From Teretinema zuelzerae (lineage in GTDB: Bacteria > Spirochaetota > Spirochaetia > Treponematales > Treponemataceae): DNA of 64,000 nucleotides. Shown here piece after piece: positions 1-64,000 of the stretch. The stretch spans positions 186,001 through 250,000 of the forward strand of contig NZ_JAINWA010000001.1 in the NCBI RefSeq assembly GCF_021021555.1, given 5' to 3'. The translations under genes and the position numbers were made by a program. Within the stretch, counting starts at the first letter, position 1. Every line of letters starts with the position of its first letter. The notes below the pieces were generated by a model. It did no database searches and had not been told where the DNA came from. It saw only the letters and a program-made list of their open reading frames with translations.

Positions 1-452
1 ATGCTGTTAAAAGCGGTTCCGATTCCTTCGATGTAGCCATGGTCGATTCGCTCTGGGATTTTTCCCGTATTCTCGCATACCAGCTTAAAAAGACAGGTTA
101 TTTTAAATGCGAGGAAAAGAAGCAGAAGCCGATCCATCATCCCGCAGAACTCATCGACATGAGTCCGGGAGGCATGCATATAGCTCTCGATCAAAGCAAC
201 TCGAAATTTCCAATACGAGAAGGCTCGATTTTCTCCATACGGATAATGACCGGAACGCAGGAGATTCAATGCACGACGAAGGTCGTTAGAAGATATTCGA
301 GGAAAGACTCGATCTCATACGGAACAGTATTCCTTGATCTTTCCAGCGAACAATTCATGCACCTCTACGAATGTTTATATCGAAGCCCGTATAACGAGTA
401 CGATCCGAGAGCTCATGAACAAAGCAGGAAAAAAGCTAAAACTTCTTTCTGA
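1..452 (+). CDS. PilZ-domain protein, 5' end cut by window edge
   Basis: The reading frame is already open at position 3 with no stop before the first internal ATG at 39, so the gene very likely begins upstream of the window. The visible part carries the PilZ signature DMSPGG (D/NxSxxG class), followed by alternating hydrophobic strands typical of a PilZ barrel. PilZ domains bind cyclic di-GMP; the companion RxxxR motif is not visible here and may lie upstream, so ligand binding is inferred. The tail is basic (HEQSRKKAKTSF). Its last 17 bases overlap the 3' end of the convergent methyltransferase gene. It is probably a cytosolic c-di-GMP effector, for example in motility control, but the partner is unknown. 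Confidence 0.75.
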   Translation, partial: AVKSGSDSFDVAMVDSLWDFSRILAYQLKKTGYFKCEEKKQKPIHHPAELIDMSPGGMHIALDQSNSKFPIREGSIFSIRIMTGTQEIQCTTKVVRRYSRKDSISYGTVFLDLSSEQFMHLYECLYRSPYNEYDPRAHEQSRKKAKTSF

Positions 453-1242
453 TAAGGCTGAAATAGAGCGGACCCGCGCCGTTACATGCATCGGGAAGAA
501 TATGATAGCCGTATTCGGTTGCATCGACTGCAGAAGACAATTCGCCGTAGGGCTCGAAATCGATTATTTGCCGTTCGGCATCGGCGTACTTGCGGAACAG
601 CTTTTCTACGACTCCGTCGTTTTCCGCTCTTGATAGCGCGCAAGTGGCGTAAAGAAGATGGCCGCCAGGCTTTAAAACAAGCCAAGCCGATGACAACAAG
701 GCCCATTGGCGAATTGACAGGTTTTTAATTCTTGCAGAAGTCCATTGTTCCAGATGAACAGGACTGTTGAGCACATGCCGTTCCGAAGAGCAGGGAGCGT
801 CGAGAAGTATCGAATCAGCGCTTTCTTTCTCGTACCGGCTCCACCGGGATGCGTCATGCCCGGTTACGGTCAGGCGACTGCGTACTTCCGGCGATAGATG
901 TTCGTCCAATACCGAAAGCAGCCTGCTTCTGCGGTCCCTCGAGAACTCATTTGAAACAAGCGAAACATTCGAGCCCATTCTAGAGGCAATAACAAGACTC
1001 TTTCCGCCAGGCGCGGCGCATAAATCCAAAATCCTTCCGTCAGCGGGAAGAGGAAGGGAATTCGCAGCTACAACGCTTCCGAAATCAAGATAATAGGGCT
1101 TAACAAGATTCTCGTTATAAGAATAATGAACAACTACTTTCTCCAGAGACGCTCTAAGGAGTTGCCAACGATCTCCGAATTCATGTTCATACCATTCGTC
1201 GAAAGCGGATGGGCCCTGATTAAGATTCCTCTTCTTTTTCAT
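436..1242 (-). CDS. RsmB/NOP2-family RNA (cytosine-5) methyltransferase
   Basis: A SAM-dependent RNA m5C methyltransferase of 268 residues. The SAM-binding loop LDLCAAPGGKS is at residues 72-82, motif IV DAPCSSE has Cys151, and motif VI YATCALS has Cys201. In this family the motif VI cysteine attacks C6 of the target cytosine and the motif IV cysteine helps release the product; both are present. The protein is shorter than E. coli RsmB (about 430 residues) because it lacks the N-terminal NusB-like domain, which resembles the NSUN3/4 type. The substrate (rRNA or tRNA) cannot be told from sequence. Its ATG overlaps the stop of the upstream pseudouridine synthase (TAATG, 1 base shared), so the two RNA-modification genes are probably translationally coupled. 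Confidence 0.88.
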   Translation of the reverse strand: MKKKRNLNQGPSAFDEWYEHEFGDRWQLLRASLEKVVVHYSYNENLVKPYYLDFGSVVAANSLPLPADGRILDLCAAPGGKSLVIASRMGSNVSLVSNEFSRDRRSRLLSVLDEHLSPEVRSRLTVTGHDASRWSRYEKESADSILLDAPCSSERHVLNSPVHLEQWTSARIKNLSIRQWALLSSAWLVLKPGGHLLYATCALSRAENDGVVEKLFRKYADAERQIIDFEPYGELSSAVDATEYGYHILPDACNGAGPLYFSLIRKKF

Positions 1243-1976
1243 TAATCATCCTGAAGAGGGAACGCGTTCCACAGGTTGTCGGGATCGAAAATAGGAGCAG
1301 TCACCGTACATACATCTCCTGTTCCGGGGAGATAGAATTGAATGCGGGAAGCATGAAGACGGATGCCTCCCCTGGGATCGCTTCGCCTTGCTCCGTATTT
1401 AAGGTCTCCCTTAATCGGCATCCCTGAGGCGCTTAACTGAGCTCTGATTTGATGTGTTCTGCCCGTAAGAGGATGTATTATCAAAAAAAGGTACTTATCG
1501 CCCTCCCCTGCCAGTTTCCACTCCAAAGCAGCCTTTTTCCAGACGCCATCTGCCGGCGGTTTCTCTGCAAAAGGGAAAGTGTAAGCTTTATGATGTTTGG
1601 AATCGAAACGAATAAAGTGTTCCATGACGCCTGAATCCGCCGTCAAGGGGGATGCGGGCTTCTCGGTAACGGCTAAATATCTTTTCCGAGTTCTTCCCGA
1701 TGAAAACTCAGCCGATAACGCAGCGCAAACCTCCGGCGTTCTTGCCAATAAGACGCATCCGCTTACAGGCTGATCTATTCTATGAACAGCCTGTACATCG
1801 GGAGCCGCGCAACCGAAACATTCTTCTAGTTCGCCGCGAAGATTTGAAATAAGAGATAATGATTTGTCTTTCACTGTTGTTTCGCAAATTTCGCCTATCT
1901 GCTTATTCACCACGGCAATATCTTTTGTATGATATATAACGCGTCCTTTTAGAAAAGCCGCCTGTTCATTTTTCAT
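1242..1976 (-). CDS. RluA-family pseudouridine synthase
   Basis: Converts specific uridines in rRNA or tRNA to pseudouridine. The family signature VHRIDQPVSG is at residues 64-73, with catalytic Asp68 in HRID; the second conserved block GRTHQIRAQL and the DLKYG segment follow. The length (244 residues) suits a single catalytic domain without an S4 RNA-binding domain, so it resembles the TruC/RluA subgroup more than RluC/RluD. It overlaps the GH3 gene upstream by 11 bases and the methyltransferase gene downstream by 1 base, so the three genes look like one minus-strand transcription unit. The target position cannot be assigned. Confidence 0.87.
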   Translation of the reverse strand: MKNEQAAFLKGRVIYHTKDIAVVNKQIGEICETTVKDKSLSLISNLRGELEECFGCAAPDVQAVHRIDQPVSGCVLLARTPEVCAALSAEFSSGRTRKRYLAVTEKPASPLTADSGVMEHFIRFDSKHHKAYTFPFAEKPPADGVWKKAALEWKLAGEGDKYLFLIIHPLTGRTHQIRAQLSASGMPIKGDLKYGARRSDPRGGIRLHASRIQFYLPGTGDVCTVTAPIFDPDNLWNAFPLQDD

Positions 1977-3282
1977 CGGTTTCTCCTAAGATTTCGGCGC
2001 CTTTTCTCATCGCCGCTAAATACGCTTCTTCGTCTATCAAGGCTGACTTAAATGCGTGTTTGTCTCTATTGAAAACATCGTTTACGTTTAATATCCGAAT
2101 CAAACCCGCACGATGCTTTATCCTGATTATTCTGCGGACTGCTTCATCGAGACGAAGAACAAATTCAGGCGATTGCTCCGCTTTGCTTTGAATTGCTGAA
2201 GCGGCAGCGCGAAAGCCCGTATCTGATATCATAATCATATCACATCCGGCTTCCAATGCTAAGACGGCGGAAGCCGCAGTCGAAAAACCTGCCGATTCCA
2301 AAGCTTTCATAGAAAGATCGTCGGTAATCACCAGCCCGTCATACTGCAGCTCGTTTCTCAATAACTGTCGTACGCCGTGCGTTGATAAACAAAAAGGATG
2401 CAGTTGATCTATGACAGGAACGAGAACATGAGACGCCAGCAATGCCGGCGTGTCCAATTCAAAGAGTTTTCTGAATGGAAGAATAAAATCAGTGCGAAGA
2501 GATTGCTCGGAAACATCCATCACCGGGATGCCGAGGTGGGGATCGTCAGACGTATTTCCGGGAAAATGTTTAAGTACTGGTATTATGCCGGAAGACAGAT
2601 AGCCCTCAATTGCGGCAACGGAATACTTAAATGATATATCTGGATCATCGCCGAAAGATCTATCCGATAAAAAAGAAGCGTTGTACGGCATACGAATTTC
2701 GGCGACAGGAGCCAAATTGATATGGATGCCTAGATAAGACAGCTGAATTGCGGTTAGTGAGTATAATCGACGCGCCTGTTCTGGCGACAAATCATGCGCG
2801 ACAACGGCGGGCGACGGCAAACGAGTAGTAAGCTTACCGGTGCGGTACACAGCGCCGCCTTCATGATCGATAGCGAATAACACAGGAGAAGGCGCTTTAA
2901 GCGACTGGAAAGAACGTTGACAGTCTTGTATATAGCTTTTCATGACCATGGGGTCGTCGGCGATATTTTTCTTAAATAATAAAACGGCTCCCGGAACAGC
3001 ATTTGCGAAATGTCTATTCAGATGGGGCGGAAAAAAAGCCGAACCGTCAATGGATGTCATAATGACTTGATAAGATTTTTGCTCAAGAGTCATGCTCTTG
3101 AGCATCGAACGGTATAAAAAGTCGCCGCTGTTATGATTTAAGGACTTGCTTTTGATTTCTTCGCCGCCTGCTGTTGTATTCGCAACCGAGCGATATGAAA
3201 AAGTTATGAAGCTGAACAGTACGATAATAAAACAACAAATGCAGAATAAAGAAATAAAGACCTTTTTATATAAACGACGCAT
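1966..3282 (-). CDS. GH3 family beta-N-acetylhexosaminidase-like protein, membrane anchored
   Basis: A glycoside hydrolase family 3 (NagZ-like) protein of 438 residues. An N-terminal hydrophobic segment (about residues 8-29) after MRRLYKK acts as signal or anchor, unlike cytosolic NagZ of E. coli. AIDHEGG at 137-143 is the substrate-binding block. KHFPG at 238-242 followed by DDPH (His249) corresponds to the family's acid/base His-Asp loop, but the usual KHFPGHG spacing is altered to KHFPGNTSDD. ITDDLSM (319-325) holds the nucleophile Asp. It probably trims N-acetylhexosaminides in the periplasm, for example in peptidoglycan recycling. No Shine-Dalgarno lies before the ATG, and a promoter -10 sits only 8 bases upstream. 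Confidence 0.82.
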   Translation of the reverse strand: MRRLYKKVFISLFCICCFIIVLFSFITFSYRSVANTTAGGEEIKSKSLNHNSGDFLYRSMLKSMTLEQKSYQVIMTSIDGSAFFPPHLNRHFANAVPGAVLLFKKNIADDPMVMKSYIQDCQRSFQSLKAPSPVLFAIDHEGGAVYRTGKLTTRLPSPAVVAHDLSPEQARRLYSLTAIQLSYLGIHINLAPVAEIRMPYNASFLSDRSFGDDPDISFKYSVAAIEGYLSSGIIPVLKHFPGNTSDDPHLGIPVMDVSEQSLRTDFILPFRKLFELDTPALLASHVLVPVIDQLHPFCLSTHGVRQLLRNELQYDGLVITDDLSMKALESAGFSTAASAVLALEAGCDMIMISDTGFRAAASAIQSKAEQSPEFVLRLDEAVRRIIRIKHRAGLIRILNVNDVFNRDKHAFKSALIDEEAYLAAMRKGAEILGETDEK

Positions 3283-3290
3283 GAATTAGA

Positions 3291-3318
3291 GTATAAAAAA
3301 AAAGCCGTCCTTACGCAA
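3291..3318 (-). promoter_or_regulatory. candidate promoter of the GH3 operon, embedded in the oadB terminator
   Basis: On the minus strand TTGCGT (3318-3313), a 16-base spacer and TATACT (3296-3291) match a sigma70 promoter. The -35 falls in the loop of the oadB terminator hairpin and the spacer in its T-run. The expected start of transcription is within 1-3 bases of the ATG at 3282, which would make the mRNA leaderless. Called by eye only. Confidence 0.45.
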
Positions 3319-3328
3319 GGACGGCTTT
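3296..3328 (-). terminator. Rho-independent terminator of oadGAB
   Basis: A perfect 12-bp stem (3301-3312 with 3317-3328, arm AAAGCCGTCCTT) and a 4-base loop lie 18 bases beyond the oadB stop. On the minus strand the hairpin is followed by an unbroken run of T. Confidence 0.9.
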
Positions 3329-3345
3329 AGTGAAGAAAATTTTTA

Positions 3346-4758
3346 TCAGTGAGCGACTACGGACAGCGCCTTAGCGGCTGCTTCTCCGTAGGTAGAAATG
3401 AACACGCCCGCCGCAATTGCGGTGCCGATAACTCCTGCAACGTTCGGTCCCATCGCATGCATGAGAAGGAAGTTGCCGGGATCGTACTCGAGACCGACCT
3501 TGTTGGATACGCGGGCGGCCATCGGTACCGCGGAAACGCCGGCGGAACCGATGAGCGGATTGATCTTTTCTTTAAGGAAGAGATTCATGAGCTTGGCAAC
3601 CAGCACGCCGCCGGCCGTCGCGACGCAGAATGCAATCAATCCAAGTACGATGATTCCAACTGCGTTCGGGTTCATGATTTTCTCGGGGGTCATCTGCGAA
3701 CCGACTCCCAAGGAAAGAAGAATTGAAACAATGTTAAGAAGCTCGTTCTCCATGGTCTTCGAAATGCGTTCGACAACGCCCACTTCTTTTACGAAGTTTC
3801 CGAACGCCAGCATGCCGATAAGGGGCGCGGCGGGAGGAATAAGGAGAATCGACAGAACGAGCAGTCCGATGGGGAAAAGAATCTTTTCGGCTTTGGATAC
3901 ATGCCTCATCTGCTTCATCTTGATATGGCGTTCTTTATCGGTCGTGAGCAGCTTCATTATGGGAGGCTGGATCATAGGAACCAGCGCCATATAGGAATAT
4001 GCGGCGACCGCAATGACGGCCATCATATGGGGAGCGAGCTTCCCGGAAAGATAAATCGATGTGGGGCCGTCCGCTCCGCCTATGATGGCGATAGCGGCAG
4101 CTTCGAACATGTTGTATTCGATTCCGGGAATGAGGTTCATCACTGCGACGCCGAAGAGAGTCGCGAATACGCCCAGCTGAGCCGCTCCTCCGAGAAGAGC
4201 GGTCTTCGGATTGGCGATCAGCGGACCGAAGTCGGTCATCGCTCCGATGCCCATGAAAATGAGCATAGGGAAGAACTCGTTGCCGACGCCGGCGTCGTAG
4301 ATGATCTTGAGCATTCCAGAGTGTTCGGCGTACATGCCGCCTCCGGGAATGTTTACGAATACGGTTCCGAATCCTATCGGGATGAGAAGCAGAGGCTCGA
4401 AGCCCCTGGCGGCGCCCAAATAGATAATGAGGAAGCCGATCGCCATCATCATCAATCGTTGCCAACCCGGAACGATATCCGACTTGGTGGGATCGACGAG
4501 ATCGGGAACTTCTTCATACCCATTGACGATCGCGTTGATGCCGGTGTTTTCCACCGTATTCGAAAGGAATTCGTCAAGAGACACAAGCGGAACATTTTCA
4601 GAACCAGCGATGTCTACATCGAGGTTCGCCAGTGAAGGTCGGCGCGTGTCGTCGGTCGACGCGAACGCAGTGCTCATTACGGAGTACACGAGCGCGACCG
4701 CCATGACGGCCATCGTCACATTTATAACATGACGTTTAGACTTCTTATTTTCGAGCAT
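3346..4758 (-). CDS. oadB: oxaloacetate decarboxylase Na+-pump beta subunit
   Basis: The integral membrane subunit that decarboxylates carboxybiotin and couples it to Na+ export. It has many hydrophobic helices. [10 protein letters not shown] (Asp230) matches the Na+/proton-binding Asp region of Klebsiella OadB, and [19 protein letters not shown] near residue 405 matches the second conserved Na+ site. The protein has 470 residues, longer than many family members. The extra is an N-terminal helix at about 12-33 followed by a polar stretch before the conserved core at about residue 100. The RBS GGAGAGG lies before the ATG. It is the last gene of oadG-oadA-oadB, 12 bases after oadA, and is followed by a strong terminator. 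The glutaconyl-CoA and methylmalonyl-CoA pumps share this subunit type; the substrate is assigned from the oadA context. Confidence 0.92.
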
Positions 4759-4770
4759 ACACCTCTCCAG

Positions 4771-6822
4771 TTATTTGATTTCCGCGAGCATCTGGCCTGC
4801 GGCAATCTGGGTTCCGGGAGCCACGAGGAAGTGAACCGATCCGGCGGCTGTGGCCTTGATTTCCAATTCCATCTTCATAGATTCGATGATGATGACGGTT
4901 TGGCCGACAGAAACTGTTGATCCTGCTGCTACGACATGCTTAAGCAGAGTACCGGCGACCGGAGCTGGTATAGTTACTCCTCCGGAAGGTACGGCTGCGG
5001 CGGCGGGAGCTGCTGCGGCAGGAGCCGCCGGGGCGACGGGAGCTGCTACAGGCGCGCCTCCGCCGATCGTGGCGATCGCCTGTCCGGCGGTGATCTGCGA
5101 TCCAGGCTGGACAGCGAAGTTCACGGGACCATCGGCGGTTGCCTTGACCTCGAGTTCCATCTTCATGGATTCGATCATGATAATCGTCTGTCCGGACTTG
5201 ACCTGAGCTCCGTTGGCAACGACATGCTTGAGAAGAGTACCTGCTACAGGAGCGGTAATGGTGGCGCCGGACGAAACCGCCGCGGGAGCCGCTGCAGAAG
5301 CCGTGCCGGCCGCCTTGAATGCAACATTGTATGCGGTGCCGTTTACATTCACGCTCATCGAATCGCCTGAGGGACCGGCGACGACATTGTAGTCGGCTCC
5401 GTTTACGCTGACGACATAGGATCCGCCCTTGCTTGATCCGGCGGCGGCTGCAGGAGCCGCATTGAAGGTCACGGGACCGTTAGCTCGTTCCTTGAAGAAC
5501 TTGGGAGCGACTTTCGGGAACATGGCATAGGTAAGAATGTCTTCTGCATTGTCCGTTGCTCCGTTAGCGACAGCTTCTTTTTCGAGCTTTTCAAATTCGT
5601 TCGAAATGTCGTCGGCGGGACGATGCGTAATTGAAGCTTCCATCTTCAGCTCGCCGAGAGCCTTCTTCACGAGTTCGGGATTGCAGTCGGTAGTGGTCTT
5701 TCCGTACTTTCCTACCAGCAGGTCCTTCGTCTCCGCGGTAAGGCGGTTATAGCGGCCGAAAAGAACGTTGAACACAGCCTGAGTTCCGACGATCTGGCTG
5801 GTGGGCGTAACGAGCGGGATATATCCGCAGTCTTTCTGAACGATCGGAATTTCTTTGAGTACTTCGTCGATCTTGTCGGCGGCGCCCTGTTCCTTCAGCT
5901 GGCTTTCGAGGTTGGAAAGCATTCCGCCGGGAACCTGGGATACGAGGATGCGGGTATCCGCGCCGAGGAAGCTCGATTCGAACTTTGCGTATTTCTTGCG
6001 GACATCGCGGAAGTAGTCCGCGATTTCAAGAAGGAGTTTGATATCGAGGCCGGTGTCCATATCTGATCCCTGAAGAATCTCGACAAGGGTCTCGGTCGGG
6101 CTATGGGAGGTACCCATGGACATCGAGGAAATAACGGTGTCGAGAACGTCTGCGCCGGCTTTCGCGGCTTCGGTCAACGTAGCGACGGACATACCTGTAG
6201 TGGCGTGAGTGTGAACCTGGACGGGAATATCTACCTTGCTCTTTATGGACTTAACCAGCTCATAAGCGTCGAAGGGCTTCAGAAGACCGGCCATGTCCTT
6301 AATGCAGATGGAATCCGCGCCGGTATCTGCATAGGCCTTAGCCAGATCGGCATAGGCCTTCAGCGTATGTACGGGAGTCGTGGCATAGGAGATTGTAAGC
6401 TGGACGTGCTTTCCGGTTTTCTTCGCCGCGGCTGTCGCCCGGGCGAGATTGCGGGGATCGTTGAGTGCATCGAAAATTCGGAATACATCGACGCCGTTTT
6501 TCGCGGCTGCCTCGACGAATTTATCGACCACGTCGTCGGCGTAATGGCGGTAGCCGAGAAGGTTCTGGCCGCGAAGAAGCATCATAATGGGGGTATTGGG
6601 AAGCGCTTTCTTGAGAGAGCGGAGGCGATCCCACGGATCTTCGTTCAGGAAGCGGATGCAAGAATCGAAAGTCGCTCCGCCCCATCCTTCGAGGCTGAAG
6701 TAACCGACTTTGTCGAGCTTTTCGCAGATGGGAAGCATATCTGCAGTCGTCATGCGGGTTGCATGGAGGGACTGATGGGCGTCGCGAAGGACGAGATCAG
6801 AAATCTTTACTTTCTTGGCCAT
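4771..6822 (-). CDS. oadA: oxaloacetate decarboxylase alpha subunit with two biotinyl domains
   Basis: The carboxyltransferase and biotin carrier of the Na+-translocating oxaloacetate decarboxylase: it moves CO2 from oxaloacetate to biotin. The N-terminal TIM-barrel carries RDAHQS (13-18), the active-site lysine in CIKDMAG (Lys175) and the metal ligands VHTH (His204, His206). The PYC/OADA domain follows to about residue 430. The C-terminus is unusual. There are two complete biotinyl domains, each with an ESMKMELE motif (Lys554 and Lys650), joined by an Ala/Pro-rich linker; the usual protein has one. The RBS AAGGAG precedes the ATG, and the gene starts 10 bases after oadG. Pyruvate carboxylase subunit B is a related alternative, but the oadG and oadB neighbours decide for the pump. 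Confidence 0.94.
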   Translation of the reverse strand: MAKKVKISDLVLRDAHQSLHATRMTTADMLPICEKLDKVGYFSLEGWGGATFDSCIRFLNEDPWDRLRSLKKALPNTPIMMLLRGQNLLGYRHYADDVVDKFVEAAAKNGVDVFRIFDALNDPRNLARATAAAKKTGKHVQLTISYATTPVHTLKAYADLAKAYADTGADSICIKDMAGLLKPFDAYELVKSIKSKVDIPVQVHTHATTGMSVATLTEAAKAGADVLDTVISSMSMGTSHSPTETLVEILQGSDMDTGLDIKLLLEIADYFRDVRKKYAKFESSFLGADTRILVSQVPGGMLSNLESQLKEQGAADKIDEVLKEIPIVQKDCGYIPLVTPTSQIVGTQAVFNVLFGRYNRLTAETKDLLVGKYGKTTTDCNPELVKKALGELKMEASITHRPADDISNEFEKLEKEAVANGATDNAEDILTYAMFPKVAPKFFKERANGPVTFNAAPAAAAGSSKGGSYVVSVNGADYNVVAGPSGDSMSVNVNGTAYNVAFKAAGTASAAAPAAVSSGATITAPVAGTLLKHVVANGAQVKSGQTIIMIESMKMELEVKATADGPVNFAVQPGSQITAGQAIATIGGGAPVAAPVAPAAPAAAAPAAAAVPSGGVTIPAPVAGTLLKHVVAAGSTVSVGQTVIIIESMKMELEIKATAAGSVHFLVAPGTQIAAGQMLAEIK

Positions 6823-6832
6823 GTGGGTCTCC

Positions 6833-7078
6833 TTAATTCTTCTGTTTCTCGTTTATCGCCGCGGCTATGGCGGCGATAACGGCCTGATCAAGGCCCGGTG
6901 AAGCTGCAACAGTTGCAGCGCTTGATGCGGTTTTCGCATCCTTGTCAATACCTGTAACCTTCACGAAAATTTCGATGAGTTTCATAAAAGCAATGAGTAT
7001 GACAAGGAAACTGAAAACAACGCCCATGCCTAACACAGTCAGCATACCGCTCTGACTGATCATCTCAGGTATTGTCAT
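6833..7078 (-). CDS. oadG: oxaloacetate decarboxylase gamma subunit, small membrane anchor
   Basis: An 81-residue protein. The start is set at the ATG at 7078 because GGAGG stands 5 bases before it; the same frame stays open upstream, but that stretch contains the operon promoter. One transmembrane helix (about 11-32: MLTVLGMGVVFSFLVILIAF) is followed by a short cytosolic tail with an Ala-rich segment, the layout of OadG. OadG holds the alpha and beta subunits together and, in Klebsiella, binds zinc through C-terminal histidines. No histidines are visible here, so that role is not supported. It is the first gene of the oadGAB operon. Confidence 0.82.
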   Translation of the reverse strand: MTIPEMISQSGMLTVLGMGVVFSFLVILIAFMKLIEIFVKVTGIDKDAKTASSAATVAASPGLDQAVIAAIAAAINEKQKN

Positions 7079-7109
7079 AAAGCCTCCAAAAAAATACTGA
7101 ATCACTTCC

Positions 7110-7138
7110 AAGATATAGAAAAAAGTCTCCTTGTTCAA
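7110..7138 (-). promoter_or_regulatory. candidate sigma70 promoter of oadGAB
   Basis: Minus strand TTGAAC (7138-7133), a 17-base spacer and TATCTT (7115-7110). Transcription would start about 25 bases before the oadG ATG, leaving room for its GGAGG. It overlaps the -35 of the divergent phosphohexomutase promoter. Confidence 0.55.
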
Positions 7139-7159
7139 GACTACAAAAACCGCTATACT
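7131..7159 (+). promoter_or_regulatory. candidate sigma70 promoter of the phosphohexomutase gene
   Basis: TTGTTC (7131-7136), a 17-base spacer and TATACT (7154-7159) lie about 47 bases before the ATG at 7207. The element physically overlaps the divergent oadGAB promoter, so the two may compete. Confidence 0.6.
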
Positions 7160-7206
7160 GTCAAAAATGGCATAAGTCGGGATCATGCGATCCGGAGGAG
7201 AATAGA

Positions 7207-8976
7207 ATGAATCAAAACGAAATTTTAGCGCGGGCTAATACCTACTTATCCGAAGAAAAAGATGAAAAATTCGCCGCAGAAGTGCGGACTCTCATAGACC
7301 AGAAAGATTTTACCGAGCTCGAAGACAGGTTCTACCAGAATCTTGAATTCGGAACAGGAGGTCTGAGGGGAATTATCGGCGGCGGCACGAACCGCATGAA
7401 TACGTTCATGATCAACCGCGCAACACAGGGATTGGCGAACTACTTCATCAAGACGTTTCCGGACAAGGCGAAAAACGGCACTCTCAGCGCCGTCGTCGCC
7501 TGCGACTCCCGCAGATACTCCGACGTTTTCGCGGAAGCGACCGCTTTGATATTCGCGGCGAACGGTTTTAAAACCTATCTGTTCACCGGCCTGCGCCCCA
7601 CGCCTGAACTTTCCTTTGCGATACGAACGCTCGGCTGCGATACCGGGGTAGTCGTTACCGCCTCCCATAACCCGCCGCAGTACAACGGGTACAAGGCCTA
7701 TTGGAACGACGGCGCACAGGTAACCGAGCCTCACGACGCGCTCATCATCGATGAGGTGAACGCTGTTTCAAATATTAAATCGATCGGCAGGAATGAAGCG
7801 CTTGACAAAGGCCTATTAAAACTCATCGACGCAGAAGTCGACGAACCCTATTGGGCGATGGTTCAGAGCAAACTGTTCAGACCTCAGCTAATACGCGAAA
7901 AAGCTCCCGAGGTGAAAATAGTCTACACGCCCCTCCACGGAACGGGCGCCATGCATGTCGAAAAGGTTCTGGGCAATCTCGGACTCAAGGTTATTTCAGT
8001 TCCGGAGCAAAGAGAACCCGACGGCAACTTCCCGACGGTCGCCTACCCGAATCCAGAAGAGGCGGCGGCGCTGAAAATGGCCGTCGAACTCGGAGTCAAG
8101 GAAAAAGCGGATGTGGTAATGGCGACTGATCCCGACTCCGACCGATTCGGAAGCGCTGTTCCCGGCCCCGACGGATCTTTCGTGTTGATTTCAGGCAACC
8201 AAATGGGAGCGCTCCTTACGGATTACATCTGCCTTTCAAGGAAAGAACTCGGTACCATGCCGAAAAATCCTGCGATCATCAGATCGATCGTCACATCCTC
8301 AATGGGAGACCGGATTGCGGCAAGCTACGGAGTTCATACATTGGAATGCCTCACCGGATTCAAGTGGATCGCGGCAGTGATGGCTCAATTCGAACAGACG
8401 AACAAGAACTCGTATGTATTCGGCTATGAAGAAAGCTACGGATACAACATTGAAACGGAAGTCAGAGACAAAGACGGCATATCAGCTGCGGCCTTATGCG
8501 CGGAAATGACTCTCTATTGGAGAAGCAAGGGAAAGAGTCTTCTCGATCGCTTGAACGAGCTATTCATCGCTCATGGTTATTTTGAGGAAAAAGCAATAAG
8601 CAAATCGTTCCCCGGAGCGTCCGGCGGAGAAACCATGAAAAAACTGATGTCCGACCTTCGCACAAACGGATTAAAAACCCTGGGCGGAAAAAAAGTTTCA
8701 ACGATACGGGACATCAAGGAAAAATCGTCTTACTCCCCTTCGGAACCTGCTGTAAAAACAGCGATAGATCTTCCTTCAAGCAATGTTCTCCAATTCTTCC
8801 TTGAGGACGGTTCGGTCGTAAGCGCCAGGCCCAGCGGAACAGAGCCTAAAATCAAGTTCTATATATCGAGCGTGAGCCAAGTAGAAGGAACGGATCTTTC
8901 ATCTGCTAAAAAAGCGGCAAACAAGACGATTTCCGCCATCGAAGCAGAAATCAAAGCAATACTCGATAGAGCGTAA
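7207..8976 (+). CDS. phosphoglucomutase/phosphomannomutase
   Basis: An alpha-D-phosphohexomutase of 589 residues that interconverts hexose 1- and 6-phosphates. All four family signatures are present: the phosphoserine loop TASHNPP (Ser153), the metal-binding loop DPDSDRFG near residue 309, the sugar-binding loop GYEESYGY near 416 and the phosphate-binding loop RPSGTEPKIKFY close to the C-terminus. The size and the FGTGGLRG block suit the PgcA/PGM2 group. A strong RBS (GGAGGAG) lies 7 bases before the ATG. The exonuclease gene begins 12 bases downstream, so the two are probably co-transcribed. A second, divergent phosphohexomutase is at 57068. Confidence 0.92.
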   Translation: MNQNEILARANTYLSEEKDEKFAAEVRTLIDQKDFTELEDRFYQNLEFGTGGLRGIIGGGTNRMNTFMINRATQGLANYFIKTFPDKAKNGTLSAVVACDSRRYSDVFAEATALIFAANGFKTYLFTGLRPTPELSFAIRTLGCDTGVVVTASHNPPQYNGYKAYWNDGAQVTEPHDALIIDEVNAVSNIKSIGRNEALDKGLLKLIDAEVDEPYWAMVQSKLFRPQLIREKAPEVKIVYTPLHGTGAMHVEKVLGNLGLKVISVPEQREPDGNFPTVAYPNPEEAAALKMAVELGVKEKADVVMATDPDSDRFGSAVPGPDGSFVLISGNQMGALLTDYICLSRKELGTMPKNPAIIRSIVTSSMGDRIAASYGVHTLECLTGFKWIAAVMAQFEQTNKNSYVFGYEESYGYNIETEVRDKDGISAAALCAEMTLYWRSKGKSLLDRLNELFIAHGYFEEKAISKSFPGASGGETMKKLMSDLRTNGLKTLGGKKVSTIRDIKEKSSYSPSEPAVKTAIDLPSSNVLQFFLEDGSVVSARPSGTEPKIKFYISSVSQVEGTDLSSAKKAANKTISAIEAEIKAILDRA

Positions 8977-8988
8977 GGACGGATACAG

Positions 8989-9687
8989 GTGGGACAATAC
9001 GACTGGGTCGTTTCCGAGTTGAATACATTATCTTTTACTGCATTTGATACTGAAACCACAGGACTAGACCCGGTCAGCCAGCGGATAGTCGAGATCGGGG
9101 GAATACGATTCGATTCGAAAGGCCCTCGATCCAGATTCAATACGCTCATTAATCCGGGAACGCCGATGCCTGCAGAAGCTTCGCGAATTAACGGAATCAC
9201 CGATGCGATGCTGACGGGAAAACCCGAAGCGGCTATTGCGATTCCCGACTTTCTGCGATTTATCGGCGACTCTGTGCTGATTGCCCACAACGCCCCCTTC
9301 GATATTAATTTTGTCAACGGCGAATTAGGCAGGCTCAGACTTCCCAGGCTGACGAATAAAGTAGTCGATACAAGGCTTTTTGCCAAGGAAGTATTTCCGG
9401 GCTTGCCCAAATACGCTCTGCAGGATCTGGCAGTTCGTTTTGGAATACAGGCATTGGAAGCACATCGAGCCGAAGACGACGCCAGAGTTTGCATGGAGCT
9501 TTTCCTCGTATGCGTTCAAAGGCTGAAAGAATTAATACCCGGTCTCGTAGCCGAAGTGAACGCCATCGAAAAAAATGCTCAAGCCGATGAGGAAAAGAAT
9601 AATTCGATTAGAACAGAAGCAACCGTAAGCGAAGATCTATTCGACGATTTGGAAGAAGATCTCTTCGATGAAGAAATCCCCATCTGA
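8989..9687 (+). CDS. DnaQ-like 3'-5' exonuclease (DNA polymerase III epsilon type)
   Basis: A DEDDh exonuclease of 232 residues beginning with GTG; AAGGA lies upstream. Exo I is FDTETTGLDP (residues 19-28), Exo II is AHNAPFD and Exo III is HRAEDDAR, giving the full Asp-Glu-Asp-Asp set with the catalytic His. It could be the replicative proofreading subunit or a stand-alone repair nuclease. There is no polymerase fusion. The C-terminal 40 residues are polar and end in an acidic tail (FDDLEEDLFDEEIPI) that may be a docking segment for another replication protein, which is inferred. It converges on the sigma factor gene with 15 bases between them and no clear terminator. Confidence 0.85.
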   Translation: MGQYDWVVSELNTLSFTAFDTETTGLDPVSQRIVEIGGIRFDSKGPRSRFNTLINPGTPMPAEASRINGITDAMLTGKPEAAIAIPDFLRFIGDSVLIAHNAPFDINFVNGELGRLRLPRLTNKVVDTRLFAKEVFPGLPKYALQDLAVRFGIQALEAHRAEDDARVCMELFLVCVQRLKELIPGLVAEVNAIEKNAQADEEKNNSIRTEATVSEDLFDDLEEDLFDEEIPI

Positions 9688-9702
9688 TAGGCCGAGGCAG
9701 CG

Positions 9703-10722
9703 TTAATCGTGGTAAAAAGCCTCGAGAACCTGTTGTCCGCGCAGTTTGCTTATCGCTTTTCCCTGAATCTGCCGAACGCGCTCCCTTGTAATCCCTAACA
9801 GCTTGCCGGTTTCCTCGAGCGTCAGCGGACCCTTATCAGTCAAGCCGAATCTGAGCTTAATAATTTTCATTTCACGTTCCGTCAACTGACTGAGAACGTC
9901 ATCCATAGTCTGCTGCAAAGTCGCGGTAAAAACCAACTCGAAGGGTTCGATAAGCGAATCATCGCTGATCAGATCCGATAATCGGGTGTTATTGTCGTCG
10001 TCGACCGTAGTGTCAAGGCTTGTGGTATCCTGGGACAGGCTCATTATTTCAGAAATTCGCTGAGCGGGAATCTGCAAGTATTCGGATAATTCTTCAGGGC
10101 TTGGATCGCGACCGAGATCCTGAGTCAACTGCTTCGCGACAAAAAAACACTTGCTGATCGTATTCAGCATATGAATCGGGATTCTGATGATCCTGCCCTT
10201 ATCAGCGAGACTTTTTATAATCGCCTGTCTAATCCACCACGTACCGTATGTTGAAAACCGGCATCCCCGGGTATAGTCGAAACGCTCGACGGCTTCAATC
10301 AATCCGATGTTGCCTTCGTCGATAAGATCGAGGAGGCCAAGTCCGCGATGCTGATAATTTTTAGCGATTGAAACGACAAGACGGAGATTCGCGGTTATCA
10401 TTCGATTCTTTAATTCGCGCAGAGACGCTTCCAGCTTCGAAGATTCTCGAAGAAAGACAGGGTCTGCGGGCCGATCCAGGTAGGCTTCTTTCAATGATAC
10501 AATGGCAAGCTTGATATGTTGAATTTTCTGACCGATTTCCTGCTCATCGTCGATATTAAGGAGAGAATACTTTGAAATCTGTTTCAAATACAAAGCGAGG
10601 GGATCAGTATCCTTTTGGGGCCTCAGTTTCTTGCCGGCTTTGGTATTCCGGGAATCTTCCAAAACCTTTTTTGAACGGGAACGCTCTTTTATAACTTTTT
10701 CCGATTTCATACCTGACGACAC
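9703..10722 (-). CDS. RpoD/RpoS-type group sigma-70 factor
   Basis: An RNA polymerase sigma factor of 339 residues. Region 1.2 (DPLALYLKQI) is at about 40-50, and region 2 includes NLRLVVSIAKNY, DLIDEGNIGLIEAVERFD and the -10 recognition segment STYGTWWIRQAI. Region 3 follows, and region 4 ends with the helix-turn-helix TLEETGKLLGITRERVRQI. There is no region 1.1 and no large non-conserved insert, so it is shorter than a housekeeping RpoD and more like a group 2 (SigA/RpoS-like) alternative factor. The start is a GTG with AGGA 5 bases upstream; an ATG four codons later is possible. It is the last gene of a run with the LysM protein (17-base gap) and the cyclic-nucleotide-domain protein. Confidence 0.87.
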   Translation of the reverse strand: MSSGMKSEKVIKERSRSKKVLEDSRNTKAGKKLRPQKDTDPLALYLKQISKYSLLNIDDEQEIGQKIQHIKLAIVSLKEAYLDRPADPVFLRESSKLEASLRELKNRMITANLRLVVSIAKNYQHRGLGLLDLIDEGNIGLIEAVERFDYTRGCRFSTYGTWWIRQAIIKSLADKGRIIRIPIHMLNTISKCFFVAKQLTQDLGRDPSPEELSEYLQIPAQRISEIMSLSQDTTSLDTTVDDDNNTRLSDLISDDSLIEPFELVFTATLQQTMDDVLSQLTEREMKIIKLRFGLTDKGPLTLEETGKLLGITRERVRQIQGKAISKLRGQQVLEAFYHD

Positions 10723-10739
10723 CCAATCCTGTTTAGTGC

Positions 10740-11612
10740 TTAATAGCCCCGGGGAGCCTTTGCAGGATCCACCGGAACATCCTTATTATACACCATAAAA
10801 TATAGCTTTGGTTTTCCGGACAATGAATCGGATCCGAGATTTCCTATCTCATCACCGAAATTGAGTGTATCACCAGGCTTGACGGATATCTTGTCAAGAC
10901 CTCCATAAACATAAATATATCCGCTTTTCGCCTGCAAAAAGACAACCTGGCCGAAGCCTCTATATGGACCGATCGAAAGGACTGCGCCGGAGGAAATCGT
11001 TTTAACCTTTTCGCCCAGTCTTGATGTGATAGAAACGCCGTACAACTTTCCATTCAAATATGATATATCCAATGCAGATACAGGCCACACGATTTTTTTG
11101 TCGACTTTCTGATTTGTATACGTTCTTGGGTCTTCAAGAGGTTTGGGAGGCACGGATGACAAAGGAACACCCGCAAAATCCGGCGATTGAGTCCGATTAT
11201 TCTTTTCTGCAATTTTCAAACCTGATTCAGAATGGTTTTGAACTGATGAATCGACGGGAAGCAATAACATATCGCCGATTCGTATCGAAGAGTCCTTCTT
11301 GAGGTTATTTATTGTGATGATGCGTTCAACATCAACGTTGAATTCGCGCGCTATTCCGAATAAGGTGTCGCCCTTCTTTACGGTGTATGTCTTGGGAATC
11401 GACAATCGTTGACCCTCGCGCAATTTTGAAGGATCGGCGATTTTATTCGCAGCCATCAACGCCTCGGTCGATATGTTATATTTACGGCTGATTCCGTACA
11501 GGGTTTCGCCTTTTTGAAGAATATGAATCAATTCTTCTGACCATAAAGAAGAGAATAAAAGGATACAACAGAAGAAACCGGTTAAGCGGGCGAATTTATA
11601 CTTACACATCAT
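10740..11612 (-). CDS. secreted LysM protein with zinc-ligand-less LytM domain
   Basis: A cell-envelope protein of 290 residues. A signal peptide (about 1-25) is followed by two LysM peptidoglycan-binding repeats at about 29-73 and 75-119, each with a KGxTLxGI core. A linker leads to a LytM/M23-like domain at about 175-287. In active M23 peptidases zinc is held by H..D and HxH. Here those positions read Leu190/Ser194 (in LYGVSI) and Lys269/Tyr271 (in PKLYF), so the domain should not cleave peptidoglycan. EnvC and NlpD are known inactive LytM proteins that activate amidases, and a similar role in cell division is inferred. There is no clear RBS before either of the two adjacent ATGs. It sits upstream of the sigma factor. 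Confidence 0.83.
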   Translation of the reverse strand: MMCKYKFARLTGFFCCILLFSSLWSEELIHILQKGETLYGISRKYNISTEALMAANKIADPSKLREGQRLSIPKTYTVKKGDTLFGIAREFNVDVERIITINNLKKDSSIRIGDMLLLPVDSSVQNHSESGLKIAEKNNRTQSPDFAGVPLSSVPPKPLEDPRTYTNQKVDKKIVWPVSALDISYLNGKLYGVSITSRLGEKVKTISSGAVLSIGPYRGFGQVVFLQAKSGYIYVYGGLDKISVKPGDTLNFGDEIGNLGSDSLSGKPKLYFMVYNKDVPVDPAKAPRGY

Positions 11613-11666
11613 CTAGTATTTCGGCATTTCAGATGCTGCTCATTACCTGATTTGATCAAAGCTTGG

Positions 11667-12212
11667 TTAAGAAAGCATATCCTCGACATTAGAGGGCAAT
11701 AAAGCGCTCATTGCATCCAGATCGTCGGCAGACACCATGAATTCCTTTTCATACGCTATCACTTCGTTCGACGAACGGAGCTTTTCGAGTAGGCCGTACA
11801 CGATGTACGTCATAATAACCAGGCCGGCTTTTGGATGTTTTGTGATGTAATTGGAGAAATTTTCCCGCGAAAGAGCCATAATCAAAGACAAGCTCCGCGC
11901 TCGAACAGTCGCTGTACTCGGTTCGTCTTTAAAAATAGATGTTTCTCCGAAAGTTGCTCCCATCGTCAGCGAATTAATGTGAATTTCCTCTTTCTGCTGG
12001 CCTTTTTTAAGGATGTCCACATCTCCGGATAAGAGAATAAACAAACTTACGGAAACAGAACCTTCCTGTATGATTTTTTCCCCAGGCTCGTAGGAATACA
12101 AATTGCATATAGACGGCAAATCGTCCAGATCCGATCGGTCAATGCGCGAGAACATGGGAATATCAACAAGACTCGTAAACAATGCTTCAGGAAATATGTC
12201 AACTTTTTTCAT
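11667..12212 (-). CDS. cyclic nucleotide-binding domain protein
   Basis: A 181-residue single-domain protein of the CAP/PKA-regulatory fold. The beta-roll runs from about residue 20 to 130, and the phosphate-binding cassette reads FGETSIFKDEPSTATV (88-103). Glu90, which binds the ribose, is present. The Arg that normally binds the cyclic phosphate (PRSATV type) is Ser99, so cAMP or cGMP binding is doubtful. There is no DNA-binding HTH; the C-terminus is helical and acidic. The RBS AGGAG lies 6 bases before the ATG. It starts a minus-strand run with the LysM protein and the sigma factor, and may act as a sensor or scaffold; no target is evident. Confidence 0.8.
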   Translation of the reverse strand: MKKVDIFPEALFTSLVDIPMFSRIDRSDLDDLPSICNLYSYEPGEKIIQEGSVSVSLFILLSGDVDILKKGQQKEEIHINSLTMGATFGETSIFKDEPSTATVRARSLSLIMALSRENFSNYITKHPKAGLVIMTYIVYGLLEKLRSSNEVIAYEKEFMVSADDLDAMSALLPSNVEDMLS

Positions 12213-12240
12213 ATGCCGCTCCTATTATCAATTAACATAG

Positions 12241-12269
12241 TTTAACACACATCAAAATGAATATATGTT
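12241..12269 (+). promoter_or_regulatory. candidate promoter of the OmpA-family gene
   Basis: TTTAAC (12241-12246), a 17-base spacer and TATGTT (12264-12269). The -10 ends 13 bases before the ATG at 12283, so the leader would be only about 7 bases long, matching the absence of a Shine-Dalgarno. Confidence 0.45.
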
Positions 12270-12282
12270 ATAAACTGTTGAA

Positions 12283-13671
12283 ATGAAAATTATTTTACTT
12301 TTTTTATACATATTATGCGTTTCAAATAATATTCTTCATTCTGATGAGGCATCAACGCAGTTATCGGACAAAATTGCCGGGCAGACTCGTTATACCATGA
12401 CGGAACGCTCGAACTGGTCACGGTACGACAACGGATCATATACAGGATTGACCCATCGCGAAATCAGAGCAAATTTGCGTGCAGAGGGAATTTCAGCGAA
12501 TACCAGGTTTTCCGGCTTTTTTTACGTTCTCGAAGAAACAAAAAAAGACATGATTCTGGCCGCGAGACCGGTGGATGCCATAAAAGAAGCATCGTTCACA
12601 CTGCATGCCGATGGATCCATGGAGTTTCATACGGATTATGGATATCCTCATTTCCGCAACTTCCCCTTGATTCCAAATGAAGCGATCAAACCTGGAGATA
12701 TATGGGAAAGCGAGGCAATCCGAGTGATAGATCCAAAGAACAATGGAACAAAGACGAAGCTTCCAATACTCGTTCAATACACTTTTACCGGAATGCAGGA
12801 ATATAAGGGCCGGCAGGTGCAAAAAATAAAGGCGAAATTCGCTACACGATTCTCGAAATACAACATGCCGGCAGTAAAGGATCCCGAGCTTATCCAAGCA
12901 AATGGAACCCACGACGCAGAAATACTAATAAATCCGGAAACCGGCGTTACCATGCTTATTTTGGACCGTCTTGACGAAACATTTCAATATCTCGACGGGA
13001 GCACGATTCGATTTAAAGGAAACACAGCGATTTTTACCGAGTCTGCGGCTAGGGTAGAAAAAACAGCAATTTTATCTAAAGTAAAAAACCAAAATAACGA
13101 AGCTTCGAAAAAAAACAAGGGATTATCTCAAAATGATTCATTCTCATCCAGTGCAGACGCTGCCTTACCCGAAAAAACGAAATTTGCTGATCCAGTAAAT
13201 CATGTTCAAGATCTTCCTGCCGCCGCTGAGAAAAGCGGCCGAGGCGGAAACGGTATGATTACACAAACACCTGAAACAGTTGCCCTGCTGGAGGATGGAT
13301 CGTCATTTCTTCTGGAAGAAACGCCGAAGGGACTGAGGCTTTCAGTCAGGGACATCCGTTTTATGGCCGACAGCGATTCGGTATTGCCTGATGAGTACTG
13401 GAGAATCGATGCCTTGGCCGATATCCTCCGTTCGGCGGAAGGTTCCCAATTCCTTGTTGAAGGACACACCGCGAAGATAGGGAAGCCCCGGGGAGAGCTG
13501 GAGTTATCGATTTTACGAGCAAAAAAAATCGTGGACGAGCTTGTGAAAAGAGGAATCGCGGCTGATCGATTCATATATGCCGGCTTCGGAGGCGAAAAAC
13601 CGATTGCCGATAACGCAACCGACAAGGGACGATCGATGAACCGCCGGGTCGAAATTACAATACTTGAGTGA
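12283..13671 (+). CDS. OmpA-family outer-membrane/peptidoglycan-linked protein
   Basis: A 462-residue secreted protein with a signal peptide at about 1-20 (MKIILLFLYILCVSNNILHS). The region to about 245 is beta-rich and unrecognised; a low-complexity polar linker covers about 265-310. The last 100 residues form an OmpA C-terminal domain (FMADSDSVLP, EGHTAKIG, SILRAKKIVDELVKRGI, GGEKPIADNATDKGRSMNRRVE), which binds meso- or ornithine-type peptidoglycan in known members. It probably links the outer membrane or periplasm to the cell wall. No RBS is visible; a promoter -10 stands just upstream. Its 3' end overlaps the convergent HD gene by 17 bases. Confidence 0.82.
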   Translation: MKIILLFLYILCVSNNILHSDEASTQLSDKIAGQTRYTMTERSNWSRYDNGSYTGLTHREIRANLRAEGISANTRFSGFFYVLEETKKDMILAARPVDAIKEASFTLHADGSMEFHTDYGYPHFRNFPLIPNEAIKPGDIWESEAIRVIDPKNNGTKTKLPILVQYTFTGMQEYKGRQVQKIKAKFATRFSKYNMPAVKDPELIQANGTHDAEILINPETGVTMLILDRLDETFQYLDGSTIRFKGNTAIFTESAARVEKTAILSKVKNQNNEASKKNKGLSQNDSFSSSADAALPEKTKFADPVNHVQDLPAAAEKSGRGGNGMITQTPETVALLEDGSSFLLEETPKGLRLSVRDIRFMADSDSVLPDEYWRIDALADILRSAEGSQFLVEGHTAKIGKPRGELELSILRAKKIVDELVKRGIAADRFIYAGFGGEKPIADNATDKGRSMNRRVEITILE

Positions 13672-14872
13672 TTGCAGCCGGAAATTCCGCAAAAAAAGCA
13701 TGCGCATGAATACCGTTGACTACTTTTCCTTCAGGATAAAGAGATAAAATATTTCTTCTGCCTTCCCGTAGATGCGTTGAGGTAATTCCGTACTGTATGG
13801 AGGAATCTGCTTCGATAAACGCTGCTATATGATCAGCGAAACGTACGAGCTTGCCGTCGATGGGATGAAATTTCTCGTCGTTATAGGATTCGTTCAGCTC
13901 TTCATACGTGACTTCTACGACCTTTCCTTCGGTATCGCGAATTCTGTTTTCAAATTCGTTAGCGGTGAAATACAGCAGTTCGTCCCGATAAGACTTATCC
14001 ATCAAGGGGAGCAATTCTCGTTCAACGATACGGTCTTCAATTTCTTTGACGATTTGAGGCAGGTGGTGGGTTGCCTGTTTTACGGGTGATATAATATCCC
14101 TTGTGACTGCTTCGGGGAGATCGTGGAACAGAGCGGAAAAAAAGTTGTTGTAAAACCGTTTATCGCATAGAGGCGAGTTTCTTCCCAGTAACAGAGTCAT
14201 CACCGCGACGAAATACGAATGACCGAGAACGCTGGTCCTTGGAACCCGGGGGGTCTGATTCCATCGGGTTTGGAAGCGCAACCGTTCAATTTGCATCAAG
14301 AAATCATACGGCTGTTGTTTGGTAACGAGCAGTTGCATGCAACGCAGGTCAAGAAAAGCCTCCAAATCCCTATTAAGCCCTTTTTCTATTTCGATAAGCC
14401 GGAATGGTTCATTGACAAGACGAAGCATTTCTACTTCTCTAAGTGTAGAATACTTATGCGCGGCTTTCAGTATTCTGGAAGTCGAATCCGATGCATCTAT
14501 GGGAAGAAAGAGATGATTTTCGAATTCCGAGAACAAAGCGCAATCGACTATGACATCCCGATATTGATCGAGAACCCAATGATTCAATCGTTCAAATTCT
14601 TCCGGATATTCTTCTCGGATCATTCTTTGCACCGGAGCTTTTATATCGCAAAGCGCGATTTTTCGAAGCAGGTCGAAAAACGACCCGTAAATAATCCGGC
14701 GCCAATCGACTTTTACGCCCCGTTCTTCTTCGAATTTTCCGATCATATAGGCTAAAACCGTTTTTTCTGCGGTCTTATCCATTTCAATAATTTCAAAGGG
14801 CCTTACAAGATCATTCCATCTTTCAATGGAAAAAGCCTCGAAGATTTTCAGAACGAATTTTCTATCAAGCAT
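13655..14872 (-). CDS. HD-domain phosphohydrolase-like protein
   Basis: A 405-residue cytosolic protein. The N-terminal half (about 1-215) is helical and unrecognised. The segment from about 218 carries an HD metal-site pattern: LGHSYFVAV, then ALFHDLPEAVTRD, then VRFADHIAAFIEA. This resembles YfbR/HDDC2-type 5'-nucleotidases (H...HD...D). The substrate is unknown; a nucleotide is the usual choice in that group. AAGGAG lies 5 bases before the ATG. It is the last gene of the cheW-to-HD operon, 36 bases after the helical protein gene, and overlaps the OmpA-family gene end to end. Confidence 0.75.
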   Translation of the reverse strand: MLDRKFVLKIFEAFSIERWNDLVRPFEIIEMDKTAEKTVLAYMIGKFEEERGVKVDWRRIIYGSFFDLLRKIALCDIKAPVQRMIREEYPEEFERLNHWVLDQYRDVIVDCALFSEFENHLFLPIDASDSTSRILKAAHKYSTLREVEMLRLVNEPFRLIEIEKGLNRDLEAFLDLRCMQLLVTKQQPYDFLMQIERLRFQTRWNQTPRVPRTSVLGHSYFVAVMTLLLGRNSPLCDKRFYNNFFSALFHDLPEAVTRDIISPVKQATHHLPQIVKEIEDRIVERELLPLMDKSYRDELLYFTANEFENRIRDTEGKVVEVTYEELNESYNDEKFHPIDGKLVRFADHIAAFIEADSSIQYGITSTHLREGRRNILSLYPEGKVVNGIHAHAFFAEFPAAITQVL

Positions 14873-14908
14873 GAAGGCTCCTTAATCTGAAAAAAAAGAG
14901 AAAAAACA

Positions 14909-15718
14909 TCAGCGCTTTTGCGATTCGCTCTTCTGGTGGTCTTTTTCCATTTTTTCCTTCCAGATATCCGCTTTTTTCTTTGCTTCTTCCGCCTCGGTAC
15001 GTTCATTTAGTATGATGTTTATGCGCCTTAACGCTAATAAATAATTAATTGCTAGACGGAAATCGTCAATTCTGCCGGTTGATAGTTCATACTTTTCGCG
15101 GTAGCGGTCTGCAGCTTGCTGCAACAAGCGTTTCAGCAGTCTGAGATGATAAATTGTATCGTCATAATCAGGCGATCTGGGGTCGAAGGCAATTTTCGAA
15201 GCCTGTTTAAGATCCAGAATATTTTTTGTTACAGTCGCAAAGCGCGCTTCCAGTTCGACAAAGGTCCAACGCCACTTTGTATTGTCTCCGTACGCATCCA
15301 GAACCAACCGGATCGCAAGTCCTAATTTACGTATCAGGTAATAGCGTTTTGTCTGAGGAAGATTGCGTATTTCTTCGATCTGAGCTTCATAATCAGAATA
15401 GGGAACATCGATGAAATTCGTGACTACCTCTTCGAGATAAATAACTGCTTTATACAGCGTTTTACGGGCTTCATTAAGCGCATCCTCATTTTTAACCCCG
15501 AGAAGGGAAAGCGATAATGAATGCTTCGCTAAATATAGCGTCGTTAAATAGAGCATTTCATCGGTCAGCATTAAACGCTTATAAGAGGCGCCGACTGAAT
15601 CGTTTTCGATCATCATGAGCATATTTTTTTCCCGAATAAGCAGGGAGTCGATTTGTTGTTGATAGATGGCTACATGCTCGCCGTACAGTTGTCGAGCTTC
15701 TTCGGTAACTTTTGCCAC
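14909..15718 (-). CDS. conserved helical protein of unknown function
   Basis: I do not recognise a domain. The protein has 269 residues, is almost entirely helical in character, and is rich in Leu, Arg, Lys and Glu with no signal peptide or membrane segment. The last 35 residues (from about 235) are strongly charged and coiled-coil-like (EAEEAKKKADIWKEKMEKD). The start is GTG with AAGGAG at normal spacing. It lies between recN (22-base gap) and the HD gene (36-base gap) in the same direction and is therefore likely co-expressed with them. Its place in a conserved-looking spirochete gene cluster argues that it is real. Confidence 0.7.
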   Translation of the reverse strand: MAKVTEEARQLYGEHVAIYQQQIDSLLIREKNMLMMIENDSVGASYKRLMLTDEMLYLTTLYLAKHSLSLSLLGVKNEDALNEARKTLYKAVIYLEEVVTNFIDVPYSDYEAQIEEIRNLPQTKRYYLIRKLGLAIRLVLDAYGDNTKWRWTFVELEARFATVTKNILDLKQASKIAFDPRSPDYDDTIYHLRLLKRLLQQAADRYREKYELSTGRIDDFRLAINYLLALRRINIILNERTEAEEAKKKADIWKEKMEKDHQKSESQKR

Positions 15719-15740
15719 TTCCCCACTCCTTGGAAAAAAA

Positions 15741-17423
15741 TCAGCGATATTTATTCAATAATTCCGTCGCATGCTGCAATGAGGCTTCGGAATATCCGTC
15801 TCCTGAAAGCATTCGCGCTATTTCCTCGATCCGTTTATCGCCAACAACGGCAGAAGCGCGAGTAATTGTTTTGCCGTCAGCGATATTCTTCTCTATTTTA
15901 ATCTGATTATCGGCGCGAACTGCAATGCTCGCAAGATGCGTTATGCATAATACTTGTTTTCTCTTCGATAAATCCCTGAGATGCCCGCCTACCGCCAGCG
16001 CAATCTCTCCGCCGATTCCTGTATCGATTTCGTCGAATATCAAGGTATCGGTTTCGTCGGCGTCTGCCAAAACGGTTTTCAACGCAAGCATAATTCTTGA
16101 CAATTCGCCGCCCGAAGCGATCTTGGCAAGAGGCCGAAGAGGTTCGCCCTGATTCGGAGCTATTTGAAACTCGATATCGTCGAACCCCCATGGACCGCAC
16201 ATTTGAATCGTGTCTGAACCTTCGCGTTCCTGAATAGAAACGTGAAAAAGCGTTCCAGGCATGCCTAACGTACGCAGAATTTCCTCAACTTTTGTCTGAA
16301 GGATCAATGCCGACTCTTTTCTTCGCTTCGATATCGCCTTACCAAGCCGAAAAAGCTCTTTCTCTATTTCCGCTATCGTCGCATCGAGCTGAGCTCTATC
16401 TTCATCCGAATTTTCAAGAGCTTGAAGTTCGTTTTTTGCTTCTTTCGAATAAGCCAACACATCGGAAATCGTGGGACCGTATTTCTTTTTTAGTTTAAAA
16501 AGATCGCTCAAACGTTCTTCGATGTAATCAAGCCTGGCAGGATCATAGATCAAGCTTTCAGAATATTGTCGAAACGACTCAGAGATGTCTTCTATCTCGT
16601 AAAAAACATTTTGCACGCGGGCATCAATTTGGCTCAATGAAGAATCAATAATTGAAGAAGAGTCCGTCAGATTCTTAACTTTTTTTAAAGAAGGAACGAT
16701 TCCTTCGTCTTTTGATAATAACGAGGTTATCTGGTCAGAAAGAGAATACAGTTTTTCGAATTGTCTAAGGCGCTGTTCTTCTGATTCAAGTTCTACCTCT
16801 TCGTTTTCGGATATTGAGGCAGAGTCGATTTCCGAAACAGCAAACGACAACAATTCCATCCGATCGGATCTTTCTTTCGCAGACAGTGAAAGTTCGTCTT
16901 TTTTTTTGCGATTCAGCGCTAATTCAGCATATAAACGGGTGAAATCCCGAACATCCTCTTCCAATCCGGCAAAGACATCTAAAAAACGGCGATGCTGGTC
17001 CACGCGAAGCAGGGATTGATGATCATGCTGTCCATGCATATCGACTAGAAAAGACGTGAAATCTGCTAATTCCTGGCGGGTAACAAGAGCGTCCTGTATC
17101 CATGTCTGAGTCTTGCCGGATTGACGAAGCGATCGGCGAAGAATAACGCGATTATCTTCAAGCTGAATGTTTTTATCAGCTAACCATTCGCGAGCGCTTT
17201 TTGCTGATTCCGGCAAATATACAGTTCCAGAAACTCTAGCCTCATCGCAACCTGTCCGTATGCTGTCAGCAGTTGCTTTCCCGCCCAGCAAAAAAGAAAG
17301 AGAACCGATTAAAATTGATTTTCCTGCTCCAGTTTCTCCTGATAAAACGGTAAAACCGTTTTCAATATCCAGCGAAACCGAATCAATTAATGCAAAATCG
17401 CGAACGGATAAGTCTTCAATCAT
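15741..17423 (-). CDS. recN: DNA repair ATPase RecN
   Basis: An SMC-like protein of double-strand break repair, 560 residues, as expected for RecN. The Walker A motif GETGAGKS is at 29-36 with a following LSFLLGGKA. Long coiled-coil arms occupy about 150-370. The ABC signature is ASGGELSRIMLA, and the Walker B/D-loop is LIFDEIDTGIGG. The C-terminal CITHLASIA is the H-loop. AAGGTT lies before the ATG. The gene overlaps nadK by 8 bases (its ATG lies inside the nadK end), which suggests coupled translation. Operon order on the minus strand is cheW, DegT-like, nadK, recN. Confidence 0.95.
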   Translation of the reverse strand: MIEDLSVRDFALIDSVSLDIENGFTVLSGETGAGKSILIGSLSFLLGGKATADSIRTGCDEARVSGTVYLPESAKSAREWLADKNIQLEDNRVILRRSLRQSGKTQTWIQDALVTRQELADFTSFLVDMHGQHDHQSLLRVDQHRRFLDVFAGLEEDVRDFTRLYAELALNRKKKDELSLSAKERSDRMELLSFAVSEIDSASISENEEVELESEEQRLRQFEKLYSLSDQITSLLSKDEGIVPSLKKVKNLTDSSSIIDSSLSQIDARVQNVFYEIEDISESFRQYSESLIYDPARLDYIEERLSDLFKLKKKYGPTISDVLAYSKEAKNELQALENSDEDRAQLDATIAEIEKELFRLGKAISKRRKESALILQTKVEEILRTLGMPGTLFHVSIQEREGSDTIQMCGPWGFDDIEFQIAPNQGEPLRPLAKIASGGELSRIMLALKTVLADADETDTLIFDEIDTGIGGEIALAVGGHLRDLSKRKQVLCITHLASIAVRADNQIKIEKNIADGKTITRASAVVGDKRIEEIARMLSGDGYSEASLQHATELLNKYR

Positions 17424-18312
17424 AACCTTGGTCCTTACTCTCTTTGTCGTTCAGTTTATCCGATACAGGCATTCCCGACCAGTTCAACTTAGACCTGAGA
17501 GCAGAATAAAACACGCTTGAGTCGCAGCCGATTAGCATAACCCTCCGCGATGCCTCGCTGATTTTTATCTCGTCTCCGGTAACCAGCGGGCATACTTCCT
17601 GGCCATCGACCGTTAGTATTGTATTCGTTTGACGAGACTGGAGAATTTTCAAGGTCATTTTTCCAGAAGAGGGCAATACAATCGGTCTATTCGACAATGA
17701 AAACGCGCAAATAGGCGACAATACAAAAGCCGACATATCAGGAGCCAAAATGGGCCCTCCTGAAGCCGCCGAGTAGGCAGTGGAACCAGTCGGCGTAGCG
17801 ACGATAATGCCGTCCGCTTTGTAAGTTCCGAATGAATGTCCGTTGAACGATACTTCCATTTGAACAATTCTTGCAATTCCCGTTCCTGAAACGACAGCAT
17901 CGTTCAATGCTTCGGATTCGAAGATCCGTTCAGAACCTCGATATACTTCAGTATGCAACAACATCCGTTCAATGCCATTCGTATTACCGTTAAGAAATTC
18001 TGTTAAGGGAATCATCCAGCTGTCCGGCTGAATTCCTGCAATAAATCCGAATTCTCCTAAATTGATGGGAAAAATCGGAATGCCCCTCTCGGCAAAAAAA
18101 CGCGCTGCAAAAAGAACCGTCCCGTCGCCGCCAAGAGTAACAGCGAAATCAGCTTTTTCAAAAGGTTTTTCTGCCATTGAACCGTCAAAATAATATATGT
18201 GCGAATTAATATTTTTGGCAGAAAGAAATGAAACGACTTCCTTTGCAATTTGAAGAGGCTCCGGTTTCCATGTGTTAACGATGACCGCCGCTATTCTATC
18301 GGATTCCATCAT
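17416..18312 (-). CDS. nadK: NAD kinase
   Basis: Phosphorylates NAD to NADP in the cytosol. The protein has 298 residues, the normal bacterial size. GGDGTV is at 61-66 (the catalytic Asp63 motif), and the NAD-binding segment NDAVVS and the glycine-rich core DGIIVATPTGSTAYSAASGG follow. The start is one of two adjacent ATGs; no good Shine-Dalgarno is seen, and the gene begins 12 bases after the DegT-like gene, so it may depend on coupling. It overlaps recN by 8 bases. Confidence 0.94.
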   Translation of the reverse strand: MMESDRIAAVIVNTWKPEPLQIAKEVVSFLSAKNINSHIYYFDGSMAEKPFEKADFAVTLGGDGTVLFAARFFAERGIPIFPINLGEFGFIAGIQPDSWMIPLTEFLNGNTNGIERMLLHTEVYRGSERIFESEALNDAVVSGTGIARIVQMEVSFNGHSFGTYKADGIIVATPTGSTAYSAASGGPILAPDMSAFVLSPICAFSLSNRPIVLPSSGKMTLKILQSRQTNTILTVDGQEVCPLVTGDEIKISEASRRVMLIGCDSSVFYSALRSKLNWSGMPVSDKLNDKESKDQGYD

Positions 18313-18324
18313 ACTATGTAAAAC

Positions 18325-19350
18325 TCACGGCAACGTTGCAAGAATCTTCGAGATCTTCGCAACATTTGCGGCTCCCAGGCGAGGATAAAGCGGAAATAAA
18401 ACACACCGCATTGAAAGGGATTTTGCATTAATGAAGCCTTCAACATCGTCGCCCAATACTGATAGAACGCTATCGCTAAAGGCCTCTTCTATTTCAATAT
18501 CCTTTTTTGTCGCATACTGTCGTACTTCTTTTAATCCGCTGGATAATATCACCGGAAATCCATATACCGACGAAACTACCTCTTCGCCCTGTATTATGGT
18601 TTTATGACGGCCCTGCATCAGAGAACGGAGAAATAAAGAATGCATTTCTTTTCTTGTTTGGCTGTTTCTTCCGAGTTCCTTAAATTGAACCCAAGCCAAT
18701 GCCGCGTTTATGTCGGGAAGAATGTCGGTTTTCGGTGCTTCATCGACCAGTTTTTTCAGAACGATAGCTTCGCGCTTGTTCGCCGCTAAAAGTAAAGCTC
18801 CTCCTCCGGCTGTCAGCAAATCACGATCTTCCAAGCCCAAAATCGAAAAGATTCCGAAAGTTCCTACCGGCTTCTCGTTGACAAAGGTGCCGACGCTTTG
18901 CGAAATATCTTCAATAACAGGTATGTTCAAAGCCAGAATTGAAGGCATATCCGGTACAAAACCGAGAGTCTCATGCAGGAGGATTAGCCTGCCGCCTTGA
19001 TCCACGGCATTTTTCAATGAATCCGCAGTAACAACTGCCGTTTCGGCATCGACGTCGGCGACTATGGGATTATACCCTAAACGCGATACAGCATGATAAT
19101 GCCAGGCAGGAGCTAAAGCAGAAATTATGATACCGCTTCCAGCAGTAAGATTTAAAGCATTACATGCATAGGCTAAAGCAATTGAAGCGCTTCGGAATAC
19201 GCCCGCTCCCTCGAATGAAAGACTCTCTTTAACAGTCTGAGAAAAACGTTGATTCATTTCGCCGGGACCAACGCGCTCGGCAACCATGCAAGTCAAAACC
19301 GCATCCATCTCTTTACGACGGATCGTAGAACTAAAAACTGGTATTTTCAT
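18325..19350 (-). CDS. DegT/DnrJ/EryC1-fold protein lacking the PLP lysine
   Basis: A 341-residue protein with the type I aminotransferase layout of the DegT family: the substrate loop GPG at 28-30, the strand-Asp motif PVIEDISQSVG (144-154, Asp148) and a glycine-rich segment DLLTAGGGALL. In active members a lysine before that glycine stretch (SFxxxK) forms the Schiff base with PLP. Here the segment reads SILGLEDRDLLT (169-180), with Arg176/Asp177 where Lys should be. It is probably not a transaminase and may be a dehydratase-like or regulatory derivative. T. pallidum has a DegT-like gene beside cheW (from memory). It lies 21 bases after cheW. Confidence 0.72.
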   Translation of the reverse strand: MKIPVFSSTIRRKEMDAVLTCMVAERVGPGEMNQRFSQTVKESLSFEGAGVFRSASIALAYACNALNLTAGSGIIISALAPAWHYHAVSRLGYNPIVADVDAETAVVTADSLKNAVDQGGRLILLHETLGFVPDMPSILALNIPVIEDISQSVGTFVNEKPVGTFGIFSILGLEDRDLLTAGGGALLLAANKREAIVLKKLVDEAPKTDILPDINAALAWVQFKELGRNSQTRKEMHSLFLRSLMQGRHKTIIQGEEVVSSVYGFPVILSSGLKEVRQYATKKDIEIEEAFSDSVLSVLGDDVEGFINAKSLSMRCVLFPLYPRLGAANVAKISKILATLP

Positions 19351-19371
19351 GTATATCCAAACTAAAAATTT

Positions 19372-19845
19372 TTATAAACTTGCTAACTTTTGGAGCTCTT
19401 TAGGATTAAACAAACGCCTGATGTCTAGTACTATGAGATAACTTGAATCTTGCCGTACTACACCGTTGATGTACTCCGCTCCGATTCCGCTGATCATTTG
19501 AGGAGGAGGCTGAATTTCTGATTGCTGAACCATCACGACTCTTGCGATGCGGTCAATAATTATACCGAGTTTATTCCCATCGATGTTTATAATTATAAAA
19601 CCTCCGAGATACTCGTCACCTTCTTCGAGCTGGGCTTTTTTAAGGTGGAATCGTTTATGCAAATTGATAATCGGTATTATCTCGCTTCTTAAATTGAATA
19701 TGCCTTCCACGTAATAAGGTGCGTTCGGGATCGGTCGTATATCCTGTACACGAACAATTTCCTTAACATCCATGATGTCTACGCCATACAATTCTTCACC
19801 GAGCTGAAATGTAACAAGCTGAAATTGTGAATCGCCTGCGGCCAT
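19372..19845 (-). CDS. cheW: chemotaxis coupling protein CheW
   Basis: Couples methyl-accepting receptors to the CheA kinase at the inner-membrane signalling array. The start is placed at the ATG at 19845 because GGAGGT lies 6 bases before it; a TTG four codons upstream is less likely. The 157 residues cover the full CheW beta-barrel: VTFQLGEELYGVDIMDVKEIV, then IRPIPNAPYYVEGIFNLRSEIIPIINL (two family landmarks, split here), and a C-terminal ILDIRRLF-like strand. It is the first gene of the cheW to HD operon and has its own promoter just downstream of the rRNA array. Confidence 0.93.
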   Translation of the reverse strand: MAAGDSQFQLVTFQLGEELYGVDIMDVKEIVRVQDIRPIPNAPYYVEGIFNLRSEIIPIINLHKRFHLKKAQLEEGDEYLGGFIIINIDGNKLGIIIDRIARVVMVQQSEIQPPPQMISGIGAEYINGVVRQDSSYLIVLDIRRLFNPKELQKLASL

Positions 19846-19872
19846 GAGCACCTCCAATAACTACTAACAATA

Positions 19873-19901
19873 AGAATACTATGTATTAGTTTTTTCTTCA
19901 A
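19873..19901 (-). promoter_or_regulatory. candidate sigma70 promoter of the cheW operon
   Basis: Minus strand TTGAAG (19901-19896), a 17-base spacer and TATTCT (19878-19873), about 28 bases before the cheW ATG. It means cheW need not rely on read-through from the rRNA operons. Confidence 0.6.
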
Positions 19902-19969
19902 GGAAGTTTTTGAACTAGCAAGGGGAGAAGGAATAAAATTACTTTTATGCTTGAATTTAAAATAAAAAA

Positions 19970-20083
19970 GCCTGGCAGCTACCTACTTTCCCACTTTGCA
20001 AGCAGTATCATCGGCGTTAGAGAGCTTGACTTCCGTGTTCGGGATGGGAACGGGTATTGCCTCTCCACTATGGCCACCAGGCA
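19970..20083 (-). rRNA. rrf: 5S ribosomal RNA, rrn1
   Basis: About 114 bases. The ends GCCTGGTGGC and GCTGCCAGGC pair as the 5S terminal helix, and the internal CCCATCCCGAACACGG block is a 5S landmark. A T6 run follows directly on the minus strand. Ends are approximate. Confidence 0.93.
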
Positions 20084-20290
20084 TTATTAACTAATGTCAT
20101 GTGCGTCCGCTCATGTTTTCTTTCCGCCTGCCCTCTTCGAAAGACGTCTTTCATCAATTACGCCTTTTATAACAGGCTGTAGACTCTTTCGTAAGATCCA
20201 TTTCCAACCGGTTTCGAGCGAACGGCAAACCGATTGATAGTACGCATGGCGCATAGGGTGTTTAGAAACGAGAAACGTATTTTAGAAGTA

Positions 20291-20302
<12 letters not shown>
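20084..20302 (-). other. 23S-5S spacer, rrn1
   Basis: About 219 bases with no gene. It contains a perfect 14-base palindrome (20139-20152, GAAAGACGTCTTTC) and one arm of the 23S processing stem at its 23S end. The same spacer follows the other two 23S genes. Confidence 0.7.
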
Positions 20303-23277
<2,975 letters not shown>

Positions 23278-23548
23278 CTTCTTTTCGATCCCTCTTCGTT
23301 TTCACGCGCCTTCTTCGCTCGCATCTCTTCTTTTCCACCCGTGTTACGGCTTTCTAAAAAGTTCCGCTTCGCTTGCAAAACGCGCTTTTAAGAGATTCAA
23401 AAAGAAACCTTCGTTTCTTAACTTCATCGCATTTCTGCGATGCTTCTCGTTTCCTTCCCTATGTTGTATGTCAAATATCGCTTGTAACTGATTAAAACAA
23501 TCGAATTACAAAAACTCTTTCCAAAAAAAGCACTAATCAAAATGCTTA

Positions 23549-23622
23549 TGGAGATAAGGGGATTCGAACCCCTGACCTACGGCTTGCAAAGCCGCCGCTC
23601 TAGCCAGCTGAGCTATATCCCC
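23549..23622 (-). tRNA. tRNA-Ala (anticodon TGC), rrn1 spacer
   Basis: A 74-base cloverleaf beginning GGGGATATAGCTCAG and ending TTATCTCCA; the acceptor arms pair and the TTCGAAT T-loop is present. The anticodon loop TTTGCAA gives TGC. CCA is not encoded. It lies in a 140-base block (23486-23625) unique to this copy. Confidence 0.95.
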
Positions 23623-23842
23623 AATAAAAAGGTAAAGGGAAAGAAGGATTTTCAAGATTCGTTTTGATTCGATTCGAATGTGCCCTGTTGTACACGCGCA
23701 TTGCAGCGCCAGGGACTTTTTTTCGTAACAATCGGTTATCGCTAACCGTTTGTCGAAACTCACTGCCGTTAGACAGAAAGCTTCTATTGAAACGCTCGCT
23801 CTTTGCCCATGGATGTTTTCGGTCGAAGACCGGAAACTCCAG

Positions 23843-23867
23843 GGCGAAATGCGAAGCATTTCGCCTT
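23843..23867 (-). promoter_or_regulatory. stem-loop just after 16S, rrn1
   Basis: A 10-bp stem (GGCGAAATGC with its complement) and a 3-base loop lie a few bases beyond the 16S 3' end, in all three operons. It is probably part of spacer RNA processing. Confidence 0.5.
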
Positions 23868-23873
23868 TCTCTC

Positions 23874-25418
<1,545 letters not shown>

Positions 25419-25765
25419 ATATTCTCTAAATCCCTTGCGGGATCAAGATATCATTTTCAAGTCCTCTCCCTTTAATCTATTTAAAGGAATTGCTTTCTTC
25501 TCTTTTTCGCCCTTTGCAGAGCTACTCTTGTTCAGAAAGCGTCAAGACCGCTTCTTCGTTTCCGATTTCAGCAATCTATCGAGGTTTGTTATTCTCTTCT
25601 CTTTTTCGCGAACCTCACCGTTTGGTTGTCTGCACACTATCAAAAGAATGCTCTGTTACAAGCGTTCTTTTCTTCGTATACTGACGCTTCAAACAGCGTC
25701 CTTCTTTCCCTTCCCTTTATTTTCAAAGACCATTTTCGCTGCCATCCCCTGTTCGGGCTTAGCGG
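25419..25765 (-). other. rRNA leader, rrn1
   Basis: About 350 bases between promoter and 16S, shared almost exactly by all three operons. It holds the boxA antiterminator element and a small hairpin (25682-25699, arms GACGCT/AGCGTC). No protein gene is supported. Confidence 0.75.
25720..25732 (-). promoter_or_regulatory. boxA-like antitermination element, rrn1 leader
   Basis: Minus strand TGGTCTTTGAAAA closely matches the rRNA boxA consensus (TGnTCTTTGAAAA in Gram-positive leaders). It lies about 40 bases after the predicted start, where the NusB/NusE complex would load. Confidence 0.65.
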
Positions 25766-25778
25766 CGAGTGAATCGAC

Positions 25779-25806
25779 TGTATCACAGCTTCACGCTTTC
25801 AGTCAA
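25779..25806 (-). promoter_or_regulatory. candidate rrn1 promoter
   Basis: Minus strand TTGACT (25806-25801), a 16-base spacer and GATACA (25784-25779). Predicted transcription starts almost exactly where sequence shared with rrn3 begins. The -10 is imperfect. Confidence 0.5.
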
Positions 25807-26035
25807 TCCCTTTCACCTTGATTCCCGTACGATTATTTTTCAAATCGCCGGAGCATCGATAGACGATACGGATAACAATCTAGTCGTGAAGCTTTTCTGT
25901 TCATAAGAGTACATCGCTTTCATCTGTTACGAAAAAAAGAGTTCTTCTTATGAAGAGTACCAACACAGAACGATCAGTTATTCGACCCTGTTTTCTCATG
26001 CCTTAAAAAACTGAGACATGAAAACATTCAAGATC

Positions 26036-26089
26036 TTTTATGGAAGATACTTTTCAGGCCGTCTTACGGCTCAAATATCTTCCATAAAA
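26036..26089 (-). promoter_or_regulatory. stem-loop after rrn2 5S
   Basis: A perfect 14-bp inverted repeat (26036-26049 with 26076-26089, arm TTTTATGGAAGATA) encloses a second 5-bp hairpin (GCCGT/ACGGC). It stands 2 bases beyond the 5S. It may be a processing site or a weak terminator; the usual trailing T-run is missing. Confidence 0.55.
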
Positions 26090-26091
26090 AA

Positions 26092-26205
26092 GCCTGGCAG
26101 CTACCTACTTTCCCACTTTGCAAGCAGTATCATCGGCGTTAGAGAGCTTGACTTCCGTGTTCGGGATGGGAACGGGTATTGCCTCTCCACTATGGCCACC
26201 AGGCA
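26092..26205 (-). rRNA. rrf: 5S ribosomal RNA, rrn2
   Basis: Matches the rrn1 5S over its whole length, with the same terminal helix. Confidence 0.93.
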
Positions 26206-26424
26206 TTATTAACTAATGTCATGTGCGTCCGCTCATGTTTTCTTTCCGCCTGCCCTCTTCGAAAGACGTCTTTCATCAATTACGCCTTTTATAAAAGGCT
26301 GTAGACTCTTTCGTAAGATCCATTTCCAACCGGTTTCGAGCGAACGGCAAACCGATTGATAGTACGCATGGCGCATAGGGTGTTTAGAAACGAGAAACGT
26401 ATTTTTGAAGTAAAACGATAATAT

Positions 26425-29387
<2,963 letters not shown>

Positions 29388-29705
29388 ATATTATCGTTTC
29401 TTCTTTTCGATCCCTCTTCGTTTTCACGCGCCTTCTTCGCTCGCATCTCTTCTTTTCCACCCGTGTTACGGCTTTCTAAAAAGATCCGCTTCGCTTGCAA
29501 AACGCGCTTTTAAGAGATTCAAAAAGAAACCTTCGTTTCTTAACTTCATCGCATTTCTGCGATGCTTCTCGTTTCCTTCCCTATGTTGTATGTCAAATAT
29601 CACTTGTTTCGCCAGCATCTTGATTAGCCGCCCGCAGGCAACACGCTTTCAAAACCGGCTTCTTTCTTTTCCGAACCTGTATTTCACTCGTCCGGGTCAG
29701 ATCAA
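29388..29705 (-). other. tRNA-Ile to 23S spacer, rrn2
   Basis: About 318 bases without a gene. The part next to 23S matches rrn1; from 29608 onward the sequence differs from rrn1 and matches rrn3. Confidence 0.7.
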
Positions 29706-29779
29706 TGGGCCTGATTAGAGTTGAACTAATGACCCCTTCCTTATCAGAGAAGTGCTCTAACCGACTGAGCTACAGGCCC
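29706..29779 (-). tRNA. tRNA-Ile (anticodon GAT), rrn2 spacer
   Basis: A 74-base cloverleaf beginning GGGCCTGTAGCTCAG and ending ATCAGGCCCA. The anticodon loop CTGATAA gives GAT. CCA is not encoded. The T-loop is TTCAACT. Confidence 0.95.
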
Positions 29780-30131
29780 GTCAGAAACAGAAGTCTTAAA
29801 CCCCTCTTTTCTTTCGCTTCGCTCCCCGTTCGTACCGGAGACGCCTGCGAAATATGGAGGAAAAAACTCGTCTTTCTGTATAAAAAAAGGTAAAGGGAAA
29901 GAAGGATTTTCAAGATTCGTTTTGATTCGATTCGAATGTGCCCTGTTGTACACGCGCATTGCAGCGCCAGGGACTTTTTTTTCGTAACAATCGGTTATCG
30001 CTAACCGTTTGTCGAAGCTTCTGCCGTTAGGCAGAAAGCTTCTATTAAAACGCTTGCTCTTTGCCCATGGATGTTTTCGGTCGAAGACCGGAAACTCCAG
30101 GGCGAAATGCGAAGCATTTCGCCTTTCTCTC
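29780..30131 (-). other. 16S to tRNA-Ile spacer, rrn2
   Basis: About 352 bases with no protein gene. The part next to 16S carries the same post-16S hairpin as rrn1 and a second inverted repeat (around 30017-30041, CTGCCGTTAGGCAG core) that is eroded in rrn1. Confidence 0.65.
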
Positions 30132-31675
<1,544 letters not shown>

Positions 31676-32022
31676 ATATTCTCTAAATCCCTTGCGGGAT
31701 CAAGATATCATTTTCAAGTCCTCTCCCTTTAATCTATTTAAAGGAATTGCTTTCTTCTTTTTTTCACCCTTTGCAGAGCTACTCTTGTTCAGAAAGCGTC
31801 AAGACCGCTTCTTCGTTTCCGATTTCAGCAATCTATCGAGGTTTGTTATTCTCTTCTCTTTTTCGCGAACCTCACCGTTTGGTTGTCTGCACACTATCAA
31901 AAGAATGCTCTGTTACAAGCGTTCTTCTCTTCGTATACTGACGCTTCAAACAGCGTCCTTCTTTCCCTTCCCTTTATTTTCAAAGACCATTTTCGCTGCC
32001 ATCCCCTGTTCGGGTTTAGCGG
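31676..32022 (-). other. rRNA leader, rrn2
   Basis: Shared leader sequence between promoter and 16S, with the boxA element at 31977-31989. No gene. Confidence 0.75.
31977..31989 (-). promoter_or_regulatory. boxA-like element, rrn2 leader
   Basis: Identical TGGTCTTTGAAAA as in rrn1. Confidence 0.65.
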
Positions 32023-32035
32023 CGAGTGAATCGAC

Positions 32036-32063
32036 TGTATCACAGCTTCACGCTTTCAGTCAA
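32036..32063 (-). promoter_or_regulatory. candidate rrn2 promoter
   Basis: The same TTGACT-N16-GATACA arrangement as rrn1, in the spacer after the rrn3 5S. Confidence 0.5.
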
Positions 32064-32292
32064 TCCCTTTCATCTTGATTCCCGTACGATTATTTTTCAA
32101 ATCGCTGGAGCATCGATAGACGATACGGATAACAATCTAGTCGTGATGCTTTTCTGTTCATAAGAGCACATCGCTTTCATCTGTTACGAAAAAAAGAGTT
32201 CTTCTTATGAAGAGTACCAACACAGAACGATCAGTTATTCGACCCTGTTTTCTCATGCCTTAAAAAACTGAGACATGAAAACATTCAAGATC

Positions 32293-32346
32293 TTTTATGG
32301 AAGATACTTTTCAGGCCGTCTTACGGCTCAAATATCTTCCATAAAA
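32293..32346 (-). promoter_or_regulatory. stem-loop after rrn3 5S
   Basis: Identical to the 14-bp stem-loop after the rrn2 5S. It does not follow the rrn1 5S. Confidence 0.55.
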
Positions 32347-32348
32347 AA

Positions 32349-32462
32349 GCCTGGCAGCTACCTACTTTCCCACTTTGCAAGCAGTATCATCGGCGTTAGA
32401 GAGCTTGACTTCCGTGTTCGGGATGGGAACGGGTATTGCCTCTCCACTATGGCCACCAGGCA
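32349..32462 (-). rRNA. rrf: 5S ribosomal RNA, rrn3
   Basis: Matches the rrn1 and rrn2 5S genes. Confidence 0.93.
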
Positions 32463-32681
32463 TTATTAACTAATGTCATGTGCGTCCGCTCATGTTTTCT
32501 TTCCGCCTGCCCTCTTCGAAAGACGTCTTTCATCAATTACGCCTTTTATAACAGGCTGTAGACTCTTTCGTAAGATCCATTTCCAACCGGTTTCGAGCGA
32601 ACGGCAAACCGATTGATAGTACGCATGGCGCATAGGGTGTTTAGAAACGAGAAACGTATTTTAGAAGTAAAACGATAATAT

Positions 32682-35644
<2,963 letters not shown>

Positions 35645-35962
35645 ATATTATCGTTTCTTCTTTTCGATCCCTCTTCGTTTTCACACGCCTTCTTCGCTCG
35701 CCTCTCTTCTTTTCCACCCGTGTTACGGCTTTCTAAAAAGATCCGCTTCGCTTGCAAAACGCGCTTTTAAGAGATTCAAAAAGAAACCTTCGTTTCTTAA
35801 CTTCATCGCATTTCTGCGATGCTTCTCGTTTCCTTCCCTATGTTGTATGTCAAATATCACTTGTTTCGCCAGCATCTTGATTAGCCGCCCGCAGGCAACA
35901 CGCTTTCAAAACCGGCTTCTTTCTTTTCCGAACCTGTATTTCACTCGTCCGGGTCAGATCAA
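35645..35962 (-). other. tRNA-Ile to 23S spacer, rrn3
   Basis: About 318 bases, matching the rrn2 spacer; no gene seen. Confidence 0.7.
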
Positions 35963-36036
35963 TGGGCCTGATTAGAGTTGAACTAATGACCCCTTCCTTA
36001 TCAGAGAAGTGCTCTAACCGACTGAGCTACAGGCCC
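35963..36036 (-). tRNA. tRNA-Ile (anticodon GAT), rrn3 spacer
   Basis: Identical to the rrn2 tRNA-Ile. Confidence 0.95.
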
Positions 36037-36388
36037 GTCAGAAACAGAAGTCTTAAACCCCTCTTTTCTTTCGCTTCGCTCCCCGTTCGTACCGGAGACG
36101 CCTGCGAAATATGGAGGAAAAAACTCGTCTTTCTGTATAAAAAAAGGTAAAGGGAAAGAAGGATTTTCAAGATTCGTTTTGATTCGATTCGAATGTGCCC
36201 TGTTGTACACGCGCATTGCAGCGCCAGGGACTTTTTTTTCGTAACAATCGGTTATCGCTAACCGTTTGTCGAAGCTTCTGCCGTTAGGCAGAAAGCTTCT
36301 ATTAAAACGCTTGCTCTTTGCCCATGGATGTTTTCGGTCGAAGACCGGAAACTCCAGGGCGAAATGCGAAGCATTTCGCCTTTCTCTC
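36037..36388 (-). other. 16S to tRNA-Ile spacer, rrn3
   Basis: About 352 bases matching rrn2, with the post-16S hairpin; no protein gene. Confidence 0.65.
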
Positions 36389-37933
<1,545 letters not shown>

Positions 37934-38421
37934 ATATTCTCTAAATCCCTTGCGGGATCAAGATATCATTTTCAAGTCCTCTCCCTTTAATCTATTTAAA
38001 GGAATTGCTTTCTTCTTTTTTTTCGCCCTTTGCAGAGCTACTCTTGTTCAGAAAGCGTCAAGACCGCTTCTTCGTTTCCGATTCCAGCAATCTATCGAGG
38101 TTTGTTATTCTCTTCTCTTTTTCGCGAACCTCACCGTTTGGTTGTCTGCACACTATCAAAAGAATGCTCTGTTACAAGCGTTCTTCTCTTCGTATACTGA
38201 CGCTTCAAACAGCGTCCTTCTTTCCCTTCCCTTTATTTTCAAAGACCATTTTCGCTGCCATCCCCTGTTCGGGTTTAGCGGCAATATCATACGCCCAAGG
38301 GCGAATAATGAGTTATTTTAACTTCTTTGGATTGTTGGAACAAAACCGAATGGAACGTCCGAATCATCATCAAAGAACCGCTGCATTTCAACCGGCAAGC
38401 CGTTTCGCTGCAACGAAAATG
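37934..38421 (-). other. rRNA leader, rrn3
   Basis: The first part (to 38281) is the leader shared with rrn1 and rrn2, with boxA at 38236-38248. The remaining 140 bases up to the rrn3 promoter are unique. No protein gene is supported. Confidence 0.7.
38236..38248 (-). promoter_or_regulatory. boxA-like element, rrn3 leader
   Basis: Identical TGGTCTTTGAAAA, here about 170 bases after the predicted start instead of about 40. Confidence 0.65.
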
Positions 38422-38450
38422 AATATAGCAAGCATCGGAAAAAGGGTCAA
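38422..38450 (-). promoter_or_regulatory. rrn3 promoter, near-consensus
   Basis: Minus strand TTGACC (38450-38445), a 17-base spacer and TATATT (38427-38422). It is the best sigma70 match in the window and lies 7 bases beyond the stop of the 100-residue gene. It probably drives rrn3 and possibly, by read-through, the whole array. Confidence 0.75.
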
Positions 38451-38457
38451 TAGCTTT

Positions 38458-38760
38458 TCAACTTTTTTTATACTTTTCGTTAACGCGTTCTTCGTCTGCT
38501 TCCAATTTTTGAATTTCACGGCAAAGGGAAGCTACCTGTACATCGTCAATAGAAATGTCGACGCAATCACGGAAACATCGATAGGCGGCGGATCCAAGGG
38601 CTTGGAGTTTTCTTTGTTTTTCCAATCTGATGCGGTGCAAGTCAACAGTTGCAGCGAAACCGCCGGAATTGTCCCGGATCCAGTAAAACGCTGCTTTTAT
38701 CGAGTCTACAAAAAACACAAGAGCGGAAAACAATCCGTCTGTGAATTCCTGTTTTGTCAT
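38458..38760 (-). CDS. small protein of unknown function
   Basis: I do not recognise this 100-residue protein. It begins MTKQEFTDGLFSALVFFVD with a short hydrophobic or amphipathic stretch (about 10-27), followed by a charged helical C-terminus (EIQKLEADEERVNEKYKKS) that could form a coiled coil. A G-rich Shine-Dalgarno (AGGGGGG) lies before the ATG, and it starts 11 bases after the stop of the giant phosphatase gene on the same strand, so it is probably the last gene of that operon. It may be a partner of the phosphatase, which is inferred from position only. The rrn3 promoter begins just after its stop. Confidence 0.6.
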   Translation of the reverse strand: MTKQEFTDGLFSALVFFVDSIKAAFYWIRDNSGGFAATVDLHRIRLEKQRKLQALGSAAYRCFRDCVDISIDDVQVASLCREIQKLEADEERVNEKYKKS

Positions 38761-38771
38761 TTCTGCCCCCC

Positions 38772-41700
38772 CTACTTCTTCTTGACGCCTAATATAGTAA
38801 GATCGTCGTATTGCGAATCCTCGCGAATATTCGTGTAGTACAAGTATTCGGGATACTCCGGATGATCCTTGCGGTTCCCGCAGAATGATCCGTACTGCCT
38901 GAAATGCCGATTCAGGAAGAGATCGACTTTCCGGTCGACCTGAACACGATCGAAATCTGTTGCCGAAGGATCCTTATACATGCGGAAAATCTTTTCAACG
39001 GAAACCAGCGCAAGGATCGCTTCCTCTACCGTGCCCTCGCATGAAGTAAAGTCGAACTCGAATATTTCCGAAGGATCGGGATTATGCCATTTATAGAGCG
39101 TGTACATTTTTCTTGAAAAAACCGCTTCGATAATTTCAGAGACGCGCTCCGGGCCGAGCTCTTCATTGTCCTGTCCGACCGAGTGAGACCCGTGAGGCGC
39201 ATCCTGTTCGAGTCCGGGTTCGGCGCAGGCATGAACCTTGAGATCGGAGGTTCGGAACAAACGCTTTGCTTCTTCGATGCCGTCAGTATAAAGAAAGAGA
39301 ATGTCTCCCGAATTCAATTTAATCGTTTCTACCTGGAAACCGCCTTTCATGTCCACCATGAACGAGGGAAACACGCCGGCGGCCGAGCTTTCATGCAGGG
39401 CGATCGTTTTCATTTTACGGCTGCGCGCTTCGTACACATGGACGAGGTTATCGCCCGCGTTGCAAAAATGCACATTGCCGGATTTAGAATCCAGGATGCA
39501 CAGGGTGAACGCGGCGAACCGGCCCTTGAAGCCGCGCGATTCTATGAGATCGTTGATCCGGGAAACCATCGGCGACAGCTTATATCCGTTCTTTTCATAT
39601 TTCCAATCGGTAAAATAGTCGAGAAAGAGGGTGGCGACTTCGACCATGATGAGGGCGGCGGGAACGCCCTTACCGGCGACGTCGCACTTGATGATCGCAT
39701 AGTGGCGGTCGTCGAGCTTGATGTAATCGAAATAGTCGCCGGAAACGCCCTTTGCACCTTCGTAGTAGCCGAAAAAGTCGGCTAACGGCTCGTCGGAACG
39801 CCCGCAGGTAAGCTTTCGGCCATTGCTGTCGGTCTCTAGCGGAATGAACATTTTCTGAACTTCCTTACCGACCGTCAAATCCTTCGAAGCGGCGGCGGCC
39901 TTCACCAACCCATGAGTCATTTCATTGATGGTGTCTCCGAGAAGGCCGATTTCATCGCGCGAGCGCAAATGAATATTCTTTCCCTCGAGCGTTTCCTTAT
40001 CCTCGGTATCGCGGATCATGGCGACATGGGAGGCAAGGCGGCGAACGGGAGAAATGATGATGGAAGCGAGCAACAGGGACCCGATGACTCCGATGAGAAC
40101 CGCGAACAATGCGACGTATACGGTCGTGCGAACCAGAGCCTGCCGGTCCTGCAATACGGTTTCCAAAAGGCTTTCAGTCGATACGTCGACGCGGACGATT
40201 CCGTGCACGAATGAGTCGGAACCGCCCTGGCGATACATGACGGGCTTGAAAAAACTATAAAGCGTAACATCGCGCGACAGCTGCGAAGGGTCGTACGGCG
40301 GCCATGATCCCGTGCCGGCGGCCGCGATGCGGGAAAGCTCGGTAGTGAGCTTTTCTTCCAGCTGCCGGGTGATCGTCTGAATTTCCGAACGGCGTTCCGC
40401 CGAGGCTGCGTCGGTATTGAGCGCGAGCCTGACGCCTTCCTGGGACAAGGCGCTGATTCCTTCCGCGAGTTCGCCGACAGCGCGGCGAGCTTCGTCCTCG
40501 AGCACCGAAACGCGCGAGGATATCTCGGAGGCGTCCGGATCGACGAGCATCGAGGCGCCGTAGGTCAATGCCGCGGAATCGATCTTCGAAGCGATGGCCG
40601 GATCGTTCGTAGCCCACACATAATCGATCCCGGTGCTCGATCCGTCGCTTTTCCGGCCGGTTATCGTAGAGTGGAGAGCCTCTTCGAGGGCGGACACCTG
40701 TGACGGAAGGAAGCCGAGCTCAAGCAGGTTCTGGCTGGGCAAGTACGCCCGTGCCCCGGAAGCGAGGCTTTCCAGCAATACATTAACCCGCTCCTGCAGC
40801 CCCAGAGCGAGCGTCTTTTCCTGATTTTCCGAAAACTGCAGGCCGAGGGGAATCGAAACGACGAGGACAACCGATATGACCAGACTCGTGGTGAAGAAAG
40901 CCAGCTTGAAACGCAGACTGACCCCTTTTTTCCTCAGAGCGACCGATCGTTTTTTCTTTTCCGAAGGCATAATGTCTCCTGTCAATAGAGCTCGTATTTC
41001 CTGTCGAACCAGCAGCGAATCGTGAGCGGTCCGGGATATTCCGTAAAAAGAGAATATGAATACAACCGCCGCGAAGAACAGCAGCGCGTAAAAAGACAAT
41101 CGTTCAGCTCCGGGGAAGGACCGGCCGGCAAGAGGAGCTTTGGTCCACGGCGGCGTAAATTCGTAATCGTAGGAGCCGAATTTGACCGTTCCGTATTCCG
41201 AAACGCTTAATAACGGTTTGCTCAAGTATAGTCCGCGCCGTGGATGGTCAAGAGCGATGCGATAGGAGCCTTCTTCCAGTTCGGACAGCACGATTCCTGA
41301 AACCAGGCGGTCGTTGACGACGGCGAATCTATTCGATCCTGGGGCAAGGGTGACATCCCAGGGAAGCATGCCGTCGCGGTCGAAATGAATCTGCTGAAGC
41401 TTTCCGCCTTCGGTAAAACCGCGGCCGATTATCGAAAGCGTTATGATGCCGGTTTCATCGACCTTCGAATCGATGTACGTGATATAGGTATACGGAATGT
41501 ACTTATTAAGAACGATATACTTGACGGCCGGAGCGCCGATGTTTCCCACGCTGTCGATGGCGGAAACTGATACTGCGTAGATGCCGTTGTCGCGGTTTGT
41601 AAAGGATACTGACCGGTCGGCCGTACGGACGGATGAGGCAGGACGCGGCGAAGGAAGGAAGCGGGAGGCGGCCTGCTGAAAGTCGAAGGAGACAGGCGAT

Positions 41701-43412
41701 GCTGATTGGGCCGACGCAGGAAAAGCGGCATCCGCGGACCATCGACGCTGCAAAACGGGAAGATATTCAAGAGGAGCGACATACTCAAGGCGCCACGAGT
41801 AGCCCTGGATGTCGTCGTCTTCGGCCGGATCCCATCGCACTTTAAAGGAGTTCGACGATACATAGCCTGAACCGTCGATATCGAACTCGGCAATCACGGG
41901 TGGAGCGGGAGGCGTCGTATCCCGAATGTATTCTACCCACGACGGCTGCGACCAGTTTCCCGCATAATCCATCGCACGGGCTCCGATGAACCATGAGCCG
42001 TCGGTCGGAGCTTCAACGGTTATCCGGGTGTCTTCGGGAAGACGGGACAGCATATTTGGAACGAAGCCGGGTGTATCGGAGGAATACGCCCAGTTAAAAC
42101 CGGCAATGCCAGAAGAATCTTCGGGAAGGTCGACGGTAACGGAAATTCGATCCCCCCGACCTTTGCGTTTATCGCGAAAACCGGCGGGTACAAGACGCGG
42201 AGGGCTGACTGTTTGATCGGGCGAGAGCCGATAGACGCGGGATCCGCCCCTCGCAACCGCCTGCTGCCAATATACTTCCAGCGCCCCTGAAACCGAGACG
42301 ACTCTGCCGAACACTGAATCCCGCGATTCCCTCGAAAGCTCGCGTTCGCTCCACAGATACCCGTCTTTCAGGGCCAAATAGACCCGGTTAGAACCTTTTC
42401 TGTTGTCGTACCACACGACGGCGGGAAGCCCCTGATATTCCGCGATCTGGGGATCGTAGCAATACCCGTCGGCGGATGATATGCGCTCTGCTTGATTCGC
42501 GAGCATTCCCCGGGAATCAAGCTCAGCATAAAAAATCGAATATCGCTGGGACGCGGTTCTGGCGCGTTCCCAGACAAGCGAAAGCTTTCCGCCGAAAGAC
42601 ATGACGGAAGGCCGCTGATTGTGAAAGTTTTCGAATCGGCCCGCTACAGCGTCCTGGGAGCCGGCCTCGCCGAAGTCGGTAAAGAGAACCGGCTCGCTCC
42701 AAGTCAGCCCCGCGTCGTCGGAATACGTTGAATACAATTGATAGGACGGACGCGCGCTTCCTTCGTAAAACGCCTGGAACACGACCACATCGCGGCCGGA
42801 AACTGCGGCGTGAACCGGCAAGAACGGGCGGCGCAATGCCGACGTAGCGGAGAAATCGGAAAAGGAGCTCCAGGACGAACCGTCGTCGGAACGGGAAACA
42901 ACCAGAGAGAAGTTCTCCTCCCCTCCCTTGCTCGCGAATATGAAGAATCCGCCGTCTGAACGTTCGAACAGATGGGGGGACAAAACCGATGACGAAGAAC
43001 CGTTCAAAACGGTCCGCTCGAAGTTCCTGCATCCGTCAGCCGAGGAGTACACGTAAATACGGTTTTCGCCCGCGGCCACCGGTATGAATACCCTGGATTC
43101 CGAAGCAAGGGCGAGAGAAGCGATGGAAGGCACTTCGCCCGCGTACGGGATAGGACCGGCAAACCGGCGATTCTCATGCCAGGAAACGCCGTCGAAGTAC
43201 CGTATGGAAAGCCATATCCGCCCGCCTTCCGCGGAAACGGAATCGAGTTCCTGCCATACGACGGCAGCCCGTCCGTCCAGAGAAGCCGCTATCGGGAATC
43301 GGCTGTCGCCTGAATACAGCGGCTCGGGCGATTCCCAATAAAAGTCCTGCGCGTACAGGGATGAAAAAAGAGAAAACAGCATAATACCGAGCAGAACGAT
43401 TTTTTTCATCAT
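38772..43412 (-). CDS. giant membrane receptor with SpoIIE-type PP2C phosphatase
   Basis: A 1546-residue signalling protein. A signal peptide (1-21) precedes a large periplasmic region of about 750 residues with sialidase/BNR-like repeats (SDDGSSWSS, YSDDAGLTWSEP) and Ig/FN3-like modules after DTTPPAPP. Transmembrane helices lie at about 772-793 and 836-856, then a second periplasmic sensor of about 240 residues, then a helix at about 1094-1118 and a HAMP domain. The C-terminus is a PP2C/SpoIIE phosphatase (VSGDYFDY, CDVAGKGVPAAL, LYTDGIEEA), whose Asp residues hold the metals. RsbU/SpoIIE enzymes dephosphorylate anti-anti-sigma factors; no such partner is seen here. It shares 4 bases (ATGA) with the TPR gene upstream. 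Confidence 0.87.
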   Translation of the reverse strand: MMKKIVLLGIMLFSLFSSLYAQDFYWESPEPLYSGDSRFPIAASLDGRAAVVWQELDSVSAEGGRIWLSIRYFDGVSWHENRRFAGPIPYAGEVPSIASLALASESRVFIPVAAGENRIYVYSSADGCRNFERTVLNGSSSSVLSPHLFERSDGGFFIFASKGGEENFSLVVSRSDDGSSWSSFSDFSATSALRRPFLPVHAAVSGRDVVVFQAFYEGSARPSYQLYSTYSDDAGLTWSEPVLFTDFGEAGSQDAVAGRFENFHNQRPSVMSFGGKLSLVWERARTASQRYSIFYAELDSRGMLANQAERISSADGYCYDPQIAEYQGLPAVVWYDNRKGSNRVYLALKDGYLWSERELSRESRDSVFGRVVSVSGALEVYWQQAVARGGSRVYRLSPDQTVSPPRLVPAGFRDKRKGRGDRISVTVDLPEDSSGIAGFNWAYSSDTPGFVPNMLSRLPEDTRITVEAPTDGSWFIGARAMDYAGNWSQPSWVEYIRDTTPPAPPVIAEFDIDGSGYVSSNSFKVRWDPAEDDDIQGYSWRLEYVAPLEYLPVLQRRWSADAAFPASAQSASPVSFDFQQAASRFLPSPRPASSVRTADRSVSFTNRDNGIYAVSVSAIDSVGNIGAPAVKYIVLNKYIPYTYITYIDSKVDETGIITLSIIGRGFTEGGKLQQIHFDRDGMLPWDVTLAPGSNRFAVVNDRLVSGIVLSELEEGSYRIALDHPRRGLYLSKPLLSVSEYGTVKFGSYDYEFTPPWTKAPLAGRSFPGAERLSFYALLFFAAVVFIFSFYGISRTAHDSLLVRQEIRALLTGDIMPSEKKKRSVALRKKGVSLRFKLAFFTTSLVISVVLVVSIPLGLQFSENQEKTLALGLQERVNVLLESLASGARAYLPSQNLLELGFLPSQVSALEEALHSTITGRKSDGSSTGIDYVWATNDPAIASKIDSAALTYGASMLVDPDASEISSRVSVLEDEARRAVGELAEGISALSQEGVRLALNTDAASAERRSEIQTITRQLEEKLTTELSRIAAAGTGSWPPYDPSQLSRDVTLYSFFKPVMYRQGGSDSFVHGIVRVDVSTESLLETVLQDRQALVRTTVYVALFAVLIGVIGSLLLASIIISPVRRLASHVAMIRDTEDKETLEGKNIHLRSRDEIGLLGDTINEMTHGLVKAAAASKDLTVGKEVQKMFIPLETDSNGRKLTCGRSDEPLADFFGYYEGAKGVSGDYFDYIKLDDRHYAIIKCDVAGKGVPAALIMVEVATLFLDYFTDWKYEKNGYKLSPMVSRINDLIESRGFKGRFAAFTLCILDSKSGNVHFCNAGDNLVHVYEARSRKMKTIALHESSAAGVFPSFMVDMKGGFQVETIKLNSGDILFLYTDGIEEAKRLFRTSDLKVHACAEPGLEQDAPHGSHSVGQDNEELGPERVSEIIEAVFSRKMYTLYKWHNPDPSEIFEFDFTSCEGTVEEAILALVSVEKIFRMYKDPSATDFDRVQVDRKVDLFLNRHFRQYGSFCGNRKDHPEYPEYLYYTNIREDSQYDDLTILGVKKK

Positions 43413-46400
43413 AATTGAGACTCGATCCTCTTTTTCAAATCCTGAACTTTTGAAGAATTCCTGCTTTTGGGACTCTGAAGCAATTCATTGACCAAAGCGA
43501 GGGCGTCGTATTTCGCGCCGCTGAACAATAATTGCAATGCCCTATTATACTTCGCTTCATCTTCCGCGGAAAGCACCGCCAGCGATTGTCCGCCGATCGC
43601 TGTTTGAACGCGGTCTTTCAGGGCTACGGCGGCAGAGTTATCGGGATTCAGCTTGATCGCCTCGTCGAGCTGAACGAGAGCCGATTCGAATTCCGTTCTT
43701 CTGTTCGCGTCGTACGTGCGCTGGGCCAGACGGGTCAATTCAGCCGACCGGGCCAAGGCTTTCGGGTCAGGCGGAGGGATGCGGATTCCCAGATAATACT
43801 CGATCTCGGTTAACAGGCTTCGTATTCCGGGATAGGCAGGATTAATCTGATACAGATCCAAGAGATCGCTGTAAGCTGTCTGCCGTTCCGTACGGTAGTT
43901 GATTCTGATGGACTCGACCTTATCCCTGAAGAAGACCCGGAACTGCGTAGGATCGATGAGCTGATTGATCAACAGGGTAAGCTGGCCTGCGTCCTGGTTG
44001 AGGGGATACAATAGCTGAAGCTGTTGCAGCTTCTCCTTTGCCTCCTGCAGCACCGCGGTTCCTTCGGCTCGTTTTCCGCTTTCGATCAATTCCTTTCCGC
44101 GCGAGTATAGCGTATTAGCGCCGCTCAGGATCTGGCTCAGCTGCGGGTACAGAGGCTCCGAGATGGGAATGGTACGCCCTGTTTTCATGGAAAGAGCGAT
44201 GTTGATGATATCCAGCCAGTTCGTAACTTCCGCGTTCGCTTCGATATTCGTCACCGCCCAGCGTGTTTTCGCCTGAATAAAAACCTGTTCTGCCTGATCG
44301 AAATTGCCCTGATAATAGAAATTCTTTCCGCTGGAAATCAGAGCGCGGACTTCCCGAACCACGGATTCGTTCTCTATGCGGGTGATCTCGGCGCCCAGAA
44401 GTTCCAGCTTTTTATCGGTATCAAGCCGAAAAGACGCTGATTCCTGGATGGAGAGGGACTCGCTCGCCTTATCTCGCGAGCGTTGCAGATTGTCGCGGGC
44501 TGTCGGAAAATCGCTGCGGCGCAGAGCGGCCTGAGCCTGAGCATACCGGCGTTCCGATTCCTGCCGGGCGACAGCGGCTTCGAGGATTCTGGAATTCGCG
44601 CGCGAGATGCCCGTCGCCGTCAAGCCGGCAAGCCGTTCCAGGCCGGAGCGGCGTTCTTCGAGACTCGCAATAGCGGCGGTGTAAAACTCCAGAACCTTTA
44701 TGTCTGTCCCCAGCGATGCCTGGGCCGTTAAAACTCTATTAAAGGAGGAAAGATCCGAAACGAGGCCGGTTCGAAGCGCATTGAACGCAGAGAGAGCTTC
44801 TGCCGGATAGAATAACAGGGGCGAATCGGGAGTGCTTTGAACGCCGGTTAAATATGCCGAGGCCCCTTCATATTCGCCTGTTCGAAGTTCGAGTATCTGT
44901 CCGCCGCTGTCTGCAAGATAGCGAAGCATTTCTTCGTGCAGTGCGTTTCGCGACCCGAGCACTTTTTCGTCCAGGGACGCCAACAGTGCTGAATAATCGT
45001 CGGCATAGGCTCCGATAGAGGCCAGACCCTGAGCCCGCCGAACGCTCTCGAGTATCCCGGCGCGAATAGAATCAAGCTCGGCTGCTTTCGCCTGGCTGCT
45101 TATATAGGTCTGGTCAGGATATGTTCTTACGCCCGCGGGAGACGCCGTCATGCCGGACGGCGAAGCTCCGGTGGAAACCAACGACTCAAAACGCCGGACA
45201 AGAGTTGCGTATTGCGAGCTCTCGCGCATCAGGCTTTCGACGGAGGCGAGCTCCGCGGTTCTTTTGGGCTGGTCCCGCCTTCCCCAGGTGTCGTCCCGGT
45301 ACGCGAATAACCGGCCGGGCCCGTCCATGCGCAGCGCGGAACGCGCGATGAGAGCCGATGTATCAAGAGCCTGAAGCATAGAGTCGTAGCGGCCGGCTTC
45401 TGCCTCGGAAAGGGCCGATTGCCAGAAGGAACGCAGAACTTGATCGGTCAAAGCATCGAGTTCTCCGAGAATAACGGTATATTGGGAGTCCATCGCGCCG
45501 AGTATGCCTTCGAATCGGTTAGAGGTTTTCCTTCCAAGGGTAAAACGCAGGGCGAACGGAAGAAAAGAGTTTTCCGTAACGACTTCGGCCGTCTTTTGAA
45601 GCTCGATAAAGGAATCCTCGAAAAACCAGCCGTTCTCCGCTATGCGGTTTCTGATTTTCGCGTACTCCTCGACGACTCCGGCCAGAGAGGAAAACGCAGT
45701 GTCTATCCTTGGAGCGTCTCCAGCCTCCAAAGCCGCGCGGACTTCCAGGACGGCCGTTTCAAGCGGAAGCTGAAGGGCAACGTATGAGGCATTCGCGGAA
45801 AGAATGTTTCCCAGCCTGCGGTTCACCTCTGATACGGTCTCAGGATCGTTCGTCTCGTCGAAATCGGTTTTATAAAATGAAAAACCTTCGTTAAACACGG
45901 CCGGAGCGCGAGCCCACTCGCGCGCGTCAATCAACTGATTAGCCTCGTTCATGATCTCGTCGAAACGGGCTCTGTAATACGTGAACTGGGCGGCCGCCTT
46001 CGTACCGGCGATGAAATCCCTGGTGGCCTGGTTCGGGTTTTTCTCCAGGGTTTCCATGAAAGCGATCATCTCAAGCTTTTTTTTGTCGTTGGTCGGCTCT
46101 TCCGCCAATACCAACAAGAGCTCCATGGCCTTTTTATTATAATTCTCGCGCATATCGATGATGCGCTTGATTCGCCGCTGGGCGCCGTCGAAATCTTCGG
46201 GGTTTTCGTTCATATACGCCGCCAGCTCGAGAATGGCTTCGTTGTAATTCCGTTCTTTGATGAGTCTGTCGACCTTGGGCAGACCTATCTCCTGGTTGCC
46301 CCGCGCGCATAAGGGAACCGACAAAAAAAGAGAAAAAAGTATGATTAAAAATACGGAATGCTGTTTGTACACTTTTTTTGCCTGTATGACTCCAACCCCT

Positions 46401-46417
46401 GTATCGAATTTCGGCAT
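43409..46417 (-). CDS. large secreted TPR/coiled-coil protein
   Basis: A 1002-residue, mainly helical protein. A hydrophobic segment (about 22-37, ending SVPLCARGN) looks like a signal peptide, possibly a relaxed spirochete lipobox. TPR-like repeats are visible near the N-terminus (ERNYNEAILELAAYMNENP), around 690 (GKNFYYQGNFDQAEQVFIQAKTRW, two helices) and near the C-terminus (EFESALVQLDEAIKLNPDN). The ATG at 46417 lacks a Shine-Dalgarno; the GTG 16 codons later, just before the hydrophobic segment, is an alternative. It overlaps the receptor phosphatase gene by 4 bases and is divergent from the UPF0164 gene, so it may scaffold an envelope complex that the phosphatase senses (inference). Confidence 0.75.
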   Translation of the reverse strand: MPKFDTGVGVIQAKKVYKQHSVFLIILFSLFLSVPLCARGNQEIGLPKVDRLIKERNYNEAILELAAYMNENPEDFDGAQRRIKRIIDMRENYNKKAMELLLVLAEEPTNDKKKLEMIAFMETLEKNPNQATRDFIAGTKAAAQFTYYRARFDEIMNEANQLIDAREWARAPAVFNEGFSFYKTDFDETNDPETVSEVNRRLGNILSANASYVALQLPLETAVLEVRAALEAGDAPRIDTAFSSLAGVVEEYAKIRNRIAENGWFFEDSFIELQKTAEVVTENSFLPFALRFTLGRKTSNRFEGILGAMDSQYTVILGELDALTDQVLRSFWQSALSEAEAGRYDSMLQALDTSALIARSALRMDGPGRLFAYRDDTWGRRDQPKRTAELASVESLMRESSQYATLVRRFESLVSTGASPSGMTASPAGVRTYPDQTYISSQAKAAELDSIRAGILESVRRAQGLASIGAYADDYSALLASLDEKVLGSRNALHEEMLRYLADSGGQILELRTGEYEGASAYLTGVQSTPDSPLLFYPAEALSAFNALRTGLVSDLSSFNRVLTAQASLGTDIKVLEFYTAAIASLEERRSGLERLAGLTATGISRANSRILEAAVARQESERRYAQAQAALRRSDFPTARDNLQRSRDKASESLSIQESASFRLDTDKKLELLGAEITRIENESVVREVRALISSGKNFYYQGNFDQAEQVFIQAKTRWAVTNIEANAEVTNWLDIINIALSMKTGRTIPISEPLYPQLSQILSGANTLYSRGKELIESGKRAEGTAVLQEAKEKLQQLQLLYPLNQDAGQLTLLINQLIDPTQFRVFFRDKVESIRINYRTERQTAYSDLLDLYQINPAYPGIRSLLTEIEYYLGIRIPPPDPKALARSAELTRLAQRTYDANRRTEFESALVQLDEAIKLNPDNSAAVALKDRVQTAIGGQSLAVLSAEDEAKYNRALQLLFSGAKYDALALVNELLQSPKSRNSSKVQDLKKRIESQL

Positions 46418-46485
46418 CTAAACCGGGTGTATGGAGTTAAAAAGAGCAGAATAATAACCGAAAATACAATATACTCGGAGTGGGA

Positions 46486-47751
46486 ATGCAAAAGACCAGT
46501 CGTTTTCTGATCATCATCTTCTCGACGCTCATGGCCTCTTCGGCTCAGGCTTTGGATTTATCCGATCCATACAGCTACCTGTCAGGAATCCTCGCCCCGC
46601 TCGTGGACGAAAACGAAGGCGAAACAACCTTTCGATCCCTGCTGATACCCGGGGGCGGCCGCTCTGAAGCCATGGGGTCAGCCTTTTCCGCATTGGCCAA
46701 CGACATCAGCTTTTTTGAAACCAATCCCGCCGGCAGCTCGACCATGCCGAACACGGAACTCGCCGTATTCCATAATAACTGGATCGCAGACTCTCGCCTT
46801 GAAACCCTTTCATGGACGCAGCGAGCCGACGACCTGGGGTACGGCGTTTCCCTCCGATGCTTTTATGTGCCGTTCACTGAATATAACACCTATGGAGAGA
46901 GAGTTTCACGGGGATACTATACGGAAACGCTCGGAATCCTCAATTTTTCCTATAACTTCCTTTCCGGCTATTATTTCAAGGGAATCGCAGTCGGAACTAA
47001 TATCAAAGCGGGATTCAGGAGCATGCCGGACTTTTCTAATAACACCGCGGGCGCGGTCGAAGGTTCGGGATTCAGCCAATCCGCGTTGACAGTCATGGGC
47101 GATTTCGGTTTCCAGACGCGATTCAACCTGATCAAACTGTACAGTTCCCGGGATCCCAACTTCTTCATCGGGGCGACGGCTCGAAACATCGGACCGGCCG
47201 TCCAGGGAGATCCCCTTCCGAGCGTTCTAACCGGAGGGGCTGCATGGAAACCGGCGAATCCGATCACCGTGTCTGCGGAAATTCAACAGCCGGTCAATCT
47301 GGTTAATCCGGAAAACTCGGGTCTTATGGCCGCCGGAGCCGGCGTTATGGTGGAATTCGCCGAGTTTTTCACCTTTCTCGGAGGCTTTCAGCTCAAGGGC
47401 GGCAATCCCCGGGCAAGCATCGGCGGAGAAATAAACGTAAACGACTTTCAATTCAATATTAACTACACCCTTGATATGACCACTCAGGCGGCTTTATTCA
47501 ATCGAATCAGCCTTGCGGCCAAGTTGAATCTGGGAGACAGGGGAAGAGCGGCGCGAAGAATTCGCATCGAAAAGCTGTATATCCAGGGACTTAAGCTGTA
47601 TGCGAGCGGAGATTTGAATCAGGCGATAGAGATTTGGGCCGATGTGCTGGAAATCGACAGGCGATTCGATCCGGCAAAGGAAGGAATCGCCACCGCTACG
47701 CAGGCTCTGGAAATTCAAGCCCGCATTCAGGAACTTCAACAACTGGAATAA
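46486..47751 (+). CDS. UPF0164-family outer-membrane porin-like protein
   Basis: A 421-residue protein of the treponemal UPF0164 group (TP0859-like, FadL/PorV-type barrels). The ATG at 46486 is chosen because GGAG lies 5 bases upstream; the GTG at 46480 is less likely. The signal peptide ends near AQALDL. The landmark GGGRSEAMGSAFSALANDISF and the following NPAGSS are typical of the family's barrel start, and many alternating strands follow. The last 70 residues, after KLNLGDRGRAARRIR, form a TPR-like helical tail (KLYASGDLNQAIEIWADVLEIDRRFDP, split by a turn), probably periplasmic. It likely imports hydrophobic nutrients or assembles with the divergent TPR protein. Confidence 0.8.
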   Translation: MQKTSRFLIIIFSTLMASSAQALDLSDPYSYLSGILAPLVDENEGETTFRSLLIPGGGRSEAMGSAFSALANDISFFETNPAGSSTMPNTELAVFHNNWIADSRLETLSWTQRADDLGYGVSLRCFYVPFTEYNTYGERVSRGYYTETLGILNFSYNFLSGYYFKGIAVGTNIKAGFRSMPDFSNNTAGAVEGSGFSQSALTVMGDFGFQTRFNLIKLYSSRDPNFFIGATARNIGPAVQGDPLPSVLTGGAAWKPANPITVSAEIQQPVNLVNPENSGLMAAGAGVMVEFAEFFTFLGGFQLKGGNPRASIGGEINVNDFQFNINYTLDMTTQAALFNRISLAAKLNLGDRGRAARRIRIEKLYIQGLKLYASGDLNQAIEIWADVLEIDRRFDPAKEGIATATQALEIQARIQELQQLE

Positions 47752-47764
47752 ATCGAAGACGGAA

Positions 47765-49354
47765 TCACTTGCGGCGGCTGAATACCCGATAGTTCATGGA
47801 ATGAAAAAGATTATGCTTTTTTTCCGTGTTCGTGAGCCATTCAGTGCTGATGAAATTCGATCCAAGGGGTTCGTATACGACGGTGAAGGCGCGGACGCTT
47901 TCTTCGAAACGGCTGCGCGCGTAGTCGCTTTTCGCGCTGTCGTTCATGAGCATATACCAATCCATCGTTTGCGCCAGAAGCAGTTCGCGCGCCGCCATAT
48001 TCAACGCACGTTCCTTCAGCCCCGTATCGTCGGGGAAGCGCTCGGCGAGATCTATCATCCGTCGCGTGGCCTTCTGGATATACGGATACATCCAGTCGTT
48101 CGTGCTGTTAAGGACTTCCTCGGCGTATCCGCTCGGAAACCAGGACGACGGATACGGATCTATCTTCTTTTCGCTGACCCGCGAACGGATCACCGATGAA
48201 GGCAGGGCGAAAGACACATCCTGGCGCGCGGCTGCAGCCCTGAAGAGCTGTTCCAGCCAGGAAACGCCCTCGTACCATTCGCTGCCGAACATCTCGGACG
48301 GAAGCGCGCACACGAGGGAAACAGGGGCGCCTTCGAGAAAGGAAGAAGCCTTCGCGAGGGCTTCCGCCCTTCTATCGAGAAAGGCGGAAGCGTCCAGACA
48401 TACCTGTTCGTGGGCTTTACTGATCTGGTACCACTTGGAAGAGGAAGAGTCTCGGGAACGAGGCCAGTATCTGAAACCGGTAATCCGCCGGCCGAGCTGT
48501 ACATCGAACAAGGGAGACAGAGTTTCTTCTGACAGTTCGAAGCCGATATCCCTGTCCACGTCGAGATACACAGAATTCGCGGAAAAGGAATTCTCTTCTC
48601 CGGCGATTTCCTGACAGGCGCTCTTGTCACGCCCTAAAACGGCAAAATTATTCCTGCACCAGGCCGGAGAAAAAAGACCGAGGTCAGCCTGAGGCGCGGA
48701 AAACATCAGTCCGTGGGATTCCAGCAGCGTGTATTGGAATCCGTAGGACTTGAGCACTTCTTCGATTCCGCTCGAATACCCCATGGCGGGAAGCCAGAAG
48801 CCCGTCGGAACAGCCGTAAAGTGCTCCCTGAAGGAAAGCAGACCCGTTTCGATCTGCGCGTTTATCGCTTCGGGAATATCGTTGTAGAAAGGAAGATAGC
48901 ACGAGGTCGCGGTGGTCGCTAACAGCTCGATATATCCGCGATTCGCGAAATAATCGAATTTTTTCAGAACATTCTTTTCATATATCTCGACGAAGTCGCG
49001 GCGGTTCAGCTGGGCAAGATCAAGCTGAAGCTTGATCATCTCGCGGGCTTCCGGCATATCCGCGCAGCGGTCCAGCTCGCTCAGCCCGAAACCGATAGTC
49101 CGGTCGAGGGTGTCTATATAGCGTTCCTGAAGAAGAGGATCGGAGAGCATTTCGCAGAGAGTAGGCGAAAAAGCGATTCCCAGCTTGAAGGGCACGCCCT
49201 CGGTCTCCAAGGAGGTGCAGCTTCGGAGCAAGGGAAGCCAGGTATACGAAAGAGATGTGAACAGAGCGGTCTCCTCCACGCAGCCGGGAACATCCGGATG
49301 GCGAACGAAGGGGAGATGCGCATCAAGCACGAAGACAAGGTTCGAATCAGACAT
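47765..49354 (-). CDS. GH57-fold protein with catalytic residues replaced
   Basis: A 529-residue protein that aligns by eye with GH57/DUF1957 1,4-alpha-glucan branching enzymes: FVLDAHLPFVRHP at the N-terminus, GVPFKLGIAFSPTLCEML at 53-70, GFWLPAMGY at 185-193 and LPSEMFGSEWYEG at 351-363. In active enzymes (for example Thermococcus kodakarensis, Glu183 and Asp354) these motifs read WLPEC and FDTELFGHWW. Here the nucleophile is Ala190 and the acid/base Asp is Pro352; the conserved His of the second motif is also missing. It should be catalytically dead but could bind glycans. There is no signal peptide. It is the last gene after the pseudouridine synthase and the DUF4912 protein, 13 bases after the latter. 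Confidence 0.8.
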   Translation of the reverse strand: MSDSNLVFVLDAHLPFVRHPDVPGCVEETALFTSLSYTWLPLLRSCTSLETEGVPFKLGIAFSPTLCEMLSDPLLQERYIDTLDRTIGFGLSELDRCADMPEAREMIKLQLDLAQLNRRDFVEIYEKNVLKKFDYFANRGYIELLATTATSCYLPFYNDIPEAINAQIETGLLSFREHFTAVPTGFWLPAMGYSSGIEEVLKSYGFQYTLLESHGLMFSAPQADLGLFSPAWCRNNFAVLGRDKSACQEIAGEENSFSANSVYLDVDRDIGFELSEETLSPLFDVQLGRRITGFRYWPRSRDSSSSKWYQISKAHEQVCLDASAFLDRRAEALAKASSFLEGAPVSLVCALPSEMFGSEWYEGVSWLEQLFRAAAARQDVSFALPSSVIRSRVSEKKIDPYPSSWFPSGYAEEVLNSTNDWMYPYIQKATRRMIDLAERFPDDTGLKERALNMAARELLLAQTMDWYMLMNDSAKSDYARSRFEESVRAFTVVYEPLGSNFISTEWLTNTEKKHNLFHSMNYRVFSRRK

Positions 49355-49367
49355 CTAATCGGTACCC

Positions 49368-50030
49368 TCACATAAATGATTGTCGATGATTGCGGAAATG
49401 AGATTTCCGTAATTCGGTAAAACCCGAGAGCTCAAGCAAGGGTGGAACCTTTCGCTTCTCCTCGTGGGGGGCTTCCGCGAAACCGCTGCAGGGAACGCAC
49501 AGTTCCTGGGACTTCGCGAGCAGTTGCTCTTTCTCCTGAGAATTTCTCGTATAGAGATCGACCCTGCACCATTGGGTGCCGACAGGCAGATGCGCGTACC
49601 ATTTTCGGTCTCGGATGCCCACGTCGATGTCGTAATAGTCAGCCGAAGCGCTGTCCTTTTGAGTTCCTTGAGAGTTGACCCGAAGGAAAAAGGATTCAAA
49701 CTTGTGATTTCCCGTCAGAGCGGAATACAAATTCGAGTGAAAATCCCAAAACACGAAAACCCAGCCCGGATCGCGCATCAGAACCGTAATCGCGGTCTCG
49801 TTATATGTTTCGGGAAGAACCTCCGGGGAGGCCGGAATATCAGTATCGACAAGGCTTGCAGTCTCGGCGGCGATCTTATTGTCCTCGGCCGCGATTTCCA
49901 GCACTTCGCCTATGATGAAACGCCTGTTTAGGCCTTCCGGAACATCGATTCCGTACTCTTCTGCGAGAGATACAAGGTCGGAAGTGGAAAGCGATTCTAG
50001 GTATGCTCTGCTCAGGGGTGTCTGTTCCAT
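49368..50030 (-). CDS. DUF4912-domain protein
   Basis: A 220-residue cytosolic protein. The N-terminal 50 residues (LSTSDLVSLAEEYGIDVPEG...IIGEVLE) resemble a SAP/HeH or Rho-N-like helical module. The DUF4912 domain spans about 70-175, with LPETYNETAITVLMRDPGWV, FVFWDF, YYDIDVGI and WYAHLPVGTQWCRVDLYTR as landmarks. The function of DUF4912 is not established; its beta-sandwich look and its presence next to glucan enzymes suggest carbohydrate or glycogen binding. It is followed after 13 bases by the degenerate GH57 gene, so the two probably work together. Confidence 0.8.
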   Translation of the reverse strand: MEQTPLSRAYLESLSTSDLVSLAEEYGIDVPEGLNRRFIIGEVLEIAAEDNKIAAETASLVDTDIPASPEVLPETYNETAITVLMRDPGWVFVFWDFHSNLYSALTGNHKFESFFLRVNSQGTQKDSASADYYDIDVGIRDRKWYAHLPVGTQWCRVDLYTRNSQEKEQLLAKSQELCVPCSGFAEAPHEEKRKVPPLLELSGFTELRKSHFRNHRQSFM

Positions 50031-50067
50031 AAGTTACCGCGTATGATGGAGAAAACCGATGGGTCTG

Positions 50068-50733
50068 TCAAGCCGGAGCGTGTATACCAAGCGATTCCAG
50101 GCAAGAAAGCATGTGATCCGGCAGCGGTATTTCGAATCTGCATATTTTTCCCTGTATCGGAACGCCTAAGGAACGGGACACCAACTGGAGCTTGCGAACG
50201 CCGCGTTCGGAGCGGATCAGGCGATTTTTGCCGAAGTCTCCGTACTTGTCGTCGGCTATGATGGGTGTGCCGGCTGAAGCAAGCTGCATCCTGATCTGAT
50301 GCATCCTTCCGGTAATGAGCGTCAGCGAAACCAGAGCGCATCCGTTTGCGGACGAGGCGACGCGGTACCGGGTTTCAGCGGGCTTTTCCCTGCCGGCCTT
50401 TCCGGCATCGGTTTTCAAGACTCCTGACGAGGGAGACGGGAGGCCGAAGCACACTGCGTTGTATTCTTTTTCGAGCGCGCGGCCGGAAACCAAATCGCTT
50501 AAGTCCGCGGCGGCCTTCGACGATTTTGCGACGATAATCAGGCCCGCAGTGTCCCGGTCGAGCCGATGCACGGGATAGGCCTTGGCTCCAAGCTGTTTTT
50601 CCAGTACATCGATCAGGCATACGCTGATCCCGGCGCCGCCCTGAACGGCAAGGCCGCAAGGTTTATTCACAATGACGAGCTCGTCGTCTTCATATATAAT
50701 AGGTACGTCTTTCACAAGGAGAAATACTAGCAT
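50068..50733 (-). CDS. RluA-family pseudouridine synthase
   Basis: A second pseudouridine synthase in the window. The core reads VNKPCGLAVQGG, VHRLDRDTAGLIIVAKS (catalytic Asp in HRLD) and GRMHQIRMQL, followed by DDKYGD. There is no S4 domain. The start is uncertain: the ATG at 50733 gives 221 residues and shares the palindrome CATG with the start of the divergent gene; a GTG at 50715 (MKDVPIIYED) suits the family better but has no Shine-Dalgarno. Longer starts would run into the divergent gene. It lies 37 bases upstream of the DUF4912 gene. The target uridine is unknown. Confidence 0.85.
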   Translation of the reverse strand: MLVFLLVKDVPIIYEDDELVIVNKPCGLAVQGGAGISVCLIDVLEKQLGAKAYPVHRLDRDTAGLIIVAKSSKAAADLSDLVSGRALEKEYNAVCFGLPSPSSGVLKTDAGKAGREKPAETRYRVASSANGCALVSLTLITGRMHQIRMQLASAGTPIIADDKYGDFGKNRLIRSERGVRKLQLVSRSLGVPIQGKICRFEIPLPDHMLSCLESLGIHAPA

Positions 50734-51895
50734 GAACGGACGAAAAAATCTCGGGTCTCCCTGCCGCGCCTTCCTTGTTTGCTGCCTGATCGCGGCGTTC
50801 GCCGCCGCGAACGCTGAAATCATCGGATCGCCGGAGGAAGGGTGGTCGATCGACCTGCCTGAAGGCTATATTCTCGCGGAAAAATCAGGCTCTGACCGTT
50901 ACCGCTTTACGCATACGATCTTCAGCTCTGATCTTCTGATCGCCAGATACGATGCAGCGCAGTTTTCTTCTGCCGAAGAAGCGCTTATCCATGTACAGAA
51001 ACAGTTTACCGGAACTCAGGATCGCGCCGCCTTTTTCTGGAGAAACAGGGAAGCCGCTCTCGGGAAAATCGAATCCTCTCAATTATCAGGCTGGTCGCTC
51101 GCCCTGGAGCTTCCGGAAAACCGCGGTTGGCTCGCCTTCGCCTCAGTCTCTCCGCCGGACAAGTTCGAGTATTCGGAAATACTTATTCTTTCAACCCTCG
51201 ATGCCGTATGCACCGATGAAGGAAGCTGGTTCGCTTCAGGACCGATAACAACCTTTGCCTGGCCGCAGGAGGGGCCTCTTGCGGGACAGTTTAAAACGGC
51301 CGAATATACGGTCGAAGCGCCCTTCGATACAACCGATATTCCGGCGAGCCAGGCTGTCGTCGACCGGGAATTTTCTCTCCTCACCGCCTACCTCGACTCG
51401 CCTCTCGTCTATGACGCATGGAAAAGATATTACCGGATGATTTGGAAGGACAGCTGGGAAAGGATGGAAAAAGCAGCCTTCGTCGCGGCAACCGTATTGC
51501 CCGACAACGCGTATGAAAAAGCGGCGGTGCTGCTTGAATGGACGCAAAGCTTTCGATACGAAAGGAATCTTGAGCAAAGCGATTTCGCTTCGCTTCCCGC
51601 TGCCTTCATCGAGAACCGCGGAGATTGCGATTCAAGGGCTCTTCTGACGGCGCTGTTGCTGAACCAGATGGGGATCGACGCTGTTGTCATGATTTCGCCC
51701 GAATTCAGCCATGCGCTGGTCGGGGTTGATTGCGAGGGAGAGGGAGCGAGATTCGAGTCAGGAGGAAAAAAATACTTGGTGGGAGACACCACCGCGAAGG
51801 TAAAAATGGGTTTGATCGCGAGGGAAATGGCGGATCCGACAAAGTGGTTCGCCGTCCATTTCCCTGCGTTTCCCCAAGCTACTCCTTCGCAATAA
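50732..51895 (+). CDS. secreted transglutaminase-like protein
   Basis: A 387-residue exported protein, start at ATG 50732 with AAGGAG about 10 bases upstream. The signal peptide covers about 1-27 (ending AAFAAANAE). The N-terminal half is beta-rich and unrecognised. The C-terminal half carries a papain-fold transglutaminase-like core: NRGDCDSRALL (Cys299), FSHALVGVD (His327) and LVGDTTA (Asp), the expected Cys-His-Asp order. Such bacterial domains act as proteases or cross-linkers of envelope proteins; the substrate is unknown. Its 3' end overlaps the convergent HTH-EIIA gene by 17 bases. Confidence 0.78.
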   Translation: MNGRKNLGSPCRAFLVCCLIAAFAAANAEIIGSPEEGWSIDLPEGYILAEKSGSDRYRFTHTIFSSDLLIARYDAAQFSSAEEALIHVQKQFTGTQDRAAFFWRNREAALGKIESSQLSGWSLALELPENRGWLAFASVSPPDKFEYSEILILSTLDAVCTDEGSWFASGPITTFAWPQEGPLAGQFKTAEYTVEAPFDTTDIPASQAVVDREFSLLTAYLDSPLVYDAWKRYYRMIWKDSWERMEKAAFVAATVLPDNAYEKAAVLLEWTQSFRYERNLEQSDFASLPAAFIENRGDCDSRALLTALLLNQMGIDAVVMISPEFSHALVGVDCEGEGARFESGGKKYLVGDTTAKVKMGLIAREMADPTKWFAVHFPAFPQATPSQ

Positions 51896-52532
51896 GAAGA
51901 TTATACGCTTCCATGGGTGTAGCGGCGGCGAGAAGACCTTCCCGGAGGGAGGTCTTTTTCAGCTTCGTGCTGAAAAAAGAAAGGGTTTGCAGATAGTACG
52001 CGTGCTGATTGTAGGCAGCGGCGATCATGAATAGAAGGCGCACCGGCACATCGTCTATGGTTTGAAAATCAATTATGTCGTTTTTGCACAAACCTACGGC
52101 CATAACCAGATCCGTGACCGAAGAAAGCCGTACGTGGGGAATAGCGATTCCCCTGCCGATCGCGGTAGACATAAGCTCTTCGCGCTTCAAGATTTCCACC
52201 GTCAATTCCTGGCGGTTCTTGATCTGGGGAGCGGTTCCGAGAGTGTCTGCCAAAGCGACCAGAGCGTCGTGGCGGGTTGAGTGGTTCAGGATGACGATTC
52301 TATCAGGCGAAAGAATATTCTGAACCTGCACAAGAGGAGCGCTTTGATTCGTTTTCACGGAACTCGTCAGTCGCTCATTCACCCATTTCTCGATTTCGTC
52401 TTTTTTGAATCTCCAAACAGTACCGATCTTGCCGGCGGGAATTTCACCCTTCTGAGCCCAGTCATAGACGGTGCGTTCGGATACGCGTAAATATTTCGCA
52501 ACTTCTTCAATCGTTAATATATCGTCAGCCAA
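51879..52532 (-). CDS. HTH-EIIA(Ntr) fusion regulator
   Basis: A regulator that joins a MerR/excisionase-type helix-turn-helix (TIEEVAKYLRVSERTVYDWAQ, read as two helices) to a PTS EIIA-2 domain (PtsN-like). The EIIA phospho-acceptor is the His in RGIAIPHVR. The start is set at TTG 52532, giving MADDILTIEEV, because AGGAG lies 8 bases before it; the ATG at 52574 lies inside the predicted promoter. PtsN-type proteins relay phosphate from EI-Ntr/NPr and regulate partners instead of importing sugar. The HTH suggests this one binds DNA directly. Neighbours are the transglutaminase gene (convergent) and cdd. Confidence 0.83.
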   Translation of the reverse strand: MADDILTIEEVAKYLRVSERTVYDWAQKGEIPAGKIGTVWRFKKDEIEKWVNERLTSSVKTNQSAPLVQVQNILSPDRIVILNHSTRHDALVALADTLGTAPQIKNRQELTVEILKREELMSTAIGRGIAIPHVRLSSVTDLVMAVGLCKNDIIDFQTIDDVPVRLLFMIAAAYNQHAYYLQTLSFFSTKLKKTSLREGLLAAATPMEAYNLLIAKE

Positions 52533-52562
52533 GGCTTTCACTCCTGTTCTTCGTTTCGCATT

Positions 52563-52591
52563 ATTTTGCATCATACAGTACTATATGTCAA
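52563..52591 (-). promoter_or_regulatory. candidate promoter of the HTH-EIIA gene
   Basis: Minus strand consensus TTGACA (52591-52586), a 17-base spacer and CAAAAT (52568-52563). It overlaps the first in-frame ATG and therefore argues for the later TTG start. Confidence 0.5.
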
Positions 52592-52641
52592 GCATTATGG
52601 GTAATCATGGGCTATTTGCGAAATAATTTACACGACGAATA

Positions 52642-53055
52642 TCAGGATTTTGCCAACTCGTGCAAAGCGTCGAAGGGATAGAGCTCCGAAAGGGAGGAAT
52701 AGATCGCTTTCTCGAAAACCGGTCCGAAAAGAATCGGAGCATCTGCTTTCATGAATTCGGACAAGACCTGTCTACATGCACCGCAAGGGCTCACCGGATA
52801 CTCGGAGTCGGGAGTAGCGATCGCTATCGCCTTGAAACCGAGCTTTCCAGCGCTCACGGCAGTATATACGGCGCTTCTTTCAGCGCAATTGGTCAATCCG
52901 AAGGAGCGGTTTTCCACATTAACGCCGGTTATGATTTCTCCGTCGTTTAATAAAAGCGCAGCGCCGACCCTGAATTTCGAATAGGGCGCGTATGCCGACC
53001 TGGCGGCTTCGAGAGCTCGTTCAAAGAGCTCTTTGTATTCTATTGAATTTTCCAT
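52642..53055 (-). CDS. cdd: cytidine deaminase
   Basis: Deaminates cytidine and deoxycytidine to uridine in pyrimidine salvage. A 137-residue tetrameric-type enzyme. The zinc site is complete: CAERSA (Cys57, proton-shuttling Glu59) and PCGACRQ (Cys91, Cys94). FRVGAALLL and NVENRSFG form the substrate pocket. It is divergent from the membrane propeller gene across only about 25 bases. Confidence 0.95.
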   Translation of the reverse strand: MENSIEYKELFERALEAARSAYAPYSKFRVGAALLLNDGEIITGVNVENRSFGLTNCAERSAVYTAVSAGKLGFKAIAIATPDSEYPVSPCGACRQVLSEFMKADAPILFGPVFEKAIYSSLSELYPFDALHELAKS

Positions 53056-53079
53056 ATACCTATTATACCATTGAAGCCC

Positions 53080-54156
53080 ATGAACATCAAAGGAAATATC
53101 AAATACATAGTCGCCGGTTCCATCGTATTCCTCATTATCTATCTTTTTGCGGCCCCCCTGCCGTTAAAAAGCGAACTGTACTTCGAACCCGTATGGACGC
53201 AGGATATTTCAGAAGCTAAAAGCTGGCCGGAAGGCCTTGACGCTCCTCTCGATCTGGAGCCGTTCATCCTTGGAGAAAAATTCGGCTATTTCACGCCTTC
53301 AGGCGAGATTCTGTTCTCCCGGCAAATGGAGGGAAATGCCTCGGTAAGCCGCGCTGCATGGGCTCATTCCGACATGAAAAGCAAAACGACCTCGATTGCC
53401 TCTCCGGACGGAACGCCTGCGGCGACTATAGCGCTGCAGGGAAACGTTTTTCTCATGGACGACCGTAGGTACCTGTTTCTTCCCGGCGGCGGCGGGGTAA
53501 GCCAGCTGGACGAGACAGGCAAACCGCTGTGGACGCAAGATCATATCGCGCCCCTGACGGCGTTCAACTCTTCCCGCTCAGGAACTATTATGGGGTATGG
53601 AGACGGAAAGCTCGTCTGCGTAAATCAAACAGGCGAAATCCTCTTCTCTTTCTATCCCGGCGGAAGCTCGCATCAAATAATTCTCAGCGCCGCGGTGTCG
53701 GAGGATGGAAAAAAGGTTGTCTGCCTTTCGGGCATCAAGGAACAGAGAATTCTGGTCATCGATATTCGGGCGAATCAGACGAAAATCATCCAGCACCGAT
53801 ACTTGAAAGGCGATCTGCGCAGAAACAGCTTCGCGTCTTTCGAATCTGCGGGAGAGTGGGCCTTTGTGGAAACTTCAGACGGATTGGGAATCATAGACTG
53901 CAAAAAAAACGAAATACATCTTATTCCCCTCGCCGGAAAAATTGTATCTGCGGGGTTCAATCCCGGCGAAAGCCTCTTTCTTATACTCTCGCGCGATGAG
54001 GAGTATTTTACGCTGGCGATGGTGGAACGGCCCGATCATCTGCTCGCGAGCACACGATTCAAGGCTGATAACGCGTTTCTCATTCAAAACGGCGGAGACG
54101 CGTATCTGGGTGCCGATTCGAATATTTCCAAAATCGCGATACGGGGTCTAAAATGA
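53080..54156 (+). CDS. membrane-anchored beta-propeller-like protein
   Basis: A 358-residue protein starting at ATG 53080 (a TTG at 53071 is possible; no Shine-Dalgarno is seen for either). One N-terminal transmembrane helix (about 9-26, IVAGSIVFLIIYLFAA) anchors it, and the rest is periplasmic. Repeated strands with PQQ/WD-like turns (ETGKPLWTQD, QTGEILFSF, SPDGTPAATI) indicate a seven- or eight-blade propeller. I cannot name the family. It shares ATGA with the following LytM-like gene, so the two are translationally coupled and probably form an envelope pair. Confidence 0.72.
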   Translation: MNIKGNIKYIVAGSIVFLIIYLFAAPLPLKSELYFEPVWTQDISEAKSWPEGLDAPLDLEPFILGEKFGYFTPSGEILFSRQMEGNASVSRAAWAHSDMKSKTTSIASPDGTPAATIALQGNVFLMDDRRYLFLPGGGGVSQLDETGKPLWTQDHIAPLTAFNSSRSGTIMGYGDGKLVCVNQTGEILFSFYPGGSSHQIILSAAVSEDGKKVVCLSGIKEQRILVIDIRANQTKIIQHRYLKGDLRRNSFASFESAGEWAFVETSDGLGIIDCKKNEIHLIPLAGKIVSAGFNPGESLFLILSRDEEYFTLAMVERPDHLLASTRFKADNAFLIQNGGDAYLGADSNISKIAIRGLK

Positions 54157-55010
54157 AAAAAATCAACGCAGCGCTGTTAACATTCCTCGCGGCCGTTCAG
54201 CTGGCTTCGCTTGAATGGCCGTCGTCTTTGATGAACGCGACGTCCGTATTCGGACAAAAGACTGATTCGACCGTTCAACGAGGCATAGTACTGTCGAAAA
54301 CGGAAGAAGTCCGCGTAGCCGGCGACGGAGAAGTTCTTTTCGTCATGGAGGAAAGCTCCAATTTAAGCGGTTTTCCCGGAACGCTCGGCAACGCGGTGCT
54401 CGTCGCCCACGAAGATTCGCTGATCAGCGTCTACGGAAACCTGGACGACCTCCTGAGAGTTGCCGAGGCTATCCAGGTTGAATCGGGAGCCATCATAGGA
54501 GCGGCGAAAAAGAATCCCGGGGAGAATGAGGGAGACTGCTTTTTTCAGGTGTACGATACAGACCGAAAGAATCTCTTGAATCCCCAAATGCTTCTGCCTT
54601 CCATACCGGACTCAAAAGCGCCGGTCATCAGGAACGCAAGCGCTGTGTCGATTGCGAACGGCCAGGCATATCCGCTCGGAACGCTCAAAACCCTTAAACA
54701 GGGAAAATACAGAATCATCGCGGAAATATTCGACACGGTTAACAGCGGCAATGCCGAACTGGGAATATTCAGAGCGAGCGTTCTCGTCAACGGCGCGGAA
54801 ACAGCCTCCGTGCCCTTCGAACTGTTCAAGGAAAAAGACGGAAAGTTGTCGGTCGGAACCGATATTGACGGGTCGGTATTATACACGGACGATGCCCGCC
54901 TCAATCTGGGCGAAATCAGGATATCCAGGGGAAGAGCTGATATCACAATCGTTGCGCGGGACATCGCTGGCAATGAAAGAAGCGTACAGTTCGGATTGAC
55001 GGTCGAGTAA
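54153..55010 (+). CDS. secreted LytM/M23-like protein without zinc ligands
   Basis: A 285-residue exported protein with a signal peptide at about 1-20. Residues about 40-148 follow the M23 peptidase fold (RGIVLSK, GDGEVLFV, GNAVLVAHEDSLISVYGNL, QVESGAIIGAA, FFQVYD). The metal positions are lost: Gln42 and Val46 replace H..D, and GDCFF (127-131) replaces the PHLHF type HxH. The C-terminal half is an Ig-like beta domain with SPFE-like and DIAGNERSVQFGL segments. It cannot be a standard metallopeptidase; an amidase-activating or scaffolding role is inferred. It is coupled by ATGA to the propeller gene. Confidence 0.75.
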   Translation: MKKINAALLTFLAAVQLASLEWPSSLMNATSVFGQKTDSTVQRGIVLSKTEEVRVAGDGEVLFVMEESSNLSGFPGTLGNAVLVAHEDSLISVYGNLDDLLRVAEAIQVESGAIIGAAKKNPGENEGDCFFQVYDTDRKNLLNPQMLLPSIPDSKAPVIRNASAVSIANGQAYPLGTLKTLKQGKYRIIAEIFDTVNSGNAELGIFRASVLVNGAETASVPFELFKEKDGKLSVGTDIDGSVLYTDDARLNLGEIRISRGRADITIVARDIAGNERSVQFGLTVE

Positions 55011-55047
55011 TAAAAAAAACCTGAAAACAGAAAACTGTTTTCAGGTT
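55011..55047 (-). terminator. Rho-independent terminator of nifS-nifU
   Basis: A perfect 13-bp stem (55018-55030 with 55035-55047, arm AACCTGAAAACAG) and a 4-base loop. The minus strand continues with eight T, so it ends the nifU transcript. The plus strand lacks a T-run. Confidence 0.88.
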
Positions 55048-55071
55048 GCATTGCGTCACGGACGAAAAGAT

Positions 55072-55668
55072 TTATTCTCCGTACAAATGTTCCAGCTCAT
55101 GCAGCAGTTCCATTGTTTTTTCGCGGCATCCGCCGCAAGCTGTTCCTATCTTCGTACGCGCCTGAAGATCCTCCCAGGTGCGGTCCCCTGCCTTGTACGC
55201 GTCTTCTATATCCCTATCGGTGACATTCAAACAAGTGCAGATCACGGTAACCTCTTCCTTGCCTTTAAGCGAAGGAAGGCCGTTCTTTTCCAGGTAATCG
55301 TCTATCGCCGCACGCAACGCCTTATCGCCGAGAACGGAACAGTGGATCTTGTTCGCAGGCAAACCGCCGAGCTTGGCTACGATGTCCTGAGGCTTCAGAA
55401 TATAGGCTTCTTTGAGAGGCATTCCCTTTATTGCCTCGGACAATATCGAAGTAGAGGCGATCGCGCTGGCGCATCCGTAGGTTTTCCACCTCACATCGGT
55501 TATTACGTCGTCCTTAATCCTGAGAAGAATCAGCATCTGGTCGCCGCATTTTATATTTCCAACGATGCCCCGTCCGTCGCAAGGCCAGGAAGATTCATCA
55601 TCCTCCAACACGTTTTTAGGATTCATGAAGTGGTCTTTCACCACGTCGGAATACAGCCATTCAGTCAT
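55072..55668 (-). CDS. NifU-like Fe-S scaffold with BFD-type [2Fe-2S] domain
   Basis: A 198-residue Fe-S cluster assembly scaffold. The IscU-like domain has its three cluster cysteines (Cys41 in NIKCGD, Cys66 in YGCASA, Cys110 in KIHCSVL). A BFD/NifU-central domain follows with four cysteines (Cys144, Cys146, Cys178, Cys181; VICTCLN and TACGGC). The C-terminal Nfu domain of true NifU is absent. It shares ATGA (55665-55668) with nifS, the sulfur donor. Together they probably make the house Fe-S assembly system, since no isc or suf genes are in sight. Confidence 0.9.
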   Translation of the reverse strand: MTEWLYSDVVKDHFMNPKNVLEDDESSWPCDGRGIVGNIKCGDQMLILLRIKDDVITDVRWKTYGCASAIASTSILSEAIKGMPLKEAYILKPQDIVAKLGGLPANKIHCSVLGDKALRAAIDDYLEKNGLPSLKGKEEVTVICTCLNVTDRDIEDAYKAGDRTWEDLQARTKIGTACGGCREKTMELLHELEHLYGE

Positions 55669-56891
55669 ACGCCCTCCTTGTGTGCGACAGTAGAAAAGCC
55701 TCGAAGACGTTTTATCACCGGAGGCATCTGTTCAAGTACATAGTCTATTTCTTCATCGGTCGTGGTGAGTCCCAGACTGAAGCGGATCGATCCGTGCGCG
55801 AGTTCGGGACCGACTCCGGTCGCCATAAGCACATGCGACGGCTCAAGGCTTCCTGAAGCGCAAGCCGAGCCGGTCGAAACGGAAATGCCCTTCAGATCGA
55901 GCATCAGCAGAATCGCTTCGCCCTCCGCACCGGGAAATGAAACATTCAGGGTGTTGGGAAGAACCTGATCAGGATGTCCGTTTATCCTGATGTCGGGAAT
56001 CGCCTCAAGGAAACCGTCCCGAAGCTTGTTCCGCATCCGGCGAAGACTTGCTTCATAATCGTTCAATCCCTCCGCAGCCAGGCGCGCCGCTTCTCCGAAG
56101 GCGATGATCGAGGGAGAATTATAGGTTCCCGCCCGCAGGCCCTTTTCCTGATGTCCGCCCTTAATGAACGATTCCAGGGGGGCGCCTTTTTTTACATAGA
56201 GGGCGCCCACGCCCTTCGGTCCGTATATTTTATGAGCTGAAAGCGTCAAATAATCGACATCCAGAGCTTTCACGTCGACCGGTATTTTTCCCGCCGCTTG
56301 CACGGCGTCGGTGTGAAACAGAGCTCCCGCCTCGTGAGCCAGAGAAGACAAGAGCCGAATATCCTGAATTGTCCCGATTTCATTGTTCGCCATCATGACG
56401 GAAACGAGGAGCGGCCGATCTTCAAGCCGTGCCGAAGAAGCCGCGGCTGACAGCATTGCTTTATAGGACTCGAGTACGATCATTCCTTCAGGGTCTACCG
56501 GAATTTGCTTCACTGTAAATCCGAGAAACTCCAACCGCTTCGCCGACTCCATCACGCACGGATGTTCTATAGCCGAAATGAAAACGGTTTTTCTTCCGCC
56601 GTACAGCTCCTTCAACCGTCCTGTATGTACAAGAGCCGGAGAAGAAACGGTATTGAAAACGGTATTGTTCGACTCTGAACCGCCTGATGTAAAAATAATC
56701 TCGTCAGGATCAGAGCCTATAAGCGATGCGACTTGCTCCCTCGCCGCGAATACATTCTTCGCTACGATCCGCCCGTCCTCGTGCATGCTCGAAGCGTTCG
56801 CGTACTGCGTCAATGCGGTAAACAAAGTCTCCCGAACCTGCGGATTCAAGGGCGTCGTCGCGTTAAAATCAAGATATATGCGTTCTTTCAT
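55665..56891 (-). CDS. cysteine desulfurase (NifS/IscS family)
   Basis: A PLP enzyme that takes sulfur from cysteine and passes it to the scaffold. The protein has 408 residues. FNATTPLNP at the N-terminus, HTDAVQAAG (193-201), the PLP lysine in SAHKIYGPKG (Lys221) and the persulfide cysteine in STGSACASG (Cys344) are all present. The long loop carrying the cysteine is the class I (NifS/IscS) type. There is no clear Shine-Dalgarno; a small hairpin (GGGTT/AACCC) lies just before the ATG. Coupled to the nifU-like gene by ATGA. Confidence 0.93.
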   Translation of the reverse strand: MKERIYLDFNATTPLNPQVRETLFTALTQYANASSMHEDGRIVAKNVFAAREQVASLIGSDPDEIIFTSGGSESNNTVFNTVSSPALVHTGRLKELYGGRKTVFISAIEHPCVMESAKRLEFLGFTVKQIPVDPEGMIVLESYKAMLSAAASSARLEDRPLLVSVMMANNEIGTIQDIRLLSSLAHEAGALFHTDAVQAAGKIPVDVKALDVDYLTLSAHKIYGPKGVGALYVKKGAPLESFIKGGHQEKGLRAGTYNSPSIIAFGEAARLAAEGLNDYEASLRRMRNKLRDGFLEAIPDIRINGHPDQVLPNTLNVSFPGAEGEAILLMLDLKGISVSTGSACASGSLEPSHVLMATGVGPELAHGSIRFSLGLTTTDEEIDYVLEQMPPVIKRLRGFSTVAHKEGV

Positions 56892-56951
56892 GTTGTTAGG
56901 GTTCAGAAACCCACCCCCCTCACGGATAACTTCAGCAGCCCGCGCCCAGTA

Positions 56952-56980
56952 AATATACTAAAACAGGTCGCAAGTGCCAA
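56952..56980 (-). promoter_or_regulatory. candidate sigma70 promoter of nifS-nifU
   Basis: Minus strand TTGGCA (56980-56975), a 17-base spacer and TATATT (56957-56952), about 54 bases before the nifS ATG. It faces the divergent phosphohexomutase promoter. Confidence 0.6.
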
Positions 56981-57015
56981 TGGGAAAGCGATGCAAATGC
57001 AACACTCTCGTCAAG

Positions 57016-57044
57016 TTGAGCAAAAAAGGACGATATGGTAACAT
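57016..57044 (+). promoter_or_regulatory. candidate promoter of the second phosphohexomutase gene
   Basis: TTGAGC (57016-57021), a 17-base spacer and TAACAT (57039-57044). It covers the first in-frame ATG at 57035, which favours the ATG at 57068. Confidence 0.5.
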
Positions 57045-57067
57045 TTCGAAAAATCGGAGGTGCTCGC

Positions 57068-59002
57068 ATGCCGCACGCAAATATAGCTTTTTCGGAATTC
57101 GCCGACTCGCACGATTCCTTGCTCTCAAGCCCTCTTCCTTCGTATGACGATGTGCAGAACGCATTTTCTCCGCTGATTTTATCCGCTTCAGGATGGAGAA
57201 AACCGTTTGCCGAATCCGGTGCGGACGAAGATCCGTCTCCGACGATAGGCAAGGCCAATACCGTGCTCGCGGTTCATATGGCCGCGGCCTTCGCCGAATA
57301 TCTTCATGCGAAAACGCCGCACCGCAAGCCCCGCATCGTTGTGGCTCTCGATTCGAGGCCGACTGGCATTCAATTAGCCGATGCGATGTGCAGAGCATTC
57401 ATCGCTTCGGATATCGAGGTCCATTTCCCCTCCATAGCCGCGGCTCCGGAGGCGATGGCCTACGCCCGCTCGTTCGACGGCTTCGCCTATATCTCGGCGA
57501 GCCACAATCCGATAGCGCATAACGGCGTCAAATTCGGGCTCGACGACGGAGGAGTGCTTCCCGGACAGGAGGTGGCGATCCTTATCAAGCGCTTTACCGA
57601 GGCATGCCGGGATCCCGGCACCGTCGACAAGGCGAACACGCTTTTATCCGCCTGTCCGCGCGACGCGCTTGCGGCAGTCCGAAAAGAGTCTGAAGCGGAA
57701 AAAAAAGCGTGCCTCGAAGCCTATGAACGGTTCGCGCGTACGGTCATCTCCGGCCGCGACGAAGAAGAACTTATACAGCCGTTCTTCGAGCTGATACGGA
57801 GTTCCGCCCGAAAACTCAAGGAATCGGGAACACCGCTTTCGGTCGTGGCAGATTTCAACGGAAGCGCGCGGGCGTCGTCGATCGACAAATCCTTTATGGA
57901 ATCGTGCGGAATCGGCTTTTTCAGCATCAATTCTGAAACCGGCAAGATCGCGCACAGAATCGTTCCGGAAGGAGAAAGCCTCTCGTATTGCGCGGAGGAA
58001 TTGAAACGGCTGCGGACAGCAGGATCCACCGCGGAAGAAAGAAACACCGTTCTCGGCTATATGCCGGACTGCGACGGGGACCGGGGAAACATCGTTTTCT
58101 GGAATGAAGAAACCGGCGAGGCGGAAATTCTGCAGGCGCAGGAGGTTTTCGCGCTTTCCGTAGTCGCAGAGCTCTCCCATCTATTCCATCAGAAAATCAT
58201 TGCACGGGTTCCGGGATCTCCCTGCGAGCCTCCTGCCGCCGTCGTCGTCAACGATCCGACATCCCTTATGATCGAAAGCATCGCCGAAAAATTCGGGGTG
58301 TCCGTAGCGCGGGCCGAAGTCGGAGAGGCGAACGTGGTAAACCTCGCGCGGGAGTACCGTTCAAAGGGATACATCGTCAGGATACTGGGAGAAGGGTCCA
58401 ACGGCGGAAACATCACACACCCGGCGGCCGTGCGCGACCCCTTGAATACCCTGTTCGCCCTGCTCAAAATGCTCATCATCCGGGACGATGCCGACGGTCC
58501 GGGACTCTATCATCTCTGGTGCGCCGCGTCGGGACAGGAGCATCTGTATCGCGAGAATTTCACGCTGAACGACATCAGAAAAAGCCTCCCTTCATGGGTA
58601 ACCACTTCCGTATTCGAAGCCGACGCCATGCTCAGAATAACGACGCTCGACCACGGCGAATTAAAGAGGAAGTTCCAGAACGTATTCCTCAGGGAATGGA
58701 AAGCAAAGAAAGACTCTCTGGCCGCCGAGTTCGAATTTGCGGATTGGACGGCCATATCGAATAATGGAGTAACAGAGACCAGGGGAATCGGCGATTTCGG
58801 AGAGTCGGGAAAAGGCGGATTGAAAATCCAGTTTCTCGACCGTCAGGAAAACCCGGCCGGCTATCTGTGGATGAGGGGCTCGGGCACCGAGCCGGTATTC
58901 AGAATACTCGCGGATTGCCGCGGAACCGACGTCAGCAAGGAACGAAGGCTCCTGGAATGGCTGACCGCCATGGTACTTGAGGCTGATCGAGAAATAGTAT
59001 AG
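57068..59002 (+). CDS. phosphohexomutase-family protein (divergent)
   Basis: An alpha-D-phosphohexomutase of 644 residues, larger than usual and only distantly like the enzyme at 7207. The phosphoserine loop ISASHNP, the metal loop PDCDGDRGN and the phosphate loop RGSGTEPVFRI are all present, so it may be active on a sugar phosphate; the sugar-binding loop reads ILGEGSNGGN instead of the GYEESG type, which points to a different substrate. The start at ATG 57068 is supported by GGAGGT at a 7-base spacing. Downstream, 28 bases away, is the PUR-alpha type gene on the same strand. Confidence 0.82.
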   Translation: MPHANIAFSEFADSHDSLLSSPLPSYDDVQNAFSPLILSASGWRKPFAESGADEDPSPTIGKANTVLAVHMAAAFAEYLHAKTPHRKPRIVVALDSRPTGIQLADAMCRAFIASDIEVHFPSIAAAPEAMAYARSFDGFAYISASHNPIAHNGVKFGLDDGGVLPGQEVAILIKRFTEACRDPGTVDKANTLLSACPRDALAAVRKESEAEKKACLEAYERFARTVISGRDEEELIQPFFELIRSSARKLKESGTPLSVVADFNGSARASSIDKSFMESCGIGFFSINSETGKIAHRIVPEGESLSYCAEELKRLRTAGSTAEERNTVLGYMPDCDGDRGNIVFWNEETGEAEILQAQEVFALSVVAELSHLFHQKIIARVPGSPCEPPAAVVVNDPTSLMIESIAEKFGVSVARAEVGEANVVNLAREYRSKGYIVRILGEGSNGGNITHPAAVRDPLNTLFALLKMLIIRDDADGPGLYHLWCAASGQEHLYRENFTLNDIRKSLPSWVTTSVFEADAMLRITTLDHGELKRKFQNVFLREWKAKKDSLAAEFEFADWTAISNNGVTETRGIGDFGESGKGGLKIQFLDRQENPAGYLWMRGSGTEPVFRILADCRGTDVSKERRLLEWLTAMVLEADREIV

Positions 59003-59030
59003 TATCGGCTTACTAAGGAAGGATGTGATT

Positions 59031-59441
59031 ATGGGTGTACGCGGAGAACTCTTTACGACGGAGGTCTCACTTGACAACCGGACCTACTTTTTCAATGTTA
59101 AGGAAAACAGGACCGGAGATGTTTTTTTGCAGGTAGTCGAGAGCAAAAGCCTCGAGGGAACGGGATTTGACAGGCATGCTATCGTGGTTTTCGAAGACGA
59201 CATGCAGCGTTTCCTTCAGGGACTTGAAAACACCCTGAAATTCATCGAAAAAACCCGAAAGGAAAAGCTGAAGGCCGGCGCCGCTAAACCGGCTGCCGCC
59301 AAAAAAAAGGTGTATCGCAAGAATCCCGACGGAGAGACAACCCGCGCGCCGAGAAACGCCGAAAGCTCCGGAGAGAAAACCCCGAGAGCCGCTCCCAGAC
59401 GGGTAAAAGTAATCAGTAAAAAAGATCAGGAAAAGAAATAA
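59031..59441 (+). CDS. PUR-alpha type nucleic-acid-binding protein (DUF3276, BpuR-like)
   Basis: A 136-residue protein. Residues about 1-75 form one PUR repeat (VRGELFTTEVSLDN, YFFNVKENRTGDVFLQVVES, DRHAIVVFEDDMQRFLQGL), the DUF3276 family found in spirochetes and Bacteroidetes. The Borrelia homologue BpuR binds DNA and RNA and represses translation or transcription of its targets. The tail (about 80-136) is rich in Lys, Arg, Ala and Pro and disordered in character, and would add nucleic-acid affinity. The start at ATG 59031 has AAGGAAGGA 7 bases upstream; a GTG two codons earlier is less likely. Confidence 0.85.
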   Translation: MGVRGELFTTEVSLDNRTYFFNVKENRTGDVFLQVVESKSLEGTGFDRHAIVVFEDDMQRFLQGLENTLKFIEKTRKEKLKAGAAKPAAAKKKVYRKNPDGETTRAPRNAESSGEKTPRAAPRRVKVISKKDQEKK

Positions 59442-59446
59442 AAAGC

Positions 59447-59473
59447 CGCGGAACCGCAAGGGTTTCGCCTGCG
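59447..59473 (+). terminator. weak hairpin after the PUR-alpha gene
   Basis: A stem with arms like GCGGAACC and GGTTTCGC stands just after the stop. The T-run behind it is short, so termination is only possible. Confidence 0.35.
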
Positions 59474-59491
59474 TTTATCGGCGCTCTGCCG

Positions 59492-60118
59492 TTAAAAGAG
59501 AGAAAGCTGGCCTTCGCCCTTCAAACGGAAACTATTCCGCTGAATGGGAGAAGGCCCGTTTTGTTTTAAAGCTTCTATATGGGCCTTGGTCGGATACCCC
59601 ATATGGCTATCATAGCCGTATTCCGGATAAAGCCAGCTGTATCGAGTCATCATGCGGTCGCGGGCTGTTTTCGCCAATATCGACGCTGCCATAACTTCAG
59701 CATATGTTCCGTCTGCCTTAGGTTCCGCTCGTATAGACCGGGCTCCGATGACGGGTTTGTGGAGTCCGTCTACTACCGCGTCGATGAAAAAAACGTCTCG
59801 GGTCACGTGGGCGCCGCGCAAGCGTTCGAGCATCCGATCCCAGGCTCTCGACATGGCGAGAAGCGATGCCTGCAGAATATTAATCTCGTCGATTTCGGCG
59901 GCAGAGGCCCATCCGATGCCCCAGGACAGAGAACCTCTGTAAACAGCTTCCATAGCGATAGCGAGTTTTTTGGGTGATAGTTTTTTCGAGTCGTTTAATA
60001 CGGATACGTCGAAATCCGGAGACAGTATCACCGCGGCTGCGCATACTGGACCCGCCAACGGGCCTCGTCCGGCTTCGTCCAAACCGCAGGAAAAAACGAT
60101 AGGATCTTCTACGCTCAC
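59492..60118 (-). CDS. rnhB: ribonuclease HII
   Basis: Cuts RNA in RNA-DNA hybrids, including single ribonucleotides in DNA. The 208 residues are the normal size. The first acidic pair is in CGLDEAGRGPLAGPV (Asp14, Glu15), the next Asp is in FFIDAVVDGL, and KAHIEAL and GPSPIQRNSF mark the C-terminus; the GRG substrate motif is present. It shares 4 bases with the upstream 909-residue secreted protein gene, an odd partner, so coupling is probably only positional. Confidence 0.95.
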   Translation of the reverse strand: MSVEDPIVFSCGLDEAGRGPLAGPVCAAAVILSPDFDVSVLNDSKKLSPKKLAIAMEAVYRGSLSWGIGWASAAEIDEINILQASLLAMSRAWDRMLERLRGAHVTRDVFFIDAVVDGLHKPVIGARSIRAEPKADGTYAEVMAASILAKTARDRMMTRYSWLYPEYGYDSHMGYPTKAHIEALKQNGPSPIQRNSFRLKGEGQLSLF

Positions 60119-62844
60119 CGCGAAGCCCCCGGGCCGCCGACGACGGCGCGGAATCCGCCGGCTGTTATCGCGTCCGCGCCGGAAAGAACCGAGTTTCTAT
60201 CGATCCATACGGCGTACGGAAGCGGACCCTCGTTTTTATCGGGAAGACTCAAGGCGCCGGTAGTAAATCGCGAATCCCGAATAGCCGCCTGCGCCGCGGC
60301 CTGAGAGAACGCATCGGTATTCGAGCCGCGAAGCGTAAGTCGATCGGCGTCGATCCGCGACGACCATGCTTCAAGGGCGCGGCCAGCCGTTTCGGCAAAC
60401 ACTGAGATAGAGGAATTCCGAATTAGCGCGCGGCTTGCCCGGAGGCTCACCGGGGAGGCCACGGAGCCTGATGCTATCAGTTCGCATCCGTCGATTCCGA
60501 TTTCCGATCCCTGCGAATCAATAATTTGGGCGTATTCGTCCGAAACGGATTCGAAACCGGATCGCTCAAAAACCAATCGGGAATCGGTGCACCGGATAAT
60601 CGGATTTCCGCCGCGATCTGAAAGCTTCCAGGTCGACGAGCGGGAAAGAAACGTCGACGAAATCAGGTCGATCAAGGCCGAACCGGTAGAGCGAGAATCG
60701 GCAGGAGAGAGCGAGGACTCAGAGCGCTCGTCTTTGCTCAGAGCGCACTGAAGAACCGATAGCGAACCGTCCCGAATCGCGAGAGCTCCGTCTTTTGAAA
60801 AATCGATGGACGAACCGTTTCCGTACAAAACTAGATCGGCGGTTATCGCGTGCTTGCGGGTTATCATGTGATTTCCGGCAAGATAGACCCGCCATAGCCC
60901 GTCCGGGGAGACTGCGTCCAAAGCCGAATCGAGATCCGTAAATCTTGAATCCGGCAAATCGGCGGAATCATCGGCGGCGTGCGCCGTCGAATCTACGAAC
61001 AAGGCATTGAGATCGACTCGAAGAGCGAAGGTATTCGGAGAACTTCTGTTGCCGGCAGCGTCTACTGAAGAAATAGTTACCGCGTAGTCGACCGGAGATC
61101 CTTCGCTTCCTTCCAGGATATACGAGGAAGCTTCGCGCCGCCACGGTCCGTTTTCAATCGAAACAACGACCGAATCCGTACCTTCCGGGGTGAATCGCAC
61201 CGGCGATCTCGACCAGGAAAGTTCTGAAGGCAGGCCCGAAAGCGGGGTTTTCGGAGCTTTACGGTCGATGTCGAAGCGCACAGGAATTTCTCCATGCACG
61301 ACGCCGTCGAGTAAAACCGTAAACAGAAGGGAAAACCGGTACTCGGCATCCTGAGGGACTTCGAACACTTGACTGGAAGGCGCCTGGACTGAGCCCTGTG
61401 AAAGCGATGAAAAAAAAGCAGAACCGGATGAAAGACGATATTGGTACGGCCCGGACGGAAGCGAAATAAACACCGGTTCACGCGAAACGCCGGAAGGGGG
61501 AGCTCCGGTTATAGCGGGAACTGGAGGCAAATCAAGACGTTGCACTTCGCCGGAACGGAGCGCGGGAGAATACCAGAAAAGAGTTTCGCTTCTCTCGCGC
61601 TGAAAAAACAAGGGGTCTTCGTAGCGGCTCCATTTCCGTCCGTCCAAGGAATAAAAAACCGGGGTTTTATCGGGAAAGGAAACGAAATTCCAGGAATTGA
61701 CGAACGGCTGAACAAGCGGCGTAGTTTGGTTCTCCGATGCAGGAGAAGCCTCATTCGACCGGCCCCCCTCGAAAGCGCGGCACAGCCATCTGAAAACACC
61801 TTCCTCGTTTTTCATAATCAGGGGATACACCGTTTCCGCTCCCTGCACAGCGGAGAAAGAAAGGGTTTTACCGCCCGCGTTATGGGGAATCTCATCGCCG
61901 ATCGAATAGGTAAACCCGTAGGGTATGCGTACCTCTGCGAATCCGCCGAGCTCGACGAGAGGAGAGGAGAAATCAAGAGATCCGAGATCGGGAAGAGGGA
62001 GCGGTTCGACCGAATAGGAAATCGACTCATCCCAGGCCCTGCCGAGGGAATTCCGCGCGCTTATGCGGACCAAAAGGGATCCTTCGGCGTCGATGAGAAC
62101 CGGCTCGCTGTACTCGACTCCGGAAACCGCCGGATCGGAGCCGTCCAGCGTGTATCTGATTTCTGCGCCCGCGGCGGCTTCGATATACAGAGGCTGAGCA
62201 TTATTCCATACGCCCGGAAGAGGACTCACGATTTTGTACGGTTTTGCGCGCGAGTCGGGAAGAGTGAAATCGGGAGAGCTCGGCTCGCTCCGGTTTCCGG
62301 ACGCGTCGATCCCCCAGGCGACCATACGCGCGCCGGAAGGGAGGAAAAAGGACGATCCTGAAGGAACAGATTCCGTGGAGAAAGCCTTCGCGAGCGGATG
62401 ATATGTTCTGATCTCGACCCTACCCGGCTCCGAGAGAGTACAAACCACCAGCCTGCCGCCTTCGATATTTTCAAACGAGTAACGAGGAGGTTGCGGAGGT
62501 TTCCGATCGATTATCCAGAGAAAAGAATCTTCCCTGATATATTTAGAATCCGGTTCGATATTGAATAAGCGAGCCCGTACTTGATACCGGATTTCTTCGT
62601 CCGCGGCGCCGGTCAAAAATACGGGGGATTGATAGGGAGTGAATGTATCTCCGTTTATGCTTAACTCCAACCGGTGTTTATGTGAATAGGAAAAAAAAAG
62701 ATTTTGGGGAATCCGGTACGATCCGGGAGAAACCGAGGGCGTCGGGACTGCAGGGGCAGAAAGCGCGCCCGCCGCCGGAGACTGGGAAAGAAGAGGCAAC
62801 GCAAGTCCCGCAAAAATGGCCAGAAAAGCCGTTCGCAGTGTCAC
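60115..62844 (-). CDS. large secreted protein with chitobiase-like and beta-helix regions
   Basis: A 909-residue exported protein with a signal peptide at about 1-26. The N-terminal 600 residues hold repeated Ig/FN3-like modules, at least one with the chitobiase/hexosaminidase C-terminal signature (AEIRYTLDGSDPAVSG, about 230). The C-terminal 300 residues (after STAHAADDSADLPDSRF) read like a right-handed parallel beta-helix, with repeats such as LVLYGNGSSIDFSKDG and short strand-turn units listing fixed strings. Such proteins lie at the cell surface or in the periplasm and bind glycans or partners. No enzyme active site is recognised. It is 16 bases after the phosphoribosyltransferase gene and overlaps rnhB by 4. 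Confidence 0.72.
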   Translation of the reverse strand: MTLRTAFLAIFAGLALPLLSQSPAAGALSAPAVPTPSVSPGSYRIPQNLFFSYSHKHRLELSINGDTFTPYQSPVFLTGAADEEIRYQVRARLFNIEPDSKYIREDSFLWIIDRKPPQPPRYSFENIEGGRLVVCTLSEPGRVEIRTYHPLAKAFSTESVPSGSSFFLPSGARMVAWGIDASGNRSEPSSPDFTLPDSRAKPYKIVSPLPGVWNNAQPLYIEAAAGAEIRYTLDGSDPAVSGVEYSEPVLIDAEGSLLVRISARNSLGRAWDESISYSVEPLPLPDLGSLDFSSPLVELGGFAEVRIPYGFTYSIGDEIPHNAGGKTLSFSAVQGAETVYPLIMKNEEGVFRWLCRAFEGGRSNEASPASENQTTPLVQPFVNSWNFVSFPDKTPVFYSLDGRKWSRYEDPLFFQRERSETLFWYSPALRSGEVQRLDLPPVPAITGAPPSGVSREPVFISLPSGPYQYRLSSGSAFFSSLSQGSVQAPSSQVFEVPQDAEYRFSLLFTVLLDGVVHGEIPVRFDIDRKAPKTPLSGLPSELSWSRSPVRFTPEGTDSVVVSIENGPWRREASSYILEGSEGSPVDYAVTISSVDAAGNRSSPNTFALRVDLNALFVDSTAHAADDSADLPDSRFTDLDSALDAVSPDGLWRVYLAGNHMITRKHAITADLVLYGNGSSIDFSKDGALAIRDGSLSVLQCALSKDERSESSLSPADSRSTGSALIDLISSTFLSRSSTWKLSDRGGNPIIRCTDSRLVFERSGFESVSDEYAQIIDSQGSEIGIDGCELIASGSVASPVSLRASRALIRNSSISVFAETAGRALEAWSSRIDADRLTLRGSNTDAFSQAAAQAAIRDSRFTTGALSLPDKNEGPLPYAVWIDRNSVLSGADAITAGGFRAVVGGPGASR

Positions 62845-62860
62845 CCTTCCCTCCTTTCCG

Positions 62861-63472
62861 TCATTTATGTTTATTCAGCGCGGCCAGGATAGGCCGTAAT
62901 TCAGGATCCGCTCGATAATAGTATTCCTCAAGCTCCGTTTCGCTCAAGCCTATCAGTTCATGACTCATATAGTGAATCCAGCAATCCTGATCAGGGCTTC
63001 CGATTTCGTGCTTTCTGCACCAGTAATCGGGCTGGATCGGAAGCTGTTCCTCATGAAAAGAAAAGTACTTGTAGTCGTGCACGGCTACCTTGATATCGTT
63101 TCTTGGTATGCCCTTCTCCAGCAGTATTTCTACCAGATGATTTATAGTCTTTCCGGTGTCGAAAATATCGTCTATAAGAAGAATCTTGTCTCCATGGCGC
63201 AGATGTTCGGGAGAATAGGTCCAGCCGTCGACCATGACCCTGTCGCGCTGGCGGATATCCGAATACGATCTTGCAACCACGGCGGCGTACAGCACAGGAT
63301 GAGCATCCTTTCTGACGATCTTGAAGTATTCGCTTATGACGTTCGCTAAATACGCGCCGCCTCTCAGCGATACATATATTACATCGGGGATGAAACCTTC
63401 CTGATGAATTCGGTATGCCATCTTGAGCGCATTGTTGCGCACCGTTTCATATGTCAGGAATTCCTTATGCAT
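62861..63472 (-). CDS. PRPP-dependent phosphoribosyltransferase
   Basis: A type I phosphoribosyltransferase of 203 residues. The PRPP-binding motif ILLIDDIFDTGKT is at 97-109 (Asp101, Asp102), with the conserved VSLRGGAYLA loop at 34-43 before it. This layout resembles hypoxanthine/xanthine-guanine phosphoribosyltransferases of the Gpt/Hpt type, so purine salvage is the likely role. The C-terminal 60 residues are helical and unusual for the family. The start at 63472 has GAGAGG upstream but with long spacing. It is followed by the large secreted protein and rnhB. Confidence 0.82.
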   Translation of the reverse strand: MHKEFLTYETVRNNALKMAYRIHQEGFIPDVIYVSLRGGAYLANVISEYFKIVRKDAHPVLYAAVVARSYSDIRQRDRVMVDGWTYSPEHLRHGDKILLIDDIFDTGKTINHLVEILLEKGIPRNDIKVAVHDYKYFSFHEEQLPIQPDYWCRKHEIGSPDQDCWIHYMSHELIGLSETELEEYYYRADPELRPILAALNKHK

Positions 63473-63494
63473 TATCTACACCTCTCATCCAATC

Positions 63495-63523
63495 ACTGTA
63501 ACGTTTTTTCGGCGATTACTCAA
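63495..63523 (-). promoter_or_regulatory. candidate promoter of the phosphoribosyltransferase operon
   Basis: Minus strand TTGAGT (63523-63518), a 17-base spacer and TACAGT (63500-63495), about 23 bases before the ATG. Confidence 0.55.
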
Positions 63524-63588
63524 GGGAAAGCGCTCGACGAGAGAGCGCGGTAGAAGGCTTGACCGTTCTGCCGAACTCTTGCCGAAAC

Positions 63589-63620
63589 GAAAAAAAACCT
63601 CCGGGCGAGCCCGGAGGTTG
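63589..63620 (-). terminator. Rho-independent terminator of the HtrA-type gene
   Basis: A perfect 10-bp GC-rich stem (63597-63606 with 63611-63620, arm AACCTCCGGG) with a 4-base loop; the minus strand runs on into eight T. Confidence 0.9.
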
Positions 63621-63626
63621 GCAACG

Positions 63627-64000
63627 TCAACGCTTGTAGCGCATCGTAGAAACCGTTTGTCCTTCGCGCAGAACGTCGAACCACACTTCCTTCGCGGACT
63701 TGTCGGCGAGCTTCTTATAGAAGTCGGAAATATTCTGAACGTCGGCGTCGTTTATTTTCACGATAACGTCTCCCGACTGAAGCCCCATGACGGCGGCAGC
63801 GCTTTTCGCCTGAACGCCGGCCACAAGGATGCCCTTCTGTTTCGCGTCGATCTTCAGCTCCTTGCGTATGTCTTCGTTGAGGTTGAACGGCATAAACCCG
63901 GGCCACAGCTTGCTGGAATCAGAAACGTTCTTTTCGTTCCGTTCTTCGATCTTTACGTCTATTTTCTTCTCTTTTCCATCGCGAACCACGACGAAAGAAG
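63627..64000 (-). CDS. HtrA/DegP-type serine protease, C-terminal part, cut by window edge
   Basis: Only the last 124 codons are in the window; the frame is open to the right edge. The visible part starts with the end of a PDZ domain (FVVVRDGKEKKIDV) and then a complete second PDZ domain: KGILVAGVQAKSAAAVMGLQSGDVIVKIND with a split at the turn, and FDVLREGQTVSTMRYKR at the end. This is the arrangement of DegP/DegQ periplasmic proteases, where PDZ2 governs cage assembly. The catalytic triad lies outside the window. A strong terminator follows the stop. Confidence 0.8.
   Translation of the reverse strand, partial: SFVVVRDGKEKKIDVKIEERNEKNVSDSSKLWPGFMPFNLNEDIRKELKIDAKQKGILVAGVQAKSAAAVMGLQSGDVIVKINDADVQNISDFYKKLADKSAKEVWFDVLREGQTVSTMRYKR

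Follow-up and report, generated by a model that had tools for sequence, protein, structure and literature searches.

The DNA analysed here, a stretch of 64,000 nucleotides hereafter called the window, encodes a protein related to GH57 glycogen branching enzymes that lacks the residues on which catalysis by such enzymes depends, and directly upstream of it a protein with a domain of unknown function, DUF4912. The question raised by this locus is what a branching enzyme relative in such a state does, and what its partner has to do with it. Both genes lie on the minus strand in the order DUF4912, GH57; the coordinates of the pair and of the features discussed below are given in Table 1. A gene for an RluA-like pseudouridine synthase is located upstream of the pair and a UPF0164 gene on its other side. 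The latter (UPF0164/PorV-like, 46480-47751, plus strand) is convergent with the GH57 gene, and the same layout is found at 26 loci.

Table 1. Features of the GH57-DUF4912 locus, in window coordinates
Feature	Position	Strand	Basis or remark
GH57 branching-enzyme-like protein, putative pseudoenzyme, 529 aa	47765..49354	-	ORF; PF03065 and PF09210, 2b5d match, AF2/Foldseek
BE_C, C-terminal branching-enzyme helical domain, residues 426-525	47780..48079	-	PF09210
Pro352 codon, site of AmyC acid/base Asp349	48299..48301	-	alignment and sequence
Ala190 codon, site of AmyC nucleophile Glu185	48785..48787	-	alignment and sequence
Ser151 codon, site of motif-2 His146 of AmyC	48902..48904	-	alignment
Asp11 codon, site of AmyC His10 (acid/base polariser)	49322..49324	-	alignment; role of His10 from PMC6616209
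Gap between the DUF4912 and GH57 genes, 13 nt	49355..49367	-	
DUF4912 partner protein, 220 aa	49368..50030	-	PF16258, 1e-17; AF2 pLDDT 88.2
C-terminal tail of the partner (LLELSGFTELRKSHFRNHRQSFM)	49371..49445	-	near-invariant within the family and missing from the other lineages compared
DUF4912 domain (residues 76-184), modelled as a fibronectin-III-like beta sandwich	49479..49805	-	Pfam; Foldseek
Rho_N/SAP-like helical N-terminus of the partner (tentative), residues 11-36	49923..50000	-	Rho_N in Pfam at E=0.024, short of the cut-off

The GH57 protein matches Glyco_hydro_57 (PF03065, 8e-22) and BE_C (PF09210, 2e-31) and aligns over its full length (5e-77) with AmyC of Thermotoga maritima (TM1438, PDB 2b5d), a glycogen branching enzyme of GH57 whose hydrolytic activity is high (PMC6616209). 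Its AF2 model (mean pLDDT 93.2) shows the (beta/alpha)7 barrel and helical bundle of the fold family, and the best solved match to this model in Foldseek was again AmyC, with a TM of 0.92. An earlier sequence-only reading of this locus had stated that the GH57 layout is kept and had proposed a structure prediction as a check; profiles, full-length alignment and predicted fold all bear the statement out.

Within this preserved predicted fold the canonical residues are lost. The beta4 nucleophile Glu185 of AmyC is replaced by Ala190, the beta7 acid/base Asp349 by Pro352 and the second-motif His146 by Ser151, as the same reading had noted; Asp11 in place of His10 is a further loss, absent from its list. 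The Cys that follows the nucleophile in branching enzymes (Cys186 in AmyC; for this residue and the catalytic roles in AmyC see PMC6616209) is Met191 in the window protein, and most of the aromatic residues of the cleft are replaced as well. The scores of 188 and 175 bits against the NCBIfam equivalog models of branching enzymes miss the respective cut-offs of 920 and 1000. Judged by its sequence, the protein is very probably dead as a canonical branching enzyme.

A GH57 relative is present in 169 of the 296 surveyed genomes of the phylum. The nearest relative of the window protein (58% identical) carries Ala and Arg at the two catalytic sites. In the alignment of 48 members of the window's family, the catalytic Glu is kept in 12, the Asp in 15 and both in four, all four of which have lost His10; 24 different residue combinations occupy the two sites across the 48 genomes. 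Sequencing error, a local oddity and chance were ruled out, because at least one catalytic residue is missing in 44 of the 48 members, the nearest relative included. Both residues are kept in 20 of 20 outgroup spirochaetes, in 22 of 28 members of other families of the class, and in all 80 relatives recruited from across the bacteria with patterns that partly cover the catalytic motifs; none of the 14 functional positions examined varies in the latter set. Of six aromatic cleft positions, outgroup spirochaetes keep a mean of 6.0, the class 5.4, the rest of the order 4.4 and the window's family 0.85, and losses affected conserved cleft residues more frequently than conserved positions elsewhere (Fisher p=0.009). 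In a quick gene tree, calculated with the two catalytic columns left out, the window's family grouped as a single clade (support 99); under parsimony, which cannot separate gains from losses, no fewer than 21 changes are needed to explain the catalytic states. From these alignments, the GH57 protein of the family is predicted to have lost canonical catalysis together with most of the sugar-binding cleft.

The GH57 gene is under purifying selection. In the sampled genomes of the family its ORFs have their full length, and comparison of close relatives within the family gives a dN/dS of about 0.08-0.14; a decaying pseudogene was rejected on these two observations. Close pairs from other families gave values of 0.035-0.07, and one such pair itself lacks the nucleophile. 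At sixteen positions the family has become fixed to at least 92%, whereas intact enzymes vary or differ there; 11 of these positions lie in helices of the GH57 model. Such a pattern fits a constraint newly acting away from the catalytic site, and the positions may form an interface. No signal was seen when they were compared with loss of the DUF4912 tail, as the T. pallidum-like copy, in which the tail is degenerate, deviates at only 2 of the 16.

The partner scores 64.9 bits against DUF4912 (PF16258; gathering cut-off 29.4). In its AF2 model, a fibronectin-III-like sandwich lies between Rho_N/SAP-like helices at the N-terminus and further helices at the C-terminus. The sequence-only reading had described a DUF4912 protein with a SAP-like N-terminus; the first part stands, and the second can be held only tentatively, with Rho_N below the Pfam cut-off and E=0.0044 and 0.024 for the family profile against Rho structure chains. 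Foldseek related the DUF4912 model to FnIII domains (E-values of roughly 2e-4 to 1e-3; TM near 0.6 when normalised by target length). A known carbohydrate-binding module was considered for the domain and rejected, as none occurred among the 50 fold matches listed, the best of which were FnIII domains. The window partner is a member of DUF4912 with an extra conserved C-terminal tail (consensus near LSGxxxLxxxHYxNHRQSF, at the C-terminus), which is a feature of the window's family. No function for DUF4912 was found in the open-licence literature, where the name turned up in a single paper, on cotton transcripts.

The pairing of the two genes, noticed in the window from their spacing of 13 bases, is conserved in the class and beyond. 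A survey of other spirochetes, which the sequence-only reading had proposed, found DUF4912 directly upstream of GH57 on the same strand in the class Spirochaetia, with intergenic distances that mostly range from -17 to +80 nt at 83 spirochaete loci; in Leptospira-like genomes both genes are present and are not adjacent. Both genes occur in 151 of the 296 genomes, GH57 only in 18, DUF4912 only in 3 and neither in 124, counts that ignore phylogeny. Outside the spirochaetes, DUF4912 lies upstream of intact GH57 branching enzymes at 63 of 80 loci, and the 17 loci without it are mostly contig ends and cyanobacteria. The 80-locus set covers more than 15 phyla by the organism names on the records, including Thermotogota, Bacillota, Campylobacterota, Myxococcota, Planctomycetota, Verrucomicrobiota and Omnitrophota. 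In a Thermosipho relative that is 65% identical to AmyC, DUF4912 is likewise found directly upstream. No fused DUF4912-GH57 gene was found among the ORFs searched. A spirochaete-specific system is ruled out by this bacteria-wide occurrence; judged by gene order, the pair is an old module and not a new system. The earlier suggestion of an undescribed system is not supported, since DUF4912 directly precedes the gene of an intact GH57 enzyme in members of at least 15 phyla, and branching-enzyme-like GH57 proteins without catalytic residues were already reported in 2018 (PMC6037648).

The genome of the window (G000) contains glgA, glgC, glgX and two phosphorylase genes (glgP), and no GH13 GlgB-type branching enzyme was found in it (best score 77 bits, cut-off 741). 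Takeover by a GH13 branching enzyme was rejected there, as the strong candidate is the debranching enzyme GlgX; a second GH57 protein of this genome resembles 4-alpha-glucanotransferase. Nearly all members of the family have glgA, and most keep glgA, glgP and glgX without a recognisable GH13 branching enzyme. Two sets of genomes keep the pair under other circumstances. One genome (G056; a single contig of 1,139,633 bases), which we take to be T. pallidum, retains the pair and gave no match for glgA, glgB, glgC, glgP or glgX. Three further genomes (f9; L062, L063, L066) also keep the pair, with Glu and Asp of the GH57 protein intact, and lack glgA, glgP, glgX and a true glgC. Because the pair is kept in these genomes without glycogen genes, it likely has a role outside glycogen, and this role is probably older than the loss of catalysis. 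A glycogen-linked role is possible in the window's own genome and in most of its family.

TP_0358 of T. pallidum (TPANIC_0358/TPASS_0358), annotated as alpha-amylase or glycosyl hydrolase, is the ortholog of the window GH57 protein (42% identity) and is also paired with DUF4912. It has kept the nucleophile Glu, carries Pro at the acid/base position and has lost both histidines, and the tail of its partner is degenerate. TPANIC_0358 is listed among the most expressed genes of T. pallidum, with FPKM of 595 in vitro and 260 in rabbit (PMC8525777). No literature on the partner, TP0359, was found among open-licence papers.

On balance, we lean towards the GH57 protein acting as a partner of DUF4912 that does no catalysis, in a function that can be separated from glycogen. 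The ancestral state would have been an old bacterial module of a GH57 glycogen branching enzyme and a DUF4912 partner encoded just upstream. In the window's family, catalysis and most of the cleft would then have been lost, with fold and partner kept under selection, and the pseudoenzyme would sit in a complex with DUF4912 as a structural or regulatory subunit; the role of this complex would be separable from glycogen and would predate the catalytic loss. Both the physical contact of the two proteins and the kind of role they play are inferred; genes may stay neighbours even where their products do not touch. The regulatory complex envisaged from the sequence is possible. A glycogen-linked accessory, binding nascent alpha-glucan or glycogen synthase and shaping glycogen non-catalytically, comes close to the glucan sensor proposed in the sequence-only reading and is rather unlikely. 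The descent of the protein from a glycogen branching enzyme and the glycogen genes of the window's genome and of nearly all its family would fit such a function, but the aromatic positions of the cleft have mostly disappeared from the family (0.85 versus 6.0 in the outgroup), the pair persists where all five glycogen genes (G056) or nearly all of them (f9) are absent, and the best fold matches of the partner are FnIII domains, with no carbohydrate-binding module among the 50 listed.

Unorthodox or weak activity through other residues is possible, and the GH57 protein would then be the missing branching enzyme of glgA-bearing spirochaetes; that it is so seems unlikely. The window's genome indeed has glgA and glgX without a GH13 GlgB being found, and several acidic residues could take over: D269 and E362, which do not vary within the family, and E162, E169 and D321, which are newly fixed there. 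However, the former two are equally conserved in intact enzymes, the latter three sit in helices of the model, the many residue pairs at the catalytic sites suit a lost constraint better than a replacement mechanism, and G056 has no glycogen pathway at all. That the pair is a relic without present function, drifting to loss, is hardly credible: the catalytic positions vary freely and the conserved DUF4912 tail has been lost in the T. pallidum-like copy, but the selection estimates (dN/dS of about 0.1) largely refute this, and intact ORFs, newly fixed positions, retention of the pair in a 1.14-Mb reduced genome and the high transcript level of the GH57 gene in T. pallidum speak against it as well. 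A service of the pair in cell-envelope synthesis or division is improbable, more so than unorthodox activity, and its genomic context is a lead only. At 20 of 28 loci outside the order, in seven families of the class, mraZ and rsmH lie 3' of GH57 on the same strand, followed by murF and mraY where the stretch reaches, so that the pair heads a division/cell-wall cluster; in one genus of the window's family, GH57 is followed by an alanine racemase gene. The gap to mraZ (mostly 46-480 nt) may nevertheless hold a separate promoter, the linkage is absent from the window's own family and order, the copies adjoining mraZ mostly keep the catalytic residues, and inherited gene order alone could explain the arrangement. 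A more specific version for the Treponema family is also unlikely, in which the complex of the two proteins would be obligate, its function linked to the envelope or division and older than the catalytic loss, and the family-specific tail would dock on GH57, perhaps in the vacated cleft.

Branching-enzyme-like GH57 proteins without catalytic residues are as such already known. The branching-enzyme-like group described in 2018 (60 sequences; PMC6037648) has an architecture of about 520 aa and lacks one or both catalytic residues, with the window protein lacking both; in the main text of that report, treponemes and leptospires are not among the organisms named for this group, and DUF4912 does not occur. 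No link between DUF4912 and GH57 was found in open-licence papers. The pairing with DUF4912, the clade-wide scale of the loss and the retention without glycogen genes therefore look new. As a near-constant gene partner of bacterial GH57 branching enzymes, DUF4912 gains a first handle on its function. The label alpha-amylase or glycosyl hydrolase in T. pallidum and its relatives would be an annotation error, and in its place stands a testable question, namely why a branching enzyme that is disabled should be strongly expressed in a spirochaete in which no glycogen pathway was detected.

Elsewhere in the window, positions 19970-37933 (minus strand) hold three complete tandem rRNA operons (16S, tRNA, 23S, 5S), in coordinate order with tRNA-Ala in the first and tRNA-Ile in the second and third. 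Positions 38772-43412, also on the minus strand, encode a protein of 1546 aa with HAMP and SpoIIE phosphatase domains.
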